NCBI GenBank assembly: GCA_021848545.1
Contig: JAJZUL010000004.1
Location: 1-64,000, forward strand
DNA: 64,000 nt
Reading direction: 5' to 3'
Source: Pseudomonadota bacterium
GTDB taxonomy: Bacteria > Pseudomonadota > Alphaproteobacteria > Rhodospirillales > Magnetospirillaceae
A program made the position numbers and the translations under genes. The first letter of the stretch is position 1. Each line of letters starts with the position of its first letter. Shown piece by piece: positions 1-64,000 of this stretch. Below the pieces are notes generated by a model. That model was not told where the DNA came from and made no database searches. It saw only the letters and a program-made list of their open reading frames with translations.

Positions 1-85
1 GCGACCCGAAGGGCGCGAGGATAAGCCAAGCGCGAGCGCCGGCGCTTGAGGCCAACCAACAAACCCGCCTACGCCTCCGAACCCT

Positions 86-193
86 CGACCTACGGCACCC
101 GGAGGAGCGTGAGCTCCGACTATGCGCGTTGAGCGCGCCGGAGCGAGCGGAGCGAGTGAGGATGAGCCAAGCGCGAGCGCCGGCGTCTGAGGC
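86..193. repeat. Dispersed G+C-rich repeat, copy 1
   Basis: This stretch matches, in opposite orientation, the segment at 12361-12493. Shared blocks include CGGCACCCGGAGGAGCGT, GACTATGCGC, CGCCGGAGCGAGCG and AGCCAAGCGCGAGCGCCGGC. Part of the unit recurs immediately on both sides, at 19-69 and 208-242, each ending in a CCAACCAACAAACC-like tail, so the first 240 bases are a cluster of partial copies. No convincing reading frame is present. The function is unknown; it reads as a non-coding intergenic repeat family. Confidence 0.75.
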
Positions 194-237
194 GAACCAA
201 AAAAACCAGCGCCGGCGCTTGAGGCCCAACCAACAAA

Positions 238-265
238 CCGCCAATCGGCTAAAGCCGATTGGCGG
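238..265. other. Perfect 13-bp hairpin upstream of kinase-like gene
   Basis: CCGCCAATCGGCT and AGCCGATTGGCGG are perfect complements separated by AA. No T-run follows on the plus strand, so it is not a classical terminator in that direction. It lies 70 bases before the kinase-like gene at 336 and may terminate or insulate transcription from the repeat cluster to the left. The structure is visible directly; the role is inference. Confidence 0.6.
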
Positions 266-335
266 TAAGCGGCGCAAAACTTGTAATTTGTGTATAAAGA
301 GCTGAAGAACGGATGGCGCGGGGGATGGGATCGGC

Positions 336-1220
336 ATGGAGAAGATCGGCAAGTATGTGATTCACCGGGTTGCGGCGACCACGGGTTATGGCCGCATCCT
401 GTTCTGCCATGATCCCGATCTGATGGTGCCGGTGGCGATCAAGCTGTTCGATCCCCGCCGGGTCGCCGACTGGCCGCTCAGCCCGCCCCAGCTTCTGTCC
501 CGCTTCATGGCCGAGGCCAGGGCGCTGGCCTCCTTCGACCATCCCGCCATCGTCCCGGTCAAAAGTCTGGAACATCTCGCCGACGGGCGGCCGTTCTATG
601 TGATGCCCTATCTGGCGTCGCACCTGCCCTACGAGATCGGTTCGGATCAGGCCGATCCCGACGCGGCCGAAAGCGCCGGCCCGCGGCCGGCGCGGCGGGT
701 GCCGGTCGGCCGGGCGCTGACCATCTTGCGGCAATTGGCCCTGGCCCTGGCGGCGCTGCATCGCCGCGGCATGGTGCATCGCTGGGTCAAGCCCTCCAAC
801 ATCCTGCTCACCGCCCGTGAGGACGGTGCCGTCAAGCTGGCCGATTTCAGCCGGATCAAGGTGCCGCAGACCGCTTTGCCCCTGCCCGATCACTGGCTGG
901 GCGACGACCTGTATCTGGCGCCGGAGCAGCGCGAGAACGCCGGCGGGGTAGGGCCCGAAGCCGACGTCTATTCCCTGGGTCTGCTGGCGGCGCGTCTGGT
1001 GACCGGGCAGCGCCCCGATCCGGTCGACGGGCCGGTGATTCTCCCCGCCGGTCAGCCCGAAGCCCTGGCCGAAATGGTCCGTCTGGCCACCGATCCCGAT
1101 CCGTCGCGCCGTCCCGCCCATGCCGGCGCCCTTCTGGCCTATCTCGAACCGTCTCCGCCGCGCCGTTCCGGCCAGCCGGTGGTCGAGGTGGTGGCGGCCA
1201 GACGCGTCCCCGCCTCCTGA
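336..1220 (+). CDS. Protein-kinase-fold protein with degenerate active site (probable pseudokinase)
   Basis: The 294-residue protein has the layout of a bacterial Hanks-type Ser/Thr kinase domain with no transmembrane or sensor region. The VAIK lysine (Lys36), an alpha-C glutamate near residue 60, the activation-segment APE (195-197) and the DVYSLG helix are recognisable. Two catalytic signatures are altered. HRD is HRW (148-150), so the catalytic Asp is Trp, although Lys152 and Asn155 remain. DFG is DFS (170-172). The glycine-rich loop is also poor. Family knowledge suggests it binds or scaffolds rather than phosphorylates. The stop codon lies at the edge of a palindromic element. No partner gene is adjacent, so its pathway is unknown. 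Confidence 0.8.
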   Translation: MEKIGKYVIHRVAATTGYGRILFCHDPDLMVPVAIKLFDPRRVADWPLSPPQLLSRFMAEARALASFDHPAIVPVKSLEHLADGRPFYVMPYLASHLPYEIGSDQADPDAAESAGPRPARRVPVGRALTILRQLALALAALHRRGMVHRWVKPSNILLTAREDGAVKLADFSRIKVPQTALPLPDHWLGDDLYLAPEQRENAGGVGPEADVYSLGLLAARLVTGQRPDPVDGPVILPAGQPEALAEMVRLATDPDPSRRPAHAGALLAYLEPSPPRRSGQPVVEVVAARRVPAS

Positions 1221-1365
1221 GAGCCCGACCCAAAAGTCGCCATGGCGGCCTGCAAATGGCGGTTTTCCGTGCTTCCGCTGCTCACGTACAGAAAGTACGC
1301 TCCGCTGCGGTTCTCGAAACCCGCCATTTTCGGCTCACCCTGGCGATTTTTGGGCCGGGCTCTGA
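1218..1365. mobile_element. 148-bp MITE-like palindromic element
   Basis: The ends are 25-base inverted repeats (1218-1242 and 1341-1365) differing at about three positions; each carries GAGCCC[G/C]-type and AAAA[G/A]TCGCCA-like blocks. The interior is nested inverted repeats, including AAATGGCGG against CCGCCATTT and a central CGTAC/GTACG hairpin, so the whole element can fold on itself. The left end contains the TGA stop of the kinase-like gene. A shorter relative lies at 33105-33168. It encodes no transposase and is probably a miniature element moved in trans. Confidence 0.7.
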
Positions 1366-1408
1366 ATCCGGGAGCGCCGTCTTCGGGCCGTCATGAAATC
1401 GCCGTATA

Positions 1409-1713
1409 TGTGCATAACGGCGTTATCAGTTGAAACACGGCGCCTAATCGATTGTTTCGGTTCCGTTGACGCAGTGCGAAGTTTTGCACAAGCCCAAACC
1501 GGGGGGCGATAAGCATGCTTTGCCGCGATCGGCAAGAACGGAAAAAATAGGAATGACGGCGTTTGCCGGATTGACAACGGTTAACACATTGAAAAAATTC
1601 ACTTTAATTTTTCTGCATAGAAAATAGGCAGAGACGTCAATCCATTGCGGACTCTAGGACGGTGACGTCTACACAGACGTTTCCCACAATCTTATCCACA
1701 GATTCCGTGGATA
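1409..1713. other. A+T-rich gap with DnaA-box matches (origin-like or DnaA-regulated)
   Basis: Three 9-mers fit the DnaA-box consensus TTWTNCACA exactly: TGTGCATAA at 1409-1417 (reverse strand), TTTTGCACA at 1482-1490 and TTATCCACA at 1692-1700. TTTCCCACA at 1680-1688 is a one-mismatch relative. The last perfect box forms an inverted repeat TATCCAC/GTGGATA at 1693-1713. A strongly A+T-rich stretch lies at about 1575-1630, AAGCATGCTT is a palindrome at 1511-1520, and AGACGTC/GACGTCT repeats sit at 1632-1638 and 1664-1670. It could be an origin, a DnaA titration site, or only the uvrC control region. Confidence 0.4.
1571..1599 (+). promoter_or_regulatory. Candidate uvrC promoter
   Basis: TTGACA at 1571-1576 is a perfect sigma-70 -35 hexamer. 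AAAATT lies 17 bases downstream at 1594-1599 as a weak -10. It would give a leader of about 140 bases before uvrC, carrying the DnaA-box-like sequences. Overlap with the A+T-rich origin-like segment makes the assignment tentative. Confidence 0.35.
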
Positions 1714-1743
1714 TCCGGGCCAAGGGTATGCATTCTTTCGTCC

Positions 1744-3801
1744 ATGTTGCACGATGACACAATGGTGATGGCCGATTTCGATACGGCGGCGGCCGGGACG
1801 GCGCCCGAATCCGATGGACCGATGGCGGTGGGCGTCACCGTGATCGTGCGAAACCTGGAAACCATGCCCTCGGCGCCGGGGGTCTACCGCATGCTCTCGG
1901 TCAAGGGCGACGCCCTCTATGTGGGGAAGGCCAAGAATCTGAAGCGGCGGGTGGCGGCCTATACCCGGCTCGACCGTTTGCCCCTGCGCTTGAAACGGAT
2001 GGTGGCGGAAACCGCGGCGATGGAGGTGGTGACCACCCACACCGAGGTGGAAGCGCTGCTGCTGGAAAGCAATCTGATCAAGCGGTTGGCGCCCCGCTAC
2101 AACATCCTGCTCAGGGACGACAAATCCTTCCCCCATATTCTGGTGACCGATGATCACGCGTGGCCGCAGATCGTCAAGCATCGGGGCGCCCGGACCCGCA
2201 AGGGGACCTATTTCGGACCGTTCGCCTCGGCCGGGGCGGTCAACCAGACCCTGTCGGCGTTGCAGCGCGCCTTTCTGCTGCGCTCCTGTTCGGATTCGGT
2301 GTTCGCGTCCCGCACCCGCCCCTGCCTCCTGTATCAGATCAAGCGCTGCAGCGCGCCCTGCGTCGAGCGGATCGATCACCAATCCTATCTGGGGCTGGTG
2401 GAGGAGGCGCGGGCCTTTCTGTCGGGCCGCGGCCGGCGCGTCCGCGACGATCTGGTGGCACGCATGGAGGAGGCCAGCGGCGCCCTCGATTACGAACAGG
2501 CGGCGATTTTTCGCGACCGTATCCGGGCGCTGGCCCACATCCAGGCCCATCAGGACGTCAATCCCCAGGCGGTGGAGGAGGCCGATGCGGTGGCGCTCTA
2601 TCAGGCGGGCGGGATCAGTTGCGTCCAGGTGTTCTTTTTCCGCGCCGGCTGCAATTTCGGCAATCGCGCCTATTTCCCCGCCCATGCCCAGGATGTGGGG
2701 GCGGCCGAGGTGATGGCGGCCTTTCTCGGCCAGTTCTACGCCGACAAGGTGCCCCCCGCCGAAATCCTGGTCAGCGTCGAGCCGGCCTCGCCGGCGATCG
2801 TGGCGGCGGCCCTGTCGGAAAAGGCCGGGCGCAAGGTGGCCGTGATCCGGCCCATGCGCGGCGACCGTCGGCGGTTGCTGGACCGGGCGCTGGACAATGC
2901 CCGCGAGGCTTTGGGCCGGCGTCTGGCCGAAAGCGGGGCCCAGGCCCGCCTGCTCGAAGGCGTGGCGGCTCTGTTCGGCCTCGACCAGCCCCCTCGGCGG
3001 ATCGAGATCTATGACAACAGCCATATTCAGGGCAGCCACGCCATCGGCGCGATGGTGGTGGCCGGGCCGGAGGGGCCGATCAAATCGGCCTATCGCACCT
3101 TCAACATCCGCACCGCCGATCTTAAGCCGGGCGCGCAGGCGCCCGATTCAGACGATCGGCGACCTGCGTCGCCGGGCGCGCAGGCGCCCGATTCAGACGA
3201 TCGGCGACCTGCGTCGCCGGGCGCGCAGGCGCCCGATTCAAAAAACGGGCGACCTGCGTCGCCGGGTGATGATTACGCCATGATGCGCGAAGTGCTGGAT
3301 CGCCGTTTCCGCCGCGCCCTCAAGGAGGACCCGGACCGCGATCGCGGCCTGTGGCCCGATCTGGTGCTGATCGATGGCGGCGCCGGCCAGTTGCACGCCG
3401 TCCAGGACATCTTCGCCGATCTCGGCATCGAGGACGTGGCCCTGGCGGCCATCGCCAAGGGGCCGGACCGGGACGCCGGGCGCGAACGGTTCTTCCTGCC
3501 CGGGCGCGCGCCGTTTTCCCTGGAGCCGAAGGACCCCGTTCTTTACTACCTGCAACGGCTGCGCGACGAGGCCCACCGCTTCGCCATCGGCACCCACCGC
3601 GCCCGCCGCAGCCGGGCGATCGGTCAATCCCTGCTCGACGAAGTGGCCGGAATCGGCGCCGCCCGCAAAAAGGCGCTGCTGCATCATTTCGGGGCCGCCC
3701 GCACCGTCGCCGAAGCCGGGCTTGCCGATCTGGAGCAGGTGCCGGGTATTTCCCGGGCTTTGGCCAAAAAAATCTATGACCACTTCCATCCCCAGGGGTA
3801 A
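1744..3801 (+). CDS. uvrC: UvrABC system protein C (excinuclease subunit), with in-frame repeat insertion
   Basis: UvrC makes both incisions in nucleotide-excision repair after UvrAB damage recognition. The GIY-YIG nuclease domain is at residues 46-70 (GVY and [11 protein letters not shown]). A UVR motif ([17 protein letters not shown]) precedes the RNase H-like endonuclease domain ([10 protein letters not shown]), and tandem helix-hairpin-helix motifs end the protein ([28 protein letters not shown]). Residues 462-506 are three near-identical 15-residue repeats ([15 protein letters not shown]) placed between FNIRTADLK and [10 protein letters not shown], where family members are normally continuous. 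The frame is intact, so activity probably survives if the loop is exposed. The product is 685 residues, longer than usual because of the insert and an N-terminal extension. Confidence 0.95.
3127..3266. repeat. Three tandem 45-bp two-hairpin repeats inside uvrC
   Basis: Each unit starts at 3127, 3172 or 3217 and is exactly 15 codons. It holds two hairpins: GGGCGC-GCAG-GCGCCC and GGCGAC-CTGC-GTCGCC, whose loops GCAG and CTGC are complementary. The third copy differs in the spacer (AAAAAACGG). The first hairpin recurs twice in non-coding DNA at 37717-37794, so this is a genomic repeat family that entered a coding region without breaking the frame. Confidence 0.85.
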
Positions 3802-3834
3802 GACAGGAGAAGGATTGTCGGCAAAGGCGAAGCG

Positions 3835-4455
3835 GTGCCCCTGTCCATGATGACCAGCCTCCCCAATCTCCTCACCCTGTCGCGGATCGTGGCGATTCCG
3901 CTGGTGGTGGCGACCTTCTACCTGCACGGGCCGGGTCCGCGCTGGGTCGCCTGCGTCCTGTTCGTCGCCGCCGCCATCACCGACTGGTTCGACGGGCGGC
4001 TGGCGCGCAGCCGGGGCGAGGTCTCGGCCCTGGGCCGGTTTCTCGACCCCATCGCCGACAAATTGCTGGTCGGCGCCGTGCTGTTCATGCTGGCCGCTTT
4101 CGGCCGGCTGTCGGCGGTCGCCATGCTGCCGGCGGTGATCATCCTGCTGCGCGAGATCCTGGTGTCGGGCCTGCGCGAATTCCTGGCCGAATTGCGGGTC
4201 GGCATGCCGGTCACCTGGCTGGCCAAATGGAAGACCGCTGTCCAGATGGTGGCGTTGCCGCTGCTGCTGGTGGGAAACGCGGCGCCGCCGGTCCTGCATG
4301 CCCGCGCCATCGGCGAGATCGGCCTGTGGGTGGCGGCGGGCCTGACCATCGTCACCGGCTGGGATTACCTGCGGGCCGGGCTGCATCACATGCGGGTGTC
4401 CGATGCGGCCAAGGACGGCAAGGCGGCCGGCGGCGTAACGGAAGGCGGCCGATGA
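3835..4455 (+). CDS. pgsA: CDP-diacylglycerol--glycerol-3-phosphate 3-phosphatidyltransferase
   Basis: This integral membrane enzyme makes phosphatidylglycerophosphate from CDP-diacylglycerol and glycerol 3-phosphate, the committed step to phosphatidylglycerol and cardiolipin. The CDP-alcohol phosphotransferase signature is complete at residues 50-75: D-x2-DG-x2-AR-x8-G-x3-D-x3-D. Several hydrophobic helices follow. The start is uncertain: GTG at 3835 follows a purine-rich AAGGCGAAG, and ATG codons at 3847 and 3850 are also possible. It overlaps moaD by ATGA, as expected for translational coupling. Confidence 0.93.
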   Translation: MPLSMMTSLPNLLTLSRIVAIPLVVATFYLHGPGPRWVACVLFVAAAITDWFDGRLARSRGEVSALGRFLDPIADKLLVGAVLFMLAAFGRLSAVAMLPAVIILLREILVSGLREFLAELRVGMPVTWLAKWKTAVQMVALPLLLVGNAAPPVLHARAIGEIGLWVAAGLTIVTGWDYLRAGLHHMRVSDAAKDGKAAGGVTEGGR

Positions 4456-4703
4456 AGGTTCTGTATTTCGCCTGGTTGCGAACAAGAATCGGCCTGGGCG
4501 AGGAAGAGGTGACGCCGCCCGCCGGGATCGCCGACGTGGCCGGGCTGATCGCCTGGCTCAAGGAACGCTCCCCCGGTCATCAGACGGCCTTCGCCGATCT
4601 GCGGGCGGTGCGGGTGGCGGTCAACCAGGATCATGTCGGCTTCGACCACCCGGTGGCGGCCGGCGACGAGGTGGCCTTTTTCCCGCCGGTCACCGGGGGC
4701 TAA
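4452..4703 (+). CDS. moaD: Molybdopterin synthase sulfur-carrier subunit
   Basis: This is an 83-residue ubiquitin-fold protein ending in FFPPVTGG. The C-terminal Gly-Gly is the site thiocarboxylated by MoeB and used to donate sulfur to precursor Z. The ATG overlaps the pgsA stop (ATGA). moaE follows five bases later, giving the standard MoaD-MoaE pair that forms the heterotetrameric molybdopterin synthase. The partnership with pgsA is conserved in many alphaproteobacteria. Confidence 0.93.
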   Translation: MKVLYFAWLRTRIGLGEEEVTPPAGIADVAGLIAWLKERSPGHQTAFADLRAVRVAVNQDHVGFDHPVAAGDEVAFFPPVTGG

Positions 4704-4708
4704 CGATC

Positions 4709-5155
4709 GTGATCCGGGTCCAGCGCGAGGATTTCGACGTCGGCGTCGAAGTGGCGGCCTTTTCCGCCGGCGATGCCGGGGTGGGGGCGATCTGCACCTT
4801 CGTCGGTCTGGTGCGCGGCGGCGACGGGAACGGCGTGACGGCGATGACGCTCGATCATTATCCCGGCATGACCGAACGTCAGATGGCGGCCATCGAGAGC
4901 GAGGCCAGAAGCCGCTGGCCGCTATCGGACGTGCTGGTGATTCATCGCTTCGGCCGGCTGGAGGCGGGCGCGCGCATCGTCCTGGTGGCTACCGCCTCGG
5001 CCCATCGCGAGGCCGCCTTCCAGGCCTGTCAGTTTCTCATGGATTGGCTGAAGACCAGGGCGCCGTTCTGGAAGCTCGAACATACGCCCGGCGGCGACCG
5101 CTGGGTCGAGGCGAAGGCGAGCGACGACGCCCTGGCGGAACGCTGGGACGGGTAG
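4709..5155 (+). CDS. moaE: Molybdopterin synthase catalytic subunit
   Basis: MoaE inserts two sulfurs from MoaD thiocarboxylate into cyclic pyranopterin monophosphate to make molybdopterin. The 148-residue protein shows the family segments CTFVGLVR, DHYPGMTERQM, VLVIHRFGRLEAGARIVLVATASAHREAAF and the lysine-bearing APFWKLEHTPGGDRWVEAK near the C terminus. The GTG start at 4709 sits directly after the moaD stop. It converges on ilvE with only eight bases between the stop codons. Confidence 0.94.
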   Translation: MIRVQREDFDVGVEVAAFSAGDAGVGAICTFVGLVRGGDGNGVTAMTLDHYPGMTERQMAAIESEARSRWPLSDVLVIHRFGRLEAGARIVLVATASAHREAAFQACQFLMDWLKTRAPFWKLEHTPGGDRWVEAKASDDALAERWDG

Positions 5156-5163
5156 CGGGGTTT

Positions 5164-6036
5164 TTACCCCCGCACCAGCGCGTCGTAATCGGCCATGAGG
5201 GTGCGGCTGATCTCGCCCGGCGTGAAGGTGTAGGGACCGATCTCGCGCACCGGGGTCACTTCCGCCGCGGTGCCGGTCAGGAAACATTCGCCGAGGCCGG
5301 CCATTTCTTCCGGCTGGATGACCCGTTCGATCACCTCGATGCCGCGCTTGCGGGCCAGGCCGATGACCGTCTGGCGGGTGATGCCGTCAAGGAAGCAATC
5401 GGGGATGGGCGTGTGCAGAACGCCGTCCTTGACGAAAAAGATGTTGGCGCCGGTGGCTTCGGCCACCTGTCCGCGCCAGTCCAGCATCAGCGAATCCTCA
5501 TAGCCGCTCTGTTCCGCCTTGTGCTTGCTCATGGTGCAGATCATGTACAGGCCGGCCGCCTTGGCGGTGGTGGGGGCGGTCTGGGGATGAGGGCGGCGCC
5601 ATTCCGAGATGTTGAGGCGGATGCCCTTCATGCGGGCTTCCGGAGACCAGTAGCTGGGCCATTGCCAGACGGCGATGGCGACATGGACGCGGGTGGATTG
5701 CGCCGCCACGCCCATCATTTCGCTGCCGCGCCAGGCGACGGGGCGCACATAGCCGTCGACGATCTTGTTGGCCGCCGCCGTCTCCACCGTGGCCGCGTCC
5801 AATTGGGCTGCGTCATAGGGGACCTTCATGCCCATCACATCGCCCGACGCGATCAGCCGCTCGGAATGGCGCGTCAGTTCGAACACCCGGCCGTTATAGA
5901 TTCGTTCGCCCTCGAACACGCACGACGCGTAATGCAAGGCGTGGGACAGCACGTGAATCTTGGCGTCGCGCCAGGGGATCAAAGCGCCGTCGTACCAGAT
6001 GAAACCGTCGCGGTCGTCGAAGGGGATGACTGCCAT
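5164..6036 (-). CDS. ilvE: Branched-chain amino acid aminotransferase
   Basis: This is a class IV (D-amino-acid/branched-chain type) PLP aminotransferase of 290 residues that interconverts Leu, Ile and Val with their 2-oxo acids using 2-oxoglutarate/glutamate. The PLP lysine is Lys159 in TTAKAAGLY. Other family segments are HALHYASCVFEGER near the N terminus and the cofactor-binding EATGANIFFV and DGITRQTVI. It is divergent from the MarR-family gene at 6114. Two palindromes fill the gap and could let that regulator control both genes. Confidence 0.94.
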   Translation of the reverse strand: MAVIPFDDRDGFIWYDGALIPWRDAKIHVLSHALHYASCVFEGERIYNGRVFELTRHSERLIASGDVMGMKVPYDAAQLDAATVETAAANKIVDGYVRPVAWRGSEMMGVAAQSTRVHVAIAVWQWPSYWSPEARMKGIRLNISEWRRPHPQTAPTTAKAAGLYMICTMSKHKAEQSGYEDSLMLDWRGQVAEATGANIFFVKDGVLHTPIPDCFLDGITRQTVIGLARKRGIEVIERVIQPEEMAGLGECFLTGTAAEVTPVREIGPYTFTPGEISRTLMADYDALVRG

Positions 6037-6084
6037 GGGAAAGTCCGTCCAGAGTGTGGGGCTTAATGTGTAAAGCTTGCCTGG

Positions 6085-6097
6085 GATAACAGTTATC
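6085..6097. promoter_or_regulatory. Palindrome GATAACAGTTATC between ilvE and marR
   Basis: GATAAC and GTTATC are perfect inverted halves about one base. The site is 49 bases upstream of the ilvE start and 17 upstream of the MarR-family start, in the right place for a divergent operator. Regulator identity is inferred from position only. Confidence 0.45.
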
Positions 6098-6104
6098 AGG
6101 CATA

Positions 6105-6125
6105 TATGTCAATATGACTGACATA
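6105..6125. promoter_or_regulatory. Inverted repeat overlapping the MarR-family start codon
   Basis: TATGTCA and TGACATA are perfect 7-base arms separated by ATATGAC, and the middle contains the ATG start at 6114. MarR proteins commonly autoregulate through imperfect palindromes of about 20 bases near their own start, so this is a plausible autoregulatory operator. Confidence 0.5.
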
Positions 6126-6647
6126 AAATCGGACATCCCGCGAACAGGTGGGGACCAGGCCGGCGCCGGCCCGCCGGCGCCCGACGCTTCGGCCTGGGGC
6201 GAAGAGGCTTTGCGCCAGGGCATCGAGATGCTGTTCTTCGCCTATCGCGATTTCACCGCCGAGCCCGACGCCATTTTGGCCGAGCACGGATACGGCCGCG
6301 CCCATCATCGGGTGGTCTATTTCGTCGGTCGCCATCCGGGCCTGACCGTGTCCGATCTGTTGGGGATGCTGAAGATCACCAAGCAATCCCTGGCCCGCGT
6401 TCTCGGCCAATTGGTGCAAGACGGTCTGGTGGTGAGCCGCGCCGGCATCCGCGACCGCCGTCAACGTCTGCTGGAACTCACCGGGCGGGGAATCGAGTTG
6501 GAACGCCGCCTGACCGAACGGCAGCGGACCCGTTTCGCGCAGGCTTTCGGTCACGCCGGTCCGGATGCGGTCGAAGGGTTCCGCACGGTCATGCTGGGCC
6601 TGATCGACGAAGACGCGCGTCAGCGCTTCGAAGGGCAAGATTCTTGA
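6114..6647 (+). CDS. MarR-family transcriptional regulator
   Basis: This 177-residue protein has a winged helix-turn-helix: GLTVSDLLGMLKITKQSLARVLGQLVQDGLV is helix-turn-helix plus recognition helix, and SRAGIRDRRQRLLELTGRG is the wing with the typical D-R-R-x-R-x-L-x-LT-x-x-G pattern. The N-terminal 28 residues are low-complexity. It is divergent from ilvE and its stop abuts the response-regulator gene, so it may be co-transcribed with that two-component system. The ligand is unknown. Confidence 0.88.
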   Translation: MTDIKSDIPRTGGDQAGAGPPAPDASAWGEEALRQGIEMLFFAYRDFTAEPDAILAEHGYGRAHHRVVYFVGRHPGLTVSDLLGMLKITKQSLARVLGQLVQDGLVVSRAGIRDRRQRLLELTGRGIELERRLTERQRTRFAQAFGHAGPDAVEGFRTVMLGLIDEDARQRFEGQDS

Positions 6648-6679
6648 CTTCCCCGGTCCGGCTCGGGCTTGCTCCCGCC

Positions 6680-7387
6680 ATGGATGACACGTCACACCTC
6701 GAAGACAAGCCCCACGTCCTGGTGGTCGATGACGATACGAGGTTGCGCGAGCTTTTGCGCAAATATCTCAGCGACAACGGCTATCTGGTGGTGACCGCCT
6801 GCGATGCCGCCGATGCCCGGGCCAAGCTGGCGGCGCTGGCGGTCGATGTGGTGGTTCTGGACGTGATGATGCCGGGTGAGGAGGACGGCTTCGCGCTCAC
6901 CCGCGCCTTGCGCGGCGCCGACGGGCCGCCGATCCTGTTGTTGACGGCGATGGGCGAGGTCGACGACCGCATCCACGGTCTGGAAAGCGGGGCCGACGAT
7001 TACCTGACCAAGCCGTTCGAGCCCCGGGAATTGCTGCTGCGCCTGGGCAGCATTCTGCGGCGGCGCCTTTCGGTACCGGCCGACGACATGGTCCGGCCTT
7101 TGCGCCTGGGGGCCTTCGTATGGGACCAGGCGCGGGCCGAATTGCGTCGGGGCGACGAGGTGGTTCATCTCACCACCGCCGAAAGCCAGCTTTTGGCGGC
7201 CTTGGCGGAGGCGCCGGGCCGGACCGTGTCGCGCGACGATCTGGCCGCGATGACCGGCAACGCCGCCAATCCGCGGGCCATCGACGTGCAGATGGTCCGG
7301 CTGCGCCGCAAGATCGAGGACGATACCCGCAATCCCCGCTATCTTCAGACGGTGCGCGGCCGGGGCTATCTGTTGCGTCCGGATTGA
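6680..7387 (+). CDS. OmpR/PhoB-family DNA-binding response regulator
   Basis: The 235-residue protein has an N-terminal receiver domain with the acidic pair Asp17-Asp18, phosphoacceptor Asp61 in VVVLDVMMPG, and Lys111 in DDYLTKPFEP. A C-terminal winged helix ends in the family hallmark VRLRRKIEDD...YLQTVRGRGYLL. ATG 6680 was chosen because an in-frame TTG at 6644 overlaps the upstream stop and adds residues not expected for the family. The histidine kinase starts 11 bases downstream, so the two form a cognate pair. Confidence 0.92.
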   Translation: MDDTSHLEDKPHVLVVDDDTRLRELLRKYLSDNGYLVVTACDAADARAKLAALAVDVVVLDVMMPGEEDGFALTRALRGADGPPILLLTAMGEVDDRIHGLESGADDYLTKPFEPRELLLRLGSILRRRLSVPADDMVRPLRLGAFVWDQARAELRRGDEVVHLTTAESQLLAALAEAPGRTVSRDDLAAMTGNAANPRAIDVQMVRLRRKIEDDTRNPRYLQTVRGRGYLLRPD

Positions 7388-7398
7388 CGGGAACCCGC

Positions 7399-8742
7399 AT
7401 GGGCATTCTGGTGCGTTGGCTCAAGAATCTGTTGCCCCAAGGGCTGTGGGGCCGTTCGCTGCTGATCATCATCACGCCGCTGGTGGTGGTGCAGGTGGTG
7501 TCGATCTACGTGTTTTATGCGCGCCATTGGGAATTGGTGTCGCGGAGTCTGGCCGGCGGTCTGGCCGGCGACGTCGCGGCGGTGATCGAAACCTTCAACG
7601 TCTTTCCCGGCACCGCCGACCGGTCCCGCATCATTGACATCGCCCAATCGCGGATGAGGATGGACGTCACCCTCTTTCACCACCGCACCATCGGCCGGAT
7701 TCGCGATCACGTACCCGACGGGATCATCGAATCCTCCCTGTACGAAGCGTTGAAGGGCCGGGTGCGGCGGCCGTTTCGGGTCAATTACCATTTCCGCCCG
7801 CGCCGGATCGCCATCTATGTCCAATTGCGGGACGGGCTGCTCCGGGTGGTGGTGCCGCGCGAGCGGCTGTTCAGCTACACCATCGCCCTGTTCCTGCTAT
7901 GGATGGGCGGGACGTCGATGCTGTTGATGGTCATCGCCACCCTGTTCATGCGCAATCAGGTCCGGTCGGTGAAACGTCTGGCGGCGGCGGCCGATCGTTT
8001 CGGTCGCGGCCTCGACGTTCCCAACTTCAAGCCCGAGGGCGCGACCGAGGTCCGTCAGGCCGCCCAGGCCTTCACCCTGATGCGCGAACGCATCCAACGC
8101 CAGATCCAGCAACGCACCGAGATGCTGGCCGGCGTGTCCCACGACCTCAGGACGCCGCTGACCCGCATGAAGCTGGAATTGGCGATGATGGACGGCGGCG
8201 ACGCCCATAAGGAACTGGCCGAGGACGTGGCCGAGATGGAGCGGATGATCGAGGGCTATCTCGCCTTCGCCCGCGGCGAGGGCAGCGAAAAGCCCCTGGC
8301 CGGCAATCTGTCCACTCTGGTCGAAACGGTGGTGGCCCGCTGCCGCCGCCAGGGCGGTCATATCGCCTTCGAGGCCGATGGCCCCATCGATATGGCCCTG
8401 CGTCCCCACGCCCTGGGTCGCGCCGTCGACAATCTGATCGGCAACGCCATGCGCTATGGCGGCCGGGTGCGGGTCCAGGTGCTCCGCCGTGGCGATATGG
8501 CGGAAATCATCGTCGACGATGACGGGCCGGGCATCCCGGCGGAACGTCGCGAAGACGTGTTCAAGGCCTTTACCCGCCTGGAAACGTCGCGCAATTCCCA
8601 AACCGGCGGGGTCGGCCTGGGGCTGACCATCGCCCGGGACGTGGTGCGCTCCCACGGCGGCGACATCCTGCTGGAGGATGCGCCGCAGGGCGGCCTGCGT
8701 GCCCGCATCCGCCTGCCGCTGGGGACGCGGGCGAGCCCTTGA
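7399..8742 (+). CDS. Sensor histidine kinase (EnvZ type)
   Basis: The 447-residue membrane kinase has transmembrane helices at about residues 18-40 and 158-182 flanking a periplasmic sensor of about 115 residues. A HAMP linker (about 184-235) follows, then the H-box LAGVSHDLRTPLTRMK with phospho-His248. The ATPase domain carries the N-box NLIGNAMRYGG, G1 DDDGPGIP and G2 GGVGLGLTIA. Gene order and domain type match EnvZ/OmpR-like systems, but the signal cannot be deduced from the sequence. Confidence 0.92.
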   Translation: MGILVRWLKNLLPQGLWGRSLLIIITPLVVVQVVSIYVFYARHWELVSRSLAGGLAGDVAAVIETFNVFPGTADRSRIIDIAQSRMRMDVTLFHHRTIGRIRDHVPDGIIESSLYEALKGRVRRPFRVNYHFRPRRIAIYVQLRDGLLRVVVPRERLFSYTIALFLLWMGGTSMLLMVIATLFMRNQVRSVKRLAAAADRFGRGLDVPNFKPEGATEVRQAAQAFTLMRERIQRQIQQRTEMLAGVSHDLRTPLTRMKLELAMMDGGDAHKELAEDVAEMERMIEGYLAFARGEGSEKPLAGNLSTLVETVVARCRRQGGHIAFEADGPIDMALRPHALGRAVDNLIGNAMRYGGRVRVQVLRRGDMAEIIVDDDGPGIPAERREDVFKAFTRLETSRNSQTGGVGLGLTIARDVVRSHGGDILLEDAPQGGLRARIRLPLGTRASP

Positions 8743-8754
8743 GGTGTCGTGCCG

Positions 8755-9477
8755 TCAATACATGTGCTGGCCGCCATTCACCGACAGGGTCGAGCCGGTG
8801 ATGAAATCGGCTTCGTCGGCCACCAGGAACAACACCGCTCGCGCGATGTCCTCGGCGCGGCCCAGACGGCCCACGGGAATGCGGGCGATGATCTTTTCCA
8901 GCACCGCCGGCGGCACCGCGCGGACCATGTCGGTATCCACATAGCCCGGCGCGATGGCGTTGACGGTGATGTTCTTGGCGGCGCCCTCCTGGGCCAAAGC
9001 CTTGGTGAAGCCGTGGATGCCCGATTTGGCGGCGGCGTAATTGACCTGGCCGTATTGCCCGGCCTGACCGTTGATCGACCCGATATTGACGATGCGTCCG
9101 AACCCCCGTTCGCGCATGGAATCGATGCACAGCCGGGCCATGTTGAAGCACGAGGTCAGATTGGTCTGGATCACCTCGTCCCACATCTGATGGGTCATGC
9201 GGTGCATGGTGGCGTCGCGGGTGATGCCGGCATTGTTGACCAGCACTTCGACGGGACCGTGTTCCGCCACCAGTTTCACCAGGGCGGCCTCGCACGATTC
9301 ATAGTCGGACACGTCCCATCGCACGGCCGGAATGCCGGTTTCCTCGGTGAAGCCGCGGGCGGCCTCGATATTGCCGTAATAATTGGCAACGACCCGATAG
9401 CCGGCCCCCATCAAGGCCGAGCAAATGGCACGGCCGATGCCGCGGGTACCCCCGGTAACAAGTGCTACGCGGCCCAT
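8755..9477 (-). CDS. phaB: Acetoacetyl-CoA reductase (NADPH)
   Basis: PhaB reduces acetoacetyl-CoA to (R)-3-hydroxybutyryl-CoA, the monomer for polyhydroxybutyrate. This 240-residue SDR has the cofactor motif VTGGTRGIG at the N terminus, NNAG, and the catalytic Ser-Tyr-Lys in NIGSINGQ and YAAAKSG. It ends in VNGGQHMY, typical of PhaB/FabG-like enzymes. The start at 9477 is preceded by GGAGGGAC at good spacing, better than the in-frame ATG at 9495. phaA lies 55 bases upstream in the same direction. Confidence 0.92.
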   Translation of the reverse strand: MGRVALVTGGTRGIGRAICSALMGAGYRVVANYYGNIEAARGFTEETGIPAVRWDVSDYESCEAALVKLVAEHGPVEVLVNNAGITRDATMHRMTHQMWDEVIQTNLTSCFNMARLCIDSMRERGFGRIVNIGSINGQAGQYGQVNYAAAKSGIHGFTKALAQEGAAKNITVNAIAPGYVDTDMVRAVPPAVLEKIIARIPVGRLGRAEDIARAVLFLVADEADFITGSTLSVNGGQHMY

Positions 9478-9532
9478 GGATTGTCCCTCCATCATTTAAA
9501 AAACAAGCCCCTGATCGCTGCCGGCGGAGCGA

Positions 9533-10705
9533 TTACCGTTCGACGCACATCGCGATCCCCATGCCGCCGCCGATGCACAAGGTGGCCAACCCCTTGCGGG
9601 ATTCGCGGCGAGCCATCTCGTGCAGCAAAGTCACCAATACCCGGCCGCCCGAGGCGCCGATGGGATGGCCAAGGGCGATGGCCCCGCCATTGACGTTGAC
9701 CCGCTCCTCGTCCCATCCCATCTCGCGGTTGACGGCGATGGCCTGAACGGCGAAGGCTTCGTTGGCCTCGATCAGATCGAGGTCGGCGACGTTCCATCCC
9801 GCTTTGTCCAAAGCCTTGCGCGAAGCGGGGATGGGGCCGGTGCCCATCAGTTTGGGATCGACGCCGGCGGTGGCCCAGGACGCGATGCGCGCCAGAGGGC
9901 GGACATGCCGCCGTTCCGCCTCCGCCGCGCTCATCAGCACCAGGGCGGCGGCGCCGTCATTGATGCCCGACGCGTTGCCGGCGGTCACCGTGCCGTCCTT
10001 GGCGAAGGCCGGCCGCAATTTGGCCAGGCTTTCGGCGGTGGTGCCGGCGCGGGGATATTCGTCGGTGTCGAACGAGCGGGTTTCCTTTTTCACCGTTACC
10101 GGCACCGGCACGATCTCGTCGGTGAAGCGTCCGGCCGTGATGGCGGCTTCGGCTTTCTGCTGGGAACGGGCGGCGAAGGCGTCCTGCGCCTCGCGGGTGA
10201 TGCCGTATTCGCGCGCCACGTTCTCGGCGGTGCAGCCCATATGGTAATCGTTGAACACGTCGGTCAGGCCGTCGACGATCATGGTGTCGGCCATTTCCAG
10301 CGGCCCCATCTTGATTCCGGGGCGCAGCAGGGCGGCATGGCGGGCATTGGTCATGCTTTCCTGACCGCCGGCCACGACGATGGACGCGTCGCCGGCCATG
10401 ATCGATTGCATCGCCATGGCCACGGCCCGTAGCCCCGATCCGCAAACCTGATTGATGGTGACCGCCGTCGTTTCCGGCGGCAGGCCGGCGAACAAGGCGG
10501 CCTGGCGGGCCGGGTTCATGCCTTGGCCGGCCACCAGCACCTGGCCCATGATCGCCTCGTTCACGTCGCCCGGCGCCACCCCCGCCCGTTCCAGGGCGGC
10601 GCGAATGGCGATTTCGCCCAGGCGGGCGCCGGAGAAGCCCGCCAGCGAACCGGCGAAAGTGCCGATGGGGGTCCGAACGGCGGCGGCGATCACGATATCG
10701 GTCAT
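9533..10705 (-). CDS. phaA: Acetyl-CoA acetyltransferase (beta-ketothiolase)
   Basis: PhaA condenses two acetyl-CoA to acetoacetyl-CoA, the first step to polyhydroxybutyrate. The 390-residue thiolase has the acyl-accepting Cys88 in NQVCGSGL, the catalytic His in [15 protein letters not shown] and the C-terminal proton-abstracting Cys in LCIGGGMG. It precedes phaB in transcription order and follows the PHA synthase-like gene, so precursor supply and polymerisation are encoded together. Confidence 0.95.
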
Positions 10706-10800
10706 GGTATCCGTTCCTTGCTGCTGGACAATGGTACGGCGCCCCTACCCCTGTCTCATACTGTGCCCTTGGCGCCGCGTAAACCCGCCTGTGGGTCCGA

Positions 10801-12129
10801 TCATGCCTTTCCTCCGCGCCGACCCGCGCCGGTTGTCGTCTTGATCCATTTCGCCAGAGGCGTGTACAGCTCGGTTCCGGCGCGGGGGCGCAGCAGCATG
10901 CCGACATGGCCGCCCGCCGCCCGCCATACCGTCGCGCCGGGAATGGCGGCGGCCAGCGGCAGGGCCGAGTCCGGGGGCACGATGCGGTCGCGCCAGGGGA
11001 TCACGGCCAGGGTGGGCGTTTCGATCCTTTCCGGATCGACGGTCCGGCCGGCAATCCTCCAGGCGCCTTTCGCCGGGCTGTTGGCGCCGTACCAGCCCAG
11101 CAGGCATTCCCGCGCCACCGGCGTCGCCAGGGGGACGCTGTCATTGACCCAATCCTCCAGGGCGACGAAATCCCGCGCCACCGCCGGCGTCAGATCGGCG
11201 AAACCGGAAAATTTGCGGGCCGACAGGGTCGGGTCGATGGTCATGAACAAGGCGTTCAGCCAATCGGCGGGCATTTCGCCCAACTGTTCCGCCCCCGCCA
11301 CCAACCGTTCGGCGGTGGCGGTCTCGAATTTCCGTCCGTCCATGGCGGCGACGAAATCCCAGGGCGTGGCCAGCAGCGCCAAACCGGCGGTCAGATCGGG
11401 ACGGCGTTGGGCCAAGGCGGCGGCCAGCAGTCCGCCCATACAATAGCCCAGCAGCACCGGCCGCCGCCCGGTCAGCGCCGCCACTTTTTCCAAGGCGGGC
11501 TCCAGCCGGCGGGTCATGTAGTCGCTCAAGGTGAAGCGCCGTTCCGCCTCGCCCGGCGCATCCCAATCCAGCAGGAACGGCGCCACCCCGCGTCCGGCCA
11601 GGCCCCGCATCAGGCTGCGCTTCGGCGTCAGATCGAGCACATAGGCGCGGTTGACCAAAGACGGGATCGCCAGCACCGGCGCGCCGTCCGCGGGATTATT
11701 CATCGGGGCGCCGTCCGCGGGATTATTCATCGGGGCGCCGTCCGCGCCCGTGCGATAATCCAGCAGACGGCTCGTTCCGTCCCGCCACAGCACCGGCGGG
11801 GATGGCAGATCGCGAACATAGGGATGACGGCGATAGGCCGTGATGCCGGCCAGGAAACGATGATGGCGGGCCAGGGATTCCCGCGTCACCGCCTGGGTGA
11901 AATGCCCGAAAGCCTCAGGTCCGGCGGCGGCGAGCAGGTTTTCGAGGTTGGTCAGCTTTTCCGCCATCGGTGCCGGCAAGTGCCGCGACAGACGCTTCGA
12001 GGGCGGCAAGGCGCCGTTCAAGAACGGCAAGGCGGCGTTCGCCATCGCCAGACTCGCCAGATGAGCCGCCAGATGCAGGGGCAGGGGCCGCGGTCCCTGC
12101 CGATGCGGCGGCGGACGGCTTGGTGCCAT
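10801..12129 (-). CDS. PHA synthase-like alpha/beta hydrolase
   Basis: The protein carries the polyhydroxyalkanoate-synthase nucleophile box GYCMGG (Cys230 with this start), with Asp in IPWRDRIVPPDSA and His in AAGGHVGML completing a Cys-Asp-His triad. At 442 residues it lies between class III PhaC and the longer class I enzymes. Residues 130-147 are two copies of DGAPMNNPA encoded by a tandem DNA repeat. The start is uncertain. From 12129 the gene overlaps the upstream small gene by 215 bases in another frame, while ATG 11967 (residue 55) would nearly remove the overlap. The neighbouring phaA and phaB support a PHB role. Confidence 0.75.
   Translation of the reverse strand: MAPSRPPPHRQGPRPLPLHLAAHLASLAMANAALPFLNGALPPSKRLSRHLPAPMAEKLTNLENLLAAAGPEAFGHFTQAVTRESLARHHRFLAGITAYRRHPYVRDLPSPPVLWRDGTSRLLDYRTGADGAPMNNPADGAPMNNPADGAPVLAIPSLVNRAYVLDLTPKRSLMRGLAGRGVAPFLLDWDAPGEAERRFTLSDYMTRRLEPALEKVAALTGRRPVLLGYCMGGLLAAALAQRRPDLTAGLALLATPWDFVAAMDGRKFETATAERLVAGAEQLGEMPADWLNALFMTIDPTLSARKFSGFADLTPAVARDFVALEDWVNDSVPLATPVARECLLGWYGANSPAKGAWRIAGRTVDPERIETPTLAVIPWRDRIVPPDSALPLAAAIPGATVWRAAGGHVGMLLRPRAGTELYTPLAKWIKTTTGAGRRGGKA
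11678..11746. repeat. 27-bp tandem repeat within PHA synthase-like gene
   Basis: Two full units (11678-11704, 11705-11731) and a 15-base partial third (11732-11746) share the core GCGCCGTCCGCGGGATTATT. The 27-base period keeps the reading frame and encodes DGAPMNNPA repeats just ahead of the hydrolase core strand VLAIPSLVN. Such near-identical copies suggest recent slippage duplication. Confidence 0.85.
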
Positions 12130-12331
12130 GGCGTTCCCCGTTTCCTTCGTTTTTTTCAGCGGCCGCGGCGAAGGCGGCCATCATCGCCCGGCCGTTCTCG
12201 GCCATGGTCGCCAGTCCGCGACCGGTCATCTCGGCCAGCGCCGGGTCGGCCGCCAGGGCCGCCATCTGATCCTGCCAGAGGTCGAGATAAAGACGGGCCA
12301 GCGCCGCGAAATCAGTCTTCTCGGTAGACAT
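11915..12331 (-). CDS. Small coiled-coil protein next to PHA synthase-like gene (PhaE/PhaR- or phasin-like role possible)
   Basis: This is a 138-residue protein whose N-terminal half is helical (MSTEKTDFAALARLYLDLW, then QMAALAADPALAEM). A Ala/Gly/Ser/Pro linker, a heptad segment (RRLAVLERRLAALEASVAALAG) and a basic tail ending KPARRRRT follow. This resembles the accessory subunits or phasins that accompany short PHA synthases, but no named family is certain. ATG 12331 is preferred over 12367. Its 3' part overlaps the hydrolase reading frame by up to 215 bases. Confidence 0.6.
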   Translation of the reverse strand: MSTEKTDFAALARLYLDLWQDQMAALAADPALAEMTGRGLATMAENGRAMMAAFAAAAEKNEGNGERHGTKPSAAASAGTAAPAPASGGSSGESGDGERRLAVLERRLAALEASVAALAGTDGGKADQPRKPARRRRT

Positions 12332-12360
12332 CCGACGATCATAGCGGGGGTTGTCGGTCG

Positions 12361-12493
12361 GCCTCAAGCGCCGGCGCTCGCGCTTGGCTTATCCTCGCTC
12401 GGCTCGCGCTCGCTCCGGCGCGCTGGTCTTGGTGCTCCGCTCCGCTTCGGGGCGCATAGTCGTCGCTTACGCTCCTCCGGGTGCCGGTGGTCG
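12361..12493. repeat. Dispersed G+C-rich repeat, copy 2 (inverted relative to window start)
   Basis: This occupies most of the 186-base gap between the small PHA-associated gene and the ABC permease gene. Its reverse complement matches 86-193, sharing CGGCACCCGGAGGAGCGT, GACTATGCGC, GGATAAGCCAAGCGCGAGCG and CCGGCGCTTGAGGC. No terminator T-run or reading frame is apparent. Confidence 0.75.
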
Positions 12494-12517
12494 AAAGCGT
12501 GCGTGGGGGGCGGGGGG

Positions 12518-13333
12518 TTACGCCTTCAGCTTGTAGCCGGTGGCGAACATGCGCCAGGTCAGGGTGAGCAGGCCGAGATTGGCCACGGCCATCACCAGGA
12601 CTCCGACCCAGATCGGGCCGTCGGCATGGCCGGTGAAGCCGTAGCGGAAGCCGTCGATCATGTAGAAGAACGGATTGGCCAGGGCGATCACCCGGGCGAT
12701 ATGGGGCAGGCGGTCGATGGAATAGAACGTCCCCGACAGAAACGACAGGGGTGTGACCACGAAATTGGTCACCGCCGCCATATGGTCGAATTTGTCGGCC
12801 CAGATGCCCGCCACCATGCCCAGCAGTGACAGCATCAGCGATCCCATCACCGCGTGATAAAGGACGAAACCGGGATGGGCGACGGTCAGCGGCACGAACG
12901 TCCAGATGGTCACGGTGACCACCAGTCCGACCAGAACGCCGCGGGTGGTGCCGCCCAACGCCACCGCCAGACATTGTTCGGCCGCCGACAGGGGCGGCAT
13001 CAGCATATCGACGATGTTGCCCTGGACCTTGGAAATGATCAGCGAGGACGAGGTGTTGGCGAAGGCGTTCTGCATCATCGCCATCATCGCCAGACCGGGG
13101 GCGAGGAATTCCAGGAACGGCACGCCGCCCGCCTTTACCGATACCCGTCCCAGCGCCAGGGCGAACACCGCCATATACAGCAGGGTGGTGACCATGGGCG
13201 CCAGCACGGTCTGGAAATAAACCGCGAGAAAACGGCGGATTTCCTTCACATACAGGGTCCAGGCCCCCAGCCAGTTGACCGCGCCGTAGGTGCGGGGCGG
13301 TTGGGGCATGGGCAGGGCGTAATCGTCGCGCAT
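12518..13333 (-). CDS. ABC-2 type transporter permease
   Basis: This is a 271-residue ABC-2 family membrane subunit with about six hydrophobic segments and the family regions LAPGLAMMAMMQNAFANTSSS and SFLSGTFYSIDRLP followed by NPFFYMIDGFRYG. Such permeases export polysaccharides, lipids or drugs with a separate ATPase. No ATPase gene lies in the window, so the partner is encoded elsewhere. The start at 13333 was chosen because a longer in-frame extension would run into the divergent recX. Confidence 0.85.
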   Translation of the reverse strand: MRDDYALPMPQPPRTYGAVNWLGAWTLYVKEIRRFLAVYFQTVLAPMVTTLLYMAVFALALGRVSVKAGGVPFLEFLAPGLAMMAMMQNAFANTSSSLIISKVQGNIVDMLMPPLSAAEQCLAVALGGTTRGVLVGLVVTVTIWTFVPLTVAHPGFVLYHAVMGSLMLSLLGMVAGIWADKFDHMAAVTNFVVTPLSFLSGTFYSIDRLPHIARVIALANPFFYMIDGFRYGFTGHADGPIWVGVLVMAVANLGLLTLTWRMFATGYKLKA

Positions 13334-13384
13334 GGCTGCTCTCGTCGTTTGCCGGCCGCAGGTCCGCGACGTACAGTGGCGGGC

Positions 13385-13945
13385 ATGGTTCGCCGCGCGC
13401 CGCCCCGTTTGTCGCCGTCCTATTTCGAGAATGCAGCGTTGCATTACCTCGAACGCTTCGCCTCGTCCAGCGCCAATCTGCGTCGGGTGCTTTCGCGCAA
13501 GGCCCAGCGTTCCCTGGCCCATTGGGGCGGCGACGCCGACGAAGCCGCCGCCTGGATCGAGGCGCTGCTGGTCCGTTTCGCGCAATCGGGCCTGCTCGAT
13601 GACGGCGCCTATGCCCGTCAGCAGGCGTCCAGCCTGCATCGGGCGGGGCGCTCGGGACGGGCCATCGGCGCCCGTCTGGCGGCCAAGGGGGTGGACCGGG
13701 AAATCGCCGCCGCCGCTTTGGCCGAATTGGAGGCGGAAAGCGCCCCCGATATTTCCCCCGATCTCGCCGCCGCCGCCCGTCTGGCGCGCCGCCGTCGCCT
13801 GGGCCCGTACCGCGCCGCCGGCGAAAGAGGCGAAAACCGCGACCGCGATCTGGCGGTGCTGGCCCGGGCCGGATTCGATTACGCCACCGCCCGCACGGTG
13901 ATCGACGCCGCCGACGCCGACAGCGTCGAAGCGCTGGTCGGGTGA
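13385..13945 (+). CDS. recX: Regulatory protein RecX
   Basis: RecX binds RecA filaments and limits recombinase and co-protease activity. The 186-residue helical protein shows the three-helix repeats of the family, for example LHYLERFASSSANLRRVLSRKAQR, LLVRFAQSGLLDDGAYARQQA, and the C-terminal RDLAVLARAGFDYATARTVID. It stands alone, away from recA, and is divergent from the ABC permease with a 51-base shared gap. Its 3' end nearly meets the MscS gene. Confidence 0.85.
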   Translation: MVRRAPPRLSPSYFENAALHYLERFASSSANLRRVLSRKAQRSLAHWGGDADEAAAWIEALLVRFAQSGLLDDGAYARQQASSLHRAGRSGRAIGARLAAKGVDREIAAAALAELEAESAPDISPDLAAAARLARRRRLGPYRAAGERGENRDRDLAVLARAGFDYATARTVIDAADADSVEALVG

Positions 13946-13951
13946 TTCCCT

Positions 13952-16180
13952 TCAGCTCGTGGGCAGGGCCGATGCCTCGGCCTTGTCGGTCTTGCCCATC
14001 CAGATGGTGGTCTGGGGGAAGGGGATTTCGATGCCCTCGGCATCGAAACGCTTCTTCAAGATCCGGTTGTAGGCCCGTCCCACTTCCCATTGGTGAAGGG
14101 GTTTGGTCTTCAACCGCGCCCGGATCACCACCGATGAATTCCCGAAGCTGTTGACCCCCATCATTTCCAGCGGTTCCAGGATATACGCGCCATAGACGGG
14201 ATCGGCCTGCAATTCCGCGCCCAGTTCGGCCATCACTTTCATCACCCGGTCGACATCCTCGTCGTAGGCGATGCCCATGTCGAACACGGCATAGGCGAAA
14301 TCACGGTTCATATTGATGACGGTATGGACCTGGCTGAAGGGAATGGTGTGCAGATTGCCGCTGAGATCGCGCAACGCCATCACCCGGATCGAAATGGTTT
14401 CCACCACGCCGGAATGATTGTCCACCTGGACCACGTCGCCCACCGAGATGGTGTTCTCGAACAGCATGAAGGCGCCGGTGATGACGTCCTGAACCAGCTT
14501 CTGCGAGCCGAAACCGATGGCGATGCCGATCACCCCGGCGCCGGCCAGCAGCGGCGCGATATTGACCCCCAGTTCCGACAGAACGATCAGGGTCACCATC
14601 ACCACCATGGCCACCAGCAGGGCGCTGCGGGCCAGGGGCAGCAAGGTGCGGGCGCGGGCCGAGCGTTCCACCAACTGGCCGTCATGATCGGTTCCCGTCA
14701 GAAAGCGTTCGATCGCCCCCGACACCAGTTCCCAGACCACGACCGCGCCGATCACCACGGCGCCGATGCTGACCGTGGTCGCCAGCAGGTGCTGGCCCAT
14801 GTCCGAACCGATCCAGGCGAAACTTTCCACGCCCCAGGCGCGCAATACCGCCATGGCGGCGACGGCGGCGATGATGGTGCGCACCAGAATCTGGAGGGCG
14901 GGCAGATAGCGGTTGGCGCGCGCCTCCAGATGCGGCAGCCGGACGCCGTCCTCGCGATCGATGGCGAAGGCCCTGGCCAGCCCTCGGCGGGTCAGGCGAT
15001 CGCCCCAGTGGGCGACGGTCAGGACCAGCAGGGTCAAGGCGGTGGCGCGCAGCATGTAAGCGGCGCCGCCGGCGATGGGGATGGCCCAGACCAGATAGAT
15101 GGCGGCGATGTAAAGAATCGCCAAAAGGTGCCAGATGCTGGCCGCTTTGTCGGCCAGGGACGACCAATGGCTACCCAGGCGGCGGCCGATCCGGTCCAGC
15201 GCGGCGGCGACGGGACGGCGATTTTGCAGAATGAAGATGGCCGCGAGCAGGGCGACGAGCAGCCCCACCCCCTTGTCGATCACCTGGACCAGAACGCGCG
15301 GCGCGTGGGCCAGAGCCATGATTCCGACCAGCGCGCGACCCAGCAGAATGGTGCCGGCCAGCCGTCGGGTCCAGATCACCAGATATTCGGCGGTTTCGTC
15401 ATCCATCGGCACCAGACGCCGTTCGGGGGCGTCCGGGGAAACCAGGGCGTCGGCCACCACCAGGATGGCCCGGACCGCGGCCCAGGCGACGATCACCAGC
15501 AAGATCTCCCGCCGCAAAGGGGGGGCGACGGCGAAGGCCAGGGTGACGCCATAGGCGGCTCCCGCCAGGGCCAGCACGGGCACCAGACCGAACAGAGTCC
15601 TGGTCGCGGCCAGGGGCCATTTCGCCGCCGCCGGCGCGTCGGCCGCCGGGCGGGTGGCGGCCATGGTCCGGCGCAACGCCAGGGCGACCAGCTTTTCGGC
15701 CAACCATCCGGCCAGGGCGATGGCGGCCAATTGCAACAGCGCCCGTCCCCATAGTCGGCGCTGGTCGGGATGGGTCAGCAGGGTCGACGCCCAGGCAAGG
15801 GCGGCGGGGGTCTGGTCCAGGGTGGCGATGGCGGCGCTGACCCCGTCGCCGACGGCGCCGATCCGCTGCGACAGGGTTTCGAGAAAGCCGGCGCTTCTGG
15901 CCTTGGCCGCCGCCCGGTTGGCGGCGCTCAGGGTTTCCAGCTGGGCGATCAGCGCGGCCCGCGCCGTCTTGTTCTTCAGTGTCGCGATCAGGGCGCCGAC
16001 ATCGCCCGGTTTCGGCGCCGGCGGTTGCGCCGATTCGTGGGCGGCCGCCGCGGCCGCGACGGCCGGCGGAACCGGCGGGGCGGACCAGGCGGGATTGGCC
16101 AGCGTCGTGATCAGCAGGGCCGTGAACAACAAAACCGAAGTCACGAAACCTGTTGCCGGACGGTACGAAACTCGGATCAT
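13952..16180 (-). CDS. Large MscS-family mechanosensitive channel
   Basis: A 742-residue protein with an N-terminal signal sequence (VTSVLLFTALLITTLANPAWSA). It continues with a periplasmic helical region, multiple transmembrane helices and a C-terminal MscS core. The core pore helix and beta domain are seen in APLLAGAGVIGIAIGFGSQKLVQDVITG and FMLFENTISVGDVVQVDN, with a cytoplasmic alpha/beta tail. The size is that of the YbiO/MscK-like large channels that open on hypo-osmotic stress. The start at 16180 fits the signal peptide; upstream in-frame residues are uncharacteristic. Confidence 0.9.
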   Translation of the reverse strand: MIRVSYRPATGFVTSVLLFTALLITTLANPAWSAPPVPPAVAAAAAAHESAQPPAPKPGDVGALIATLKNKTARAALIAQLETLSAANRAAAKARSAGFLETLSQRIGAVGDGVSAAIATLDQTPAALAWASTLLTHPDQRRLWGRALLQLAAIALAGWLAEKLVALALRRTMAATRPAADAPAAAKWPLAATRTLFGLVPVLALAGAAYGVTLAFAVAPPLRREILLVIVAWAAVRAILVVADALVSPDAPERRLVPMDDETAEYLVIWTRRLAGTILLGRALVGIMALAHAPRVLVQVIDKGVGLLVALLAAIFILQNRRPVAAALDRIGRRLGSHWSSLADKAASIWHLLAILYIAAIYLVWAIPIAGGAAYMLRATALTLLVLTVAHWGDRLTRRGLARAFAIDREDGVRLPHLEARANRYLPALQILVRTIIAAVAAMAVLRAWGVESFAWIGSDMGQHLLATTVSIGAVVIGAVVVWELVSGAIERFLTGTDHDGQLVERSARARTLLPLARSALLVAMVVMVTLIVLSELGVNIAPLLAGAGVIGIAIGFGSQKLVQDVITGAFMLFENTISVGDVVQVDNHSGVVETISIRVMALRDLSGNLHTIPFSQVHTVINMNRDFAYAVFDMGIAYDEDVDRVMKVMAELGAELQADPVYGAYILEPLEMMGVNSFGNSSVVIRARLKTKPLHQWEVGRAYNRILKKRFDAEGIEIPFPQTTIWMGKTDKAEASALPTS

Positions 16181-16321
16181 CGCGGGCCTCGATTGCAATC
16201 GGCGGCTATGATGGTGGGCTCCGGTCTTTTCCGGACCCGCGTCTGTGGGTAAAGTCCCCGCCCAGCGGCGGCCCGACTTGAAGTCTTGACCGTCCCGGTG
16301 CGTCGAATCAAGGGTGAAGCC

Positions 16322-16663
16322 ATGACCGACCTTGTCATCTATCACAATCCCCGTTGCGGCAAGTCGCGGGATACATTGAAGATTTTGGAAGAGCGCGGTC
16401 TCAGCCCGGTCGTCGTCGAGTATCTGAAGGCACCGCCCTCCGCCGGGGAACTGACCCGCATTCTCGCCCTGCTGGGGATGAAACCGGCCCAGCTGCTGCG
16501 CAAGAAGGAAGCCGCCGCCGCCGGCATCGATCCGGCGATGGATGAGCCCGCTCTGATCCGCGCCATGGTCGCCAATCCCATCGTCATCGAACGACCGATC
16601 GTGGTGGCCGGCGACCGGGCGGCCGTGGGGCGGCCGCCCGTATCGGTGCTTGATATCCTATGA
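16322..16663 (+). CDS. ArsC-family protein (glutaredoxin-dependent arsenate reductase type)
   Basis: The 113-residue thioredoxin-fold protein has Cys12 in YHNPRCGKSR and the downstream ERPIVV segment of the ArsC/Spx/YffB superfamily. Family members reduce arsenate to arsenite with glutathione/glutaredoxin, but many chromosomal copies have unknown substrates. No arsenic efflux or ArsR gene is nearby, so an arsenic role is not proven. It stands between the divergent MscS gene and the glycosyltransferase genes. Confidence 0.85.
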   Translation: MTDLVIYHNPRCGKSRDTLKILEERGLSPVVVEYLKAPPSAGELTRILALLGMKPAQLLRKKEAAAAGIDPAMDEPALIRAMVANPIVIERPIVVAGDRAAVGRPPVSVLDIL

Positions 16664-16706
16664 CACCGCACGCTCTTTCAATGGTTCCGTGTTCCGGGGG
16701 GGCGCG

Positions 16707-17948
16707 ATGAAGGTCGATACCATGCGCCGCGTCGATCATCTGGCGGGGGTGCCGCTTTGCGCCCTGTCCAGTTTGCTGATGCCGGTGGCCCGCCTTTTCC
16801 GTCGCCGCTCGGCGAAGCCGGCCAACGTGTTGCTGGTGGAATTGTCGGAGATGGGCAGCGCCATTCTCGTCGATCCGGCGATGCGCGACCTCCAGGCGCG
16901 GGGCGCCGCGCTGCATTTCGTCATTTTCCGGCAGAACCGGGCCAGTCTGGAATTGCTGGGGACGGTGCCGGCCGACAACATTTTCTGCATCCGCTCCGAC
17001 GGGCTGGTGCCGCTGGTGGTCGATACGGTGCGTTTTCTGCTGTGGGCGCGGCGCAAACGGATCGATACCGTCATCGATCTTGAGCTGTTCTCGCGCTACA
17101 CCGCCCTGCTGTCGGGCTGGTGCGGCGCCGGCCGGGTGGTCGGGTTTCATCGCTTCCATACCGAGGGGCTGTATCGCGGGACGATGCTGACCCATCCGGT
17201 GATGTACAACCCCCATATCCACATCACCCGCAATTTCTTTTCGCTGGTTCACACCGCCATGACCGGCGACGGCGACCATCCGCCGGCCAAGATGCGGACT
17301 CCCGACGCGGCCCTGACCTTGGCCCGCGCCCCGGTCGAAGCGGACTCCGCCCGGCGGGTACGGGCGCGGATCAAGGCGCTGGCCGGCTGGGACGAACGCG
17401 GGCCGGTGGTTCTGATCAATGCCAATGCCAGCGATCTGCTGCCGCAGCGGCGCTGGCCGCGCGACCGCTTCGCCGCTCTGATCCGGCAGATCCTCGCCCA
17501 TCGCTCCGACGCGCTGGTGCTGTTGACCGGGGCGCCGGCGGAACGGGACGGGCTGGGCGAACTCGCCCGTCAGGTCGGCGACGATCGTTGCGTCAATTTC
17601 GCCGGCGAAGTCGCCTTCGCCGATCTCATCGCCCTCTACGATATGAGCCTGGTGATGGTGACCAACGATTCCGGTCCGGCCCATTTCGCCGCCGTCACCC
17701 GTATGCCCACCATCGTCCTGTTCGGCCCGGAAACCCCGGCGTTGTACGGATCGTTGGGGCCGACCGAAGCGGTATTCGCGGGCCTGCATTGTTCGCCCTG
17801 CGTTTCGGCCGCCAATCACCGCAAGACGCCTTGCGTCGATAATCGCTGTCTGCAGGCGATCGTCCCCGAGCAGGTGGCCGCCCTGGTCCGGCCCCATCTC
17901 GACCGGGTGTCGGCGGGCCGCTCCCTTCCGGCCGAAGAGGGATCATGA
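16707..17948 (+). CDS. Glycosyltransferase family 9 (heptosyltransferase-like)
   Basis: The 413-residue GT-B enzyme has the N-terminal KPANVLLVELSEMGSAILVDPAMRDL region. Its C-terminal nucleotide-sugar site includes NANASDLLPQRRWPRDRFAALI, the NFAGE segment and the hallmark VTNDSGPAHFAAVTRMPTIVLFGPE. Family members transfer ADP-heptose or similar sugars in lipopolysaccharide core synthesis. It overlaps the next gene by four bases, so the two glycosyltransferases probably act in one envelope-glycan pathway. Confidence 0.85.
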   Translation: MKVDTMRRVDHLAGVPLCALSSLLMPVARLFRRRSAKPANVLLVELSEMGSAILVDPAMRDLQARGAALHFVIFRQNRASLELLGTVPADNIFCIRSDGLVPLVVDTVRFLLWARRKRIDTVIDLELFSRYTALLSGWCGAGRVVGFHRFHTEGLYRGTMLTHPVMYNPHIHITRNFFSLVHTAMTGDGDHPPAKMRTPDAALTLARAPVEADSARRVRARIKALAGWDERGPVVLINANASDLLPQRRWPRDRFAALIRQILAHRSDALVLLTGAPAERDGLGELARQVGDDRCVNFAGEVAFADLIALYDMSLVMVTNDSGPAHFAAVTRMPTIVLFGPETPALYGSLGPTEAVFAGLHCSPCVSAANHRKTPCVDNRCLQAIVPEQVAALVRPHLDRVSAGRSLPAEEGS

Positions 17949-19366
17949 CCCGTCCTTTTCCCGCCCTGCGTCAGGCGCTGGTGGTTCTCGCGCTCTTCAC
18001 CGTGGCTCAGGCCCTGTACAACACCACCATCCCGTTGAGCGGCGACGAGGCCTATTACTGGGTGTGGTCGCGCCATCTCCAGGCCGGGTATTACGACCAT
18101 CCGCCGGTGATCGCTCTGGCGATCCGTCTGACCACGGCGCTGTTCGGCAACGGTCTGTTCGGAATCAGGATGGCAGCCGCTTTGTGCATGGCCGGGGCGG
18201 TGATTTATGTCCTGGCGACGGCGCGGGCGGTGTTCGGCGAGCGGGTGGTGGCGCCGACCCTGGTTCTGGCCCTGCTGCTGCCCATGACCGAGATGGGATT
18301 CACCCTGGCCACGCCCGACGCGCCGCTGACGCTGTTCTGGGCGGCGGGTGTCTATCACGGGATGCGGGCGGCCTGCGCGCCGGACGGCGAACGCCGATGG
18401 GCCGACATCGTGCTGGCGGGAATCGCCTCCGGCCTGGCCATGGCCTCGAAATATACGGGGCTGCTGCTGCCGGTGTCGGTGCTGCTGTTCCTGATCCTTC
18501 GCCGCCGCGATCTCTTGCTGACGATCCGGCCTTGGGTGGCGGTGGTGGTGGCGATCGCCGTGTTCTCGCCGGTTCTGTGGTGGAACGCCCAGCACGGCTT
18601 CAAAAGTTTCGCCTTCCAGTACGCGCACGGCAGCGATGCCGGGTTCCGCATCCATTGGCGCCTGTTCGCCCAATTCATCGGCGGCCAGTTCGCGGTGTTG
18701 TCGCCGGTGGTGCTGATCCTGTTGGTGGCGCGTCTGGTCCGCTGGCGGGAATGGTGGGGCGACGATCGCCGCCTGTTCCTGGCGACTCTGGTGGCGGCGC
18801 CCCTTGCGCTGTTCCTCTACAAAGGGCTGTTCGTCAAAATTCAGTTGAACTGGGCCACGCCCGCCTACATCGCGGCGATCCCGCTGGTCGCCGATTTCAT
18901 CGTCTCGAAGCGCCTGTGGCGGACCGCCGCTTTCGGCGCGGTTTTGGCGATCGCCATGATCGTGGCCATCAAATGGCCCTTGGCTTTAGATCTGGAGGGC
19001 CGTCTCAACATCCAGAGCCGGCTGTTCGGTTCCCACCAGGCGGCCGCCGCCGTGGCCAGGGCCAGACGGCCGGGAGATGCCCTGTTCGCCGACAACCAGA
19101 CCCGGGCGGCGCTGCTCACCTATCTGCTGCCCGGGCATCCCCGCGTCTATATCCCCACCGATGCCCCGTACAGCCAATACACGATGTGGGATGCGGGCAC
19201 CGATTTCCGGGCCATGCACGGGCTCTATTTGTCCAAATACGACCAGATGGGCGATTTGAAAAAGGTGTTCGGCCGCGTGGTTCTGCTGAAGCAGGTGGTG
19301 GCCCGCGCTCCCGGATTTCGCACCGAGCGCTATTTCCTGTACCGGGTGGGGCCGGCGGGCGGATAA
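17945..19366 (+). CDS. ArnT/GT39-like membrane glycosyltransferase
   Basis: A 473-residue polytopic protein of the GT-C fold that would use a polyprenyl-phosphate sugar donor. The first loop carries the acidic LSGDEAYYWVWSRHLQ and YYDHPPVIAL motifs typical of ArnT and bacterial PMT-like enzymes, and an LATPDAPLTLFWA segment follows. About ten hydrophobic helices are seen. It likely glycosylates lipid A or another envelope lipid; the donor is not determinable. It is translationally coupled to the upstream family 9 gene (ATGA overlap). Confidence 0.85.
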   Translation: MTRPFPALRQALVVLALFTVAQALYNTTIPLSGDEAYYWVWSRHLQAGYYDHPPVIALAIRLTTALFGNGLFGIRMAAALCMAGAVIYVLATARAVFGERVVAPTLVLALLLPMTEMGFTLATPDAPLTLFWAAGVYHGMRAACAPDGERRWADIVLAGIASGLAMASKYTGLLLPVSVLLFLILRRRDLLLTIRPWVAVVVAIAVFSPVLWWNAQHGFKSFAFQYAHGSDAGFRIHWRLFAQFIGGQFAVLSPVVLILLVARLVRWREWWGDDRRLFLATLVAAPLALFLYKGLFVKIQLNWATPAYIAAIPLVADFIVSKRLWRTAAFGAVLAIAMIVAIKWPLALDLEGRLNIQSRLFGSHQAAAAVARARRPGDALFADNQTRAALLTYLLPGHPRVYIPTDAPYSQYTMWDAGTDFRAMHGLYLSKYDQMGDLKKVFGRVVLLKQVVARAPGFRTERYFLYRVGPAGG

Positions 19367-19388
19367 GCCGCGCCCGCCGGACCAGATT

Positions 19389-19616
19389 TCACCCCGCTTC
19401 CGCCGCCCAGGCGCCCATGATTTCCACCAGGCTTTTGGCCGTCGGTGGATCGAGATCGATGATGGTGAAGCGTGCCCGGCCCTCTTTGATGCGCATGCGC
19501 ATCATCCGGAGCCCGCTTTCATGATCGACGGTCTGAAGGGTGATTTCCCGCGAGAACGGCGCCGCCAGGGTGGCGACGGTGGTGATGGTTTCCTCGGGGA
19601 ATTTGGGTTCGTCCAT
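19389..19616 (-). CDS. Small conserved-looking protein of unknown function
   Basis: The 75-residue acidic protein (MDEPKFPEETITTVATLAA to IMGAWAAEAG) has alternating beta-like segments (SREITLQTV, LRMMRMRIKEG, ARFTIIDL) and a C-terminal helix. No family is recognised. It reads clearly as a gene: an AT-rich upstream region (TATATATA at about 19635) and a GGAGAGGCCCC stretch precede the ATG. It lies just downstream of the TauD-like gene in the same direction, close to the dsr cluster. Confidence 0.65.
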   Translation of the reverse strand: MDEPKFPEETITTVATLAAPFSREITLQTVDHESGLRMMRMRIKEGRARFTIIDLDPPTAKSLVEIMGAWAAEAG

Positions 19617-19673
19617 GAGGGGGCCTCTCCTTTATATATATACGTACAAAAAGAATGGTTATGAAACGACCGC

Positions 19674-20570
19674 TCACCCCCAGGCGATGCGGTCGAGATA
19701 GCGGGCCCGATACAGCAGCCGGGTGCTTTCCGGGCCGTCCTCGAAGCGCTCGCGCAGGTGCAGGACGTTGTTGCAGATCAATCCCCAGCCCGATTCCATG
19801 CGCGCCCTGAAGATATGGGGATTGGGATTGCCGAGAAAACGGCGAATGGCTTCGACCGCCCGCATGACCGTGGGATCGGGGTTCCATTCGATGTTGCGTC
19901 CCCGCGCCGTATAACGCATGGCCGGGTTGCCGCCGTCGTCCCAGAACACCGGTCCCACCGTCGGCGTGCGCTGCAATCCCTCCTCGTCGTTGGCGGGGAT
20001 GGTCATGGCGTCGGGACGGGCCAGGGCCTCGACCAGGGCCGGGTCTTCGTCGCGAAGCTGGATGTAGAGCATGTCCGGGTCCATCAGGGCGTTTTCGCCG
20101 CCCTTCGCCGCCGGCCGCACGCAATGCAGGATCATGGCGCGGATGCGGCGCTCGACGGGGTTGTAGTAGCCGTCGGTGTGCCAGGCGATGGGGCGGTCGG
20201 TATAGGGGATGTAGCGGGTCCGCGTTCCCACCGGCGCCACCGCCAGGGGCGTGATGCCGTCGTCGTCGGCCAGCACGTTGCGGTCCAGCCGGTTCAGGCC
20301 GAAATGCCGGCCCAGTTCGCGGATCACCTCTTTTTCGGCCAGATCGTCGCCGGTGGGCTTATGGACATAGATCGCCATGTTGCAACGGCGCACGCGATCC
20401 CAGATCGCTTCGGCCTCGGCTTTGGTGGGCTGTCCCGCCCGGGCGATCTCGACGACCAAATCGTCGATTCGGCCCGGCGCCTGGGCCAGCTTGGCCTCTC
20501 GCCACGTTTCGTACGCGGCCTGATCGCCAAAAGGGTAGACTCCAAAGGGGGTGCTGCGGCAGAGTGTCAT
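19674..20570 (-). CDS. TauD/TfdA-family Fe(II)/2-oxoglutarate dioxygenase
   Basis: The 298-residue protein has the metal triad of the family: His131 and Asp133 in AWHTDGYY and distal His271 in CNNVLHLRERF. An arginine shortly after (RLLYRARYLDR) fits for the 2-oxoglutarate carboxylate. TauD releases sulfite from taurine and relatives act on other sulfonates or amines; the substrate here is unknown. Divergent placement from dsrA makes a link to sulfur metabolism attractive but unproven. ATG 20570 was chosen because upstream in-frame residues lie in the A+T-rich promoter gap. Confidence 0.8.
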   Translation of the reverse strand: MTLCRSTPFGVYPFGDQAAYETWREAKLAQAPGRIDDLVVEIARAGQPTKAEAEAIWDRVRRCNMAIYVHKPTGDDLAEKEVIRELGRHFGLNRLDRNVLADDDGITPLAVAPVGTRTRYIPYTDRPIAWHTDGYYNPVERRIRAMILHCVRPAAKGGENALMDPDMLYIQLRDEDPALVEALARPDAMTIPANDEEGLQRTPTVGPVFWDDGGNPAMRYTARGRNIEWNPDPTVMRAVEAIRRFLGNPNPHIFRARMESGWGLICNNVLHLRERFEDGPESTRLLYRARYLDRIAWG

Positions 20571-20888
20571 TCCTTCGCTCCTGGTGGGACCTCGAAGTTC
20601 ATCGAAGAATCCGCTTGGTGTGTGGTACAGTATTATATTATGATCCCTGAATGTACGAACGGCCACCCGGTTTCGTGTCTGACATAAGGGCACTGCCGCG
20701 AGAAGGGCTGTAGTAGGGTGGGAGGATCCTAAGAGGGCGTCAGTCTCTCACGGATCAACGACAAACGGAACGACACGGCGCGCCGGTTCCCCGGCAGCGA
20801 CGGGGAAGGGTTTTAACGTGTGCGTCGGGCGTCGGCCGATAGAGGGCCGGGAACGCCCCGGGACAATGACGGTCAGGGAGATTGCACG
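20571..20888. promoter_or_regulatory. Divergent control region between TauD-like gene and dsrA
   Basis: This 318-base gap has no gene. An A+T-rich core (ACAGTATTATATTATGATC at about 20627-20645) offers TATTAT/TATATT -10-like hexamers on the plus strand with TTGGTG upstream, which would give a dsr leader of about 240 bases. GACGGTCAGGGAG just before the dsrA ATG provides the ribosome binding site. No clear regulator palindrome was found. Confidence 0.4.
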
Positions 20889-22139
20889 ATGTCGAAAACT
20901 ATGCCCGAGACGCCGCTTCTGGATCAGCTGGAAAGCGGTCCGTGGCCGAGCTTCGTGACCGGCCTTAAGCGGCTGGCCAATGACGAAGGGAAGCCCTACG
21001 CGGATTATGTCAAGAGCCTGCTGGGTCAGCTGGAGCACAGCTACGAGACCCGCAAAGGCTACTGGAAGGGCGGCACGGTCGGCGTGTTCGGTTATGGCGC
21101 GGGCGTTATTCCGCGTTTCTCCGAAATTGCCGACAAGTTCCCGGAATCCTCGGAATTCCATACGCTGCGCATCATGCCGGCGCCGGGCTTCTTCTATGAC
21201 ACCAAGACCCTTCGCGCCATGACCGACGCCTGGGCCGAGCATGGCTCGGGCCTGATCGCCCTGCATGGCCAGTCGGGCGACATCATGTTGCAGGGCTGCC
21301 GCACCGATCAGGTGCAGCCGGTCTGGGACAAGATCAACGAGATGGGCTTCGACATGGGCGGCGCCGGCGCCGGCGTGCGGACCTCGGCGGCCTGTATCGG
21401 TCCGGCCCGGTGCGAGCAGTCCTGCTACGACACCCTGGGCGCGATGAAGTCCATCATCAACGACTTCACCGACGACATCCATCGTCCGTCCCTGCCCTAC
21501 AAGCTGAAGTTCAAGTTCTCGGGCTGCGCCAACGACTGCGCCAACGCCACCCAGCGTTCGGACGTGGCCGTGATCGGCACCTGGCGTGACGATATGCAGG
21601 TGAACCAGGACGAGGTGAAGGCCAAGGTCGCTCAGATCGGCCGCAAGGAATTCATCAACCAGGTCATCCGCATGTGCCCGACCCAGGCGCTGGCGCTGAA
21701 CGACGACGACACGCTGGACGTGGACAACAAGTCCTGCGTGCGCTGCATGCACTGCATCAACGTCGCCACCAAGGCCCTGAAGCCCGGCAAGGATCGCGGC
21801 ATCACCATTCTGGTGGGCGGCAAGCGTACCCTGAAGATCGGCGATCTGATGGGGACCGTCGTGGTGCCCTTCATGAAGCTGGAAACCGAAGAGGATTTCG
21901 AGCAGCTGGTCGATCTCGCCCACCGCATGCTGGACTTCTTCGCCGACAACGCTCTGGAACACGAGCGGACCGGCGAGATGATCGAGCGTATCGGCCTGAT
22001 CAACTACCTCGAAGGTCTGGATCTGCCGATCGACCCCAACATGGTGGTCCAGCCGCGCACCAACTGCTACGTCCGGACCGATGGTTGGGACGACGAGGTG
22101 CGTAAGTGGAACGAGCGCAACTCGGCCGCCGCCGAGTAA
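20889..22139 (+). CDS. dsrA: Reverse-type dissimilatory sulfite reductase, alpha subunit
   Basis: DsrA pairs with DsrB to form the cytoplasmic siroheme enzyme that, in sulfur oxidisers, releases sulfite from sulfur carried by DsrC. The 416-residue protein has the siroheme [4Fe-4S] ligand pattern C-x5-C (Cys169-Cys175 in CIGPARC) and C-x3-C (Cys213-Cys217 in CANDC). An inserted ferredoxin domain has Cys263 (MCPTQAL) and Cys283/286/289 (CVRCMHC). The dsrEFH and dsrL genes that follow, and the absence of dsrD, mark it as oxidative type. Confidence 0.97.
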   Translation: MSKTMPETPLLDQLESGPWPSFVTGLKRLANDEGKPYADYVKSLLGQLEHSYETRKGYWKGGTVGVFGYGAGVIPRFSEIADKFPESSEFHTLRIMPAPGFFYDTKTLRAMTDAWAEHGSGLIALHGQSGDIMLQGCRTDQVQPVWDKINEMGFDMGGAGAGVRTSAACIGPARCEQSCYDTLGAMKSIINDFTDDIHRPSLPYKLKFKFSGCANDCANATQRSDVAVIGTWRDDMQVNQDEVKAKVAQIGRKEFINQVIRMCPTQALALNDDDTLDVDNKSCVRCMHCINVATKALKPGKDRGITILVGGKRTLKIGDLMGTVVVPFMKLETEEDFEQLVDLAHRMLDFFADNALEHERTGEMIERIGLINYLEGLDLPIDPNMVVQPRTNCYVRTDGWDDEVRKWNERNSAAAE

Positions 22140-22173
22140 GTTCGGATAACAAGATAAATCGGGAGAGAGGACC

Positions 22174-23244
22174 ATGAGCGCACTGCGCCAGCCCGTCGAA
22201 TCGGGTGTCATGGATGCCAAGACCTTTATGCATCCTACGCTGAAGAAGAACTACGGCCACTGGGCGTGGCATGACCGGCCCCGGCCGGGCGTGCTCCGTC
22301 ACGTTGCCGAAAGCGGCGATACCGTCTGGACCGTCAAGGCCGGAACGCAGCGTCAGATGGACGTCTATACCATCAAGACCCTGTGCGATATCGCCGACGA
22401 GTTCTGCGACGGCTACATCCGCTTCACCATTCGTTCCGCCGTCGAGTTCATGACGACGGACGAGGCCAAGGTCGACCCGCTGATCGCCCGTCTGGAAGCC
22501 GCCGGCTTCCCGGTGGGTGGCACGGGCAACTCGGTCGGGTTTATTTCCCATACCCAGGGCTGGCTGCATTGCGACATTCCCGGCACCGACGCGTCGGGTG
22601 TCGTCAAGGCGCTCATGGATCAACTCGTCGATGACTTCAAGAACGAGGACATGCCCAACCGGGTGAAGATCACCACCAGCTGCTGCCAGATCAATTGCGG
22701 CGGCCAGGGTGATATCGCCGTCAACATCCAGCACACCAAGCCGCCGGTGATCAATCACGATCTGGTGGCCGGCGTCTGCGAGCGTCCCTCGGTTATCGCC
22801 CGCTGCCCGGTGGCGGCCATCCGGCCGGCTCTGGTCAACGGCAAGCCGTCGCTCGAAGTGGATGAAAAGAAGTGCGTGTGCTGCGGCGCCTGCTTCCCGC
22901 CCTGCCCGCCCATGCAGATCAACGATCCGGTCAATTCCAAGATCGCGATCTGGGTCGGCGGCAAGCATTCCTCGACCCGTTCGCGGCCGATGTTCCACAA
23001 GCTGGTGGCCGCCGGCCTTCCCAACAACGCGCCGCGTTGGCCGGAAGTCGCCGAGGTGGTGAAGAACATCCTTCACACCTATCGCGACAACGCCCGCTCG
23101 TGGGAGCGTATGGGCGAATGGATCGAGCGTATCGGCTGGCCGCGCTTCTTCGAGCTGACCAAGCTGCCCTTCACCAAGTATCACCTCGATACCTGGCGCG
23201 GTGGCCGGTCGAACCTCAATGCGTCTGCGCATCTGCACTTCTAA
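22174..23244 (+). CDS. dsrB: Reverse-type dissimilatory sulfite reductase, beta subunit
   Basis: The 356-residue partner of DsrA has CCQINCGGQGD (Cys170, 171, 175) with Cys133 as the siroheme/cluster ligand region, and a ferredoxin domain with KCVCCGACFPPCPPM (about 234-244) plus Cys211 in ARCPVAAI. In characterised enzymes the DsrB ligands help hold the catalytic siroheme of the alpha-2/beta-2 complex. It starts 34 bases after dsrA behind GGGAGAGAGG and is certainly co-transcribed. Confidence 0.97.
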   Translation: MSALRQPVESGVMDAKTFMHPTLKKNYGHWAWHDRPRPGVLRHVAESGDTVWTVKAGTQRQMDVYTIKTLCDIADEFCDGYIRFTIRSAVEFMTTDEAKVDPLIARLEAAGFPVGGTGNSVGFISHTQGWLHCDIPGTDASGVVKALMDQLVDDFKNEDMPNRVKITTSCCQINCGGQGDIAVNIQHTKPPVINHDLVAGVCERPSVIARCPVAAIRPALVNGKPSLEVDEKKCVCCGACFPPCPPMQINDPVNSKIAIWVGGKHSSTRSRPMFHKLVAAGLPNNAPRWPEVAEVVKNILHTYRDNARSWERMGEWIERIGWPRFFELTKLPFTKYHLDTWRGGRSNLNASAHLHF

Positions 23245-23259
23245 GGGCTGGTGACGGAG

Positions 23260-23619
23260 ATGAAGTTCGCTATTCTTGTCAATGAAGGGCCGTACAACCA
23301 TCAGGCCTCGGACTCCGCTTACCAGTTCGTCAAGGCGGCGCTGGAAAAGGGGCACGAGATCTTCCGGGTGTTCTTCTATTATGACGGTGTCCTCAACGCC
23401 ACCAAGTACGCCGAACCGCCCCAGGACGACCGCAATGTCGGTAAGAACTGGGCGGCTCTGGCCGAGAGCCACAAGCTCGATCTGGTGGTGTGTGTCGCCG
23501 CGGGTCTGCGCCGCGGTATCGTCGATGACAGCCTCGCGCCGGGATTTCGCATTTCCGGCCTGGGCCAGTTGATCGAGGCCGGCATCCAGGCGGACCGCCT
23601 GGTGGCCTTCGGCGATTAA
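23260..23619 (+). CDS. dsrE: Sulfurtransferase subunit DsrE
   Basis: DsrE is the catalytic sulfur-binding subunit of the DsrE2F2H2 hexamer, which passes persulfide sulfur towards DsrC. With the ATG at 23260 the protein is 119 residues and the conserved persulfide cysteine falls at Cys78 in VVCVAAGLRRG, the same number as in the Allochromatium protein, which supports this start over the GTG at 23251. The N terminus MKFAILVNEGPYNHQ is typical. dsrF follows within 13 bases. Confidence 0.95.
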   Translation: MKFAILVNEGPYNHQASDSAYQFVKAALEKGHEIFRVFFYYDGVLNATKYAEPPQDDRNVGKNWAALAESHKLDLVVCVAAGLRRGIVDDSLAPGFRISGLGQLIEAGIQADRLVAFGD

Positions 23620-23632
23620 GGGGAGGCCGGTT

Positions 23633-24016
23633 ATGGAAGAAGAAAACGAAAGCGGCGTCGTCAAGAAGTTCATGTACGTCAACCGCAAGGCGCCTTACGG
23701 GACCATCTACGCACTGGAAGTGCTGGAAATGGTTCTGATCTCGGCGGCTTTCGATCAGGACGTCCATATGGCCTTCCTTGATGACGGGGTGTACGAGATC
23801 AAGAAGGGACACACCCCCAAGGGGGTGGGAATGAAGAACTTCTCTCCCACCTATCGCGCCCTTGAAGGGTACGACATCGAGAAGCTGTATGTGGAGAAGG
23901 AAAGCCTTGAAGAGCGCGGGCTCACCGAGGATGACCTTCTGGTTCCCGTCGAGGTCATGAGCCGGGCCGATCTGGCCAAGCTCATGTCCGAGATGGACGT
24001 GGTTCTGACCGCTTGA
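23633..24016 (+). CDS. dsrF: Sulfur-relay protein DsrF
   Basis: This is the second subunit of the DsrEFH complex, 127 residues, with the TusC-like fold. Family stretches include KKFMYVNRKAPYGTIYALEVLEM and FDQDVHMAFLDDGVYEI. It has no cysteine in the active-site position, consistent with its structural role. A GGGGAGG ribosome site precedes the ATG. Confidence 0.95.
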   Translation: MEEENESGVVKKFMYVNRKAPYGTIYALEVLEMVLISAAFDQDVHMAFLDDGVYEIKKGHTPKGVGMKNFSPTYRALEGYDIEKLYVEKESLEERGLTEDDLLVPVEVMSRADLAKLMSEMDVVLTA

Positions 24017-24033
24017 GTTCAAAGGGAAGTACG

Positions 24034-24342
24034 ATGAGCACTCTGCACACCGTCAACAAGTCGCCCTTCGAGCGGTCCAATCTGGATAGCTGTCTTGGCC
24101 ATGTGGTGGCCGGCGACTCCATCATTTTGATCGAGGACGCGGTTTATGCCGCTCTGAGCGGAACCTCGGTTACCGCCCGGATGGCCGACGCCGCCAAGCA
24201 ATTCCGGATTTGTGTTCTCGGACCCGATCTTCAGGCCCGGGGCATGGATACCGGCGCCGTGATCGACGGTATCACCGTCGTCGATTATGGCGGGTTCGTC
24301 GATCTGGCGGCGGAATCCCGTGTCGTCAATGCGTGGCTGTGA
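24034..24342 (+). CDS. dsrH: Sulfur-relay protein DsrH
   Basis: The third subunit of DsrEFH has 102 residues and the TusB fold. Cys20 in FERSNLDSCLGHV matches the cysteine of characterised DsrH, and DSIILIEDAVYAAL is a family segment. ATG 24034 is preceded by AAGGGAAG at ideal spacing, so it is preferred to the in-frame ATG-like start at 24013 that overlaps dsrF. Confidence 0.94.
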   Translation: MSTLHTVNKSPFERSNLDSCLGHVVAGDSIILIEDAVYAALSGTSVTARMADAAKQFRICVLGPDLQARGMDTGAVIDGITVVDYGGFVDLAAESRVVNAWL

Positions 24343-24376
24343 CAACGCTTAAAGCTTTGTGAGAGGGAGAAAACGA

Positions 24377-24709
24377 ATGGCCTATACCCTGAACGGTAAG
24401 ACCGTCGAGGCTGATGAGGAAGGCTACCTGGTCGATCTGAACGAGTGGAACGAAGAGCTCGCCGATCTGATCGCCAAAGACGAGAACATCACCATGACCC
24501 CGGAACACTGGGAGGTGATCAACTTCCTTCGCGATTATTACGCCGAGTACCAGATCGCTCCCGCGGTCCGTGTTCTCACCAAGGCGATCGCCAAGAAGAT
24601 GGGCCCCGATAAGGGCAACAACAAGTACCTGTACGAGTTGTTCCCCTACGGTCCCGGCAAGCAGGCCTGCAAGATCGCCGGTCTGCCCAAGCCGACCGGT
24701 TGCGTCTGA
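24377..24709 (+). CDS. dsrC: DsrC sulfur-carrier protein
   Basis: DsrC is the small soluble substrate carrier that accepts sulfur from DsrEFH, is oxidised by DsrAB, and is recycled through DsrK as a trisulfide/disulfide. The 110-residue protein keeps both C-terminal cysteines, Cys98 and Cys109, in the spacing C-x10-C (ACKIAGLPKPTGCV). That makes it a true DsrC, not a TusE or single-cysteine relative. It ends the first half of the operon, and a strong hairpin follows at 24726. Confidence 0.97.
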   Translation: MAYTLNGKTVEADEEGYLVDLNEWNEELADLIAKDENITMTPEHWEVINFLRDYYAEYQIAPAVRVLTKAIAKKMGPDKGNNKYLYELFPYGPGKQACKIAGLPKPTGCV

Positions 24710-24725
24710 TCACCAAGTCGGGTTG

Positions 24726-24754
24726 AAGGGTGCGGACCCATCGTCCGCACCCTT
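24726..24754 (+). terminator. Strong hairpin between dsrC and dsrM (partial terminator or mRNA-stability stem)
   Basis: AAGGGTGCGGAC and GTCCGCACCCTT are perfect 12-base arms around CCATC. No uridine tract follows, so intrinsic termination should be weak. The likely effect is to protect the dsrABEFHC message or reduce read-through, giving more soluble DsrAB/DsrC than membrane-complex proteins. The mechanism is inference. Confidence 0.7.
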
Positions 24755-24844
24755 GACCAAAGCCGTCTCCGAATTATCCGCCGGACGCGAATCCGCGTCG
24801 AAGAAGCGGAGTGTTGACGGCTGTCTTCACGGGAGCGAGGAAAC

Positions 24845-25573
24845 GTGTCCACGGCATTCGCCATCCTGTTCTACGCGGCCACCGTCATCCTGATCGTGGG
24901 GCTGGCGGCAAAGATCACCCAGTTCGCCCGGACTCCGGCGCCACTGAAGATCCCGACCACGCCCGCGCCGCTGACCAAGCAAGGTGCAGCCCTCCGCGTC
25001 GCCCGTGAAGTGGCGCTTTTCGAGAGCCTTTTCAAGGCCAATAAGTGGCTTTGGATTTCGGCGGTCCTGTTTCATCTGGGCCTGCTGCTGGTTGTCGTCC
25101 GCCACCTGCGCTATTTCATGAATCCGGTTTGGTTGCCGGTCGAATTGGTGCAGCCGTTCGCGCTGTATGTCGGGCTGATGATGGTCGGCGGCCTTCTGCT
25201 GCTGGCCGTGCGCCGGGCCTTCGTCGAGCGGATCGCCTATATCACGGGGCCCTCCGACTGGCTGATGCTGCTGTTGCTGATCGGCATCGGCTCCACCGGT
25301 CTGGTGATGAATTTGTGGGCGCGCACCAACATCATCGGCGTCAAGGCGTATTTCCTGGGTCTGATGCAGTTTCAGATCCGGCATCTGCCTTCCGACCCGC
25401 TGCTGGCCGTTCACCTCGGCCTGGTGGTCACGCTGATGATCGTGTTTCCATTCTCGAAGCTGCTCCACGTCCCCGGTGTGTTCTTCAGCCCGACCCGCAA
25501 TCAGGCCGATGACCCGCGTGAGCATCGTCATCTGTCGGCGTGGGCCGCCAAACTGGAAGCGGGGAGGGACTAA
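24845..25573 (+). CDS. dsrM: DsrM, membrane cytochrome b subunit of DsrMKJOP
   Basis: The 242-residue polytopic protein of the NarI-like diheme cytochrome b type has five to six hydrophobic segments with histidines such as FHLGLLLVVVRHLRY and VHLGLVVTL that fit heme ligation. It exchanges electrons with the quinone pool and DsrK. The GTG start at 24845 follows GGGAGCGAGGAAAC. Only three bases separate it from dsrK. Confidence 0.94.
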   Translation: MSTAFAILFYAATVILIVGLAAKITQFARTPAPLKIPTTPAPLTKQGAALRVAREVALFESLFKANKWLWISAVLFHLGLLLVVVRHLRYFMNPVWLPVELVQPFALYVGLMMVGGLLLLAVRRAFVERIAYITGPSDWLMLLLLIGIGSTGLVMNLWARTNIIGVKAYFLGLMQFQIRHLPSDPLLAVHLGLVVTLMIVFPFSKLLHVPGVFFSPTRNQADDPREHRHLSAWAAKLEAGRD

Positions 25574-25576
25574 ATC

Positions 25577-27076
25577 ATGGCAGCCAAATACGACGTCCCC
25601 GAGATGTACGATCCGGCTGAGCGGCCGATTCCGGCCCTCAAGCTCGGTGCGATGGCCGACTCGAAGCCCTATATGGCGTCGCCGGTTCATCAGGAAAAGC
25701 TGGGGTTCCCCAAGGAGCTTCCGGACGATTGGAAGGACCGCGCCATCAAGCGCATGGGCGAGCTGCTGACCAAGTATCGGTCGCTGCGCGTCTACATGGA
25801 TGCCTGCGTGAAGTGTGGCGCCTGCACAGACAAGTGCCATTACTTCCTGGGCAGCGGTGACCCCAAGAACATGCCGGTGGCCCGTCAGGACTTGTTCCGT
25901 TCGGTCTACCGTCGCTATTTCACCGTGACCGGCAAGCTGTTTCCAAAGCTGGTGGGTGCCAAGGACTTCACCAAGGAATTGTTGGACGACTGGTTCAATT
26001 ATTTCCATGAGTGCTCGCAATGCCGCCGTTGCTCGGTGTTCTGCCCCTACGGCATCGACACCGCCGAGATTTCCATGGCCGCCCGCGACGTGATGGATTA
26101 CGTCGGCTACGGCCAGAAGTATTGCAACGAGATCATCGGCAAGGTGCACGAGATCGGCAATAATCTGGGCCTGCCCGAAGCCGCTCTCGCCAATACGCTC
26201 GAAGGTCTGGAAGAGGACGTCCTCGACGATACCGGCGTCGCGGTGAAGTTTCCGATGGACGTGGAAGGGGCCGAGGTCCTGTTGATCCCGCCCTCGGCCG
26301 ACTTCTTCGCCGAACCGCACGTTCTGGGCCTGATGGGCTACGCCAAGGTGTTCCATGCCGCCGGCGTGTCGTGGACGGTGTCGTCCTACGCCTCCGAGGC
26401 CGCCAATTTCGGCGTCTTCATCGGCAATTACGAACAGATGCGCAAGCTGGCGCTTCGTATCCGCGAGGCCGCGCTCCGCCTTCGGGTCAAGCGCATCATC
26501 TTCGGCGAATGCGGCCACGCCTGGCGTGTGGCGTACTCTTTCCTCAACACCCTTGCCGGGCCTTGGGACTTCCTGGATCAGCGGTATCCGATCCCGCAGC
26601 ACATCCTGGAATTCACCTACGACCTGATCAAGCGCAAGGGCATCACGCTGGACAAGTCGGGCAACGAAGGCAAGGTGCTGACCTTCCACGATTCGTGCAA
26701 CGTCGCCCGCGCGTCGCGCATGGGCGACTTCCCCGGCGGGCAGTTCGTCATCCCCCGTGAAGTCATCAAAGCGTCGGTTCCGACCTTCGTCGAAATGCAC
26801 AGGGACACCACCTGCGAAAAGACGTTCTGTTGCGGTGGTGGCGGCGGCTTGCTGACCGACGAGCTGATGGATATCCGCATCAAGGGGGCCCGGCCGCGGA
26901 TGGAAGCGTTGAAAGACGTGGCCGACAACGGTGGGGTGACGCATATGGCGGCGATCTGCGCCATTTGCAAAACGCAGTTCACCAAGGTCATGCCTTATTA
27001 CGGCTTCGACCGCGAAGCCGTCGTTTCGGTTCACCAGCTGGTGAGCAACGCGATCATTTTGGGAAACAACAAGTAG
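25577..27076 (+). CDS. dsrK: DsrK, HdrD-like iron-sulfur catalytic subunit
   Basis: DsrK is the cytoplasm-facing subunit of DsrMKJOP that reacts with the DsrC disulfide/trisulfide. The 499-residue protein has two [4Fe-4S] motifs (Cys77, 80, 83, 87 and Cys146, 149, 152, 156). A C-terminal catalytic region with CCG-type cysteines (FGECGHAW, FHDSCN, TFCCGGGGG, CAICKTQF) follows, as in heterodisulfide reductase HdrD. Confidence 0.96.
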   Translation: MAAKYDVPEMYDPAERPIPALKLGAMADSKPYMASPVHQEKLGFPKELPDDWKDRAIKRMGELLTKYRSLRVYMDACVKCGACTDKCHYFLGSGDPKNMPVARQDLFRSVYRRYFTVTGKLFPKLVGAKDFTKELLDDWFNYFHECSQCRRCSVFCPYGIDTAEISMAARDVMDYVGYGQKYCNEIIGKVHEIGNNLGLPEAALANTLEGLEEDVLDDTGVAVKFPMDVEGAEVLLIPPSADFFAEPHVLGLMGYAKVFHAAGVSWTVSSYASEAANFGVFIGNYEQMRKLALRIREAALRLRVKRIIFGECGHAWRVAYSFLNTLAGPWDFLDQRYPIPQHILEFTYDLIKRKGITLDKSGNEGKVLTFHDSCNVARASRMGDFPGGQFVIPREVIKASVPTFVEMHRDTTCEKTFCCGGGGGLLTDELMDIRIKGARPRMEALKDVADNGGVTHMAAICAICKTQFTKVMPYYGFDREAVVSVHQLVSNAIILGNNK

Positions 27077-27152
27077 TCATACCGTTCATCAGGTCCGGTG
27101 CATCGCCCGGCCAGGGGGCGTTCCCCCGGAAAGACGGTCCAGGGAGAGGACA

Positions 27153-29108
27153 ATGGCAAGCAAGTCGACGGCTAAAGACCATACGGAAGGGATGAATTAC
27201 CGGCGTTACCACGAAGGTGACTCCGAGTACCACGATTGGTCGGAACAGATCTTCCAGGCCAGCTGGTCCCACAAGTGCCCGACTTACGTGCTGCGCACGC
27301 CGCCCTGCTCGGGAAGCTGCCCCTCGGGTCACGATATTCGTGGCTGGCTGGACATCGTGCGCGGCATGGAAAAGCCGGCCGAGGGTGTGGTCTGGCAGGA
27401 ATACGCCTTCCGCCGCATGACCGACGCCAATCCCTTCCCGGCGATCATGGGCCGGGTCTGCCCGGCGCCGTGCGAGCAGGGCTGCAACCGGAACATGGTC
27501 GAAGAGCATGTCGGCATCAATGCCGTCGAGCATTTCATCGGCGATTGGGCCATCGCCAACAAGATGGCCTTCCCCAAGCCCGACCATGAAACCGGTCGCC
27601 ACGTCGCCGTGATCGGCGGTGGCCCGGCCGGCCTGTCGGCGGCCTATCACCTGCGCCGTCGCGGCCATTCCGTCACCGTGTTCGACGACAAGCCGGAACT
27701 GGGCGGCTACATGCGCTACGGCATTCCCGGCTACCGGACGCCGCGCGACGTGCTCGACGCCGAAATCCAGCGCATCCTCGATCTGGGCGTCACCGTCAAA
27801 TCCAACTGCCGGGTCGGCAAGGACATCACCGTCGCCGAGCTGGAAAAGACCTACGACGCGATCTTCTGGGGCGTCGGCACCCACGCCGGTCGCGGCCTGC
27901 CGATCCCCGGCTGGAAGGACACCCCCAATTGCGTGTCCGGCGTCGCCTTCCTGAAGGCCTTCAACGAAGGTCGTCTCCAGGCGGTGACCGGGCGGATCAT
28001 CGTGGTCGGCGGTGGTGACACCTCCATCGACGTGGCCTCGGTGGCCCGGCGTCTGGGCCACATCAAGGAAGCCTCGCCGCAGGACCGCATCGAGAACATC
28101 ATTCTCGGCCAGACGGCCCATGACGTGGCCGCCACCGCCAAGCGCGAAGGCTGCGACGTCACCCTGACCTCGCTGTTCCCGGTCGACAAGATGATGGCCG
28201 CCGAGCGCGAAGTGACCGACGCCACCCGCGAAGGCATCGACATCCAGGGCGGCGTGATGCCTCTGGAAGTGCTGAAGTCGGCCGACGGCCGCGCCATCGG
28301 CCTCAAGATGTGCCGCTGCACCATGAACGGCATGACCCCGGTCCCGACCGAGGGCACCGAGTTCACCATCGAAGCCGATCTGGTGGTGTCCGCCATCGGT
28401 CAGATGGGCGATCTCGGCGATCTCGCCGAGTTGGATAACGGCAAGGGCTTCATCAACGCCGACAAGATGATGCGCGTTCCCGGCAAGGAAAAGCATTTCG
28501 TCGGCGGCGACGTGGTGCGCCCGCACCTGCTGACCACCGCCATCGGCCACGGCCGGGTGGCGGCCGCCACCATCGAAGAGTTCCTCGATACCGGGAATGT
28601 CAACAAGCGGCCCAAGGTCGACGTGCACCAGTTCAATCTGCTGGGCAAGCTGCACGAAGCCCATCTCGATCCGACCGAGTACGATCACCACGCCACCCGC
28701 GGCACCGATGCCAACAAGTTCGCCGTGCATAATTTCGAGGACCGCGCGGCCCACGAAATCATCCCCCACGACGAGCTGTTCCTGGGCCATTTCACCCATG
28801 TCGACCGCATCCACCGCAAGGAAGTGCATATCGGCAAGGAAGAGGTGATTGGCAATTTCGTCGAGCGTCTGGTCGGTCTGGAAGAGGCCCAGGCTCAGGC
28901 CGAAGCCAAGCGCTGCATGTCCTGCGGTCTGTGCTTCGAGTGCGACAATTGCGTGGTGTTCTGCCCGCAAACCGCGGTCCAGCGGGTCAAGAAGAACGAG
29001 CGGACCACCGGCCGGTACGTGTACACCGAGTACTCCAAGTGCATCGGTTGTCACATCTGCGCCGACGTCTGCCCGACCGGCTACATTCAAATGGGCCTGG
29101 GAGAGTGA
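27153..29108 (+). CDS. dsrL: DsrL, NAD(P)H:acceptor iron-sulfur flavoprotein
   Basis: DsrL is the glutamate-synthase-small-subunit-like flavoprotein that accepts electrons from DsrAB and reduces NAD(P)+ in sulfur oxidation. The 651-residue protein has an N-terminal cysteine-rich region (PPCSGSCPSG, RVCPAPCEQGC), an FAD site (HVAVIGGGPAGLSAAY at about 150-165) and an NADPH site (RIIVVGGGDTSIDVASVA). A C-terminal ferredoxin domain (CMSCGLCFECDNC and CIGCHICADVCP) completes it. Its presence is diagnostic of the rDsr pathway. It sits between dsrK and dsrJ. Confidence 0.96.
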   Translation: MASKSTAKDHTEGMNYRRYHEGDSEYHDWSEQIFQASWSHKCPTYVLRTPPCSGSCPSGHDIRGWLDIVRGMEKPAEGVVWQEYAFRRMTDANPFPAIMGRVCPAPCEQGCNRNMVEEHVGINAVEHFIGDWAIANKMAFPKPDHETGRHVAVIGGGPAGLSAAYHLRRRGHSVTVFDDKPELGGYMRYGIPGYRTPRDVLDAEIQRILDLGVTVKSNCRVGKDITVAELEKTYDAIFWGVGTHAGRGLPIPGWKDTPNCVSGVAFLKAFNEGRLQAVTGRIIVVGGGDTSIDVASVARRLGHIKEASPQDRIENIILGQTAHDVAATAKREGCDVTLTSLFPVDKMMAAEREVTDATREGIDIQGGVMPLEVLKSADGRAIGLKMCRCTMNGMTPVPTEGTEFTIEADLVVSAIGQMGDLGDLAELDNGKGFINADKMMRVPGKEKHFVGGDVVRPHLLTTAIGHGRVAAATIEEFLDTGNVNKRPKVDVHQFNLLGKLHEAHLDPTEYDHHATRGTDANKFAVHNFEDRAAHEIIPHDELFLGHFTHVDRIHRKEVHIGKEEVIGNFVERLVGLEEAQAQAEAKRCMSCGLCFECDNCVVFCPQTAVQRVKKNERTTGRYVYTEYSKCIGCHICADVCPTGYIQMGLGE

Positions 29109-29113
29109 AGACC

Positions 29114-29650
29114 ATGGGTGTGCGACCACTTTTTCCGGCTTTACGGAAACGGGGGCGGGAAGAGGGGGGCACACCCTCCCGCCGGTCCGGCCCGCGTCGT
29201 CGGATTTCCTCCGGCTGGTTTACCGCGATCCGGTCGTTCGGCCGGATCGCCGCGATGGCGGTGATGGTGCTGTCGGCGGTGGCCTTGGGCTCCGCCGCCC
29301 ACGCGGGCAGCGATGCCGGCGCCCATGCCGGCTGGCCCCATATCACCAAGCCGATCAAGGGGACCCATTGCGTCAAACCGGTGCCGTACATGCTGCGCTA
29401 CCATTTCGATCTCCTGCTCCATCAGCGTGAAATCACGCTGCGGAAAGGGGTTCACGGCAGCAAGTACGATCTGACCAATTGCATCAGCTGTCACGTCAAC
29501 AAGAACGCGAACGGCCAATATATTCCCATCAATGCGCCCGGGCAGTTCTGCCAATCGTGCCACGAATATGCCGCCGTCCATATCGACTGCTTCTCGTGCC
29601 ATGCGACCACGCCCCAGGGCGGGGGTGATGACCAGACGGCAGCTCGGTGA
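29114..29650 (+). CDS. dsrJ: DsrJ, triheme cytochrome c subunit
   Basis: The periplasmic triheme subunit of DsrMKJOP has CxxCH motifs CISCH, CQSCH and CFSCH. A lone cysteine in THCVKPVPYM is the candidate unusual axial heme ligand known in this family. A hydrophobic stretch (AAMAVMVLSAVALGSAAHA) serves as signal or anchor. The reading frame gives about 46 basic residues before it; the true start may be internal. It overlaps nothing and is spaced five bases from dsrL. Confidence 0.92.
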   Translation: MGVRPLFPALRKRGREEGGTPSRRSGPRRRISSGWFTAIRSFGRIAAMAVMVLSAVALGSAAHAGSDAGAHAGWPHITKPIKGTHCVKPVPYMLRYHFDLLLHQREITLRKGVHGSKYDLTNCISCHVNKNANGQYIPINAPGQFCQSCHEYAAVHIDCFSCHATTPQGGGDDQTAAR

Positions 29651-29667
29651 AGGGAGGCAGGCATTCC

Positions 29668-30441
29668 ATGAGCGATGATCGCAATACCCGCGAAACCGCC
29701 GGGGACCAGACCGGAACGGGTGGAATCGGGCGTCGGGCCTTCTTGGGCGCGGCCGGTGCCGTCGCGGTGCTGGCGCCCGGCCTGGGGCTGGCGGCCCACG
29801 CCTTCGAGGCGCGGCCCGACGGTGTACCCGCCTCGTCGAAACACCGATGGGGAATGCTGGTCGATACCACCAAGTGCAAGTCCAACTGCCATGTCTGCGT
29901 TGACGCTTGCAACAAGGAGAACGGTCTTTACGAAGAGGCCGATCCCAAGGATACCGCCCAGTACATCCGCAAGCTGACGGTTCACGATCCGGATACCGGC
30001 TACACCCACTACCTGCCGGTGATGTGCCAGCACTGCACCCATCCGGCCTGCGTGGCGGTGTGCCCCACCGGCGCTTCGTTCAAGCGGGCCGACGGCATCG
30101 TCCTGGTGGACCGCCATATCTGTATCGGTTGCCGCTACTGCATGATGGCCTGCCCCTACAAGGCGCGGTCGTTCGACGAATACACGGAAAAGAACCAGAA
30201 ATGGTACAACCCGCGGGGCCTGGGCTGCGTCGAAGGCTGCACCATGTGCGCGCATCTGGTGGATGAAGGCAAGGATCCCGCCTGCGTCACGGCGTGCAAC
30301 AAGACCGGGGGCGGAGCGATGGTGTTCGGCGATCTCAAGGATCCGACCAGCGAAATCTCCAAGCGCGTCGCCACGGAACAGACCACCCAGATCCGGGCGG
30401 ATCTCGGCATGGATCCCGGCGTGCGTTACGAGGGGATTTAA
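29668..30441 (+). CDS. dsrO: DsrO, periplasmic iron-sulfur subunit
   Basis: DsrO links DsrJ and DsrP on the periplasmic side of the complex. It has a Tat-like signal with Arg22-Arg23 (GRRAFLGAAG) followed by a hydrophobic stretch. Four ferredoxin-type cysteine groups follow, for example CKSNCHVCVDACNKEN, CQHCTHPACVAVCP, CIGCRYCMMACP and CTMC...CVTACN, the pattern of HybA/DmsB-like electron-transfer subunits. The start at 29668 has a GGGAGG site. Confidence 0.95.
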   Translation: MSDDRNTRETAGDQTGTGGIGRRAFLGAAGAVAVLAPGLGLAAHAFEARPDGVPASSKHRWGMLVDTTKCKSNCHVCVDACNKENGLYEEADPKDTAQYIRKLTVHDPDTGYTHYLPVMCQHCTHPACVAVCPTGASFKRADGIVLVDRHICIGCRYCMMACPYKARSFDEYTEKNQKWYNPRGLGCVEGCTMCAHLVDEGKDPACVTACNKTGGGAMVFGDLKDPTSEISKRVATEQTTQIRADLGMDPGVRYEGI

Positions 30442-30443
30442 GA

Positions 30444-31673
30444 ATGAAAAAGATCGAGTATCGCGAATTGCCAGCGTGGACACCGGGCTGGTGGGCGCTG
30501 ATGATCGGGCTGCTGGTGGTGATGGCCATCGGTCTCGCCGGCGCCCTGTACATGGAAACCGAGGGCCATCACGTCACCGGCATGACCAACCAGATCGTCT
30601 GGGGCATTCCGCACGTCTTCGCGGTGTTCATGATCGTCGCCGCGTCGGGGGCGCTTAACGTCGCCTCCATCGGGTCGGTGTTCGGCCGCGACGCCTATAA
30701 GCCGCTGGGCCGGGTTTCCGGCCTGCTGGCGATTTCCCTGCTGGCCGGCGGTCTGTGCGTGCTGGTGCTCGATCTGGGCAAACCCGATCGGCTGATCGTG
30801 GCGATGACTCATTTCAACATCACCTCGATTTTCGCCTGGAACGTCTATCTGTATACGGGCTTCTTCGTCGTCGTCGGCCTGTATCTGTGGACGATGATGG
30901 ATTGGACCAAGAAGCGCTTCTACAAGCCGGCGGCGACCCTGGCGTTCCTGTGGCGTCTCATTCTGACCACCGGCACCGGCTCGATCTTCGGCTTCCTGGT
31001 GGCGCGCGACGCCTACAGCTCGGCGGTGATGGCGCCCCTGTTCATCTCCATGTCCTTCGTCTTCGGCCTGGCGATCTTCAATCTGATCCTGCTGGCGGTC
31101 TATGGCGGCAGCGGCCGCCCGGTTTCGCCGGACGTCATTCATCGCAAGGCCCGGCTTCTGGCCCTGTTCATGGCCGCCGACCTGTATTTCGTGGTGGTCC
31201 AGCACATTACCGCCATCTACTGGCCGTCGCGCGATCCGGTGGAACGCTTCATCCTGCTGGATGGCGGAATCTACACCTGGCTGTTCTGGGGTGTGCAGGT
31301 GTTCCTGGGGGCCGTGCTGCCGATGGCGCTGATCTACCGCTGCAAGCAGGTCGGGCGCGGGCTGCTGCGTCTGGTGTCCTCCCTGGCGGTCGTGGGCGGT
31401 TTCGCCCAGGTCTACGTTATCGTCATCGGTGGGCAGGCATGGCCGCTGGAGCTGTTCCCCGGACAGCAGATCTCGTCGTCCTTCGCCGATGGCCGCATCC
31501 ATTCCTACGTGCCCAGCGCGCCGGAAATCGCCCTCGGCCTGGGCGGCATCGCCCTGGTGCTGTTCCTGGTGACCCTGGTCAGCACCGCTCTGCCGTTCTT
31601 CCCCCAGGCTCTGGGGAACGCCGAGGCGGAGACGCCGGCGGTCGGGGAAGCCGTCGGCCAAGCGGCGGAATAA
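30444..31673 (+). CDS. dsrP: DsrP, NrfD-type quinone-interacting membrane subunit
   Basis: The 409-residue integral membrane protein of the NrfD/PsrC family has about ten hydrophobic helices and carries no cofactors of its own. It is the proposed menaquinone/ubiquinone-reactive module of DsrMKJOP, together with DsrM. It starts two bases after dsrO and is the last gene of the cluster, followed by a strong terminator. Confidence 0.94.
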   Translation: MKKIEYRELPAWTPGWWALMIGLLVVMAIGLAGALYMETEGHHVTGMTNQIVWGIPHVFAVFMIVAASGALNVASIGSVFGRDAYKPLGRVSGLLAISLLAGGLCVLVLDLGKPDRLIVAMTHFNITSIFAWNVYLYTGFFVVVGLYLWTMMDWTKKRFYKPAATLAFLWRLILTTGTGSIFGFLVARDAYSSAVMAPLFISMSFVFGLAIFNLILLAVYGGSGRPVSPDVIHRKARLLALFMAADLYFVVVQHITAIYWPSRDPVERFILLDGGIYTWLFWGVQVFLGAVLPMALIYRCKQVGRGLLRLVSSLAVVGGFAQVYVIVIGGQAWPLELFPGQQISSSFADGRIHSYVPSAPEIALGLGGIALVLFLVTLVSTALPFFPQALGNAEAETPAVGEAVGQAAE

Positions 31674-31705
31674 CGGCCCCAATCCATTGGGGTGCGAATT
31701 CGGAG

Positions 31706-31740
31706 ACGCGCGATGGATTGCCCATCGCGCGTTTTCGTTT
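31706..31740 (+). terminator. Rho-independent terminator after dsrP
   Basis: ACGCGCGATGG and CCATCGCGCGT are perfect 11-base arms around ATTGC, followed by a T-rich tract (TTTTCGTTTT). The stem is GC-rich and the uridine tract immediate, so this should end the dsr transcript. Confidence 0.85.
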
Positions 31741-31812
31741 TGGCAAAGCCCCTAACACTGGTAGGCAACTCTGGTGTAACATGTGCTTGCACAGAAGCCG
31801 CGAGGGTAGGGG

Positions 31813-33060
31813 ATGGCGAAGGTTCTTGTCGTCGAGGATGCCAAGTTCTTTCTGTCGATTCTGACCCAGAAATTGACCCTGGCGGGCTTCGAAGTGGTGA
31901 CCACTTCGACGCTGCAAGGCATGCGCGATCGCTTGGCCGAGTACGGCGACGATCTCTTCATGGCCATCCTTGATCTCAATCTGCCGGATTCGCACGAGGG
32001 GGAAGTGGTCGATCTGGCCATTGAGCACAAGCTGCCGGTGGTGGTGTATTCGGCAAATTACTCGGAAGACGTGCGTGATCGTATCCTGTCCAAGCGCGTG
32101 ATCGATTACGTCGTCAAGGAAGACCCGTCGAGCCTGGATTATCTGGTCAATCTGCTCGGGCGCCTGCATCGCAACCGTAAGATCAAGGCGCTGGTGGTCG
32201 ATGACGCGTCCACCGCCCGGCTCTATACCGCCGATCTGCTGCGTCATTGCCAGCTTCAGGTGCTGGAGGCCGGGGACGGCGCCGCCGCCCTGGAGGTCAT
32301 CGAGCGCGAAGGTGATATCCGGCTGGTGATCAGCGACTACCACATGCCGCGCATGGACGGGTTCCAGTTCATCAAGACGGTTCGCAAAACCATCGGCCGC
32401 GATCAGATGGCGATCATCGGCGTGTCCACCGGCGGGTCCAGCACGCTGTCGGCGCGTTTCATCAAATCGGGCGCCAACGATTTTCTCAACAAGCCCTTTT
32501 TGCGCGAGGAATTCTTCTGTCGGGTGCAGATGAACCTGGACATGGTCGAGCAGGTCGATGCCCTGAAAGAAGCGGCGACGATCGATTACCTGACCGGGGT
32601 GGGCAACCGCCGCTCCTTTTTCGACAACGCCCTGCCGCTTTATGCCGCCGCGATTCGCGGCCAGGCGCGAATCGCCATCGGCGTCATCGACGTGGATTCC
32701 TTCAAGGCGATCAACGACAGTTACGGCCATGATGTCGGGGACGGGGTGCTGGCCGGTCTGGCCCGAATCCTGACCAGCCATGTCCGCCAGACCGACTTGC
32801 TGGCCCGGTTCGGTGGCGAGGAATTCTGCATTCTCGCCTTCAATCTGTCGGAAGACGGCGTCGCCCCTTATTTCGAACGGCTTCGCCAATTGGTCAGCGA
32901 CGCGCCGATCGTTACCCCGGCGGGAGCGTTCCGGGTCACCATCAGCATCGGCGTCTGCGCCGGCACCCGCGACAGCCTCGATCAGATGATCAATGTCGCC
33001 GACAACCAGCTTTACATGGCCAAACGCGCCGGCCGCAACCGCGTGTCCATCACCGATTGA
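31813..33060 (+). CDS. Double-receiver diguanylate cyclase (PleD-like response regulator)
   Basis: Two receiver domains precede a GGDEF domain in this 415-residue protein. Asp54 (AILDLNLP) and Asp175 (VISDYHMP) are the phosphoacceptors. The active site GGEEF (334-338) is preceded by a c-di-GMP inhibitory RxxD (RQTD, 325-328) five residues before it. It would make c-di-GMP on phosphorylation, with product inhibition. It has no kinase neighbour and probably its own promoter after the dsr terminator. Confidence 0.93.
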   Translation: MAKVLVVEDAKFFLSILTQKLTLAGFEVVTTSTLQGMRDRLAEYGDDLFMAILDLNLPDSHEGEVVDLAIEHKLPVVVYSANYSEDVRDRILSKRVIDYVVKEDPSSLDYLVNLLGRLHRNRKIKALVVDDASTARLYTADLLRHCQLQVLEAGDGAAALEVIEREGDIRLVISDYHMPRMDGFQFIKTVRKTIGRDQMAIIGVSTGGSSTLSARFIKSGANDFLNKPFLREEFFCRVQMNLDMVEQVDALKEAATIDYLTGVGNRRSFFDNALPLYAAAIRGQARIAIGVIDVDSFKAINDSYGHDVGDGVLAGLARILTSHVRQTDLLARFGGEEFCILAFNLSEDGVAPYFERLRQLVSDAPIVTPAGAFRVTISIGVCAGTRDSLDQMINVADNQLYMAKRAGRNRVSITD

Positions 33061-33104
33061 AAACAGCCGGGGCGCCGTCGCGCCCGAAGAAGTCGTCGTC
33101 GCTC

Positions 33105-33168
33105 TAAGAGCTCGACCCGAAAGTCGCCATTTGCAGGCCGCCATGGCGACTTTCGGGGCAGGCTCTAA
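33105..33168. mobile_element. 64-bp palindromic element, relative of the 1218-1365 element
   Basis: Arms at 33108-33130 and 33143-33165 are 23-base inverted repeats with three mismatches, sharing CCCGAAAGTCGCCAT. They match the ends of the larger element at 1218 (GTCGCCATGGCGGCCTGCAAA is the shared core, inverted). It fills the gap between two convergent genes and contains the TAG stop of the MFS gene (33165-33167). It could also act as a bidirectional terminator. Confidence 0.65.
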
Positions 33169-34559
33169 GGCGTCGCCGGTGAAAACGCGCTGAGGCGCGC
33201 TTCGTCCAGGGTCTTGCGGTCGACCTTGAGATAGGCGACCCCCTCTTCGGGCACCACCATCACTTCCTCCACCCCGGAGATGCCGGCAAGCCGGGCCGCC
33301 GTGCTCGCTTCCTCGGCAAGAGCGCCCTCTTCCAGATGCAGGACATAACTTGAGAGATAACGCGGGCTCTTCATGCCGACGGCCACCAGCAGCCAGAGGG
33401 CGATGCCCGCCGTGCCAAGCACAAACACCCCATCGAAACCCCAGGCTCCGTAAACCGCACCGCCGGCGGCGCCGCCGGCGAAGATGCCGAGGAACTGCGA
33501 GGTGGAGTAGATGCCCATGGCGGTGCCCTTGCGGGCGGGCGGCGCCATCTTGGCGACCAGGGAGGGCAGGCTGGCCTCCAGCAGATTGAAGGCGGTAAAG
33601 AAGATCAGCAGCGTGATCAGCATCGCCGAAAACGAGCGGTCGCTGACCAGAAACAGAATCTCCGCCAGCCCCAGGACGGTGACCGATCCGATGAAGATGG
33701 GTTTCAGTTTACGACGCTTCTCGCCGATGATGATGAACGGCACCATGAGGACGAAGGCGATGAGCATCACCGGCAGATAAACTTCCCAGCTGCTCCCCAC
33801 CGCGACGCCCGTCAAGTGGGTCAGCACCACGGGCAGAACCACGAAATTCGCGGTCAGCACGAACTGCATCATGAAGATGCCGAGATCGAGACGCAGCAAC
33901 TGCCTGTCGGACAGAACGGCGCTGAAGGCGTCGGCCACCACTTCGGTGTCGCGATGCAGTTTGTGATCGCGCGGGGTCGGGACCGCCCACAAGGCGATGG
34001 CGATGCCCGCCACACCCAGTGCGGCGGTGGCCCAGAAGATGCCGTCCACGCCGATCCAGCGGTTGAGGATGGGGCCGGCCACCAGCGCAACGCTGAAAGC
34101 GACGCCGATGCTGAGCCCGATGGTGCCCATGATCTTGGTCCGGTGCTCGTCGCGCGTCAGGTCGGCGGCCAGCGCCAGGACCGTCGACGAGATCGCGCCC
34201 GCGCCTTGCAGCGCCCGGCCGAGGATCACCCCGTAGATCGAGTGCGACATGGCCGCGACGACGCTACCGACGATAAAGATGACCAGACCGCCCAGGATCA
34301 CCGGCTTGCGGCCGATCCGATCGGACAGCATGCCGAACGGAATCTGCAACATGGCTTGGGTGAGGCCGTAGATGCCGATGGCAAGGCCGATCAGAAATTT
34401 CGTGTGACCCGATAGTTCAGAGCCGTACAGCGTGAAGACAGGCAGCACTATGAACAGGCCAAGCATGCGCACGGAGTAAATCCCGGCGAGCGAAAATGCC
34501 GCGCGTTTTTCCTGTGGCGACATGGCCTGGTCAAAACCGGATGCCTTGCGCTTCTGCAT
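33165..34559 (-). CDS. MFS transporter of the YajR type
   Basis: The 464-residue major-facilitator protein has twelve predicted helices. Motif A is seen as GMLSDRIGRKPVI, and the first helix region is RAAFSLAGIYSVRMLGLFIVLPVF. A cytosolic C-terminal extension (AARLAGISGVEEVMVVPEEGVAYLKVDRKTLD) resembles the YAM domain of YajR. The substrate is unknown. An A+T-rich gap upstream with the palindrome CGTAATTACG contrasts with the G+C-rich genes around it. Confidence 0.88.
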   Translation of the reverse strand: MQKRKASGFDQAMSPQEKRAAFSLAGIYSVRMLGLFIVLPVFTLYGSELSGHTKFLIGLAIGIYGLTQAMLQIPFGMLSDRIGRKPVILGGLVIFIVGSVVAAMSHSIYGVILGRALQGAGAISSTVLALAADLTRDEHRTKIMGTIGLSIGVAFSVALVAGPILNRWIGVDGIFWATAALGVAGIAIALWAVPTPRDHKLHRDTEVVADAFSAVLSDRQLLRLDLGIFMMQFVLTANFVVLPVVLTHLTGVAVGSSWEVYLPVMLIAFVLMVPFIIIGEKRRKLKPIFIGSVTVLGLAEILFLVSDRSFSAMLITLLIFFTAFNLLEASLPSLVAKMAPPARKGTAMGIYSTSQFLGIFAGGAAGGAVYGAWGFDGVFVLGTAGIALWLLVAVGMKSPRYLSSYVLHLEEGALAEEASTAARLAGISGVEEVMVVPEEGVAYLKVDRKTLDEARLSAFSPATP

Positions 34560-34620
34560 GTCGATAAGCTCCTTTGAATCTCGGGTCAGGTGTTCCTGGA
34601 CAATTGTGGTGAAATCATGA

Positions 34621-34630
34621 CGTAATTACG
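34621..34630. promoter_or_regulatory. Palindrome CGTAATTACG upstream of MFS gene
   Basis: The perfect 10-base palindrome lies 62 bases before the MFS start in an A+T-rich promoter region (34560-34680). It may be a regulator site; no regulator gene is adjacent. Confidence 0.3.
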
Positions 34631-34714
34631 ATTTGGTATCATTCGTGTGCTTTAGGCGACCTTCTGGGCCGCCGCTCTCAAATCGTGCGGCGCGGGCGGA
34701 CGTCCGGCCGGCGG

Positions 34715-36124
34715 TCAACGCCCCGAACCGCCGGTAACGGACCGCACGAATGCCATGAATCGCGGGGCCCATGGGCCGGGGCCGACGCTGCGCATGTGGG
34801 CATAGGTCGCCAACACGTTGCGCGTGACCACGCCATCCCGACCTTCGCCGATACCGGTCCCCCGGACGACGTCGTAGGCATAGGCGACGTCACCGTCAAG
34901 TTTCTCCAGCCTGGAATAATGAAATTCATGGCCGGAGGCGATGTCGGGGCCGTTCTCCAGACGGGGCCAGGGGAAAGCCGGGGTTTCCCGCAGCCGCACG
35001 TATCCCCGTCCCTGGGGGCGGGGATACATGATTGTTTCGCCGGGAATCACCCCCACCATTTCGCGTCGGGTCCCGTTCCAGGTGATCGCCCTGGACAGAT
35101 ACATCAACCCGCCGCATTCGGCGTAGACCGGCATGCCCTTGCCCACCGCGTCGGCGATGGCGGCGCGAAAACCGCCGTTGGCCTCCAGGGTCTCGGCCTG
35201 GGTCTCGGGAAAGCCGCCGCCGATGAACAGCCCGTCCAGCGGCGGCAGGCTCTCGTCCTTCAGGGCGTCGAGAAACACCAGTTCGGCGCCGGCCTTCTCC
35301 ATGGCGTCGAAATCGTCGGGGTAATAGAAGCCGAAGGCGGCGTCGCGAACCACGCCGATCCGCACCCGCCCGACCGGCGTCGGCGCCGGCGGATCGGGGG
35401 TCACGGTGACGGGCGGGGCGCCGCCCGCCAAGGCCAGGATGGCGTCAAGATCGACCGAGGCGGCGATGGTATCGGCGAAACGGGCGATGGCCGCCGCCGC
35501 TCCGTCGTCATCGCCATCGGCCTCATTGGCGGGAATCAGGCCGAGATGGCGTTCGGTCAGCACCATGTCGGGAGAGCGATGGACCGCGCCCAGCACCGGC
35601 AGATCGGTGAAATGGGTGACGGATTCGCGCAACTTGCTCTCATGGCGGGCCCCGCCGACCTTGTTGAGAATCACGCCGGCGATGGGAACCTGGGGGTCGA
35701 ACGCCTGATAGCCCAGCAAGAGCGGCGCGATTCCCCGGGTGATGCCCGAGCAATCGATGACCAGAATCACCGGCGCGTCCAACCAGGTGGCGATGCGGGC
35801 GCTCGATCCCTCGCCGGCAAGGTCGATGCCGTCATACAGCCCCTTGTTGCCCTCGATCAGGTTGATGTCGGCGCCGCGACCGGTCCGCTCGAACAGGGTG
35901 CGGATCAGATCCGCATCCATGGTGTGGGCGTCCAGATTGCGGCAGGGGCGCCCCGTGGCCGCGCTCAGCCACAGGGGGTCGATGTAATCCGGCCCTTTCT
36001 TGAAGGTCTGGACCGCCTGCCCGCGTCGGGTCAGGGCCGCCGCCAATCCCACCGTGACGGTGGTCTTGCCCGAGGATTTGTGGGCGGCCGAGATCAGCAG
36101 GCGGGGGGCGGGGCGGCCGCTCAC
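34715..36124 (-). CDS. Cobyrinate a,c-diamide synthase family protein (candidate DsrN siroheme amidase)
   Basis: The 469-residue class II glutamine-dependent amidotransferase has an N-terminal P-loop (ISAAHKSSGKTTVTVGLAAAL, about residues 11-31). A C-terminal glutamine-hydrolysis domain has the nucleophilic Cys in VYAECGGLMYLS and a distal His in GHEFHYSR. CobB/CbiA amidates cobyrinic acid, and the homologue DsrN of sulfur oxidisers is thought to amidate siroheme for DsrAB. No other cobalamin gene is in the window and the dsr cluster ends 3 kb away, which favours DsrN; cobB remains possible. The GTG start at 36124 overlaps the upstream stop (GTGA). Confidence 0.8.
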   Translation of the reverse strand: MSGRPAPRLLISAAHKSSGKTTVTVGLAAALTRRGQAVQTFKKGPDYIDPLWLSAATGRPCRNLDAHTMDADLIRTLFERTGRGADINLIEGNKGLYDGIDLAGEGSSARIATWLDAPVILVIDCSGITRGIAPLLLGYQAFDPQVPIAGVILNKVGGARHESKLRESVTHFTDLPVLGAVHRSPDMVLTERHLGLIPANEADGDDDGAAAAIARFADTIAASVDLDAILALAGGAPPVTVTPDPPAPTPVGRVRIGVVRDAAFGFYYPDDFDAMEKAGAELVFLDALKDESLPPLDGLFIGGGFPETQAETLEANGGFRAAIADAVGKGMPVYAECGGLMYLSRAITWNGTRREMVGVIPGETIMYPRPQGRGYVRLRETPAFPWPRLENGPDIASGHEFHYSRLEKLDGDVAYAYDVVRGTGIGEGRDGVVTRNVLATYAHMRSVGPGPWAPRFMAFVRSVTGGSGR

Positions 36125-37164
36125 GCCGCGCCTATGGACCGGGGCAGGCTGCGTTCCCGCCACATGGTCAACGCCCGGCCTTCGGCGTCGGCGATCGAGG
36201 AGGCCCGGCCCGAATAGCGCAGCACCACGGCGATGGTGCCGGCAATGGCGGCGGCGGCGGTCTCGTCCTCGATCTCGCCGGTCCACAGCCCCTTCAGGCG
36301 GGTCAGGTCAAGGCTTTCCTCCTTGGCCCGCGCCCCCGTCAGCAGCGCCGGCCATTCCTCGGACCCGGCCTCGCCATCCTTCAGGAACAGCACCTCGCAG
36401 GGCTTTTCGGGGCGGCGTTCGGCCTCGCCGCCTTCGCCCTTGAAGGTGGCGAGGAACGGCTGACCCAACAGGCGCATCGCCTCCTGATGGACCGGCATAT
36501 AGGGCGGGTGGGTGACGGCGTTGATGGAAAACGGCGCGTTCAGCGGATTGAGAAGGCGTCCCACCGTATGAAGCGGCGAGCGCAGCCCCAGCACCGGCTT
36601 CAGATCCATCACCTTTTGCAGCGCCGGCGCCATGTCGGCCAGAGTCATATAGGCGAAATGGTCGCGCTCCAGGCGCTGGGCGACCTCGGCCATGGTGCGG
36701 CAGGGGGTGATTCCCAGTGCCGCCAAGGCCTCGGAGGTGTAGACCCGTCCGTCGGTGTGGCCCTCGGCGCCGTGCATGAACACCCGGATGCCGTGAGCGG
36801 CCAGGGTCAGGGCGGCCAGGACGTAATAGGGCAATTGCCGGGATTTGCCGGCGTATGCCGCCCAATCCACATCGGCGGTGGCGCCGGCGGAGGCGGCGAC
36901 CGCCGTCTTGAAGCCGCGCGCCATGCCGGCGATTTCTTCCGGGGTTTCCGCCTTCACCCGGAGCAGGCACAGAAAAGCCCCCAATTGCGCCGGTTCGACC
37001 TCGCCCCTCACCACCATGCCGGCGGCGGTGGCGGCTTCGTCCAGGGTCAGCGGCCGGGACAGGTTCGGTCCCTTGCCGAGGATGCGGACATATTGGGCGA
37101 AGGGATGTTCGGCGGCGGTAGCGGACGTCACGGTAAGGGCCTCCCGTTGGAATGATCGTTTCAT
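36121..37164 (-). CDS. TrpD2/YbiB-like glycosyl transferase family 3 protein
   Basis: The 347-residue protein resembles anthranilate phosphoribosyltransferase: GEVEPAQLGAFLCLLRVKAET is the N-terminal helical domain, and the active-site region includes HGAEGHTDGRVYTSEAL, RSPLHTVGRLLNPLNAPFSINAVTHPPYM and CEVLFLKDGE. It lacks the canonical TrpD glycine-rich KHGNR signature. YbiB-type proteins bind nucleic acids instead of acting in tryptophan synthesis. It is translationally coupled (GTGA) to the cobyrinate-diamide-synthase/DsrN-like gene, so a shared role in tetrapyrrole or sulfur metabolism should be considered. Confidence 0.8.
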   Translation of the reverse strand: MKRSFQREALTVTSATAAEHPFAQYVRILGKGPNLSRPLTLDEAATAAGMVVRGEVEPAQLGAFLCLLRVKAETPEEIAGMARGFKTAVAASAGATADVDWAAYAGKSRQLPYYVLAALTLAAHGIRVFMHGAEGHTDGRVYTSEALAALGITPCRTMAEVAQRLERDHFAYMTLADMAPALQKVMDLKPVLGLRSPLHTVGRLLNPLNAPFSINAVTHPPYMPVHQEAMRLLGQPFLATFKGEGGEAERRPEKPCEVLFLKDGEAGSEEWPALLTGARAKEESLDLTRLKGLWTGEIEDETAAAAIAGTIAVVLRYSGRASSIADAEGRALTMWRERSLPRSIGAA

Positions 37165-37286
37165 ACTAAGCTAATATAGGGAGCCGGAGGCAAATCTTTG
37201 CCCCGAATTCGTTCGGCCGGGCTTGTTTTGCCGCAGGTCAGGGCCGACAATCGGAACGCGTGGACGCCAACCGCCGGAGAATGCTC

Positions 37287-37640
37287 ATGTCCGGAAGCTA
37301 TCGCTTCACCTTGTTACGGGCCCAGGGATGGGGGCGGGCCGGCATCGGCGGGGCCGCGGCCGCCGCCTTCGGGTCGCCGATCCTGTGGTCGCTGGGCGCC
37401 TTCGGCGACCATGCCGAGGCGGTGCGCCGCGCGGCGGTCTTCGCCACCGCCGGCATCTGTTTCTTTCTCACCACCGGGTTTTTGCTGGGCTGGACGGTTC
37501 GCGGCTTTCTGGTGCGGGTCCGCGATGCCGACGACGAGGAGACCCATCCCCATCGGCCGGCCGCGCCCCACGCGGCGCCGGCGGCCCATGGCGCCTCTGC
37601 CGCGCCGGTCTCGGCGGCCCGCCCGCCCGCGGGTCATTGA
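37287..37640 (+). CDS. Small two-helix membrane protein of unknown function
   Basis: The 117-residue protein begins MSGSYRFTLLRAQGWGRAG and has two hydrophobic segments (about residues 20-43 and 52-78: AAAAAFGSPILWSLGAF and AAVFATAGICFFLTTGFLLG). A histidine- and alanine-rich tail (HPHRPAAPHAAPAAHG) follows and is probably cytosolic. ATG 37287 is favoured by GGAGA seven bases upstream over the GTG at 37260. No family is recognised. Confidence 0.6.
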   Translation: MSGSYRFTLLRAQGWGRAGIGGAAAAAFGSPILWSLGAFGDHAEAVRRAAVFATAGICFFLTTGFLLGWTVRGFLVRVRDADDEETHPHRPAAPHAAPAAHGASAAPVSAARPPAGH

Positions 37641-37716
37641 CCGTTCCGATCGCTTGGCGATAGAGTGCGCCCGCATGCCTTTCCGAGGTCGGCCACGGGA
37701 CCGAATTCTCCGCCAG

Positions 37717-37794
37717 CCGGGCGCGCAGGCGCCCAGTTCAACAAATCGGGCGCGCAGGCGCCTAGTTCAACAAATCGGCGGCCCCTGCCGCCGG
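37717..37794. repeat. Two-hairpin palindromic repeat upstream of lepB
   Basis: GGGCGC-GCAG-GCGCC[C/T] occurs twice (from 37718 and 37748), each followed by AGTTCAACAAATC, and the run ends in GGCGGC-CCCT-GCCGCC (37777-37792). The layout (hairpin, ATTCA/GTTCA spacer, second hairpin) is that of the repeat within uvrC. It lies 60 bases upstream of lepB in a 213-base non-coding gap. Confidence 0.75.
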
Positions 37795-37853
37795 TCGATG
37801 TTTCCGCGTCCCGCTTTCCCATAGGGGCGTGAGCCCCTGTCCGGAGATTCTTG

Positions 37854-38651
37854 ATGCCAGCAGACACGCGGCCCGGTTTTTTGCGCGCCCTCACGCGAGG
37901 GTTCGGCGAGGTGAAGTCCATTCTCATCACCTTGGCCCTGGTGATTCTGGCCGAGACCGTCATCGCCCAGCCTTTCATCGTGCCGTCGGGTTCCATGGAG
38001 CCGACCCTGCTGGTCGGCGACGAAATCGCCGCGACCAAGTTCGCCTATGGCTATGATCGCTATTCGCTTCCCTTCGGGTTGACCCTGCCCTTCAACGGGC
38101 GAATTTTCGCCCGTCCGCCGAAGCGTGGCGACGTGGTGGTGTTCGCCCTGCCCCGCGATCCGTCCGAGGATTACGTCAAGCGGGTGATCGGCCTGCCCGG
38201 CGACCGCATCCAGATGCGCAAGGGCCAGCTTTACATCAACGGCCAGGAAGTACCGCGCCGCCCGGTGGGGCCGGTGACCCTGATGCTGCAAGGCCGGCCG
38301 ATGACGGTGATGGAATATGTCGAAACCCTGCCGGGTGGGGTCAGCCATTACATCGCCAAGATTTCCAACGAACTGCCGCTCAACAATACCAAGGTCTACG
38401 TGGTGCCGAAGGGCTGCTATTTCATGATGGGCGACAATCGCGACGATTCGCTGGACAGCCGGGTGCCGGCCTCGCAGGGCGGCGTCGGCTATGTGCCGGC
38501 CAACCATCTGATCGGCCGGGTCGACCGCATCCTGTTCTCGATCACCCCGTTCACGGGTTGGGGCGACGCCCTGTCCCATCTGGGCGATCTCAGCATTTCC
38601 CGGGTGTTCAAGGACGTTCACTTCCACGGCGCCCCCGCCGCCGGGTCGTGA
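37854..38651 (+). CDS. lepB: Signal peptidase I
   Basis: LepB cleaves Sec/Tat signal peptides at the outer face of the cytoplasmic membrane. The 265-residue protein has a membrane helix (about 22-38), catalytic Ser47 in VPSGSMEPTL and general-base Lys109 in EDYVKRVIGLPGD. The C-terminal box CYFMMGDNRDDSLDSR is intact. The start at 37854 is chosen over TTG 37851. Nearby rnc/era genes, frequent neighbours elsewhere, are absent. Confidence 0.95.
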   Translation: MPADTRPGFLRALTRGFGEVKSILITLALVILAETVIAQPFIVPSGSMEPTLLVGDEIAATKFAYGYDRYSLPFGLTLPFNGRIFARPPKRGDVVVFALPRDPSEDYVKRVIGLPGDRIQMRKGQLYINGQEVPRRPVGPVTLMLQGRPMTVMEYVETLPGGVSHYIAKISNELPLNNTKVYVVPKGCYFMMGDNRDDSLDSRVPASQGGVGYVPANHLIGRVDRILFSITPFTGWGDALSHLGDLSISRVFKDVHFHGAPAAGS

Positions 38652-38672
38652 CCGGGAAAATCCAACCCGGCG

Positions 38673-39542
38673 TCAGCCGGTCGCCCGCCTGGCGCGCTCG
38701 GTCAGGCCCAGGCGGGTGAACAGCCGGGCGGCGTGGGCCAGCAGGGAACGGGCGCGGTCGGGTTCGTCCGTCGCGACCAGGCGGGCCAGATCGCACAGGC
38801 TTTCCGCTTCCCCCAGAAGATGGCCGCCGGCGCCGTACAGGCGGACGGCCTCTTCCAAGGCGCGGTCGGCTTCGGCCCGATTGCCCAGGGATTCGAACAG
38901 GCGGCCCAGGCCGCGGTGAACGGCCGCTTCCCCCAGCGCATCCCCGCTTTCGCGGACCAGGGCCAGGGCCTGATCGTAATCGGCATGGGCGCGGTCGGTC
39001 CGTCCCAGCCGGCGGTGCAATCCCGCCAGCGCCCGCAGCATGGCCGCCTGTCCGGCGGCGTCGCCGGCCCGGCGGTACAGGGACAGGGCCTGGGTGTAAA
39101 GGTCGAGGGCCAGATCGTCGCGCCCGCCGTCGCGTTCGAGGTGGCCCAATCGCCGCGCCACCTGGGCGAGACCGGCATGGTCGGCGGCGCTGTCGTAGAG
39201 GTCGCGGGCCGAGGCGTAGCATTGGCGGGCCTCGTCGTCGCGTCCCTGGCGGTGGGCGAGGCGGCCCAGGCGCATCAACAGCCCGGCCTGATCGCGTTGC
39301 GTGCCCAGGCCGCTATGAAGCGTCCTGGCTTCGACGAAGGCGGCGTGGGCCGCGTCAAGGCGGCCGTCATCGGCCTCAAGGTCGCCGAGCGCGGTCAGCG
39401 CCGCGGCTTCGCCCGCCGGGTCGCCGTTCTGGTGATGCAACAGCCGGGCACGCCGGAATGCCTCGCGGGCCTGTTGCAGATCCCCCGCCAGCCACTGGGC
39501 TTCCGCTTCGTCGAAGGCGATGTCGGCTTGTGTTTTCGTCAT
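38673..39542 (-). CDS. Tetratricopeptide-repeat protein
   Basis: The 289-residue soluble protein is built of about seven 40-residue TPR-like helical pairs, recognisable as repeated A-x3-LG-x-LE, G-x8-Y and A-L-x-LY positions (for example AALTALGDLEADDGRLDAAHAAF, GLGRLFESLGNRAEADRAL). It is related to the TPR_12 class that mediates protein interaction. It has no catalytic domain, and the interaction partner is unknown. It converges on lepB with 21 bases between. Confidence 0.8.
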   Translation of the reverse strand: MTKTQADIAFDEAEAQWLAGDLQQAREAFRRARLLHHQNGDPAGEAAALTALGDLEADDGRLDAAHAAFVEARTLHSGLGTQRDQAGLLMRLGRLAHRQGRDDEARQCYASARDLYDSAADHAGLAQVARRLGHLERDGGRDDLALDLYTQALSLYRRAGDAAGQAAMLRALAGLHRRLGRTDRAHADYDQALALVRESGDALGEAAVHRGLGRLFESLGNRAEADRALEEAVRLYGAGGHLLGEAESLCDLARLVATDEPDRARSLLAHAARLFTRLGLTERARRATG

Positions 39543-39792
39543 GGCGAACCTTTGCAGCGAGATTCAATACGTTGGCGGGGCGATTCACGTCATGGTTGGG
39601 GAGCGGGGGTCGAGTTCAAACCACTGGACCGGAAAGCGAGGGTGGATCAACAGTGTAGACCAGCCGTCATTGAAATACGGTTTGCTGATTCGATTGCCGG
39701 GATTGTACCATAATTGGGACTTCGACATCGTCTGCGGCTGAAACCGGGGGGGGCAGGACCGCACCGTCGGGTAAACGGAAAGATCGTTTCAC

Positions 39793-40839
39793 ATGGTTTT
39801 CGATGAATCCATCGATGCCGCGTCCCATTGCGGACGGGCGGCTCTGGGTATGATGGAACGGCATGGTATTCCTGCCTATCCCGACAATTTCGCCGTGTGG
39901 TACGCCTTCGTGTCCGGCCGCATCCCCGCTCTGTCGGCGGCGATCGATGCCCAGTTGCGCGGCGGCGCCCCCTTTACCGCCGAAATCAACGCCGATCTTT
40001 TCGCCCGCTTCATCGCCTTTCCGGGAAACGAAAACGATCTGGCCGCTCTGGCCCGCCGTCTGGGCGACGCCATCGAGCGGGTCGAGGATTGCCTGCGCGA
40101 CGTCGATAAGGGGGCCAGCCATTACGGCGTCACCCTCGAACAATTTTCGGGAAAGCTGCCCTGCGAGCCCGGCGATGTGGGCCTGCCCGGCCTGATCCGC
40201 ACGGTGATTGACGAAACCAAGGCGATGATCGACATCAACCGCCGTCTCGACCGCCGGTTGTCCCAATCCTCCGGCGAGGTGGCCCGTCTGCGCGAGGATA
40301 TGGATGCCCTGCGCCGCGAGGCGACCCGCGACCATCTGACCGGGCTGGCCAATCGCAAGATGTTCGATTCCGGCCTGATCGCGGCCACCCGCGCGGCCGA
40401 CCAGGATGGGCGGCCCCTGTCGCTGATGATGGTCGATATCGACCATTTCAAACGCTTCAACGATACCCATGGCCATGTTCTCGGCGATCAGGTGCTGAAA
40501 CTGGTGGCCCGCTCCCTGGCCGAGGGCATCGACGGCGACGCCCTGGCCGCCCGCTATGGCGGCGAGGAATTCGCCGTGATTCTGCCGGGCGTGGCGTTTT
40601 CCACCGCCCACGCCCTGGCCGACCGGGTGCGCGCCGCCGTCGCCAACCGGGTCATCACCAACCGGCGCACCGGACAGGCGCTGGGACAGGTGACCCTGTC
40701 GGTGGGCATCGCCCAATACATGCCCGGCGAGGAACGGCCCGCCACCCTGGTGCAGCGCGCCGACGAGGCCCTGTATCTGGCGAAGCGGGAGGGCCGCAAC
40801 CGGGTGCGCGGCGACCATCCCAGCGGGGACGAATCCTAG
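39793..40839 (+). CDS. GGDEF-domain diguanylate cyclase
   Basis: The 348-residue soluble enzyme has a helical N-terminal region (1-175) with no recognised sensor domain. A GGDEF domain (about 178-340) has the active site GGEEF (256-260) and the VDIDHFKRFND substrate segment. The RxxD inhibitory site is not present at the usual place, unlike the cyclase at 31813. It would produce c-di-GMP without this feedback. The TAG stop is inside a palindromic element that starts at 40836. Confidence 0.92.
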   Translation: MVFDESIDAASHCGRAALGMMERHGIPAYPDNFAVWYAFVSGRIPALSAAIDAQLRGGAPFTAEINADLFARFIAFPGNENDLAALARRLGDAIERVEDCLRDVDKGASHYGVTLEQFSGKLPCEPGDVGLPGLIRTVIDETKAMIDINRRLDRRLSQSSGEVARLREDMDALRREATRDHLTGLANRKMFDSGLIAATRAADQDGRPLSLMMVDIDHFKRFNDTHGHVLGDQVLKLVARSLAEGIDGDALAARYGGEEFAVILPGVAFSTAHALADRVRAAVANRVITNRRTGQALGQVTLSVGIAQYMPGEERPATLVQRADEALYLAKREGRNRVRGDHPSGDES

Positions 40840-41002
40840 CCCGATTTATTCACGATTCCGGCGGGCGCTGGCTTGGTCTTTGATCCGTCTGGGCTTTTTG
40901 CGGCCTTGCCAATACTCCAGTATTGGCGGCGTCCGCGAAAAATCCCATCCAAATCAAATCCCTGCGCCATCACCTCGCGGCCCCGTGAATAAATCGGGCT
41001 AG
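40836..41002. mobile_element. 167-bp MITE-like palindromic element with perfect 19-bp terminal repeats
   Basis: CTAGCCCGATTTATTCACG at 40836-40854 is perfectly inverted at 40984-41002. Internal complementary blocks include GGGCTTTTTGCGG-type sequences paired across a central GCCAATACT/AGTATTGGC hairpin (40908-40927), making the element almost wholly palindromic. The CTAG end contains the TAG stop of the diguanylate cyclase. There is no reading frame, so it would be mobilised in trans. A 60-base G+C-rich fragment sharing GCGGCCTCAACGGCC with the 162-bp repeats follows at 41010-41070. Confidence 0.75.
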
Positions 41003-41069
41003 AAAGAAACAGCCCTCGCCGGGCGCTCGCTCCGCTCGCTTGGCCGCGGCCTCAACGGCCGCTGAGCCG

Positions 41070-41921
41070 CTAACCCGGATAATCGGTGTCCAGCGCCACC
41101 TGACGCCAGGACTCCATTTCGGCCTTGAATTCGTCGATCTTGGCGTCGACCTGATCCAGCGCCACCCGCCCCAGCACCAGATGCAGCGGCGGGTTCGGCG
41201 CTTCCACCGCCATGATGATGGCCCGGGCCGCGCGGACCGGATCGCCGGGCTGGGTGCCGCTATAGCCCTGGACGGTGGCGCGCCGCGCGCCCGCGGTTTC
41301 GGCGTAATCGGCGATGGGGGTTTTGGGCACCTTGAGCGAGCGGCCCGCCCAATCGGTGCGGAACGGTCCGGGCTCGACCACCGTCACCCGGATGCCCAGG
41401 GCCGCGCATTCCTTGGCCAGGGCTTCCGACAGCCCTTCGACGGCGAATTTGGTGGCGTTGTAATAGCCGATGCCGGGAAAGCCGATCAGCCCGCCCATGG
41501 ACGAGATGTTGACCACATGGCCGTGACGCCGCGCCCGCATGCCGGGCAGCACCGCCTTGGTCAGATTGATCAGGCCGAAGACGTTGGTTTCGAACATGGC
41601 GCGGACTTCCGCATCCTCGCCTTCCTCAACGGCGGACAGATACCCGTAGCCGGCATTGTTGACCAGCACGTCGATGCGGCCGAAGCGGGCCTCGGCCGCC
41701 GTGACCGCGGCGGCGATGTGGGCGGGGTCGGTGACGTCGAGGGTCGCGATCAGGACGTCGCGATGGTCGGCGAATTCGGCCAGACTGTCGGGATTGCGGG
41801 CGGTGGCGACGACGCGGTGGCCGTGATCGAGAACGGCGCGGACCAGTTCGCGCCCGATCCCGGTGGAACAGCCGGAGATCAGCCAGACGGGGGACCGGTC
41901 CGTGGTTGCGGCGTTGGGCAT
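41070..41921 (-). CDS. Short-chain dehydrogenase/reductase
   Basis: The 283-residue classical SDR has a cofactor site (LISGCSTGIGR, residues about 14-24), NNAG, and catalytic Ser-Tyr-Lys in NISSMGG and YYNATKFAVEGLSEAL. The N-terminal ATARN and downstream sequence follow the NADP(H)-preferring group. The physiological substrate is unknown. It stands alone with 150 bases before the divergent FliJ-like gene. Confidence 0.85.
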   Translation of the reverse strand: MPNAATTDRSPVWLISGCSTGIGRELVRAVLDHGHRVVATARNPDSLAEFADHRDVLIATLDVTDPAHIAAAVTAAEARFGRIDVLVNNAGYGYLSAVEEGEDAEVRAMFETNVFGLINLTKAVLPGMRARRHGHVVNISSMGGLIGFPGIGYYNATKFAVEGLSEALAKECAALGIRVTVVEPGPFRTDWAGRSLKVPKTPIADYAETAGARRATVQGYSGTQPGDPVRAARAIIMAVEAPNPPLHLVLGRVALDQVDAKIDEFKAEMESWRQVALDTDYPG

Positions 41922-42071
41922 GCCGGATATCCTTGGAAGGTGGGGGTGCGGGAATAATGCCTCTCCACCCGCTCTCGGCCCAGGAAAAACCGAACCGCGG
42001 CCTTACGCTGGCGCGGCTTCGCCGATCTTTCTAAGATAGTCCGGCTTTCAATATCGTGGGGTAAAGGCGTC

Positions 42072-42512
42072 ATGGCCGCCAAGGGGCTCAAGACCCTGAT
42101 ACGCCTGTCGCGGTGGCAGGTGGACGAACGGCGTCGCATCCTGGTGGCGTTGCAGGCGCGCGAAGACGAAATCAAAGCCGTTCTCGACGGGCATTACCGG
42201 CAATTGCCGGCCGAGCAGGCCATCGCCGCCCAGGATTCCACCGGCAGCGGCTTTTTTTACGGTGCCTTCGCCGACGCCTGGCTGGATCGGCGCGATCAGC
42301 TCTTGGCTATGCTGGGGGAATTGGCGGGCCAGATCGAGCAGGCCCGCGACGAACTGGCCGAGGCGTTCCGTCAGCAGAAAACCTACGAACTGACCCAGAC
42401 GGCACGGGAACGCCGCGAGCGGGAAGAGGCCGACCGCAAGGAACAGGCCGCTCTCGACGAGACCGGCCTGAACATCTATCGCCGCCGGAACGACGGACGA
42501 AAGGAAGAGTAA
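42072..42512 (+). CDS. fliJ: Flagellar FliJ-like export chaperone
   Basis: The 146-residue almost wholly helical, charged coiled-coil protein (LIRLSRWQVDERRRILVALQAREDEIKAV to ARERREREEADRKEQAAL) fits FliJ, which escorts export substrates and contacts the FliI ATPase ring. No other flagellar gene is in the window, and low-complexity coiled coils are easily confused with other proteins, so the call depends on pattern only. Confidence 0.65.
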   Translation: MAAKGLKTLIRLSRWQVDERRRILVALQAREDEIKAVLDGHYRQLPAEQAIAAQDSTGSGFFYGAFADAWLDRRDQLLAMLGELAGQIEQARDELAEAFRQQKTYELTQTARERREREEADRKEQAALDETGLNIYRRRNDGRKEE

Positions 42513-42528
42513 GGAATCTTAAAGACCG

Positions 42529-42831
42529 TCAGGCGGTCGCGGCTTCCTTGGCGGCCATCGCCTTCTGGACGCGGCGCTTGATGCGACGGGCTTCGTCGGT
42601 CAGGCGGGTGTTCGAGGTGGTCAGCAGAAAAGAATCGAGACCGCCGTTATGTTCGATGGTGCGCAGGCCACGGGTGGTGACCTTCATGCGGACCATTTCG
42701 CCCAGGGCGTCGGACAGGACCGTGGTTTCCTGGATGTTGGGCAGGAACCGGCGCCGCGTCTTGTTGTTGGCGTGGCTGACATTGTTGCCGGTCAGAACAC
42801 CTTTACCGGTGATGGTGCAGCGGCGCGCCAT
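42529..42831 (-). CDS. rpmB: 50S ribosomal protein L28
   Basis: The basic 100-residue protein begins [32 protein letters not shown], the L28 signature, and has the internal [17 protein letters not shown]. The start at 42831 matches the family; the longer in-frame ORF from 42858 is not needed. It is transcribed from the divergent gap shared with dapF (42832-43007). Confidence 0.97.
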
Positions 42832-43007
42832 GGTCGCATATCCTTGAAAGATGAACAATCGAACGCCATCGGGGGCCTTGTGCTCCCGACGGAAGCCGCG
42901 TTTCTATCGGTCCGGGCGGACGCCGTCAAGCAAAGAATCGCGCGCAAGCGGTATCGGACACCAGACGCAACTGGACTTGGGCTTGCCCGGCCCCATATAA
43001 CCCCACC

Positions 43008-43868
43008 ATGTTGAACGCTCCAACCACCGCCTCCGGCCGCCCCTTCGTCAAGATGCACGGACTCGGCAACGATTTCGTGATCCTGGACGCGCGCATGGGT
43101 CCCCTGCCCGCCACGTTCGACGCGGCGCGGGTGGCCGCCATCGCCGACCGTCATACCGGGGTGGGGTGCGATCAATTGGTGGTGATCGAGCCGGCGCGGA
43201 ACGCCACCGCCGACGCCTGGATGACCATCTACAATGCCGACGGGTCGCGGGTGGCGGCCTGCGGCAACGCCACCCGCTGCGTCGCCCGCCTGCTGATGGC
43301 GGAAAACGGGCGCGACTGGGTGGTGATCGAGACCGAGGCCGGATTGCTCGACGCCGAGGCCCGCGCCGACGGACTGGTGGCGGTGGATATGGGGGCGGCG
43401 CGGCTCGATTGGCGCGAAGTGCCGGTGGCGCGGGCGATGGACACCCTGCATCTCGATCTGACCGCCGGGCCGCTGGCCGATCCGGTGGGGGTCAGCATGG
43501 GCAATCCCCATGCGGTCTTTTTCGTCGAGGACGCTGCCGCCATCGATCTGGCGGCGTGGGGGCCGGGGCTGGAGCGGGACCCCTTGTTTCCCGAGCGCGC
43601 CAATATCGAAGTGGCCCAGATTCTGGGTGACGGGCGCATTCGCATGCGGGTGTGGGAGCGCGGCACCGGCATCACGCGGGCCTGCGGCACCGGCGCCTGC
43701 GCGACCCTGGTGGCGGCGGCCCGGCGCGGCCTTGCCGGCCGTTCGGCCGAACTGGTGCTCGATGGCGGTTCCCTTCATATCGAATGGATGGCCGACGATC
43801 ATGTGATGATGACCGGTCCGGCGGTCTTAAGCTTTTCCGGCCGCCTGGACCGGGAACTGCTGCCGTGA
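43008..43868 (+). CDS. dapF: Diaminopimelate epimerase
   Basis: DapF interconverts LL- and meso-diaminopimelate for lysine and peptidoglycan synthesis. The 286-residue protein has both catalytic cysteines: Cys85 in AACGNATRC and the second in [10 protein letters not shown]. The N-terminal [12 protein letters not shown] is typical. It overlaps mtaB by GTGA and starts a four-gene operon. Confidence 0.96.
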
Positions 43869-45130
43869 CCGCCTCGGACCTTCCTTCTTCGCGGGTGGTC
43901 ACCTTCGGTTGCCGCCTGAATGCCGCCGAATCGGAGATGATCCGGACACTGACCGAGGCGGCGGACGACGTGGTGGTGGTCAATACCTGCGCCGTGACCG
44001 GCGAGGCCGAGCGTCAGGCCCGTCAGACCATCCGCCGCCTGCGCCGCGAACGGCCCGACGCGCGCATCGTCGTCACCGGCTGCGCCGCGCAGATCCATCC
44101 CGAAATGTTCGCCGCCATGCCCGAGGTCGATCAGGTTCTGGGCAATACGGAAAAGCTCCGGGCCGAATCCTTCGCCGCGCCCATGCCCGACCAGGTGCCC
44201 GACCGGGTGATGGTGGCCGACATCATGGCCGAGCGGGACGTGGCGGAGCATCCGATTTCCGGGTTCGACGGCCGGGCGCGGGCCTTCGTCGAAGTGCAGC
44301 AGGGCTGCGACCATCGCTGCACCTTCTGCGTCATCCCCTATGGCCGCGGCCCCAACCGCTCGGTGCCGGCCGAGCGCGTCATCGCCCAGGTGCGGACCCT
44401 GGTCGAGGCGGGCTTCGCCGAGGTGGTGCTGACCGGGGTGGACATCACCGGCTATGGCACCGACGCGGGCGCATCGGCGCTGGGCGGGCTGGTGCGGCGG
44501 GTTCTGGCCGAGGTGCCCGATCTGGCCCGCCTGCGCCTGTCCTCCCTGGACCCGGTGGAAATCGACGGGGAGCTGTTGCGGGCGGTGGCCGAGGAAGAGC
44601 GGCTGATGCCCCATTTCCATTTGTCGGTGCAGGCCGGCGACGATCTGGTTCTGCGCCGCATGGCGCGGCGGCATCGCCGCGCCGACGTGCTGACGCTGGC
44701 GGCGCGGTTGCGGGAATTGCGCGGCGCGGTGACCCTGGGCGCCGATCTCATCGCCGGCTTTCCCACCGAGGACGAGGACATGGCCAAACGCTCCCTCGAT
44801 CTGGTGGAAGAGGGCGGCTTCACCCATTTGCACGTCTTTCCCTTTTCGCCGCGTCCGGGTACGCCGGCCGCCGCCATGCCGCCGGTTCCGGGGCGGGTGG
44901 TGCGCGAGCGGGCCGCCGCCCTGCGCGCCCGGGGCGAGGCCGCCCTGGCCGCTTTCCGCGCCGGCCGGGTGGGCAGCGCCGTCACCGTCCTGGTGGAAGC
45001 GGATAACCAGGGATTTTGCGAACGCTACCTGCCGGTGCGCCTGACCCGGCCGGCGGCGCCCGGCGCCCTGATCGCCGCCCGGGTGATGCGCGAGGACGGG
45101 AATGTTCTGATCGCCGAGGAGGGGGTATGA
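43865..45130 (+). CDS. mtaB: tRNA t6A37 methylthiotransferase MtaB
   Basis: This radical-SAM enzyme adds a methylthio group to t6A37 of ANN-decoding tRNAs. The 421-residue protein has an N-terminal UPF0004 domain ([25 protein letters not shown]). The radical-SAM cluster is CDHRCTFC in [20 protein letters not shown], and a C-terminal TRAM domain follows. The GTG start at 43865 overlaps the dapF stop, and the stop overlaps the ftsY ATG (ATGA), so translation is coupled across all three. Confidence 0.94.
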
Positions 45131-46242
45131 GCAAACCAGGTCTGTTCGGACGCATTTTCGGCCGATCCGGCCCGGAATCCGATGCGCCCGCGGCCGATGC
45201 GCCTTCCGTCGCCGAAAGTCCCATCGCCGAATTTCCGGTGGAGGAGGTCGCGGTCGAAGAGGTGATCCCGGAAGAGGCGGTCGCGGACGAATCGGCCGTG
45301 GCGGAGCCGGAGGCGCCCGCCGCCAAGCCGGGATGGCTGGGGCGGCTGAAGGCCGGTCTTAGCAAATCATCGGACCGGCTGGGTCGCGGCATCGGCGATC
45401 TGTTCACCAAGCGCCGTCTGGATGACGAGGCGCTGGGCGATCTCGAGGATTTGCTCATCACCGCCGATCTCGGCGTGGCCACCGCCGCGAAAGTGACGGA
45501 GCGGTTGGCCAAAACCCGGTTCGGCCAGGATGTCGACGCCGACGAGATCAAGGCCGCCCTGGCCGACGAGATCGAGACGCTGCTGGCGCCCGTGGCCCGG
45601 CCTTTGGCGCTGGATCCGTCCCGCAAGCCGCAGGTGGTGCTGGTGGTCGGGGTCAACGGTTCGGGGAAGACCACCACCATCGGCAAAATGGCCAAGGCTC
45701 ATGCCGATCGCGGGCTGAAAGTGTCCCTGGCGGCCGGCGACACCTTTCGCGCCGCCGCCGTCGAGCAGCTCAAGGTCTGGGGCGAGCGCAGCCATTGCCC
45801 GGTCTTCGCCCGCGATACCGGCGCTGACGCCGCCGGGCTGGCGTTCGACGCCCTGGCCCAATCGCGGGGCCGCGCCGACGATCTGTTGTTCATCGATACC
45901 GCCGGCCGGCTTCAGAACAAGACCGATCTCATGGCCGAGCTGCAAAAGATCGTCCGGGTCATCAAAAAACAGGACGAAACCGCGCCCCATGACGTGCTGC
46001 TGGTGCTGGACGCGACGGTGGGGCAGAACGCCCACTCCCAGGTGGAGGCGTTCAAGGAGATCGTCGATGTCACCGGTCTGGTGCTGACCAAGCTGGACGG
46101 AACCGCCCGTGGCGGCGTGCTGGTGGCGCTGGCGGAAAAATTCGGTTTGCCGGTCCATGCCATCGGCGTCGGCGAATCGGCCGAGGATCTGCGTCCGTTC
46201 GAGGCCAAAGCCTTCGCCCGTTCTCTGGTGGGGTTGGGATGA
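45127..46242 (+). CDS. ftsY: Signal recognition particle receptor FtsY
   Basis: FtsY is the membrane-associated GTPase receptor for the SRP. The 371-residue protein has an acidic low-complexity N domain extension (about 15-60), then N and G domains with P-loop VVGVNGSGKTTTIGKMA, G2/G3 DTFRAAAVEQL and DTAGRLQNK, and TKLDGTARGG. It is co-transcribed with dapF, mtaB and the Rieske protein. Confidence 0.97.
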   Translation: MSKPGLFGRIFGRSGPESDAPAADAPSVAESPIAEFPVEEVAVEEVIPEEAVADESAVAEPEAPAAKPGWLGRLKAGLSKSSDRLGRGIGDLFTKRRLDDEALGDLEDLLITADLGVATAAKVTERLAKTRFGQDVDADEIKAALADEIETLLAPVARPLALDPSRKPQVVLVVGVNGSGKTTTIGKMAKAHADRGLKVSLAAGDTFRAAAVEQLKVWGERSHCPVFARDTGADAAGLAFDALAQSRGRADDLLFIDTAGRLQNKTDLMAELQKIVRVIKKQDETAPHDVLLVLDATVGQNAHSQVEAFKEIVDVTGLVLTKLDGTARGGVLVALAEKFGLPVHAIGVGESAEDLRPFEAKAFARSLVGLG

Positions 46243-46568
46243 CCGAGATATTGTGCCGGCTGGCGGATCTCGAAGATCCTGGCTCGACGGCGGCGACGGT
46301 CGAACGGGACGGCGAAACCGTGCGGGTGATGGTGATCCGCCAGGGCGACGAGGCGTTCGGCTGGGTCAATTCCTGTCCCCATGCCCGGGTGCCGCTGGAA
46401 TCCGAGGAAGGCCGCTTCCTCGATCTGTTCCGCACCCATATCCTGTGCAGCTTTCACGGCGCCCAGTTCGACATCCGCACCGGCGCCTGCCTGTGGGGAC
46501 CGTGTCGGGGCCGGGGGCTCACGCCCTTTCCGGTGCGGGTGGTGGACGGGATGGTGGTGGCCGACTGA
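46239..46568 (+). CDS. Rieske [2Fe-2S] protein
   Basis: The 109-residue soluble Rieske domain has ligands CPH in NSCPHARVPLE and CxxH in LCSFHGAQFD. Family members are ferredoxin components of oxygenases or NirD-like proteins; this one has no oxygenase neighbour and overlaps ftsY (ATGA). Its partner is unknown. It resembles the small stand-alone Rieske proteins of alphaproteobacteria. Confidence 0.85.
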   Translation: MTEILCRLADLEDPGSTAATVERDGETVRVMVIRQGDEAFGWVNSCPHARVPLESEEGRFLDLFRTHILCSFHGAQFDIRTGACLWGPCRGRGLTPFPVRVVDGMVVAD

Positions 46569-46653
46569 ACCCGGCCAACCCGAGTCCCGCTAAGCCCGCG
46601 CGGCGCCTGAGCGAAACCCGCTCGCGATCGATCGTAGACCGTGAGCGACGGTA

Positions 46654-47556
46654 TTATCGGGATTGGGCGTAAACCCGGTCGAGATCGGCCTCGTCATAGG
46701 CGTAGACCGTTTTGCAGAATTCGCAGGTCACCGTCACCCGACCGTCGGCGGCGCGCAGATCCTCGATCTCGGTGCGGGGGAACGACCGCAGGGTGGCGCT
46801 GACCCGGTCGCGGGAACAGCGGCATCCGGCGTCCAGCACCCGCGCATCGAACATTTGCAGGCTTTCGGCGTGGAACAGGCGCCACAGCAGGCGGTCGGGC
46901 TCAAGCCCGGGGTCGAGCATTTCGCTCTTGGTGACGCTGGCCGCCAGAATGGCCGCCCGCCGCCATCCATCCTCGGCCTCGTCGGCGGTCAGGATCGGCG
47001 CTCCCGACAGATCGGCGGGCATGCGCTGCACCATCAGGGCGGCGGCGCTCCAGTGATCCCCGTGTCCGTCGGTGACGATGACGAGATCGGTGTCGAGCTG
47101 TTCCGATTGGGCGAAATAATGGCGGGCGCATTCGGCCAGATCGGCGCCGTCCAGGGCGACGATGCCCTGATAGCGGTCGGTGTCCGGCCCCTGATCGATG
47201 GTGAAGGCCAGATGGCCGCGCCCCAGCAGCGCCGTCAGGGGGGCGTCGGCTTCCGGCGGCAGGGCGGCTTCGTCGAAGCGCGCATAGCCGCGCATGATCC
47301 CGGCGCTGGTGACGTCGGCGACCACCAGCGATACCGGCCCGTCGCCCTGGGCCTGAAGAGTGAAAACGCCGTCGAATTTGAGGGCGGAAGCCAAAGCCGC
47401 GGTCAGGGCCAGGCTTTCGGCCAGAAGGGCGGCCACCGCCGGCGGATAGGCATGGGCGCCGAGAATGGTATCCAGGGCCGCTCCCAAACGGACGAGGCGG
47501 CCGCGCACGGAACCGGCGCCGAGCTGGAACGGCTGAACCAGCCCCCCCGCCGTCAC
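46654..47556 (-). CDS. hslO: Hsp33 redox-regulated chaperone
   Basis: Hsp33 is activated by oxidation and prevents aggregation of unfolded proteins. The 300-residue protein has the C-terminal zinc-binding cysteines GCRCSRDRV and CEFCKTV and the GYARFDE and [12 protein letters not shown] core segments. The GTG start at 47556 overlaps the argF stop as GTGA, so it is coupled to arginine-gene translation, an arrangement common in alphaproteobacteria. Confidence 0.94.
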
Positions 47557-48481
47557 AGCAGGCACCAGGTCAGGATCCCCTTCTGAACATGGAGGCGGTT
47601 TTCCGCTTCGTCCCAGACCGCCGATTGCGGGCCGTCCATCACCGCGTCGGTGACTTCCTCGCCGCGATGGGCGGGCAGGCAATGCATGAACAGGGCGTCG
47701 GGCCGGGCATGGGCCATCAGCGCCTCGTTGACCTGATAGGGACGCAGCATGGCGGGGCGGCCCGCATCCTCGCATCCCATCGAGGTCCAGGTGTCGGTCA
47801 CCACCAGATCGGCGCCGGCCACCGCGGCGGCGGGATCGTCCATGACCACCACCGTCGCCGACTGGGACCGCGCCCATTCCACCACCGCCGGATCGGGGCG
47901 GAGCGTGGACGGACAGGCCACGCGCATCTCGAAGCCGAAACGCGCCGACGCCTGAATCCAGCTGGCCGCGACATTGTTGCCGTCGCCGCTCCAGGCGACG
48001 ATGCGCCCGGTCAGGGGGCCGCGCCGTTCCTCGAAGGTCATGATGTCGGCCATCACCTGGCAGGGATGGGAACGGTCGGTCAGGCCGTTGATCACCGGCA
48101 CCGTGGCGTATTCGGACAATTCATGCAATTTGGCGGGGTCGTCGGTGCGGATCATGATGGCGTCGACATAGCGCGACAGCACCCGCGCCGTGTCGGCGAT
48201 GGTTTCGCCGCGCCCCAACTGGGTGTCGGAGCGGGTCAGGATGATGACGTCGCCGCCCAATTGCTTCATGCCGGTTTCGAACGACACCCGCGTCCGGGTC
48301 GAAGGCTTCTCGAAAATCATCGCCAGCACCCGGCCCGACAGGGGGCCGGGCTCGCCCGACCGTTCGCCCCTTTTGTAGCCGTGGCCGAGATCGAGGATGC
48401 GGCGCAGGGTTCCGGCATCGAAGCGATCGATGTCGAGGAAATGGCGGACCCGGCCCATCCGCGGCTTTTCGGCCGCCGGTT

Positions 48482-48485
<4 letters not shown>
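47553..48485 (-). CDS. argF: Ornithine carbamoyltransferase
   Basis: ArgF makes citrulline from ornithine and carbamoyl phosphate in arginine synthesis. The 310-residue protein has the carbamoyl-phosphate loop [12 protein letters not shown], ornithine site residues in [13 protein letters not shown] and the catalytic [12 protein letters not shown]. The start overlaps the argD stop (ATGA) and its stop overlaps hslO. Confidence 0.96.
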
Positions 48486-49651
<1,166 letters not shown>

Positions 49652-49867
49652 CACCACAGGAAACACGGGTCCACTCTCCGCTCTGCCCAATGCCGGATGG
49701 GTTCGCCGAACGGACGACACGGACGGGCACGCTGATGGAAAGGGGCGAATATCCCCGCACGGGCGACGAATGTCAATCGTCGGTGCTTATGGGATTGACC
49801 GCGCCCGCGGCCAAGGTCAAGGTCGCCTGCCGGCCGGCGCGGGCCGGTGCTGATCCGAGGCTCACCC

Positions 49868-50698
49868 ATGCATCTTTATCAGGCCGTCGTCCTGGCCCTG
49901 CTTCAGGGATTGACTGAACAGTTCCCGGTATCGTCCCTGGCCCATGCCGTCATCGTCCCTCACCTTTTGCAGTGGGCCATCAATCAGCGCGCGGTCGGCT
50001 TCCTGCCCTTCGTGGTGGCGATGCATATCGGCACCGCCACCGCCGCCATGGCCTATTTCTGGCGCGATTGGTGGTCGATGGCGTGCTCGGTGCTGGGAAG
50101 GGGCGAAGCGGGAATGGTGGCCCGTTCGCGGCGCATGCTGACGCAGATCGTCATCGCCACGGTGCCGGCGGTGATCATCGCCTTGCTGTTCGAAAAAATC
50201 ATTCGCGGCTTTTTCGCCAGCCCGGTGCTGGCGGCGGCTTTCCTGGTGATCAACGGTTTCGTCCTGTTCGGCGGCGAACGCCGCCGGCGCCGCGGCGGGC
50301 ACCGCACCCTCGACGATCTGACCTGGAAGGATTCGCTGTTGATCGGCCTGGCCCAATCGACCGCGCTGGTTCCCGGCATGTCGCGGTCGGGCGCGACCAT
50401 GGTGGCGGGATTGCTGGGCGGCCTGCGTCACGAGGACGCGGCCCGTTTCTCGTTCCTGATCGCCGCGCCGATCATTCTGGGCGCCGGCGTGCACGAATTG
50501 CCCAAGCTGGCCCATCACGGCATGGGCGGCATGGCCGACATGGCGGCGGTGGCCGGGCTGGTGGCGGGCGTCACCGCCTTCGCCTCGCTCTGGGTGCTGA
50601 TGCGTTATTTCCGCGGCAACGATATCAAGGCGCTGGACCCCTTCGCCTGGTATTGCTGGGCGGCGGGCGCGCTCAGTCTGGCGTTTCTGCTGATCTGA
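49868..50698 (+). CDS. uppP: Undecaprenyl-diphosphate phosphatase
   Basis: UppP recycles undecaprenyl diphosphate for cell-wall synthesis. The 276-residue polytopic protein has the conserved N-terminal active-site region GLTEQFPVSSLAHAVIVP, corresponding to the canonical GxTExxPxSSxxH pattern, and PGMSRSGATM. The ATG at 49868 follows GCTGATCCGAGG. Its stop overlaps the 3' end of the convergent lipoprotein gene by 26 bases. Confidence 0.93.
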   Translation: MHLYQAVVLALLQGLTEQFPVSSLAHAVIVPHLLQWAINQRAVGFLPFVVAMHIGTATAAMAYFWRDWWSMACSVLGRGEAGMVARSRRMLTQIVIATVPAVIIALLFEKIIRGFFASPVLAAAFLVINGFVLFGGERRRRRGGHRTLDDLTWKDSLLIGLAQSTALVPGMSRSGATMVAGLLGGLRHEDAARFSFLIAAPIILGAGVHELPKLAHHGMGGMADMAAVAGLVAGVTAFASLWVLMRYFRGNDIKALDPFAWYCWAAGALSLAFLLI

Positions 50699-51092
50699 CG
50701 GTCGGGGTCAGGGGGCGGGACTCGCTCCACGCCTTGACCTCTTTCGGGTTCAGCGGATTGACGTAGGTGCCGTTCGGCCAGCGCATCTTGGGATTGACGC
50801 ACTGGAAGTCGGCCTTTTGCGGCGCGGTCAGGCGGCAGGAATAGAGTTCCGTCTGGATGAAATGCGCCTCCAGCCCGTATTCCCGGCAGGTCCGCTTCGC
50901 CAGGGCCATGACCTTGTCGGCCTTGTCGAAGCCGTAGCAGATCGAGAACCGGCCGGTGGCGCGGATCGGGTCGACCGTCGTGTTGACGGGGATGATGGCG
51001 CCGGGAATGTCGGGATTGAGCACGAACGGTCCCTGCGAGGAACAGGCGGACAGGGCGGCTGTCAACGCGAGGGCGGCGATCGTGCGGCGCAT
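50673..51092 (-). CDS. Small putative lipoprotein
   Basis: The 139-residue protein starts MRRTIAALALTAALSACSSQG, a lipoprotein signal with lipobox LSAC. The mature part has four cysteines (FSICYGF, KRTCREY, LYSCRL, FQCVNP) and no recognised domain. It probably sits in the outer membrane or periplasm. The gene converges on uppP with a 26-base overlap. Confidence 0.7.
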   Translation of the reverse strand: MRRTIAALALTAALSACSSQGPFVLNPDIPGAIIPVNTTVDPIRATGRFSICYGFDKADKVMALAKRTCREYGLEAHFIQTELYSCRLTAPQKADFQCVNPKMRWPNGTYVNPLNPKEVKAWSESRPLTPTVRSAETPD

Positions 51093-51159
51093 CTTGGGCT
51101 CCGGAAGGGATTGCGGGAGCGATCCTACTTATCCCGGCCCTCGGGCGAAAGGCGAAACC

Positions 51160-51321
51160 AGGGGAAACGGGTGAACCCGCTTCCCCTGGATTATGTATAT
51201 TTCCCTCAATCGCCGGGCGGTCGCGTCCGCTCCCTGGGCTATCCTCGCTTGCGCTCCGAGACCCCGTTGGGGCCTCTCCGCACGCTGCGGCGGCCTCAAC
51301 GGCCTAGTCGCTCCGCTCCAA
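51160..51321. repeat. 162-bp dispersed repeat, copy 1
   Basis: It matches the reverse complement of 61320-61481 over 162 bases with about eight mismatches by eye. It starts with a hairpin (AGGGGAA-CGGGT/ACCCG-TTCCCCT with one mismatch), has the core TTATGTATATTTCCCTCAAT, and ends in a G+C-rich block (GCACGCTGCGGCGGCCTCAA, then CTAGTCGCTCCGCTCCAA). It occupies the gap between the lipoprotein and DHH genes. Confidence 0.9.
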
Positions 51322-51427
51322 GTCGCTTTCCCCGCTTCCCCTGAAGGCGAAACGCCGCGCCGTTGCCAGCCGTTGGCGGAGCATCTATCTTCTGATCCGG
51401 GCCAGGGATGAGCAAGGGAGATGGGCC

Positions 51428-52360
51428 GTGTCCGAACATAAGACGTTCCGTTTGGTGACCCGCAGCGATTTCGACGGGCTGGTCTGCGCCGTGCTGCTGA
51501 AGCACCTGAACATGGTGGACGAGATCAAGTTCGTCCATCCCAAGGACATGCAGGACGGCGCGGTGGAAATCGGGCCGGGCGACATCACCACCAATCTTCC
51601 CTATGTGGACGGCGTCCATCTCGCCTTCGACCACCATCTGTCCGAAACCATGCGGGTGGCCCGGCGCGACAATCACATCATCGACCCCCAGGCGCCGTCG
51701 GCGGCCCGCGTGGTCTATGATTATTTCGGCGGCCCGGTCCATTTTCCGGCGGCCTGGACCGAGATGATGGCGGCGGTGGACAAGGCCGATTCCGCCCAAT
51801 ACGAACTGGATGACATCCTCAAGCCCACCGGCTGGACCCTGCTCAACTACCTGATGGACGCCCGCACCGGCCTGGGCCGGTTCCGCGAATTCCGGGTGTC
51901 CAACTATCAGCTGATGATGAATCTGATCGATCAGTGCCGCAATCACGGCATCGACGAAATCCTCGCCCTGCCCGACGTCAAGGAGCGGGTCGACCTGTAT
52001 ATGGAGCAGCACGAGAAGTTCAAGGCGCAGCTATTGCGTTGCAGCACGGTGCACGGCAATCTGGTGGTTCTCGACCTTCGTGGCGAGGAGGTCATTTTCG
52101 CCGGCAACCGGTTCATGATCTATGCCCTGTTCCCCGACCAGAACATTTCGATCCATGTGTTGTGGGGGGTGCAGAAGCGGAACACGGTTTTCGCCATCGG
52201 CAAATCCATCGTCAATCGCCGTTCCAAGACCAATATCGGACCGCTTTGCCTGGAATATGGCGGCGGCGGTCATGAAAAGGCCGGAACCTGCCAGGTCGCC
52301 AACGAGGATGCCGTTCGGGTTTTGGGCGAATTGGTGGCGCGGATCACCGCCGACGGCTGA
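51428..52360 (+). CDS. DHH-family phosphoesterase
   Basis: The 310-residue protein has the DHH metal motifs in LVTRSDFDGLVCAVLL and LAFDHHL, and the DHHA1 signature near the C terminus in LEYGGGGHEKAGTCQV. Family members hydrolyse short oligonucleotides, c-di-AMP or polyphosphate; some are annotated as exopolyphosphatase. The substrate is not determinable. GTG at 51428 follows AGGGAGATG. Confidence 0.85.
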   Translation: MSEHKTFRLVTRSDFDGLVCAVLLKHLNMVDEIKFVHPKDMQDGAVEIGPGDITTNLPYVDGVHLAFDHHLSETMRVARRDNHIIDPQAPSAARVVYDYFGGPVHFPAAWTEMMAAVDKADSAQYELDDILKPTGWTLLNYLMDARTGLGRFREFRVSNYQLMMNLIDQCRNHGIDEILALPDVKERVDLYMEQHEKFKAQLLRCSTVHGNLVVLDLRGEEVIFAGNRFMIYALFPDQNISIHVLWGVQKRNTVFAIGKSIVNRRSKTNIGPLCLEYGGGGHEKAGTCQVANEDAVRVLGELVARITADG

Positions 52361-52393
52361 CGCGCCGTTTCTTGCCGCGCGACGGGTGGGGCC

Positions 52394-53560
52394 ATGAGCG
52401 ACGGGCCGCTGTTCGCCTATCGCGCCCTGCTGAAGGAGGGCGTCTTCAAGCCCGATCCGTCGCAGCATCTGGCGGCCGAAAAGCTGCAAAGCCTCCATCT
52501 CGCCCTGGCCGGCTATCAGCCGGCCCATGGCCATAGCGGTTGGCTCGGCCGCTTCGGCTTCCGCGGCTTCCACCACGAGGACAAGCCCCATCACGGGCAT
52601 GGGCGGGCCGGCGACGCGGTCGGCGGCGAACGCCGCCAGGGGCTTTATCTGTACGGCCAGGTGGGCCGCGGCAAATCGATGCTGATGGATCTGTTTTTCG
52701 AAGCGGCCACCATCGCCGGCAAGAAGCGCCTGCATTTCCATCAATTCATGCGCGACGTCCATGCCGAGATCCACGCCTGGCGGGCCGCCCCCCATCGTCG
52801 CGACGCCGATCCCATTCCCAACCTCGCCCGCACCATCGCCGCCGAGGCGTGGCTGCTGTGCCTCGACGAGCTGGAAATCAACGATATCGCCGACGCCATG
52901 ATCGTCGGCCGGCTGTTCGAATGCCTGCTCGATGACGGCGTGGTTCTGGTCATCACCTCCAACCGGCCTCCGGACGAGCTGTATCGCGACGGATTGCAAC
53001 GGGAACGCTTCGTGCCCTTCATCCGCCTGATGGAGGAACGGCTCGATCTGCTGCATCTGGACGGGCGCTTCGATCATCGCCGCGGCCGGCGCCGGGGGAT
53101 CGAGGTCTATCATACGCCCCTGGGGCCGGACGCCGACCGGGCGCTGGACGCGGCGTTCCGGCGGCTGTCCGGCGGCGCCCCGGCCGCGCCCGAAACCGTT
53201 CCGGTCCAGGGCCGCGCCCTGGCCGTGCCCCTGGCGGCGGCGGGGGTGGCGCGGTTTTCCTTCGAGTCCTTGTGCGGCGCCGCGCTGGGGGCGTCCGATT
53301 ATCTGGTCCTGGCCGAGCGCTACCACGCACTGGTGCTGTCGGACGTTCCGGTGATGTCGCCGGACGATGCCGATCGCGCGCGCCGCTTCGTGATGCTGAT
53401 CGACGCCCTCTATGACCATCGGGTGGCGCTGGTCTGCTCGGCGGCGGCGGCCCCCGACGCTTTGTATCCGGCGGGGCTGGTGGCCGGGGCCTTCGCGCGC
53501 ACCGCGTCGCGCCTGATCGAGATGCAAAGCGAAACCTATCTGGACGGCCTGGTCGCCTGA
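52394..53560 (+). CDS. zapE: Cell division ATPase ZapE (AFG1 family)
   Basis: The 388-residue P-loop ATPase has Walker A YLYGQVGRGKSMLMDLFFE, Walker B WLLCLDELEINDIADAM and sensor VITSNRPPDELY. ZapE destabilises FtsZ polymers at constriction, and the yeast relative AFG1 aids mitochondrial protein turnover. It lies 33 bases after the DHH gene. Confidence 0.92.
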   Translation: MSDGPLFAYRALLKEGVFKPDPSQHLAAEKLQSLHLALAGYQPAHGHSGWLGRFGFRGFHHEDKPHHGHGRAGDAVGGERRQGLYLYGQVGRGKSMLMDLFFEAATIAGKKRLHFHQFMRDVHAEIHAWRAAPHRRDADPIPNLARTIAAEAWLLCLDELEINDIADAMIVGRLFECLLDDGVVLVITSNRPPDELYRDGLQRERFVPFIRLMEERLDLLHLDGRFDHRRGRRRGIEVYHTPLGPDADRALDAAFRRLSGGAPAAPETVPVQGRALAVPLAAAGVARFSFESLCGAALGASDYLVLAERYHALVLSDVPVMSPDDADRARRFVMLIDALYDHRVALVCSAAAAPDALYPAGLVAGAFARTASRLIEMQSETYLDGLVA

Positions 53561-54850
<1,290 letters not shown>

Positions 54851-54887
54851 AACGGGCCGCAGCGGCCGTCGAGGCAGGGGTGAGGCG

Positions 54888-56084
54888 ATGAACATCCACG
54901 AATATCAGGCCAAGCAGGTTCTGGCCAAATACGGCGTCGCCGTTCTGGACGGCGCCATCGCCTATACACCGGACGAGGCGGGCCGCGCCGCCCGCGATCT
55001 CGGCGGTACGGCCTGGGTGGTCAAGGCTCAGATCCATGCCGGCGGCCGCGGCAAGGGCCACTTCGCCGGGGACGAATCTGGCAAGGGCGGCGTGCGGGTG
55101 GTGACCAGCCCCGAACAGGCCGCGGAAGCGGCCAAGGCGATGCTGGGTCAGGTGCTGGTGACCCGCCAGACCGGCCCGGCGGGGCGCGAGGTCAAGCGGG
55201 TCTATGTGGAAAAAGGCTGCGACATCGCCCGCGAATTGTATCTGGGTCTGGTCATCGACCGCGCCCAGAGCCGGCTGACCTTCATGGCCTCGACCGAGGG
55301 CGGCATGGAGATCGAGGAGGTCGCGGCCCGGTCGCCCGACGCCATCCTGAAGGTGGCGATCGACCCGGCGACCGGCTTCCAACCCTTTCACGGACGGCGC
55401 ATCGCCTTCGGATTGGGGCTGGAGGGCAAGCAGGTGGCGGCCCTGGTCCGGTTCATGGCGGCCATGGTTGACGCCTTCCTCGGGCTGGATTGTTCGGTGG
55501 TCGAAATCAATCCCCTGGTGATCACCAAGGGGGCCGAGGTGGTGGCCCTGGACGCCAAGGTCTCCTTCGACGACAACGCCTTGTTCCGCCACAAGGATGT
55601 GGAGGCGTTGCGCGATGAAACCGAAGAGGATCCGGGCGAGCTGGAAGCGGCGCGCCACGGACTCAATTACATCAAACTGGACGGCAATATCGGGTGCATG
55701 GTCAACGGCGCCGGCCTGGCCATGGCGACCATGGACATCATCAAGCTGTACGGCGGCGCGCCGGCCAATTTCCTGGATGTGGGCGGCGGCGCGACCCGGG
55801 AGCGGGTGACCACCGCCTTCAAGCTGATCCTGTCCGACCCCCATGTGGAGGGCATCCTGGTCAATATCTTCGGCGGCATCATGCGCTGCGACGTGATCGC
55901 CGAGGGGGTGGTGGCCGCGGCGCGCGAGGTCAGTCTCAACGTGCCCCTGGTGGTGCGGCTGGAAGGCACCAACGTCGATCTGGGCAAGAAGATCCTGTCC
56001 CAGTCCGGCCTGCCGATCATCGCCGCCGACAATCTGGCCGACGCCGCCGAAAAGGTGGTGACGGCGGTCAAGGAGGCCCAGTAG
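54888..56084 (+). CDS. sucC: Succinyl-CoA synthetase beta subunit
   Basis: SucC binds ATP/GDP and succinate in the succinyl-CoA to succinate step. The 398-residue protein begins [19 protein letters not shown] and has [29 protein letters not shown] and [14 protein letters not shown]. sucD follows after two bases. Confidence 0.97.
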
Positions 56085-56086
56085 CC

Positions 56087-56962
<876 letters not shown>

Positions 56963-57068
56963 CACGGGGCCGGGGGATGACCCGTCCCTTGCGGTTTTTC
57001 GCGGCCGGCCGCCGCATCCACGGATCAGGAAAGGGGTGCGGGTTTTGCGCCCGCATCGGTTCCGCCAT

Positions 57069-59981
57069 ATGACGAAAGACGCAGATACCCTCTCGTTCCT
57101 GTACGGCGGCAACGCCGTTCATCTGGCCGAGCTTTACGCCCGTTATCTCGAAGACCCGAACGCGGTCGATTCGTCCTGGATTCCCTTTTTCAGCGATCTG
57201 CACGATCAGGCGCCGCTTCTGGCGCGCGATTTCCACGGGACCGAACACGCGCCCCGCGACACCCGCATCCTGGGCGCCGGCGAGACGGCGGCCAGGGCGG
57301 CCGGCGCGGCGCCGGCCGAGGATGCGGGCGCCGCCGCCGCCCGGGATTCCATGCGGGCGCTGATGATGATTCGCGCCTATCGGGCGCGTGGTCATCTGGC
57401 GGCCGATCTCGATCCCCTGGGTCTGGCGGTCCGGGCGCAGCCGGTGGAGCTGGATTATCGCACCTATGGCTTCACCGAATCGGATCTCGACCATCCCATT
57501 CTACTGGATGGGGTGCTGGGTCTCGACCGGGCGACCCTGACCGAAATCCTGTCGATTCTCAAAGCCACCTATTGCGGCAAGATCGGCGTCGAGTTCATGC
57601 ATATCCAGGACCCGGCGCGCCGCAACTGGATTCAGCAGCGGGTCGAGGCCGGGGGCAACCGGACCGATTTCACCGATATCGGCAAGCGCGCCATTCTGGC
57701 CAGCCTGACCGAGGCGGAAGGGTTCGAGCGTTTCCTGCAGGTCAAGTATACCGGCACCAAGCGTTTCGGGCTGGAAGGCGGCGAAAGCCTGATTCCCGCC
57801 CTGGAACAGTTGGTCAAACGCGGCGGCCAGCTCGGCATCGCCGAACTGTGCCTGGGCATGGCCCATCGCGGCCGGCTCAACGTGCTGGCCAATTTCATGG
57901 AAAAGCCCTACCAGGCGATTTTTTCGGAATTCCAGGGCAATCCCGCCAATCCGTCCGACGTCCAGGGGTCGGGCGACGTCAAATACCATTTGGGCACGTC
58001 CGGCAACCGCACTTTCGATGGCATCACCGTCCATTTGTCCCTGTCGGCCAATCCGTCGCATCTGGAGGTGGTCGATCCGGTGGTGGTGGGCAAGGTCCGC
58101 GCCAAGCAGGACCAGGAGCCGGAGGACGGGCGCCGCCGGGTGATGGGGGTGCTGGTCCATGGCGACGCCGCTTTCGCCGGCCAGGGGGTGGTCTCGGAAA
58201 CTTTTCTTTTGTCGCGGCTGGAGGGATTCGGGACCGGCGGTACGCTCCATTTCATCGTCAACAACCAGATCGGCTTCACCACCCTGCCCAAATATTCGCG
58301 CTCGGGCCCCTATCCGTCCGATGTGGCCAAGGGTGGGCAGGTGCCGGTGTTCCACGTCAATGGCGACGATCCGGAAGCGGTGGTTCATGTGGCGCGCATG
58401 GCCGTCGAATACCGTCAGGAATTCGCCGAGGACGTGGTCATCGACATGTTCTGCTATCGCCGTCACGGCCATAACGAATCCGACGAGCCGGCCTTCACCC
58501 AGCCCTTGATGTATCGCAAGATCGCCGGCCATCCCACCACGCGGACCATCTATGCCCGCAAACTTGTGGCCGAAGGCACCGTCACCGAGGACGAGGCCAA
58601 CGCCATGCTCACCGAGTTCCAGACGCGCATGGAGGGGGAGTTTGCGGCCGCCCCCGGATACAAGGTCAACAAGGCCGATTGGCTGGAGGGCCGCTGGCAC
58701 AGCTATGTCCAGCTGGCCGAGGAGGAGGAGTACCGCGAAGATCGCACCGGACTCGCCGTCGAAAGTCTGGCCGCCATCGGCATGGCGCTGACCGAGGTGC
58801 CGCCGCATTTCAACGTCAATCGCAAGGTCGTCCGCCTGCTCCAGGCCCGGCGCGAGATGATGGAGACCGGCGACGGCATCGATTGGGGCGCCGCCGAGGC
58901 GCTGGCATTGGGCAGCCTGTTGGCGGAAGGCCGCCGGGTGCGGCTGTCGGGCCAGGATGTGGGGCGTGGCACCTTTTCCCACCGCCATTCGGTCCTGGTC
59001 GATCAGGACACCGAGGACCATTACATCCCCCTGAATCATGTCAGGGAGGGGCAGGCCCGGTTCGAGGTGGTGGACAGTCCCCTGTCGGAAGAAGCGGTGC
59101 TGGGGTTCGAATACGGATTCTCCATGGCCGAACCCGAGGGGCTGACCATATGGGAGGGGCAATTCGGCGATTTCGCCAATGGCGCCCAGGTGATCATCGA
59201 CCAGTTCATCGGCTCGGCCGAATCCAAATGGCTGAGGATGTCGGGATTGGTGCTGCTGCTGCCCCACGGGCAGGAGGGGCAGGGACCGGAACATTCCTCG
59301 GCCCGGCTCGAACGCTTTCTCCAGCTTTCGGCCGAGGACAATTGGTCTGTGTGCAATCTCACCACCCCGGCCAATTACTTTCATGCCCTGCGTCGCCAAT
59401 TGCTGCGCAATTTCCGCAAGCCGCTGGTGATCATGGCGCCCAAAAGCCTGCTGCGCCACAAGCTGGCGGTGTCCAAGCTCACCGATATGGGGGCGGGCAG
59501 TCATTTCCATCGGGTGCTGCCGGAAACCGACCGGCTGGTCGCCGACGCCAGGATCAGACGGGTGATCCTGTGCGCAGGCAAGGTCTATTACGACCTGGTG
59601 GAGGAGCGCCGCCGCCGTTCCATCGACGACGTCGCCGTCATCCGGGTCGAACAATTGTATCCCTGGCCGAAGGACACGCTGAAGCACCAGCTGGCACGCT
59701 ATCCCAAGGCCGATCTGTTGTGGGTGCAGGAAGAGCCGGCCAATATGGGCGCGTGGATGTTCGTCGACCGGCGCATCGAATATATCTGCGCCGAGATCGG
59801 CGCCGAGGTGGGGCGTGCCCGGTATTGCGGCCGCCGGGCGGCGGCCGCGCCGGCCACCGGCCTGTTCAAGACCCATGCCGCCGAGCAGGCCTGGATTTGC
59901 GAAATGGCCCTGACCGGGGCCGCGGCCGAGCTGCCGCAACCGTTCCAGCGGGCCACGCCGCTGGCCCGTTTGACCGCTTAG
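57069..59981 (+). CDS. sucA: 2-oxoglutarate dehydrogenase E1
   Basis: The thiamine-diphosphate-dependent E1 component has 970 residues. Its N terminus, [19 protein letters not shown], is typical of the family. The ThDP-binding [13 protein letters not shown] and [19 protein letters not shown] segments are intact, as is the C-terminal transketolase-like half. Its ATG at 57069 follows a 106-base gap from sucD. It feeds succinyl groups to SucB. Confidence 0.97.
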
Positions 59982-60103
59982 AGCGCGATGACATCGGATG
60001 GGCGCGCGGGCGCGTCGATCTGATGTCCGAATCGCACTCTGATTTATTGATTGGGAGCCTGATCGCATCCGGTTCCAGGATTTTCCGAAAGGAAGCGACG
60101 TCG

Positions 60104-61294
60104 ATGAGCACGGAGATCAAGGTACCGGCCCTGGGGGAATCCATCACCGAGGCGACCGTCGCCAAATGGTTCAAGGCGGTGGGCGAGGCGGTGGCGACGG
60201 ACGAGCCGCTGGTGGAACTGGAGACGGACAAGGTCACCGTCGAGGTCCCGGCGCCGGCCGCCGGCATACTGGCCGAAATCGCCGTCGCCGCTGGCGATAC
60301 GGTCGCCGTGGGCGCGCTTCTCGGCCGCCTGGGCGAGGGGGCGGGGGCCGCGCCGGCACCGGCCGCCAAGGCGGAGGCCAAGCCGGCCGCCAAGGCGGAA
60401 ACCAGGGAAGCATCGCCGGTGGCGGCGATGCCGGCGGCCCGCAAGCTGGCCGCCGATGCCGGGCTCGATCTGGCCCGGGTGGCGGGAACCGGCAAGGACG
60501 GGCGGGTGACCAAGGGCGACGTGCTCCAGGCGGCGGCCGCTTCTCCGGCTCCGGCTCCGGCGCCGGCCGCGACGGGGCCGCGACCGCGGGCGGAGCGGGA
60601 AGAGCGGGTGCGCATGACCCGGCTCAGGAAACGCATCGCCGAACGGCTGAAGGAGGCGCAAAACACCGCGGCCATGCTGACCACCTTCAACGAGGTGGAT
60701 ATGAGCGCGCTGATGGAATTGCGCGCCCGTCATCGCGATGTCTTCGAAAAGCGCCACGGCATCAAGCTCGGCTTCATGTCGTTCTTCGTCAAGGCGGCGG
60801 TGGCGGCGCTCAAGGATTGGCCGGCCGTCAACGCCGAGATCGATGGCGACGATCTGGTCTATAAGAGCTATTACGATATCGGCGTGGCGGTGGGTTCGCC
60901 CCAGGGCCTGGTGGTGCCGGTGCTGCGCGATGCCGACAAGATGGGCTTCGCCGAGGTGGAAAAAGCCATCGCCGAATTGGGCAAAAAGGCCCGCGACGGC
61001 AAGCTGGCCATGGCCGACCTTCAGGGCGGCACCTTCACCATTTCCAATGGCGGCGTCTACGGTTCGCTGCTCAGCACGCCGATCATCAACCCGCCGCAAT
61101 CGGCGATCCTGGGCATGCACAAGATTCAGCAGCGGCCGGTGGTGCTGGCCGACGGCAGTCTGGCGGCGCGGCCGATGATGTATCTGGCCCTGTCCTATGA
61201 CCACCGCATCATCGACGGACGCGAGGCGGTCAGCTTCCTGGTGCGGCTGAAGGATCTGATCGAGGAACCCGGGCGGATCATGCTGGATGTGTAA
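60104..61294 (+). CDS. sucB: 2-oxoglutarate dehydrogenase E2 (dihydrolipoyl succinyltransferase)
   Basis: The 396-residue E2 has a lipoyl domain ([14 protein letters not shown] with the lipoylated Lys in the DKV motif). Ala/Pro/Lys-rich linkers, a peripheral-subunit-binding domain ([30 protein letters not shown]) and a catalytic core with [12 protein letters not shown] near the C terminus follow. The ATG at 60104 has GGAAGCGACGTCG upstream. A 162-bp repeat copy separates it from lpd. Confidence 0.97.
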
Positions 61295-61319
61295 GCCAGG
61301 GTAATCGGGTGAAGGCGCG

Positions 61320-61481
61320 TTGGAGCGGAGCGACTAGGCCGTTGAGGCCGCCGCAGCGTGCGGAGAGGCTCCATCGGGGCCTCGGAGCGCAAGCGAGGAT
61401 AGCCAAGGGCGCGGACGCGCCCGCCCGGCGATTGAGGGAAATATACATAATGCAGGGGAAGCGGGTTCACCCGATTCCCCT
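61320..61481. repeat. 162-bp dispersed repeat, copy 2 (inverted)
   Basis: This is the reverse complement of the copy at 51160-51321 with about eight mismatches. It lies within the TCA operon between sucB and lpd, so it is probably transcribed as part of the operon; its terminal hairpin (AGGGGAAGCGGGT/ACCCGATTCCCCT) could affect read-through into lpd. Confidence 0.9.
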
Positions 61482-61526
61482 GATGTGTAAGCCGGTTTCC
61501 GTTCCGTGCGACAAGGGAGAATGTCA

Positions 61527-62921
61527 ATGTTCGACGTGGTGATCATCGGCGCCGGGCCGGGGGGCTATGTCTGCGCCATCCGCGCCGCCCAGCTCGGCCT
61601 GACGGTAGCCTGCATCGACCGGCGGGACTCGTTGGGGGGCACCTGCCTCAATGTCGGCTGCATCCCGTCCAAGGCGTTGCTGACCGCCTCCCATCATTAC
61701 GAGGCCGCGTCCCACGATCTCGGCGCGTTCGGCATCAAGGTGGGCAAGGTCGGGTTGGATCTGGCCGCCATGCAGGCCCATAAGGACAAGGTGGTGGGCG
61801 ACAATACCAAGGGCGTCGCCTTCCTGTTCAAGAAGCACAAAATCACCACGGTCACCGGCGGCGCCACCATCATCGCGCCGGGCCGGGTGCGGGTGACGGG
61901 CGCGGGCGGCGATACCGAGTTCGAGGCCCGCCATGTCGTCATCGCCACCGGGTCCGACACGGTTTCCCTGCCGGGGTTGGAGATCGACGAGAAGACGATC
62001 CTGTCCTCGACCGGCGCGCTGGCTCTGGGCAAGGTGCCGAAAAGTCTGGCGGTGATCGGCGCCGGGGTGATCGGGCTGGAACTGGGCACGGTCTGGCGCC
62101 GGCTGGGGGCCGAGGTCACGGTGATCGAATATCTCGACCGCATCCTGCCGCCCATGGACGGGGAAGTGGCCAAGCAGGCCCAACGCCTGCTGACCCGCCA
62201 GGGTCTGAAATTCAAACTGGGCACCAAGGTCACCGGCGCCGAAAAGGGCAAGGGCGGCGTCACCCTGACCCTGGAGCCGGCGGCGGGGGGCGAGGCCGCC
62301 ACCATCAGCGCCGACGCGGTGCTGGTGGCGGTGGGGCGGCGGCCCTTCACCGATGGCTTGGGGCTGGACGCTCTCGGCGTGACCCTGACCGCCAGGGGCT
62401 TCGTCCAGGTCGATGACGGGTTCCGCACGAACATTCCCGGCCTGTACGCCATCGGCGACGTCATCGGCGGCGCCATGCTGGCCCACAAGGCCGAGGATGA
62501 AGGTGTGGCCCTGGCCGAAATCCTGGCCGGCGAGCATGGCCATGTGAATTACGGGGCGATCCCCTCGGTGGTCTATACCTGGCCGGAAATCGCCGCCGTG
62601 GGCATGACCGAGGAGCAGGTGAAGGAAAAGGGCATCGCCTACCGGGTCGGCAAGTTCCCTTTCACCGCCAACGGTCGCGCCCGCTCGATGAACGAAACCG
62701 AGGGCTTCGTCAAAATCCTGAGCGCCGAGGCCGACGATCGCATTCTGGGCGCCCATATCGTCGGGCCGGCGGCGGGCGACCTGATCGCCGAACTGGTGCT
62801 GGCCATGGAATTCGGCGCCAGCGCCGAGGATGTGGCGCGGACCTGCCACGCCCACCCCGCTCTGGGCGAGGCGGTCAAGGAGGCGGCTTTGGCCGCCAAC
62901 CTCCGACCGATTCATATCTGA
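61527..62921 (+). CDS. lpd: Dihydrolipoyl dehydrogenase
   Basis: This E3 component reoxidises lipoyl groups of the 2-oxo-acid dehydrogenases with NAD. The 464-residue flavoprotein has FAD site [18 protein letters not shown] and redox disulfide Cys40/Cys45 in [13 protein letters not shown]. It also has an NAD site ([18 protein letters not shown]) and the His-Glu of the interface in [13 protein letters not shown]. The start at 61527 has GGGAGA at proper spacing. Confidence 0.96.
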
Positions 62922-63120
62922 AGGCGGTGGCGATGGTCGGTGCGAATTCGTCAATTTCCTTGACAAATGTCCGCAGAACATCAATGTCTATGGGTATTCG
63001 AATTCGTCGGGCACTTCCCGCGGCCACTTTACCGTTGCGCCACTTTCCGGACTTACCCATGACCGATTTGATGCGCCGGGTCGTTTCGCCCGGGGCAACG
63101 CCAGACTATGGGAGACGTCA

Positions 63121-63327
63121 ATGTCCACTGGCACTGTTAAGTGGTTCAATTCCATCAAAGGCTTCGGCTTCATTCAGCCCGAAGACGGCTCCGCCGACGT
63201 GTTCGTCCATATTTCCGCCGTCGAGCGCGCCGGTATGGACAACCTGCACGAAGGGCAGAAGCTGTCCTACGAGCTGGAGAAGGGCCGCACCGGCAAGATG
63301 GCCGCGGTGAACCTGCGCGAGGCGTGA
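63121..63327 (+). CDS. Cold-shock domain protein
   Basis: The 68-residue CspA-type RNA chaperone has RNP1 KGFGFIQP and RNP2 VFVHIS around a five-strand OB fold. A long leader (62922-63120) precedes the ATG, as in other csp genes. TTGACA at 62960-62965 may be its -35. A strong terminator follows at 63357. Confidence 0.95.
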   Translation: MSTGTVKWFNSIKGFGFIQPEDGSADVFVHISAVERAGMDNLHEGQKLSYELEKGRTGKMAAVNLREA

Positions 63328-63356
63328 GCCCCGCCCGGTACCGATCCCGGTAAAAG

Positions 63357-63391
63357 AACGCCCCCGGACGTTTCCGTCCGGGGGCGTTTTT
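63357..63391 (+). terminator. Rho-independent terminator after cold-shock gene
   Basis: AACGCCCCCGGACG and CGTCCGGGGGCGTT are perfect 14-base arms around TTTC, followed by TTTTTG. The reverse strand offers an A-rich downstream side, so it may also end folE transcription. Confidence 0.9.
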
Positions 63392-63412
63392 GTTCGGGGG
63401 TCTGAAAGGAAT

Positions 63413-64000
63413 TCAGACGTTGGCCCGGCTGTGGTCGCTGGCGCCGATCAGGCCCAGGAATTCGCGCCGGGTGGTGGGGTCGTCGCGGAACACCCCCAGC
63501 ATGCGGCTGGTGACCATGGTTACGCCGGGGCGGTGGATGCCCCGCGTGGTCATGCATTGATGGGCGGCTTCGATCACCACCGCCACGCCCTTGGGCTGAA
63601 GCACCTCGTTGATGGTGTTGGCGATCTGGGCGGTCAGCTTTTCCTGGATCTGCAAGCGCTTGGCGTAGGTTTCGACCACGCGGGCCAGTTTCGAAATCCC
63701 CACTACGCGGCGGTCGGGCAGATAGGCGACATGGGCCTTGCCGATGATCGGCACCATATGGTGCTCGCAATGGGATTCGAGACGGATGTCGCGCAGCAGC
63801 ACGATCTCGTCATAGCCGTCGGTTTCCTCGAAGGTCCGTTGCAGGATCTCCTCCGGCTCCTGCTGGTAGCCGGCGAAAAATTCCTCGTAGGCGCGGACCA
63901 CCCGGTCGGGCGTACCCGCCAGTCCTTCGCGGTCGGGGTCGTCGCCGGCCCATTGGATCAGGGTGCGGACCGCTCTTTCCGCTTCGGCCCGGGACGGCCG
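63413..64000 (-). CDS. folE: GTP cyclohydrolase I (5' end beyond window)
   Basis: FolE opens GTP to dihydroneopterin triphosphate for folate and related pterins. The visible 195 residues include the zinc ligands in [13 protein letters not shown] and HQCMTTRG, and [28 protein letters not shown]. Translation continues in frame to the window edge ([20 protein letters not shown]), so only the N terminus is missing. Confidence 0.95.

Follow-up and report, generated by a model that had tools for sequence, protein, structure and literature searches.

We identified a 45-bp palindromic unit that is dispersed over this genome and that stands in three tandem, in-frame copies inside uvrC. The element is likely to have entered uvrC once and then to have grown there by tandem duplication to three units, and its persistence in genes is best ascribed to a coding-compatible build. 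The window, that is the whole 64,000-nt stretch under analysis, holds the uvrC array and a second, intergenic site of the same family. Their features are listed in Table 1, together with the remaining loci of the genome.

A three-unit array in the uvrC reading frame

The uvrC open reading frame contains the Pfam domains GIY-YIG, UVR, UvrC_RNaseH, HHH_5 and UvrC_RNaseH_dom, the last in two stretches. It is the single uvrC found in its genome, the 8 further own-genome matches all falling on repeat loci. The initial annotation had described three in-frame 45-bp units at 3127-3266, each built of two hairpins with complementary tetraloops and together adding 45 residues. We found this arrangement at 3129-3263, and the annotated span equals the three units plus the flanking CC and GGG. 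The array has a period of 45 nt, the second copy being 100% and the third 90% identical over 51 nt. Each unit carries the hairpins GGGCGC-GCAG-GCGCCC and GGCGAC-CTGC-GTCGCC, with 6-bp stems. The second hairpin is a reverse-complement variant of the first, and the complete unit therefore forms a single imperfect palindrome with 21-nt arms as well. In the predicted fold of the 141-nt array the two hairpins pair with each other, and its energy of -101.1 kcal/mol compares with -70.2 kcal/mol for shuffled sequences (z = -7.56; 0 of 200 shuffles as good). The GC content is 74.1% in the units and 65.6% in the window. An Rfam search of window positions 2800-3600 gave no match up to an E-value of 1.

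Table 1. Features of the uvrC array and of the other loci of the 45-bp unit. Scores are from covariance model R1, in whose seed many of these loci were included.
Feature	Position	Strand	Units	R1 score (bits)	Remarks
uvrC	1744..3801	+	3	63.7-63.8	685 aa; intact except for the insert; units in seed
Target CC, left of array	3127..3128	+			Pro-Gly codons
uvrC unit 1	3129..3173	+			45 bp; 15 residues in uvrC frame
uvrC unit 2	3174..3218	+			45 bp; sequence identical to unit 1
uvrC unit 3	3219..3263	+			45 bp; diverged spacer; 15 residues in frame
Target GGG, right of array	3264..3266	+			Pro-Gly codons
Intergenic partial unit	37719..37747	+			29 bp; hairpin A and spacer
Intergenic full unit	37748..37792	+			45 bp
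Locus	C5:15269		4	74.0 (best)	
Locus	C2:8470		3	73.9 (best)	
Locus	C44:103407		2	73.4 (best)	intergenic
Locus	C2:4925		3	72.7 (best)	
Locus	C65:22227			66.8	
Locus	C31:37719 (the two rows at 37719..37792 above)			62.2	intergenic
Locus	C56:17054			61.2	intergenic
Locus	C23:95346			59.4	
Locus	C65:22655			48.7	
Locus	C65:28324			39.3	
Locus C62a	C62:31314			35.1	second hairpin kept, first broken
Locus C62b	C62:45412			31.6	exact first hairpin, poor second
Locus	C52:73854			28.7	exact first hairpin, poor second; intergenic

The unit forms a dispersed family

The same hairpin family had been annotated in non-coding DNA at 37717-37794, and there we found a partial 29-bp unit followed by a full one. 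At loose thresholds the window holds about as many hairpins as chance would give. With up to 3 mismatches, hairpin A matched at 61 places (62 expected) and hairpin B at 7 (3.9 expected; 9 of 100 shuffles reached as many), so that near-exact copies alone are informative. Across the genome (3.17 Mb in 85 contigs, 99.75% complete) the exact core GGGCGCNCAGGCGCC occurs at 23 places, 22 of them within 12 of the 14 family loci and one a stray. Allowing up to 2 mismatches raised its matches to 426, while the reversed control reached 181. These core counts are independent of the seed of R1, the covariance model that we built from 17 units. Alignment A1 comprised 20 units; alignment A2 and R1 leave out C52, C62b and C65c, in which the second hairpin is degenerate or shifted. 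R1 lists 78 own-genome matches, many of which are the reverse strand of one unit, and loci were inspected to an E-value of 0.0025. If the repeat were a peculiarity of uvrC, it should be absent elsewhere in the genome. Instead, the core and R1 searches found 14 loci, 11 strong and 3 weak, of which 10 lie in open reading frames and 4 are intergenic. For the strong loci, exact cores, scores and empty insertion sites lead us to reject a chance repeat in GC-rich DNA. For C62a, C62b and C52 that reading is less certain to be rejected, their scores lying near the range of 17.6-27.9 bits in which seven matches from unrelated taxa fall. A separate sequence, GGCGCGGACGCGCC, recurs at 61408-61421 of the window and at the contig starts C2:16 and C5:12, close to contig ends, and is probably a different, longer repeat.

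The majority consensus of the unit is GGGCGCGCAGGCGCCCnATTCAAnGAATCGGCGGCCTCCGCCGCC. Its first hairpin is nearly invariant; variation sits in the short spacer between the hairpins and in the second hairpin, typically GGCGGC-CTSC-GCCGCC. Stem changes are compensated in the second hairpin of uvrC and in the fourth C5 copy. The stems are 6 bp by consensus, with 100% and 95.1% of their cells paired in 17 units, and in some copies a flanking base may add one pair. Three pairs are changed on both sides, a number reached by 40 of 500 shuffles, while the percentage paired was matched in 38 and the covariation score in 2 of 500. With the structure shifted by -1 the covariation score rises, yet in that register only 45% of cells pair. 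Covariation lends modest support to the structure. The second hairpin is either 16 nt long after a 13-nt spacer or 15 nt long after a 14-nt spacer; the total of 45 bp is kept because a loop base lost in the second hairpin is matched by one gained in the spacer. Unit lengths of 42, 44 and 46 were seen too.

For 17 own-genome units, the mean number of differing sites out of 45 is 3.6 within a locus and 7.3 between loci, and none of 2000 label shuffles gave a within-locus mean as low. Units of one locus are therefore most alike, which indicates that the arrays grew in place, and the description of the family as expanding is supported in the sense of tandem amplification. As judged from the sequences, array growth fits a single insertion followed by tandem duplication, for which slippage or unequal exchange would be the probable route.

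Coding copies use the open frames of the unit

Nine of the 10 loci in open reading frames have a Pfam or PHROG family hit. Besides uvrC, the coding hosts in this genome are a methyl-accepting chemotaxis protein (MCP; insert inside the NIT match), a PhoH reading frame, DUF6468, a dksA/traR zinc finger, a glutathione S-transferase (GST), an RluA-type pseudouridine synthase, a GlcE-like FAD-binding protein and the phage protein phrog_2119. C65b is without a family hit, and a longer reading frame in another open frame of the unit overlaps the C65b reading frame. In PhoH, the GST and the phage gene the unit is near the N-terminus and may lie upstream of the true start. Given the proportion of coding DNA that bacterial genomes generally have, 10 loci in 14 do not amount to an excess in reading frames.

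Four of the six frames are nearly always open. GRAGAR.., GAQAPDS.., GG..GACAP (reverse) and PAAEAADSLNRAPAR (reverse) are stop-free in 17, 17, 16 and 17 of 18 units, respectively, and the remaining frames, RARRRPIQ.. and RRRRPPIHWIG.., in 11 and 9; this count of 18 leaves out uvrC unit 2 (identical), the third C2b unit, the C31b partial, C56, C52, C62a, C62b and the second C23 unit. The four open frames are used by all 10 own reading frames, as well as by 8 family-supported cases in relatives. In the metagenome-assembled genome (MAG) SKS5.bin75 (G002) these cases are a class II ribonucleotide reductase, DnaX, two copies in one Mu portal reading frame and a C-5 cytosine methylase; elsewhere they are the IS66 transposases of G024 and G001 and the DUF3489 of G014. 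The eight exclude L102, L107, an upstream copy at L092:473, the frameshifted IS66 copies L104 and L105, and the IS66 copy of G076. In G002, three units lie in frame in the ribonucleotide reductase gene nrdJ (L094:3108-3242) and one in dnaX (L100:2009-2053). Both belong to DNA metabolism, as Di Nocera et al. noted for the hosts of other repetitive extragenic palindromes (REPs).

These observations suggest how the unit persists in genes: at 45 bp it measures 15 codons, and on each strand two of its three frames are almost always free of stops. Insertion in an open frame would add 15 residues rich in Gly, Ala, Arg, Pro and Ser and leave the host frame open.

Insertion sites are empty in relatives

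We found uvrC matches in 57 of 60 relatives, 34 of them of the same family and none of the same genus. If the insert were ancient, it should be conserved in these orthologues. It is missing from every same-family uvrC locus that was read: the linker measures 8 residues in 27 of 27, as against 53 here, and in 25 of the 27 Pro-Gly directly precedes DDY/F. The empty site thus reads CC-GGG within Pro-Gly codons, the flanking residues being retained around the 135-bp array. In two relatives from other families of the order, G043 (L030) and G047 (L031), the same loop carries unrelated extensions, which indicates that it is permissive. In the solved chain 2nrt the loop is short, lying between residues 61 and 66 of the chain and immediately before a conserved 10-residue segment of the nuclease domain, and we take it to be part of the RNase H-like fold. 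In the course of events that we propose, one 45-bp unit would have inserted at this site and would then have been amplified to three by tandem duplication. The added UvrC peptide is presumably neutral or nearly so.

Other hosts could be read in a similar way. The single aligned relative of the MCP (G007) is without exactly the 45 residues. In the DUF6468 and RluA-type genes the insert is missing in five relatives each; the DUF6468 linker varies in length, and the RluA-type insert amounts to a net 9 residues. For the three units in NrdJ of G002, 8 of 9 other genomes searched, our own genome included, show both flanks without the insert, and G009 shows part of one flank only. The IS66 copy of G001 is 45 bp longer than the 81-87%-identical copies in G071, G027 and G067, a clean insertion at base resolution. 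For glcE there was no close orthologue among the nine genomes searched. G002 also contains a high-copy miniature inverted-repeat transposable element (MITE) with the ends TGTCATCCCGAGG..CTCGGGATGACA, filled copies of which lie in L094-L099 and L109. An exact pattern found 55 empty copies, and in the 7 filled copies that were read the unit occupies one internal site.

The family centres on relatives of Paramagnetospirillum

At an R1 E-value of up to 1e-7 the unit occurs in 6 of 55 genomes of the family that includes Paramagnetospirillum (our own, G001, G002, G024, G027 and G076). G014 has a weaker, well-formed copy of 39.0 bits. At an E-value of up to 0.01, matches appear in 16 of the 61 genomes of the relatives set, mostly weak; further R1 hits in relatives beyond those described lie outside the counts. 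A palindromic repeat in G037, from another family (L106:1810-1890), reaches 41.2 bits, the strongest outside the family. Its first hairpin differs, and it is possibly a related family. The border of the family is accordingly not sharp.

An exact-pattern search of 84,980 species genomes (genome_contigs, where own-genome records may be left out) gave 19 stretches. Twelve of them belong to three relatives within the family, namely Paramagnetospirillum caucaseum SO-1, a Rhodospirillaceae MAG and the MAG SKS5.bin75. The remaining seven are the single hits in unrelated GC-rich taxa at 17.6-27.9 bits; they keep the first hairpin because the search pattern demands it, and none has the intact GCCGCC arm of the second. 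We set them aside as chance.

Possible carriers and routes of movement

Several copies lie in genes that themselves could travel. In our own genome a Mu-like prophage stretch (L021, G000:C65:20000-30500), marked by a DNA transposition protein, DUF3164, a late activator and Mu Gp27, holds three single copies within about 6 kb. In relatives two copies are found in the Mu-type portal reading frame and several in IS66 transposases. The IS66 transposase genes of four genomes hold the unit at one common site (L101, L103, L104, L181), and in G027 the IS66 copy is 44 nt long, which shifts the frame. We found no match when window positions 3120-3272 were searched by blastn against 72,556 plasmid records, and the exact pattern gave 0 stretches in viral_contigs. 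The IS66 transposase gene of G001 matches 930 plasmid records, a count that concerns the gene and not the unit. We infer that phages and IS66 may have carried the unit between genera, and that the unit moves non-autonomously with an enzyme supplied in trans.

One candidate for such an enzyme is a DDE transposase, which would recognise the unit, a MITE on this account, by its imperfect 21-nt arms and move it. We consider this account unlikely, although it has several observations in its favour. The arms are inverted and pair in the fold, as terminal inverted repeats of a MITE would, and the 45-bp insertion is clean. CC precedes the unit in 25 of 33 arrays, or in 18 of 26 without the MITE-borne copies. 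Some sites show direct repeats of 3 to 7 bp, resolved to the base in IS66, where the same site has CCACC on both sides in G001 and CCGCC on both sides in G027. These matching flanks hint at target duplication, while several other sites are without any. Against the account, no constant length of duplication was apparent, the left flank and the unit end having 0 to 7 bp in common across the 33 arrays. In our own genome the exact cores are confined to family loci and the one stray, and no larger element with such ends was seen.

It is quite improbable that the insert is instead adaptive, modifying UvrC or, through its hairpins, the uvrC mRNA, and was retained for that. Copies in uvrC here and in nrdJ and dnaX of G002 speak for such a role, as does the position of the uvrC loop next to the conserved nuclease-domain segment. 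The available text of Di Nocera 2013 (PMC3733652) likewise speculates on altered activity for replication and repair genes that carry REPs. Yet the other targets (the MCP, GlcE, GST, pseudouridine synthase, DUF6468, and phage and IS66 genes) are unrelated, the insert is common to 0 of the 27 relatives read, and the unrelated extensions of the same loop in two other families point to tolerance.

The units are very unlikely to be REPs mobilised by a RAYT, a Y1 tyrosine transposase, as is thought for GTAG REPs. The unit, an inverted dimer able to form one long hairpin, does resemble REP dimers, for which such folding is described in the parts of PMC3733652 at hand, and the carriers G001, G002 and G024 have one Y1_Tnp gene each. 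A search with PF01797 (Y1 transposases including RAYTs), positive in 5 of 14 known genomes used as a control, nevertheless found none in our own genome or in the single-contig carrier G027. In the sequence surrounding these Y1 genes, three loci with a total of 9,876 bases, R1 scored nothing above 13.3 bits. In a search for the exact tetramers GTAG and CGTC and their complements, apart from the variants TGTC and CCTC, one array of 33 carried any of them at 8 nt or less from its ends. RAYT mobilisation is thus not supported by the Y1 searches and the scan of the Y1 loci, and within the Y1 family searched no transposase is linked to the unit.

Finally, it is extremely improbable that the unit is an immobile slippage repeat born in uvrC, with likeness elsewhere due to GC-rich convergence: the tandem order, the raised GC content, the chance-level core counts in the window at loose thresholds and the first hairpin in seven unrelated GC-rich taxa at up to 27.9 bits would suit it, but unrelated loci of this genome and of other genera hold the same two-hairpin unit, with scores of 48-74 bits, the relatives' insertion sites are empty, and the intact GCCGCC arm is found in 0 of the 7 unrelated hits. 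Slippage is kept solely for growth in unit number.

Comparison with known palindromic elements

According to the portions of the sources available to us, Rickettsia palindromic elements (RPEs; Ogata and co-workers) occur in non-coding DNA and, in frame, inside conserved genes (PMC3767692; PMC2229807), measure 100-150 bp and are hosted by Rickettsia and Wolbachia (PMC3767692). RPE-4 and RPE-6 have been equated with CGTC REPs (PMC3733652). The initial annotation had drawn a parallel to Rickettsia. As a way of working it stands: the palindrome occupies intergenic DNA and reading frames (10 of 14 loci, nine of them with a family hit) with the frame intact. As membership it does not: our unit has 45 bp, forms a GC-rich double hairpin that often stands in tandem, belongs to a different alphaproteobacterial lineage, and is set apart on the basis of published descriptions.

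CGTC REPs, as the accessible text describes them (PMC3733652), are mostly alphaproteobacterial, have loops of 4-5 nt, form inverted dimers, include intragenic copies and are without a dedicated transposase, all of which recalls our unit. They differ in the terminal CGTC tag, which the unit is without, and in stems of 8-9 bp as against 6 bp by consensus here; a 13-14 nt spacer and head-to-tail arrays of the whole 45-bp dimer are further differences. Like GTAG REPs, BIMEs and REPINs, the unit consists of inverted short palindromes able to form one hairpin; unlike them, it is without a GTAG tag, its own genome is without a Y1/RAYT match and 10 of its 14 loci are in reading frames. With ERIC/RU and Correia/NEMIS it shares the character of a small non-autonomous repeat translated as peptide within host genes; those are about 100-200 bp long, whereas our unit has 45 bp and flanking repeats that vary (review by Delihas, PMC2229807, in the part available).

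The tagged REPs of Di Nocera 2013 (PMC3733652) are in some cases intragenic, many of those copies lying in replication and repair genes, with uvrA and uvrB named, and others in pseudouridine synthases, as far as the accessible text goes. Palindromes in frame inside genes, uvr genes included, are known already. What appears to be new is the family itself, along with the lineage that hosts it, the arrays in core genes and a 45-bp build compatible with coding. Among the matches listed, the open-licence literature does not describe the 45-bp family, and in the accessible part of RepRanger 2025 (PMC12306157) Magnetospirillum, Rhodospirill- and RAYT do not occur. By description, then, the unit appears to be a family separate from RPEs and from intragenic REPs.

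Discussion

Palindromes that invade genes are known above all from Rickettsia. In a Paramagnetospirillum-related lineage a far shorter family does so here, at empty sites that are readable to the base, and the 3.17-Mb genome and the named relatives suggest that the host is not an endosymbiont. Beyond our preferred account, of a single entry into uvrC followed by tandem growth, it is possible, if rather doubtful, that the unit is a selfish palindrome that evolved for life in genes. Its length would be held at 15 codons and stops kept out of four of six frames, it would spread through Mu-like phages and IS66 with no enzyme of its own, and core enzymes would gain new peptide loops from it, in a lineage other than the reduced endosymbionts. 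Were this true, insertion in either orientation would often be harmless.

The arrays stand in core genes, uvrC here and nrdJ in a relative, and copies sit in possible vehicles: the Mu-like prophage, IS66 and the MITE. Two old questions are thereby made testable, namely how palindromes move without a visible transposase and whether they supply conserved proteins with new peptide segments.
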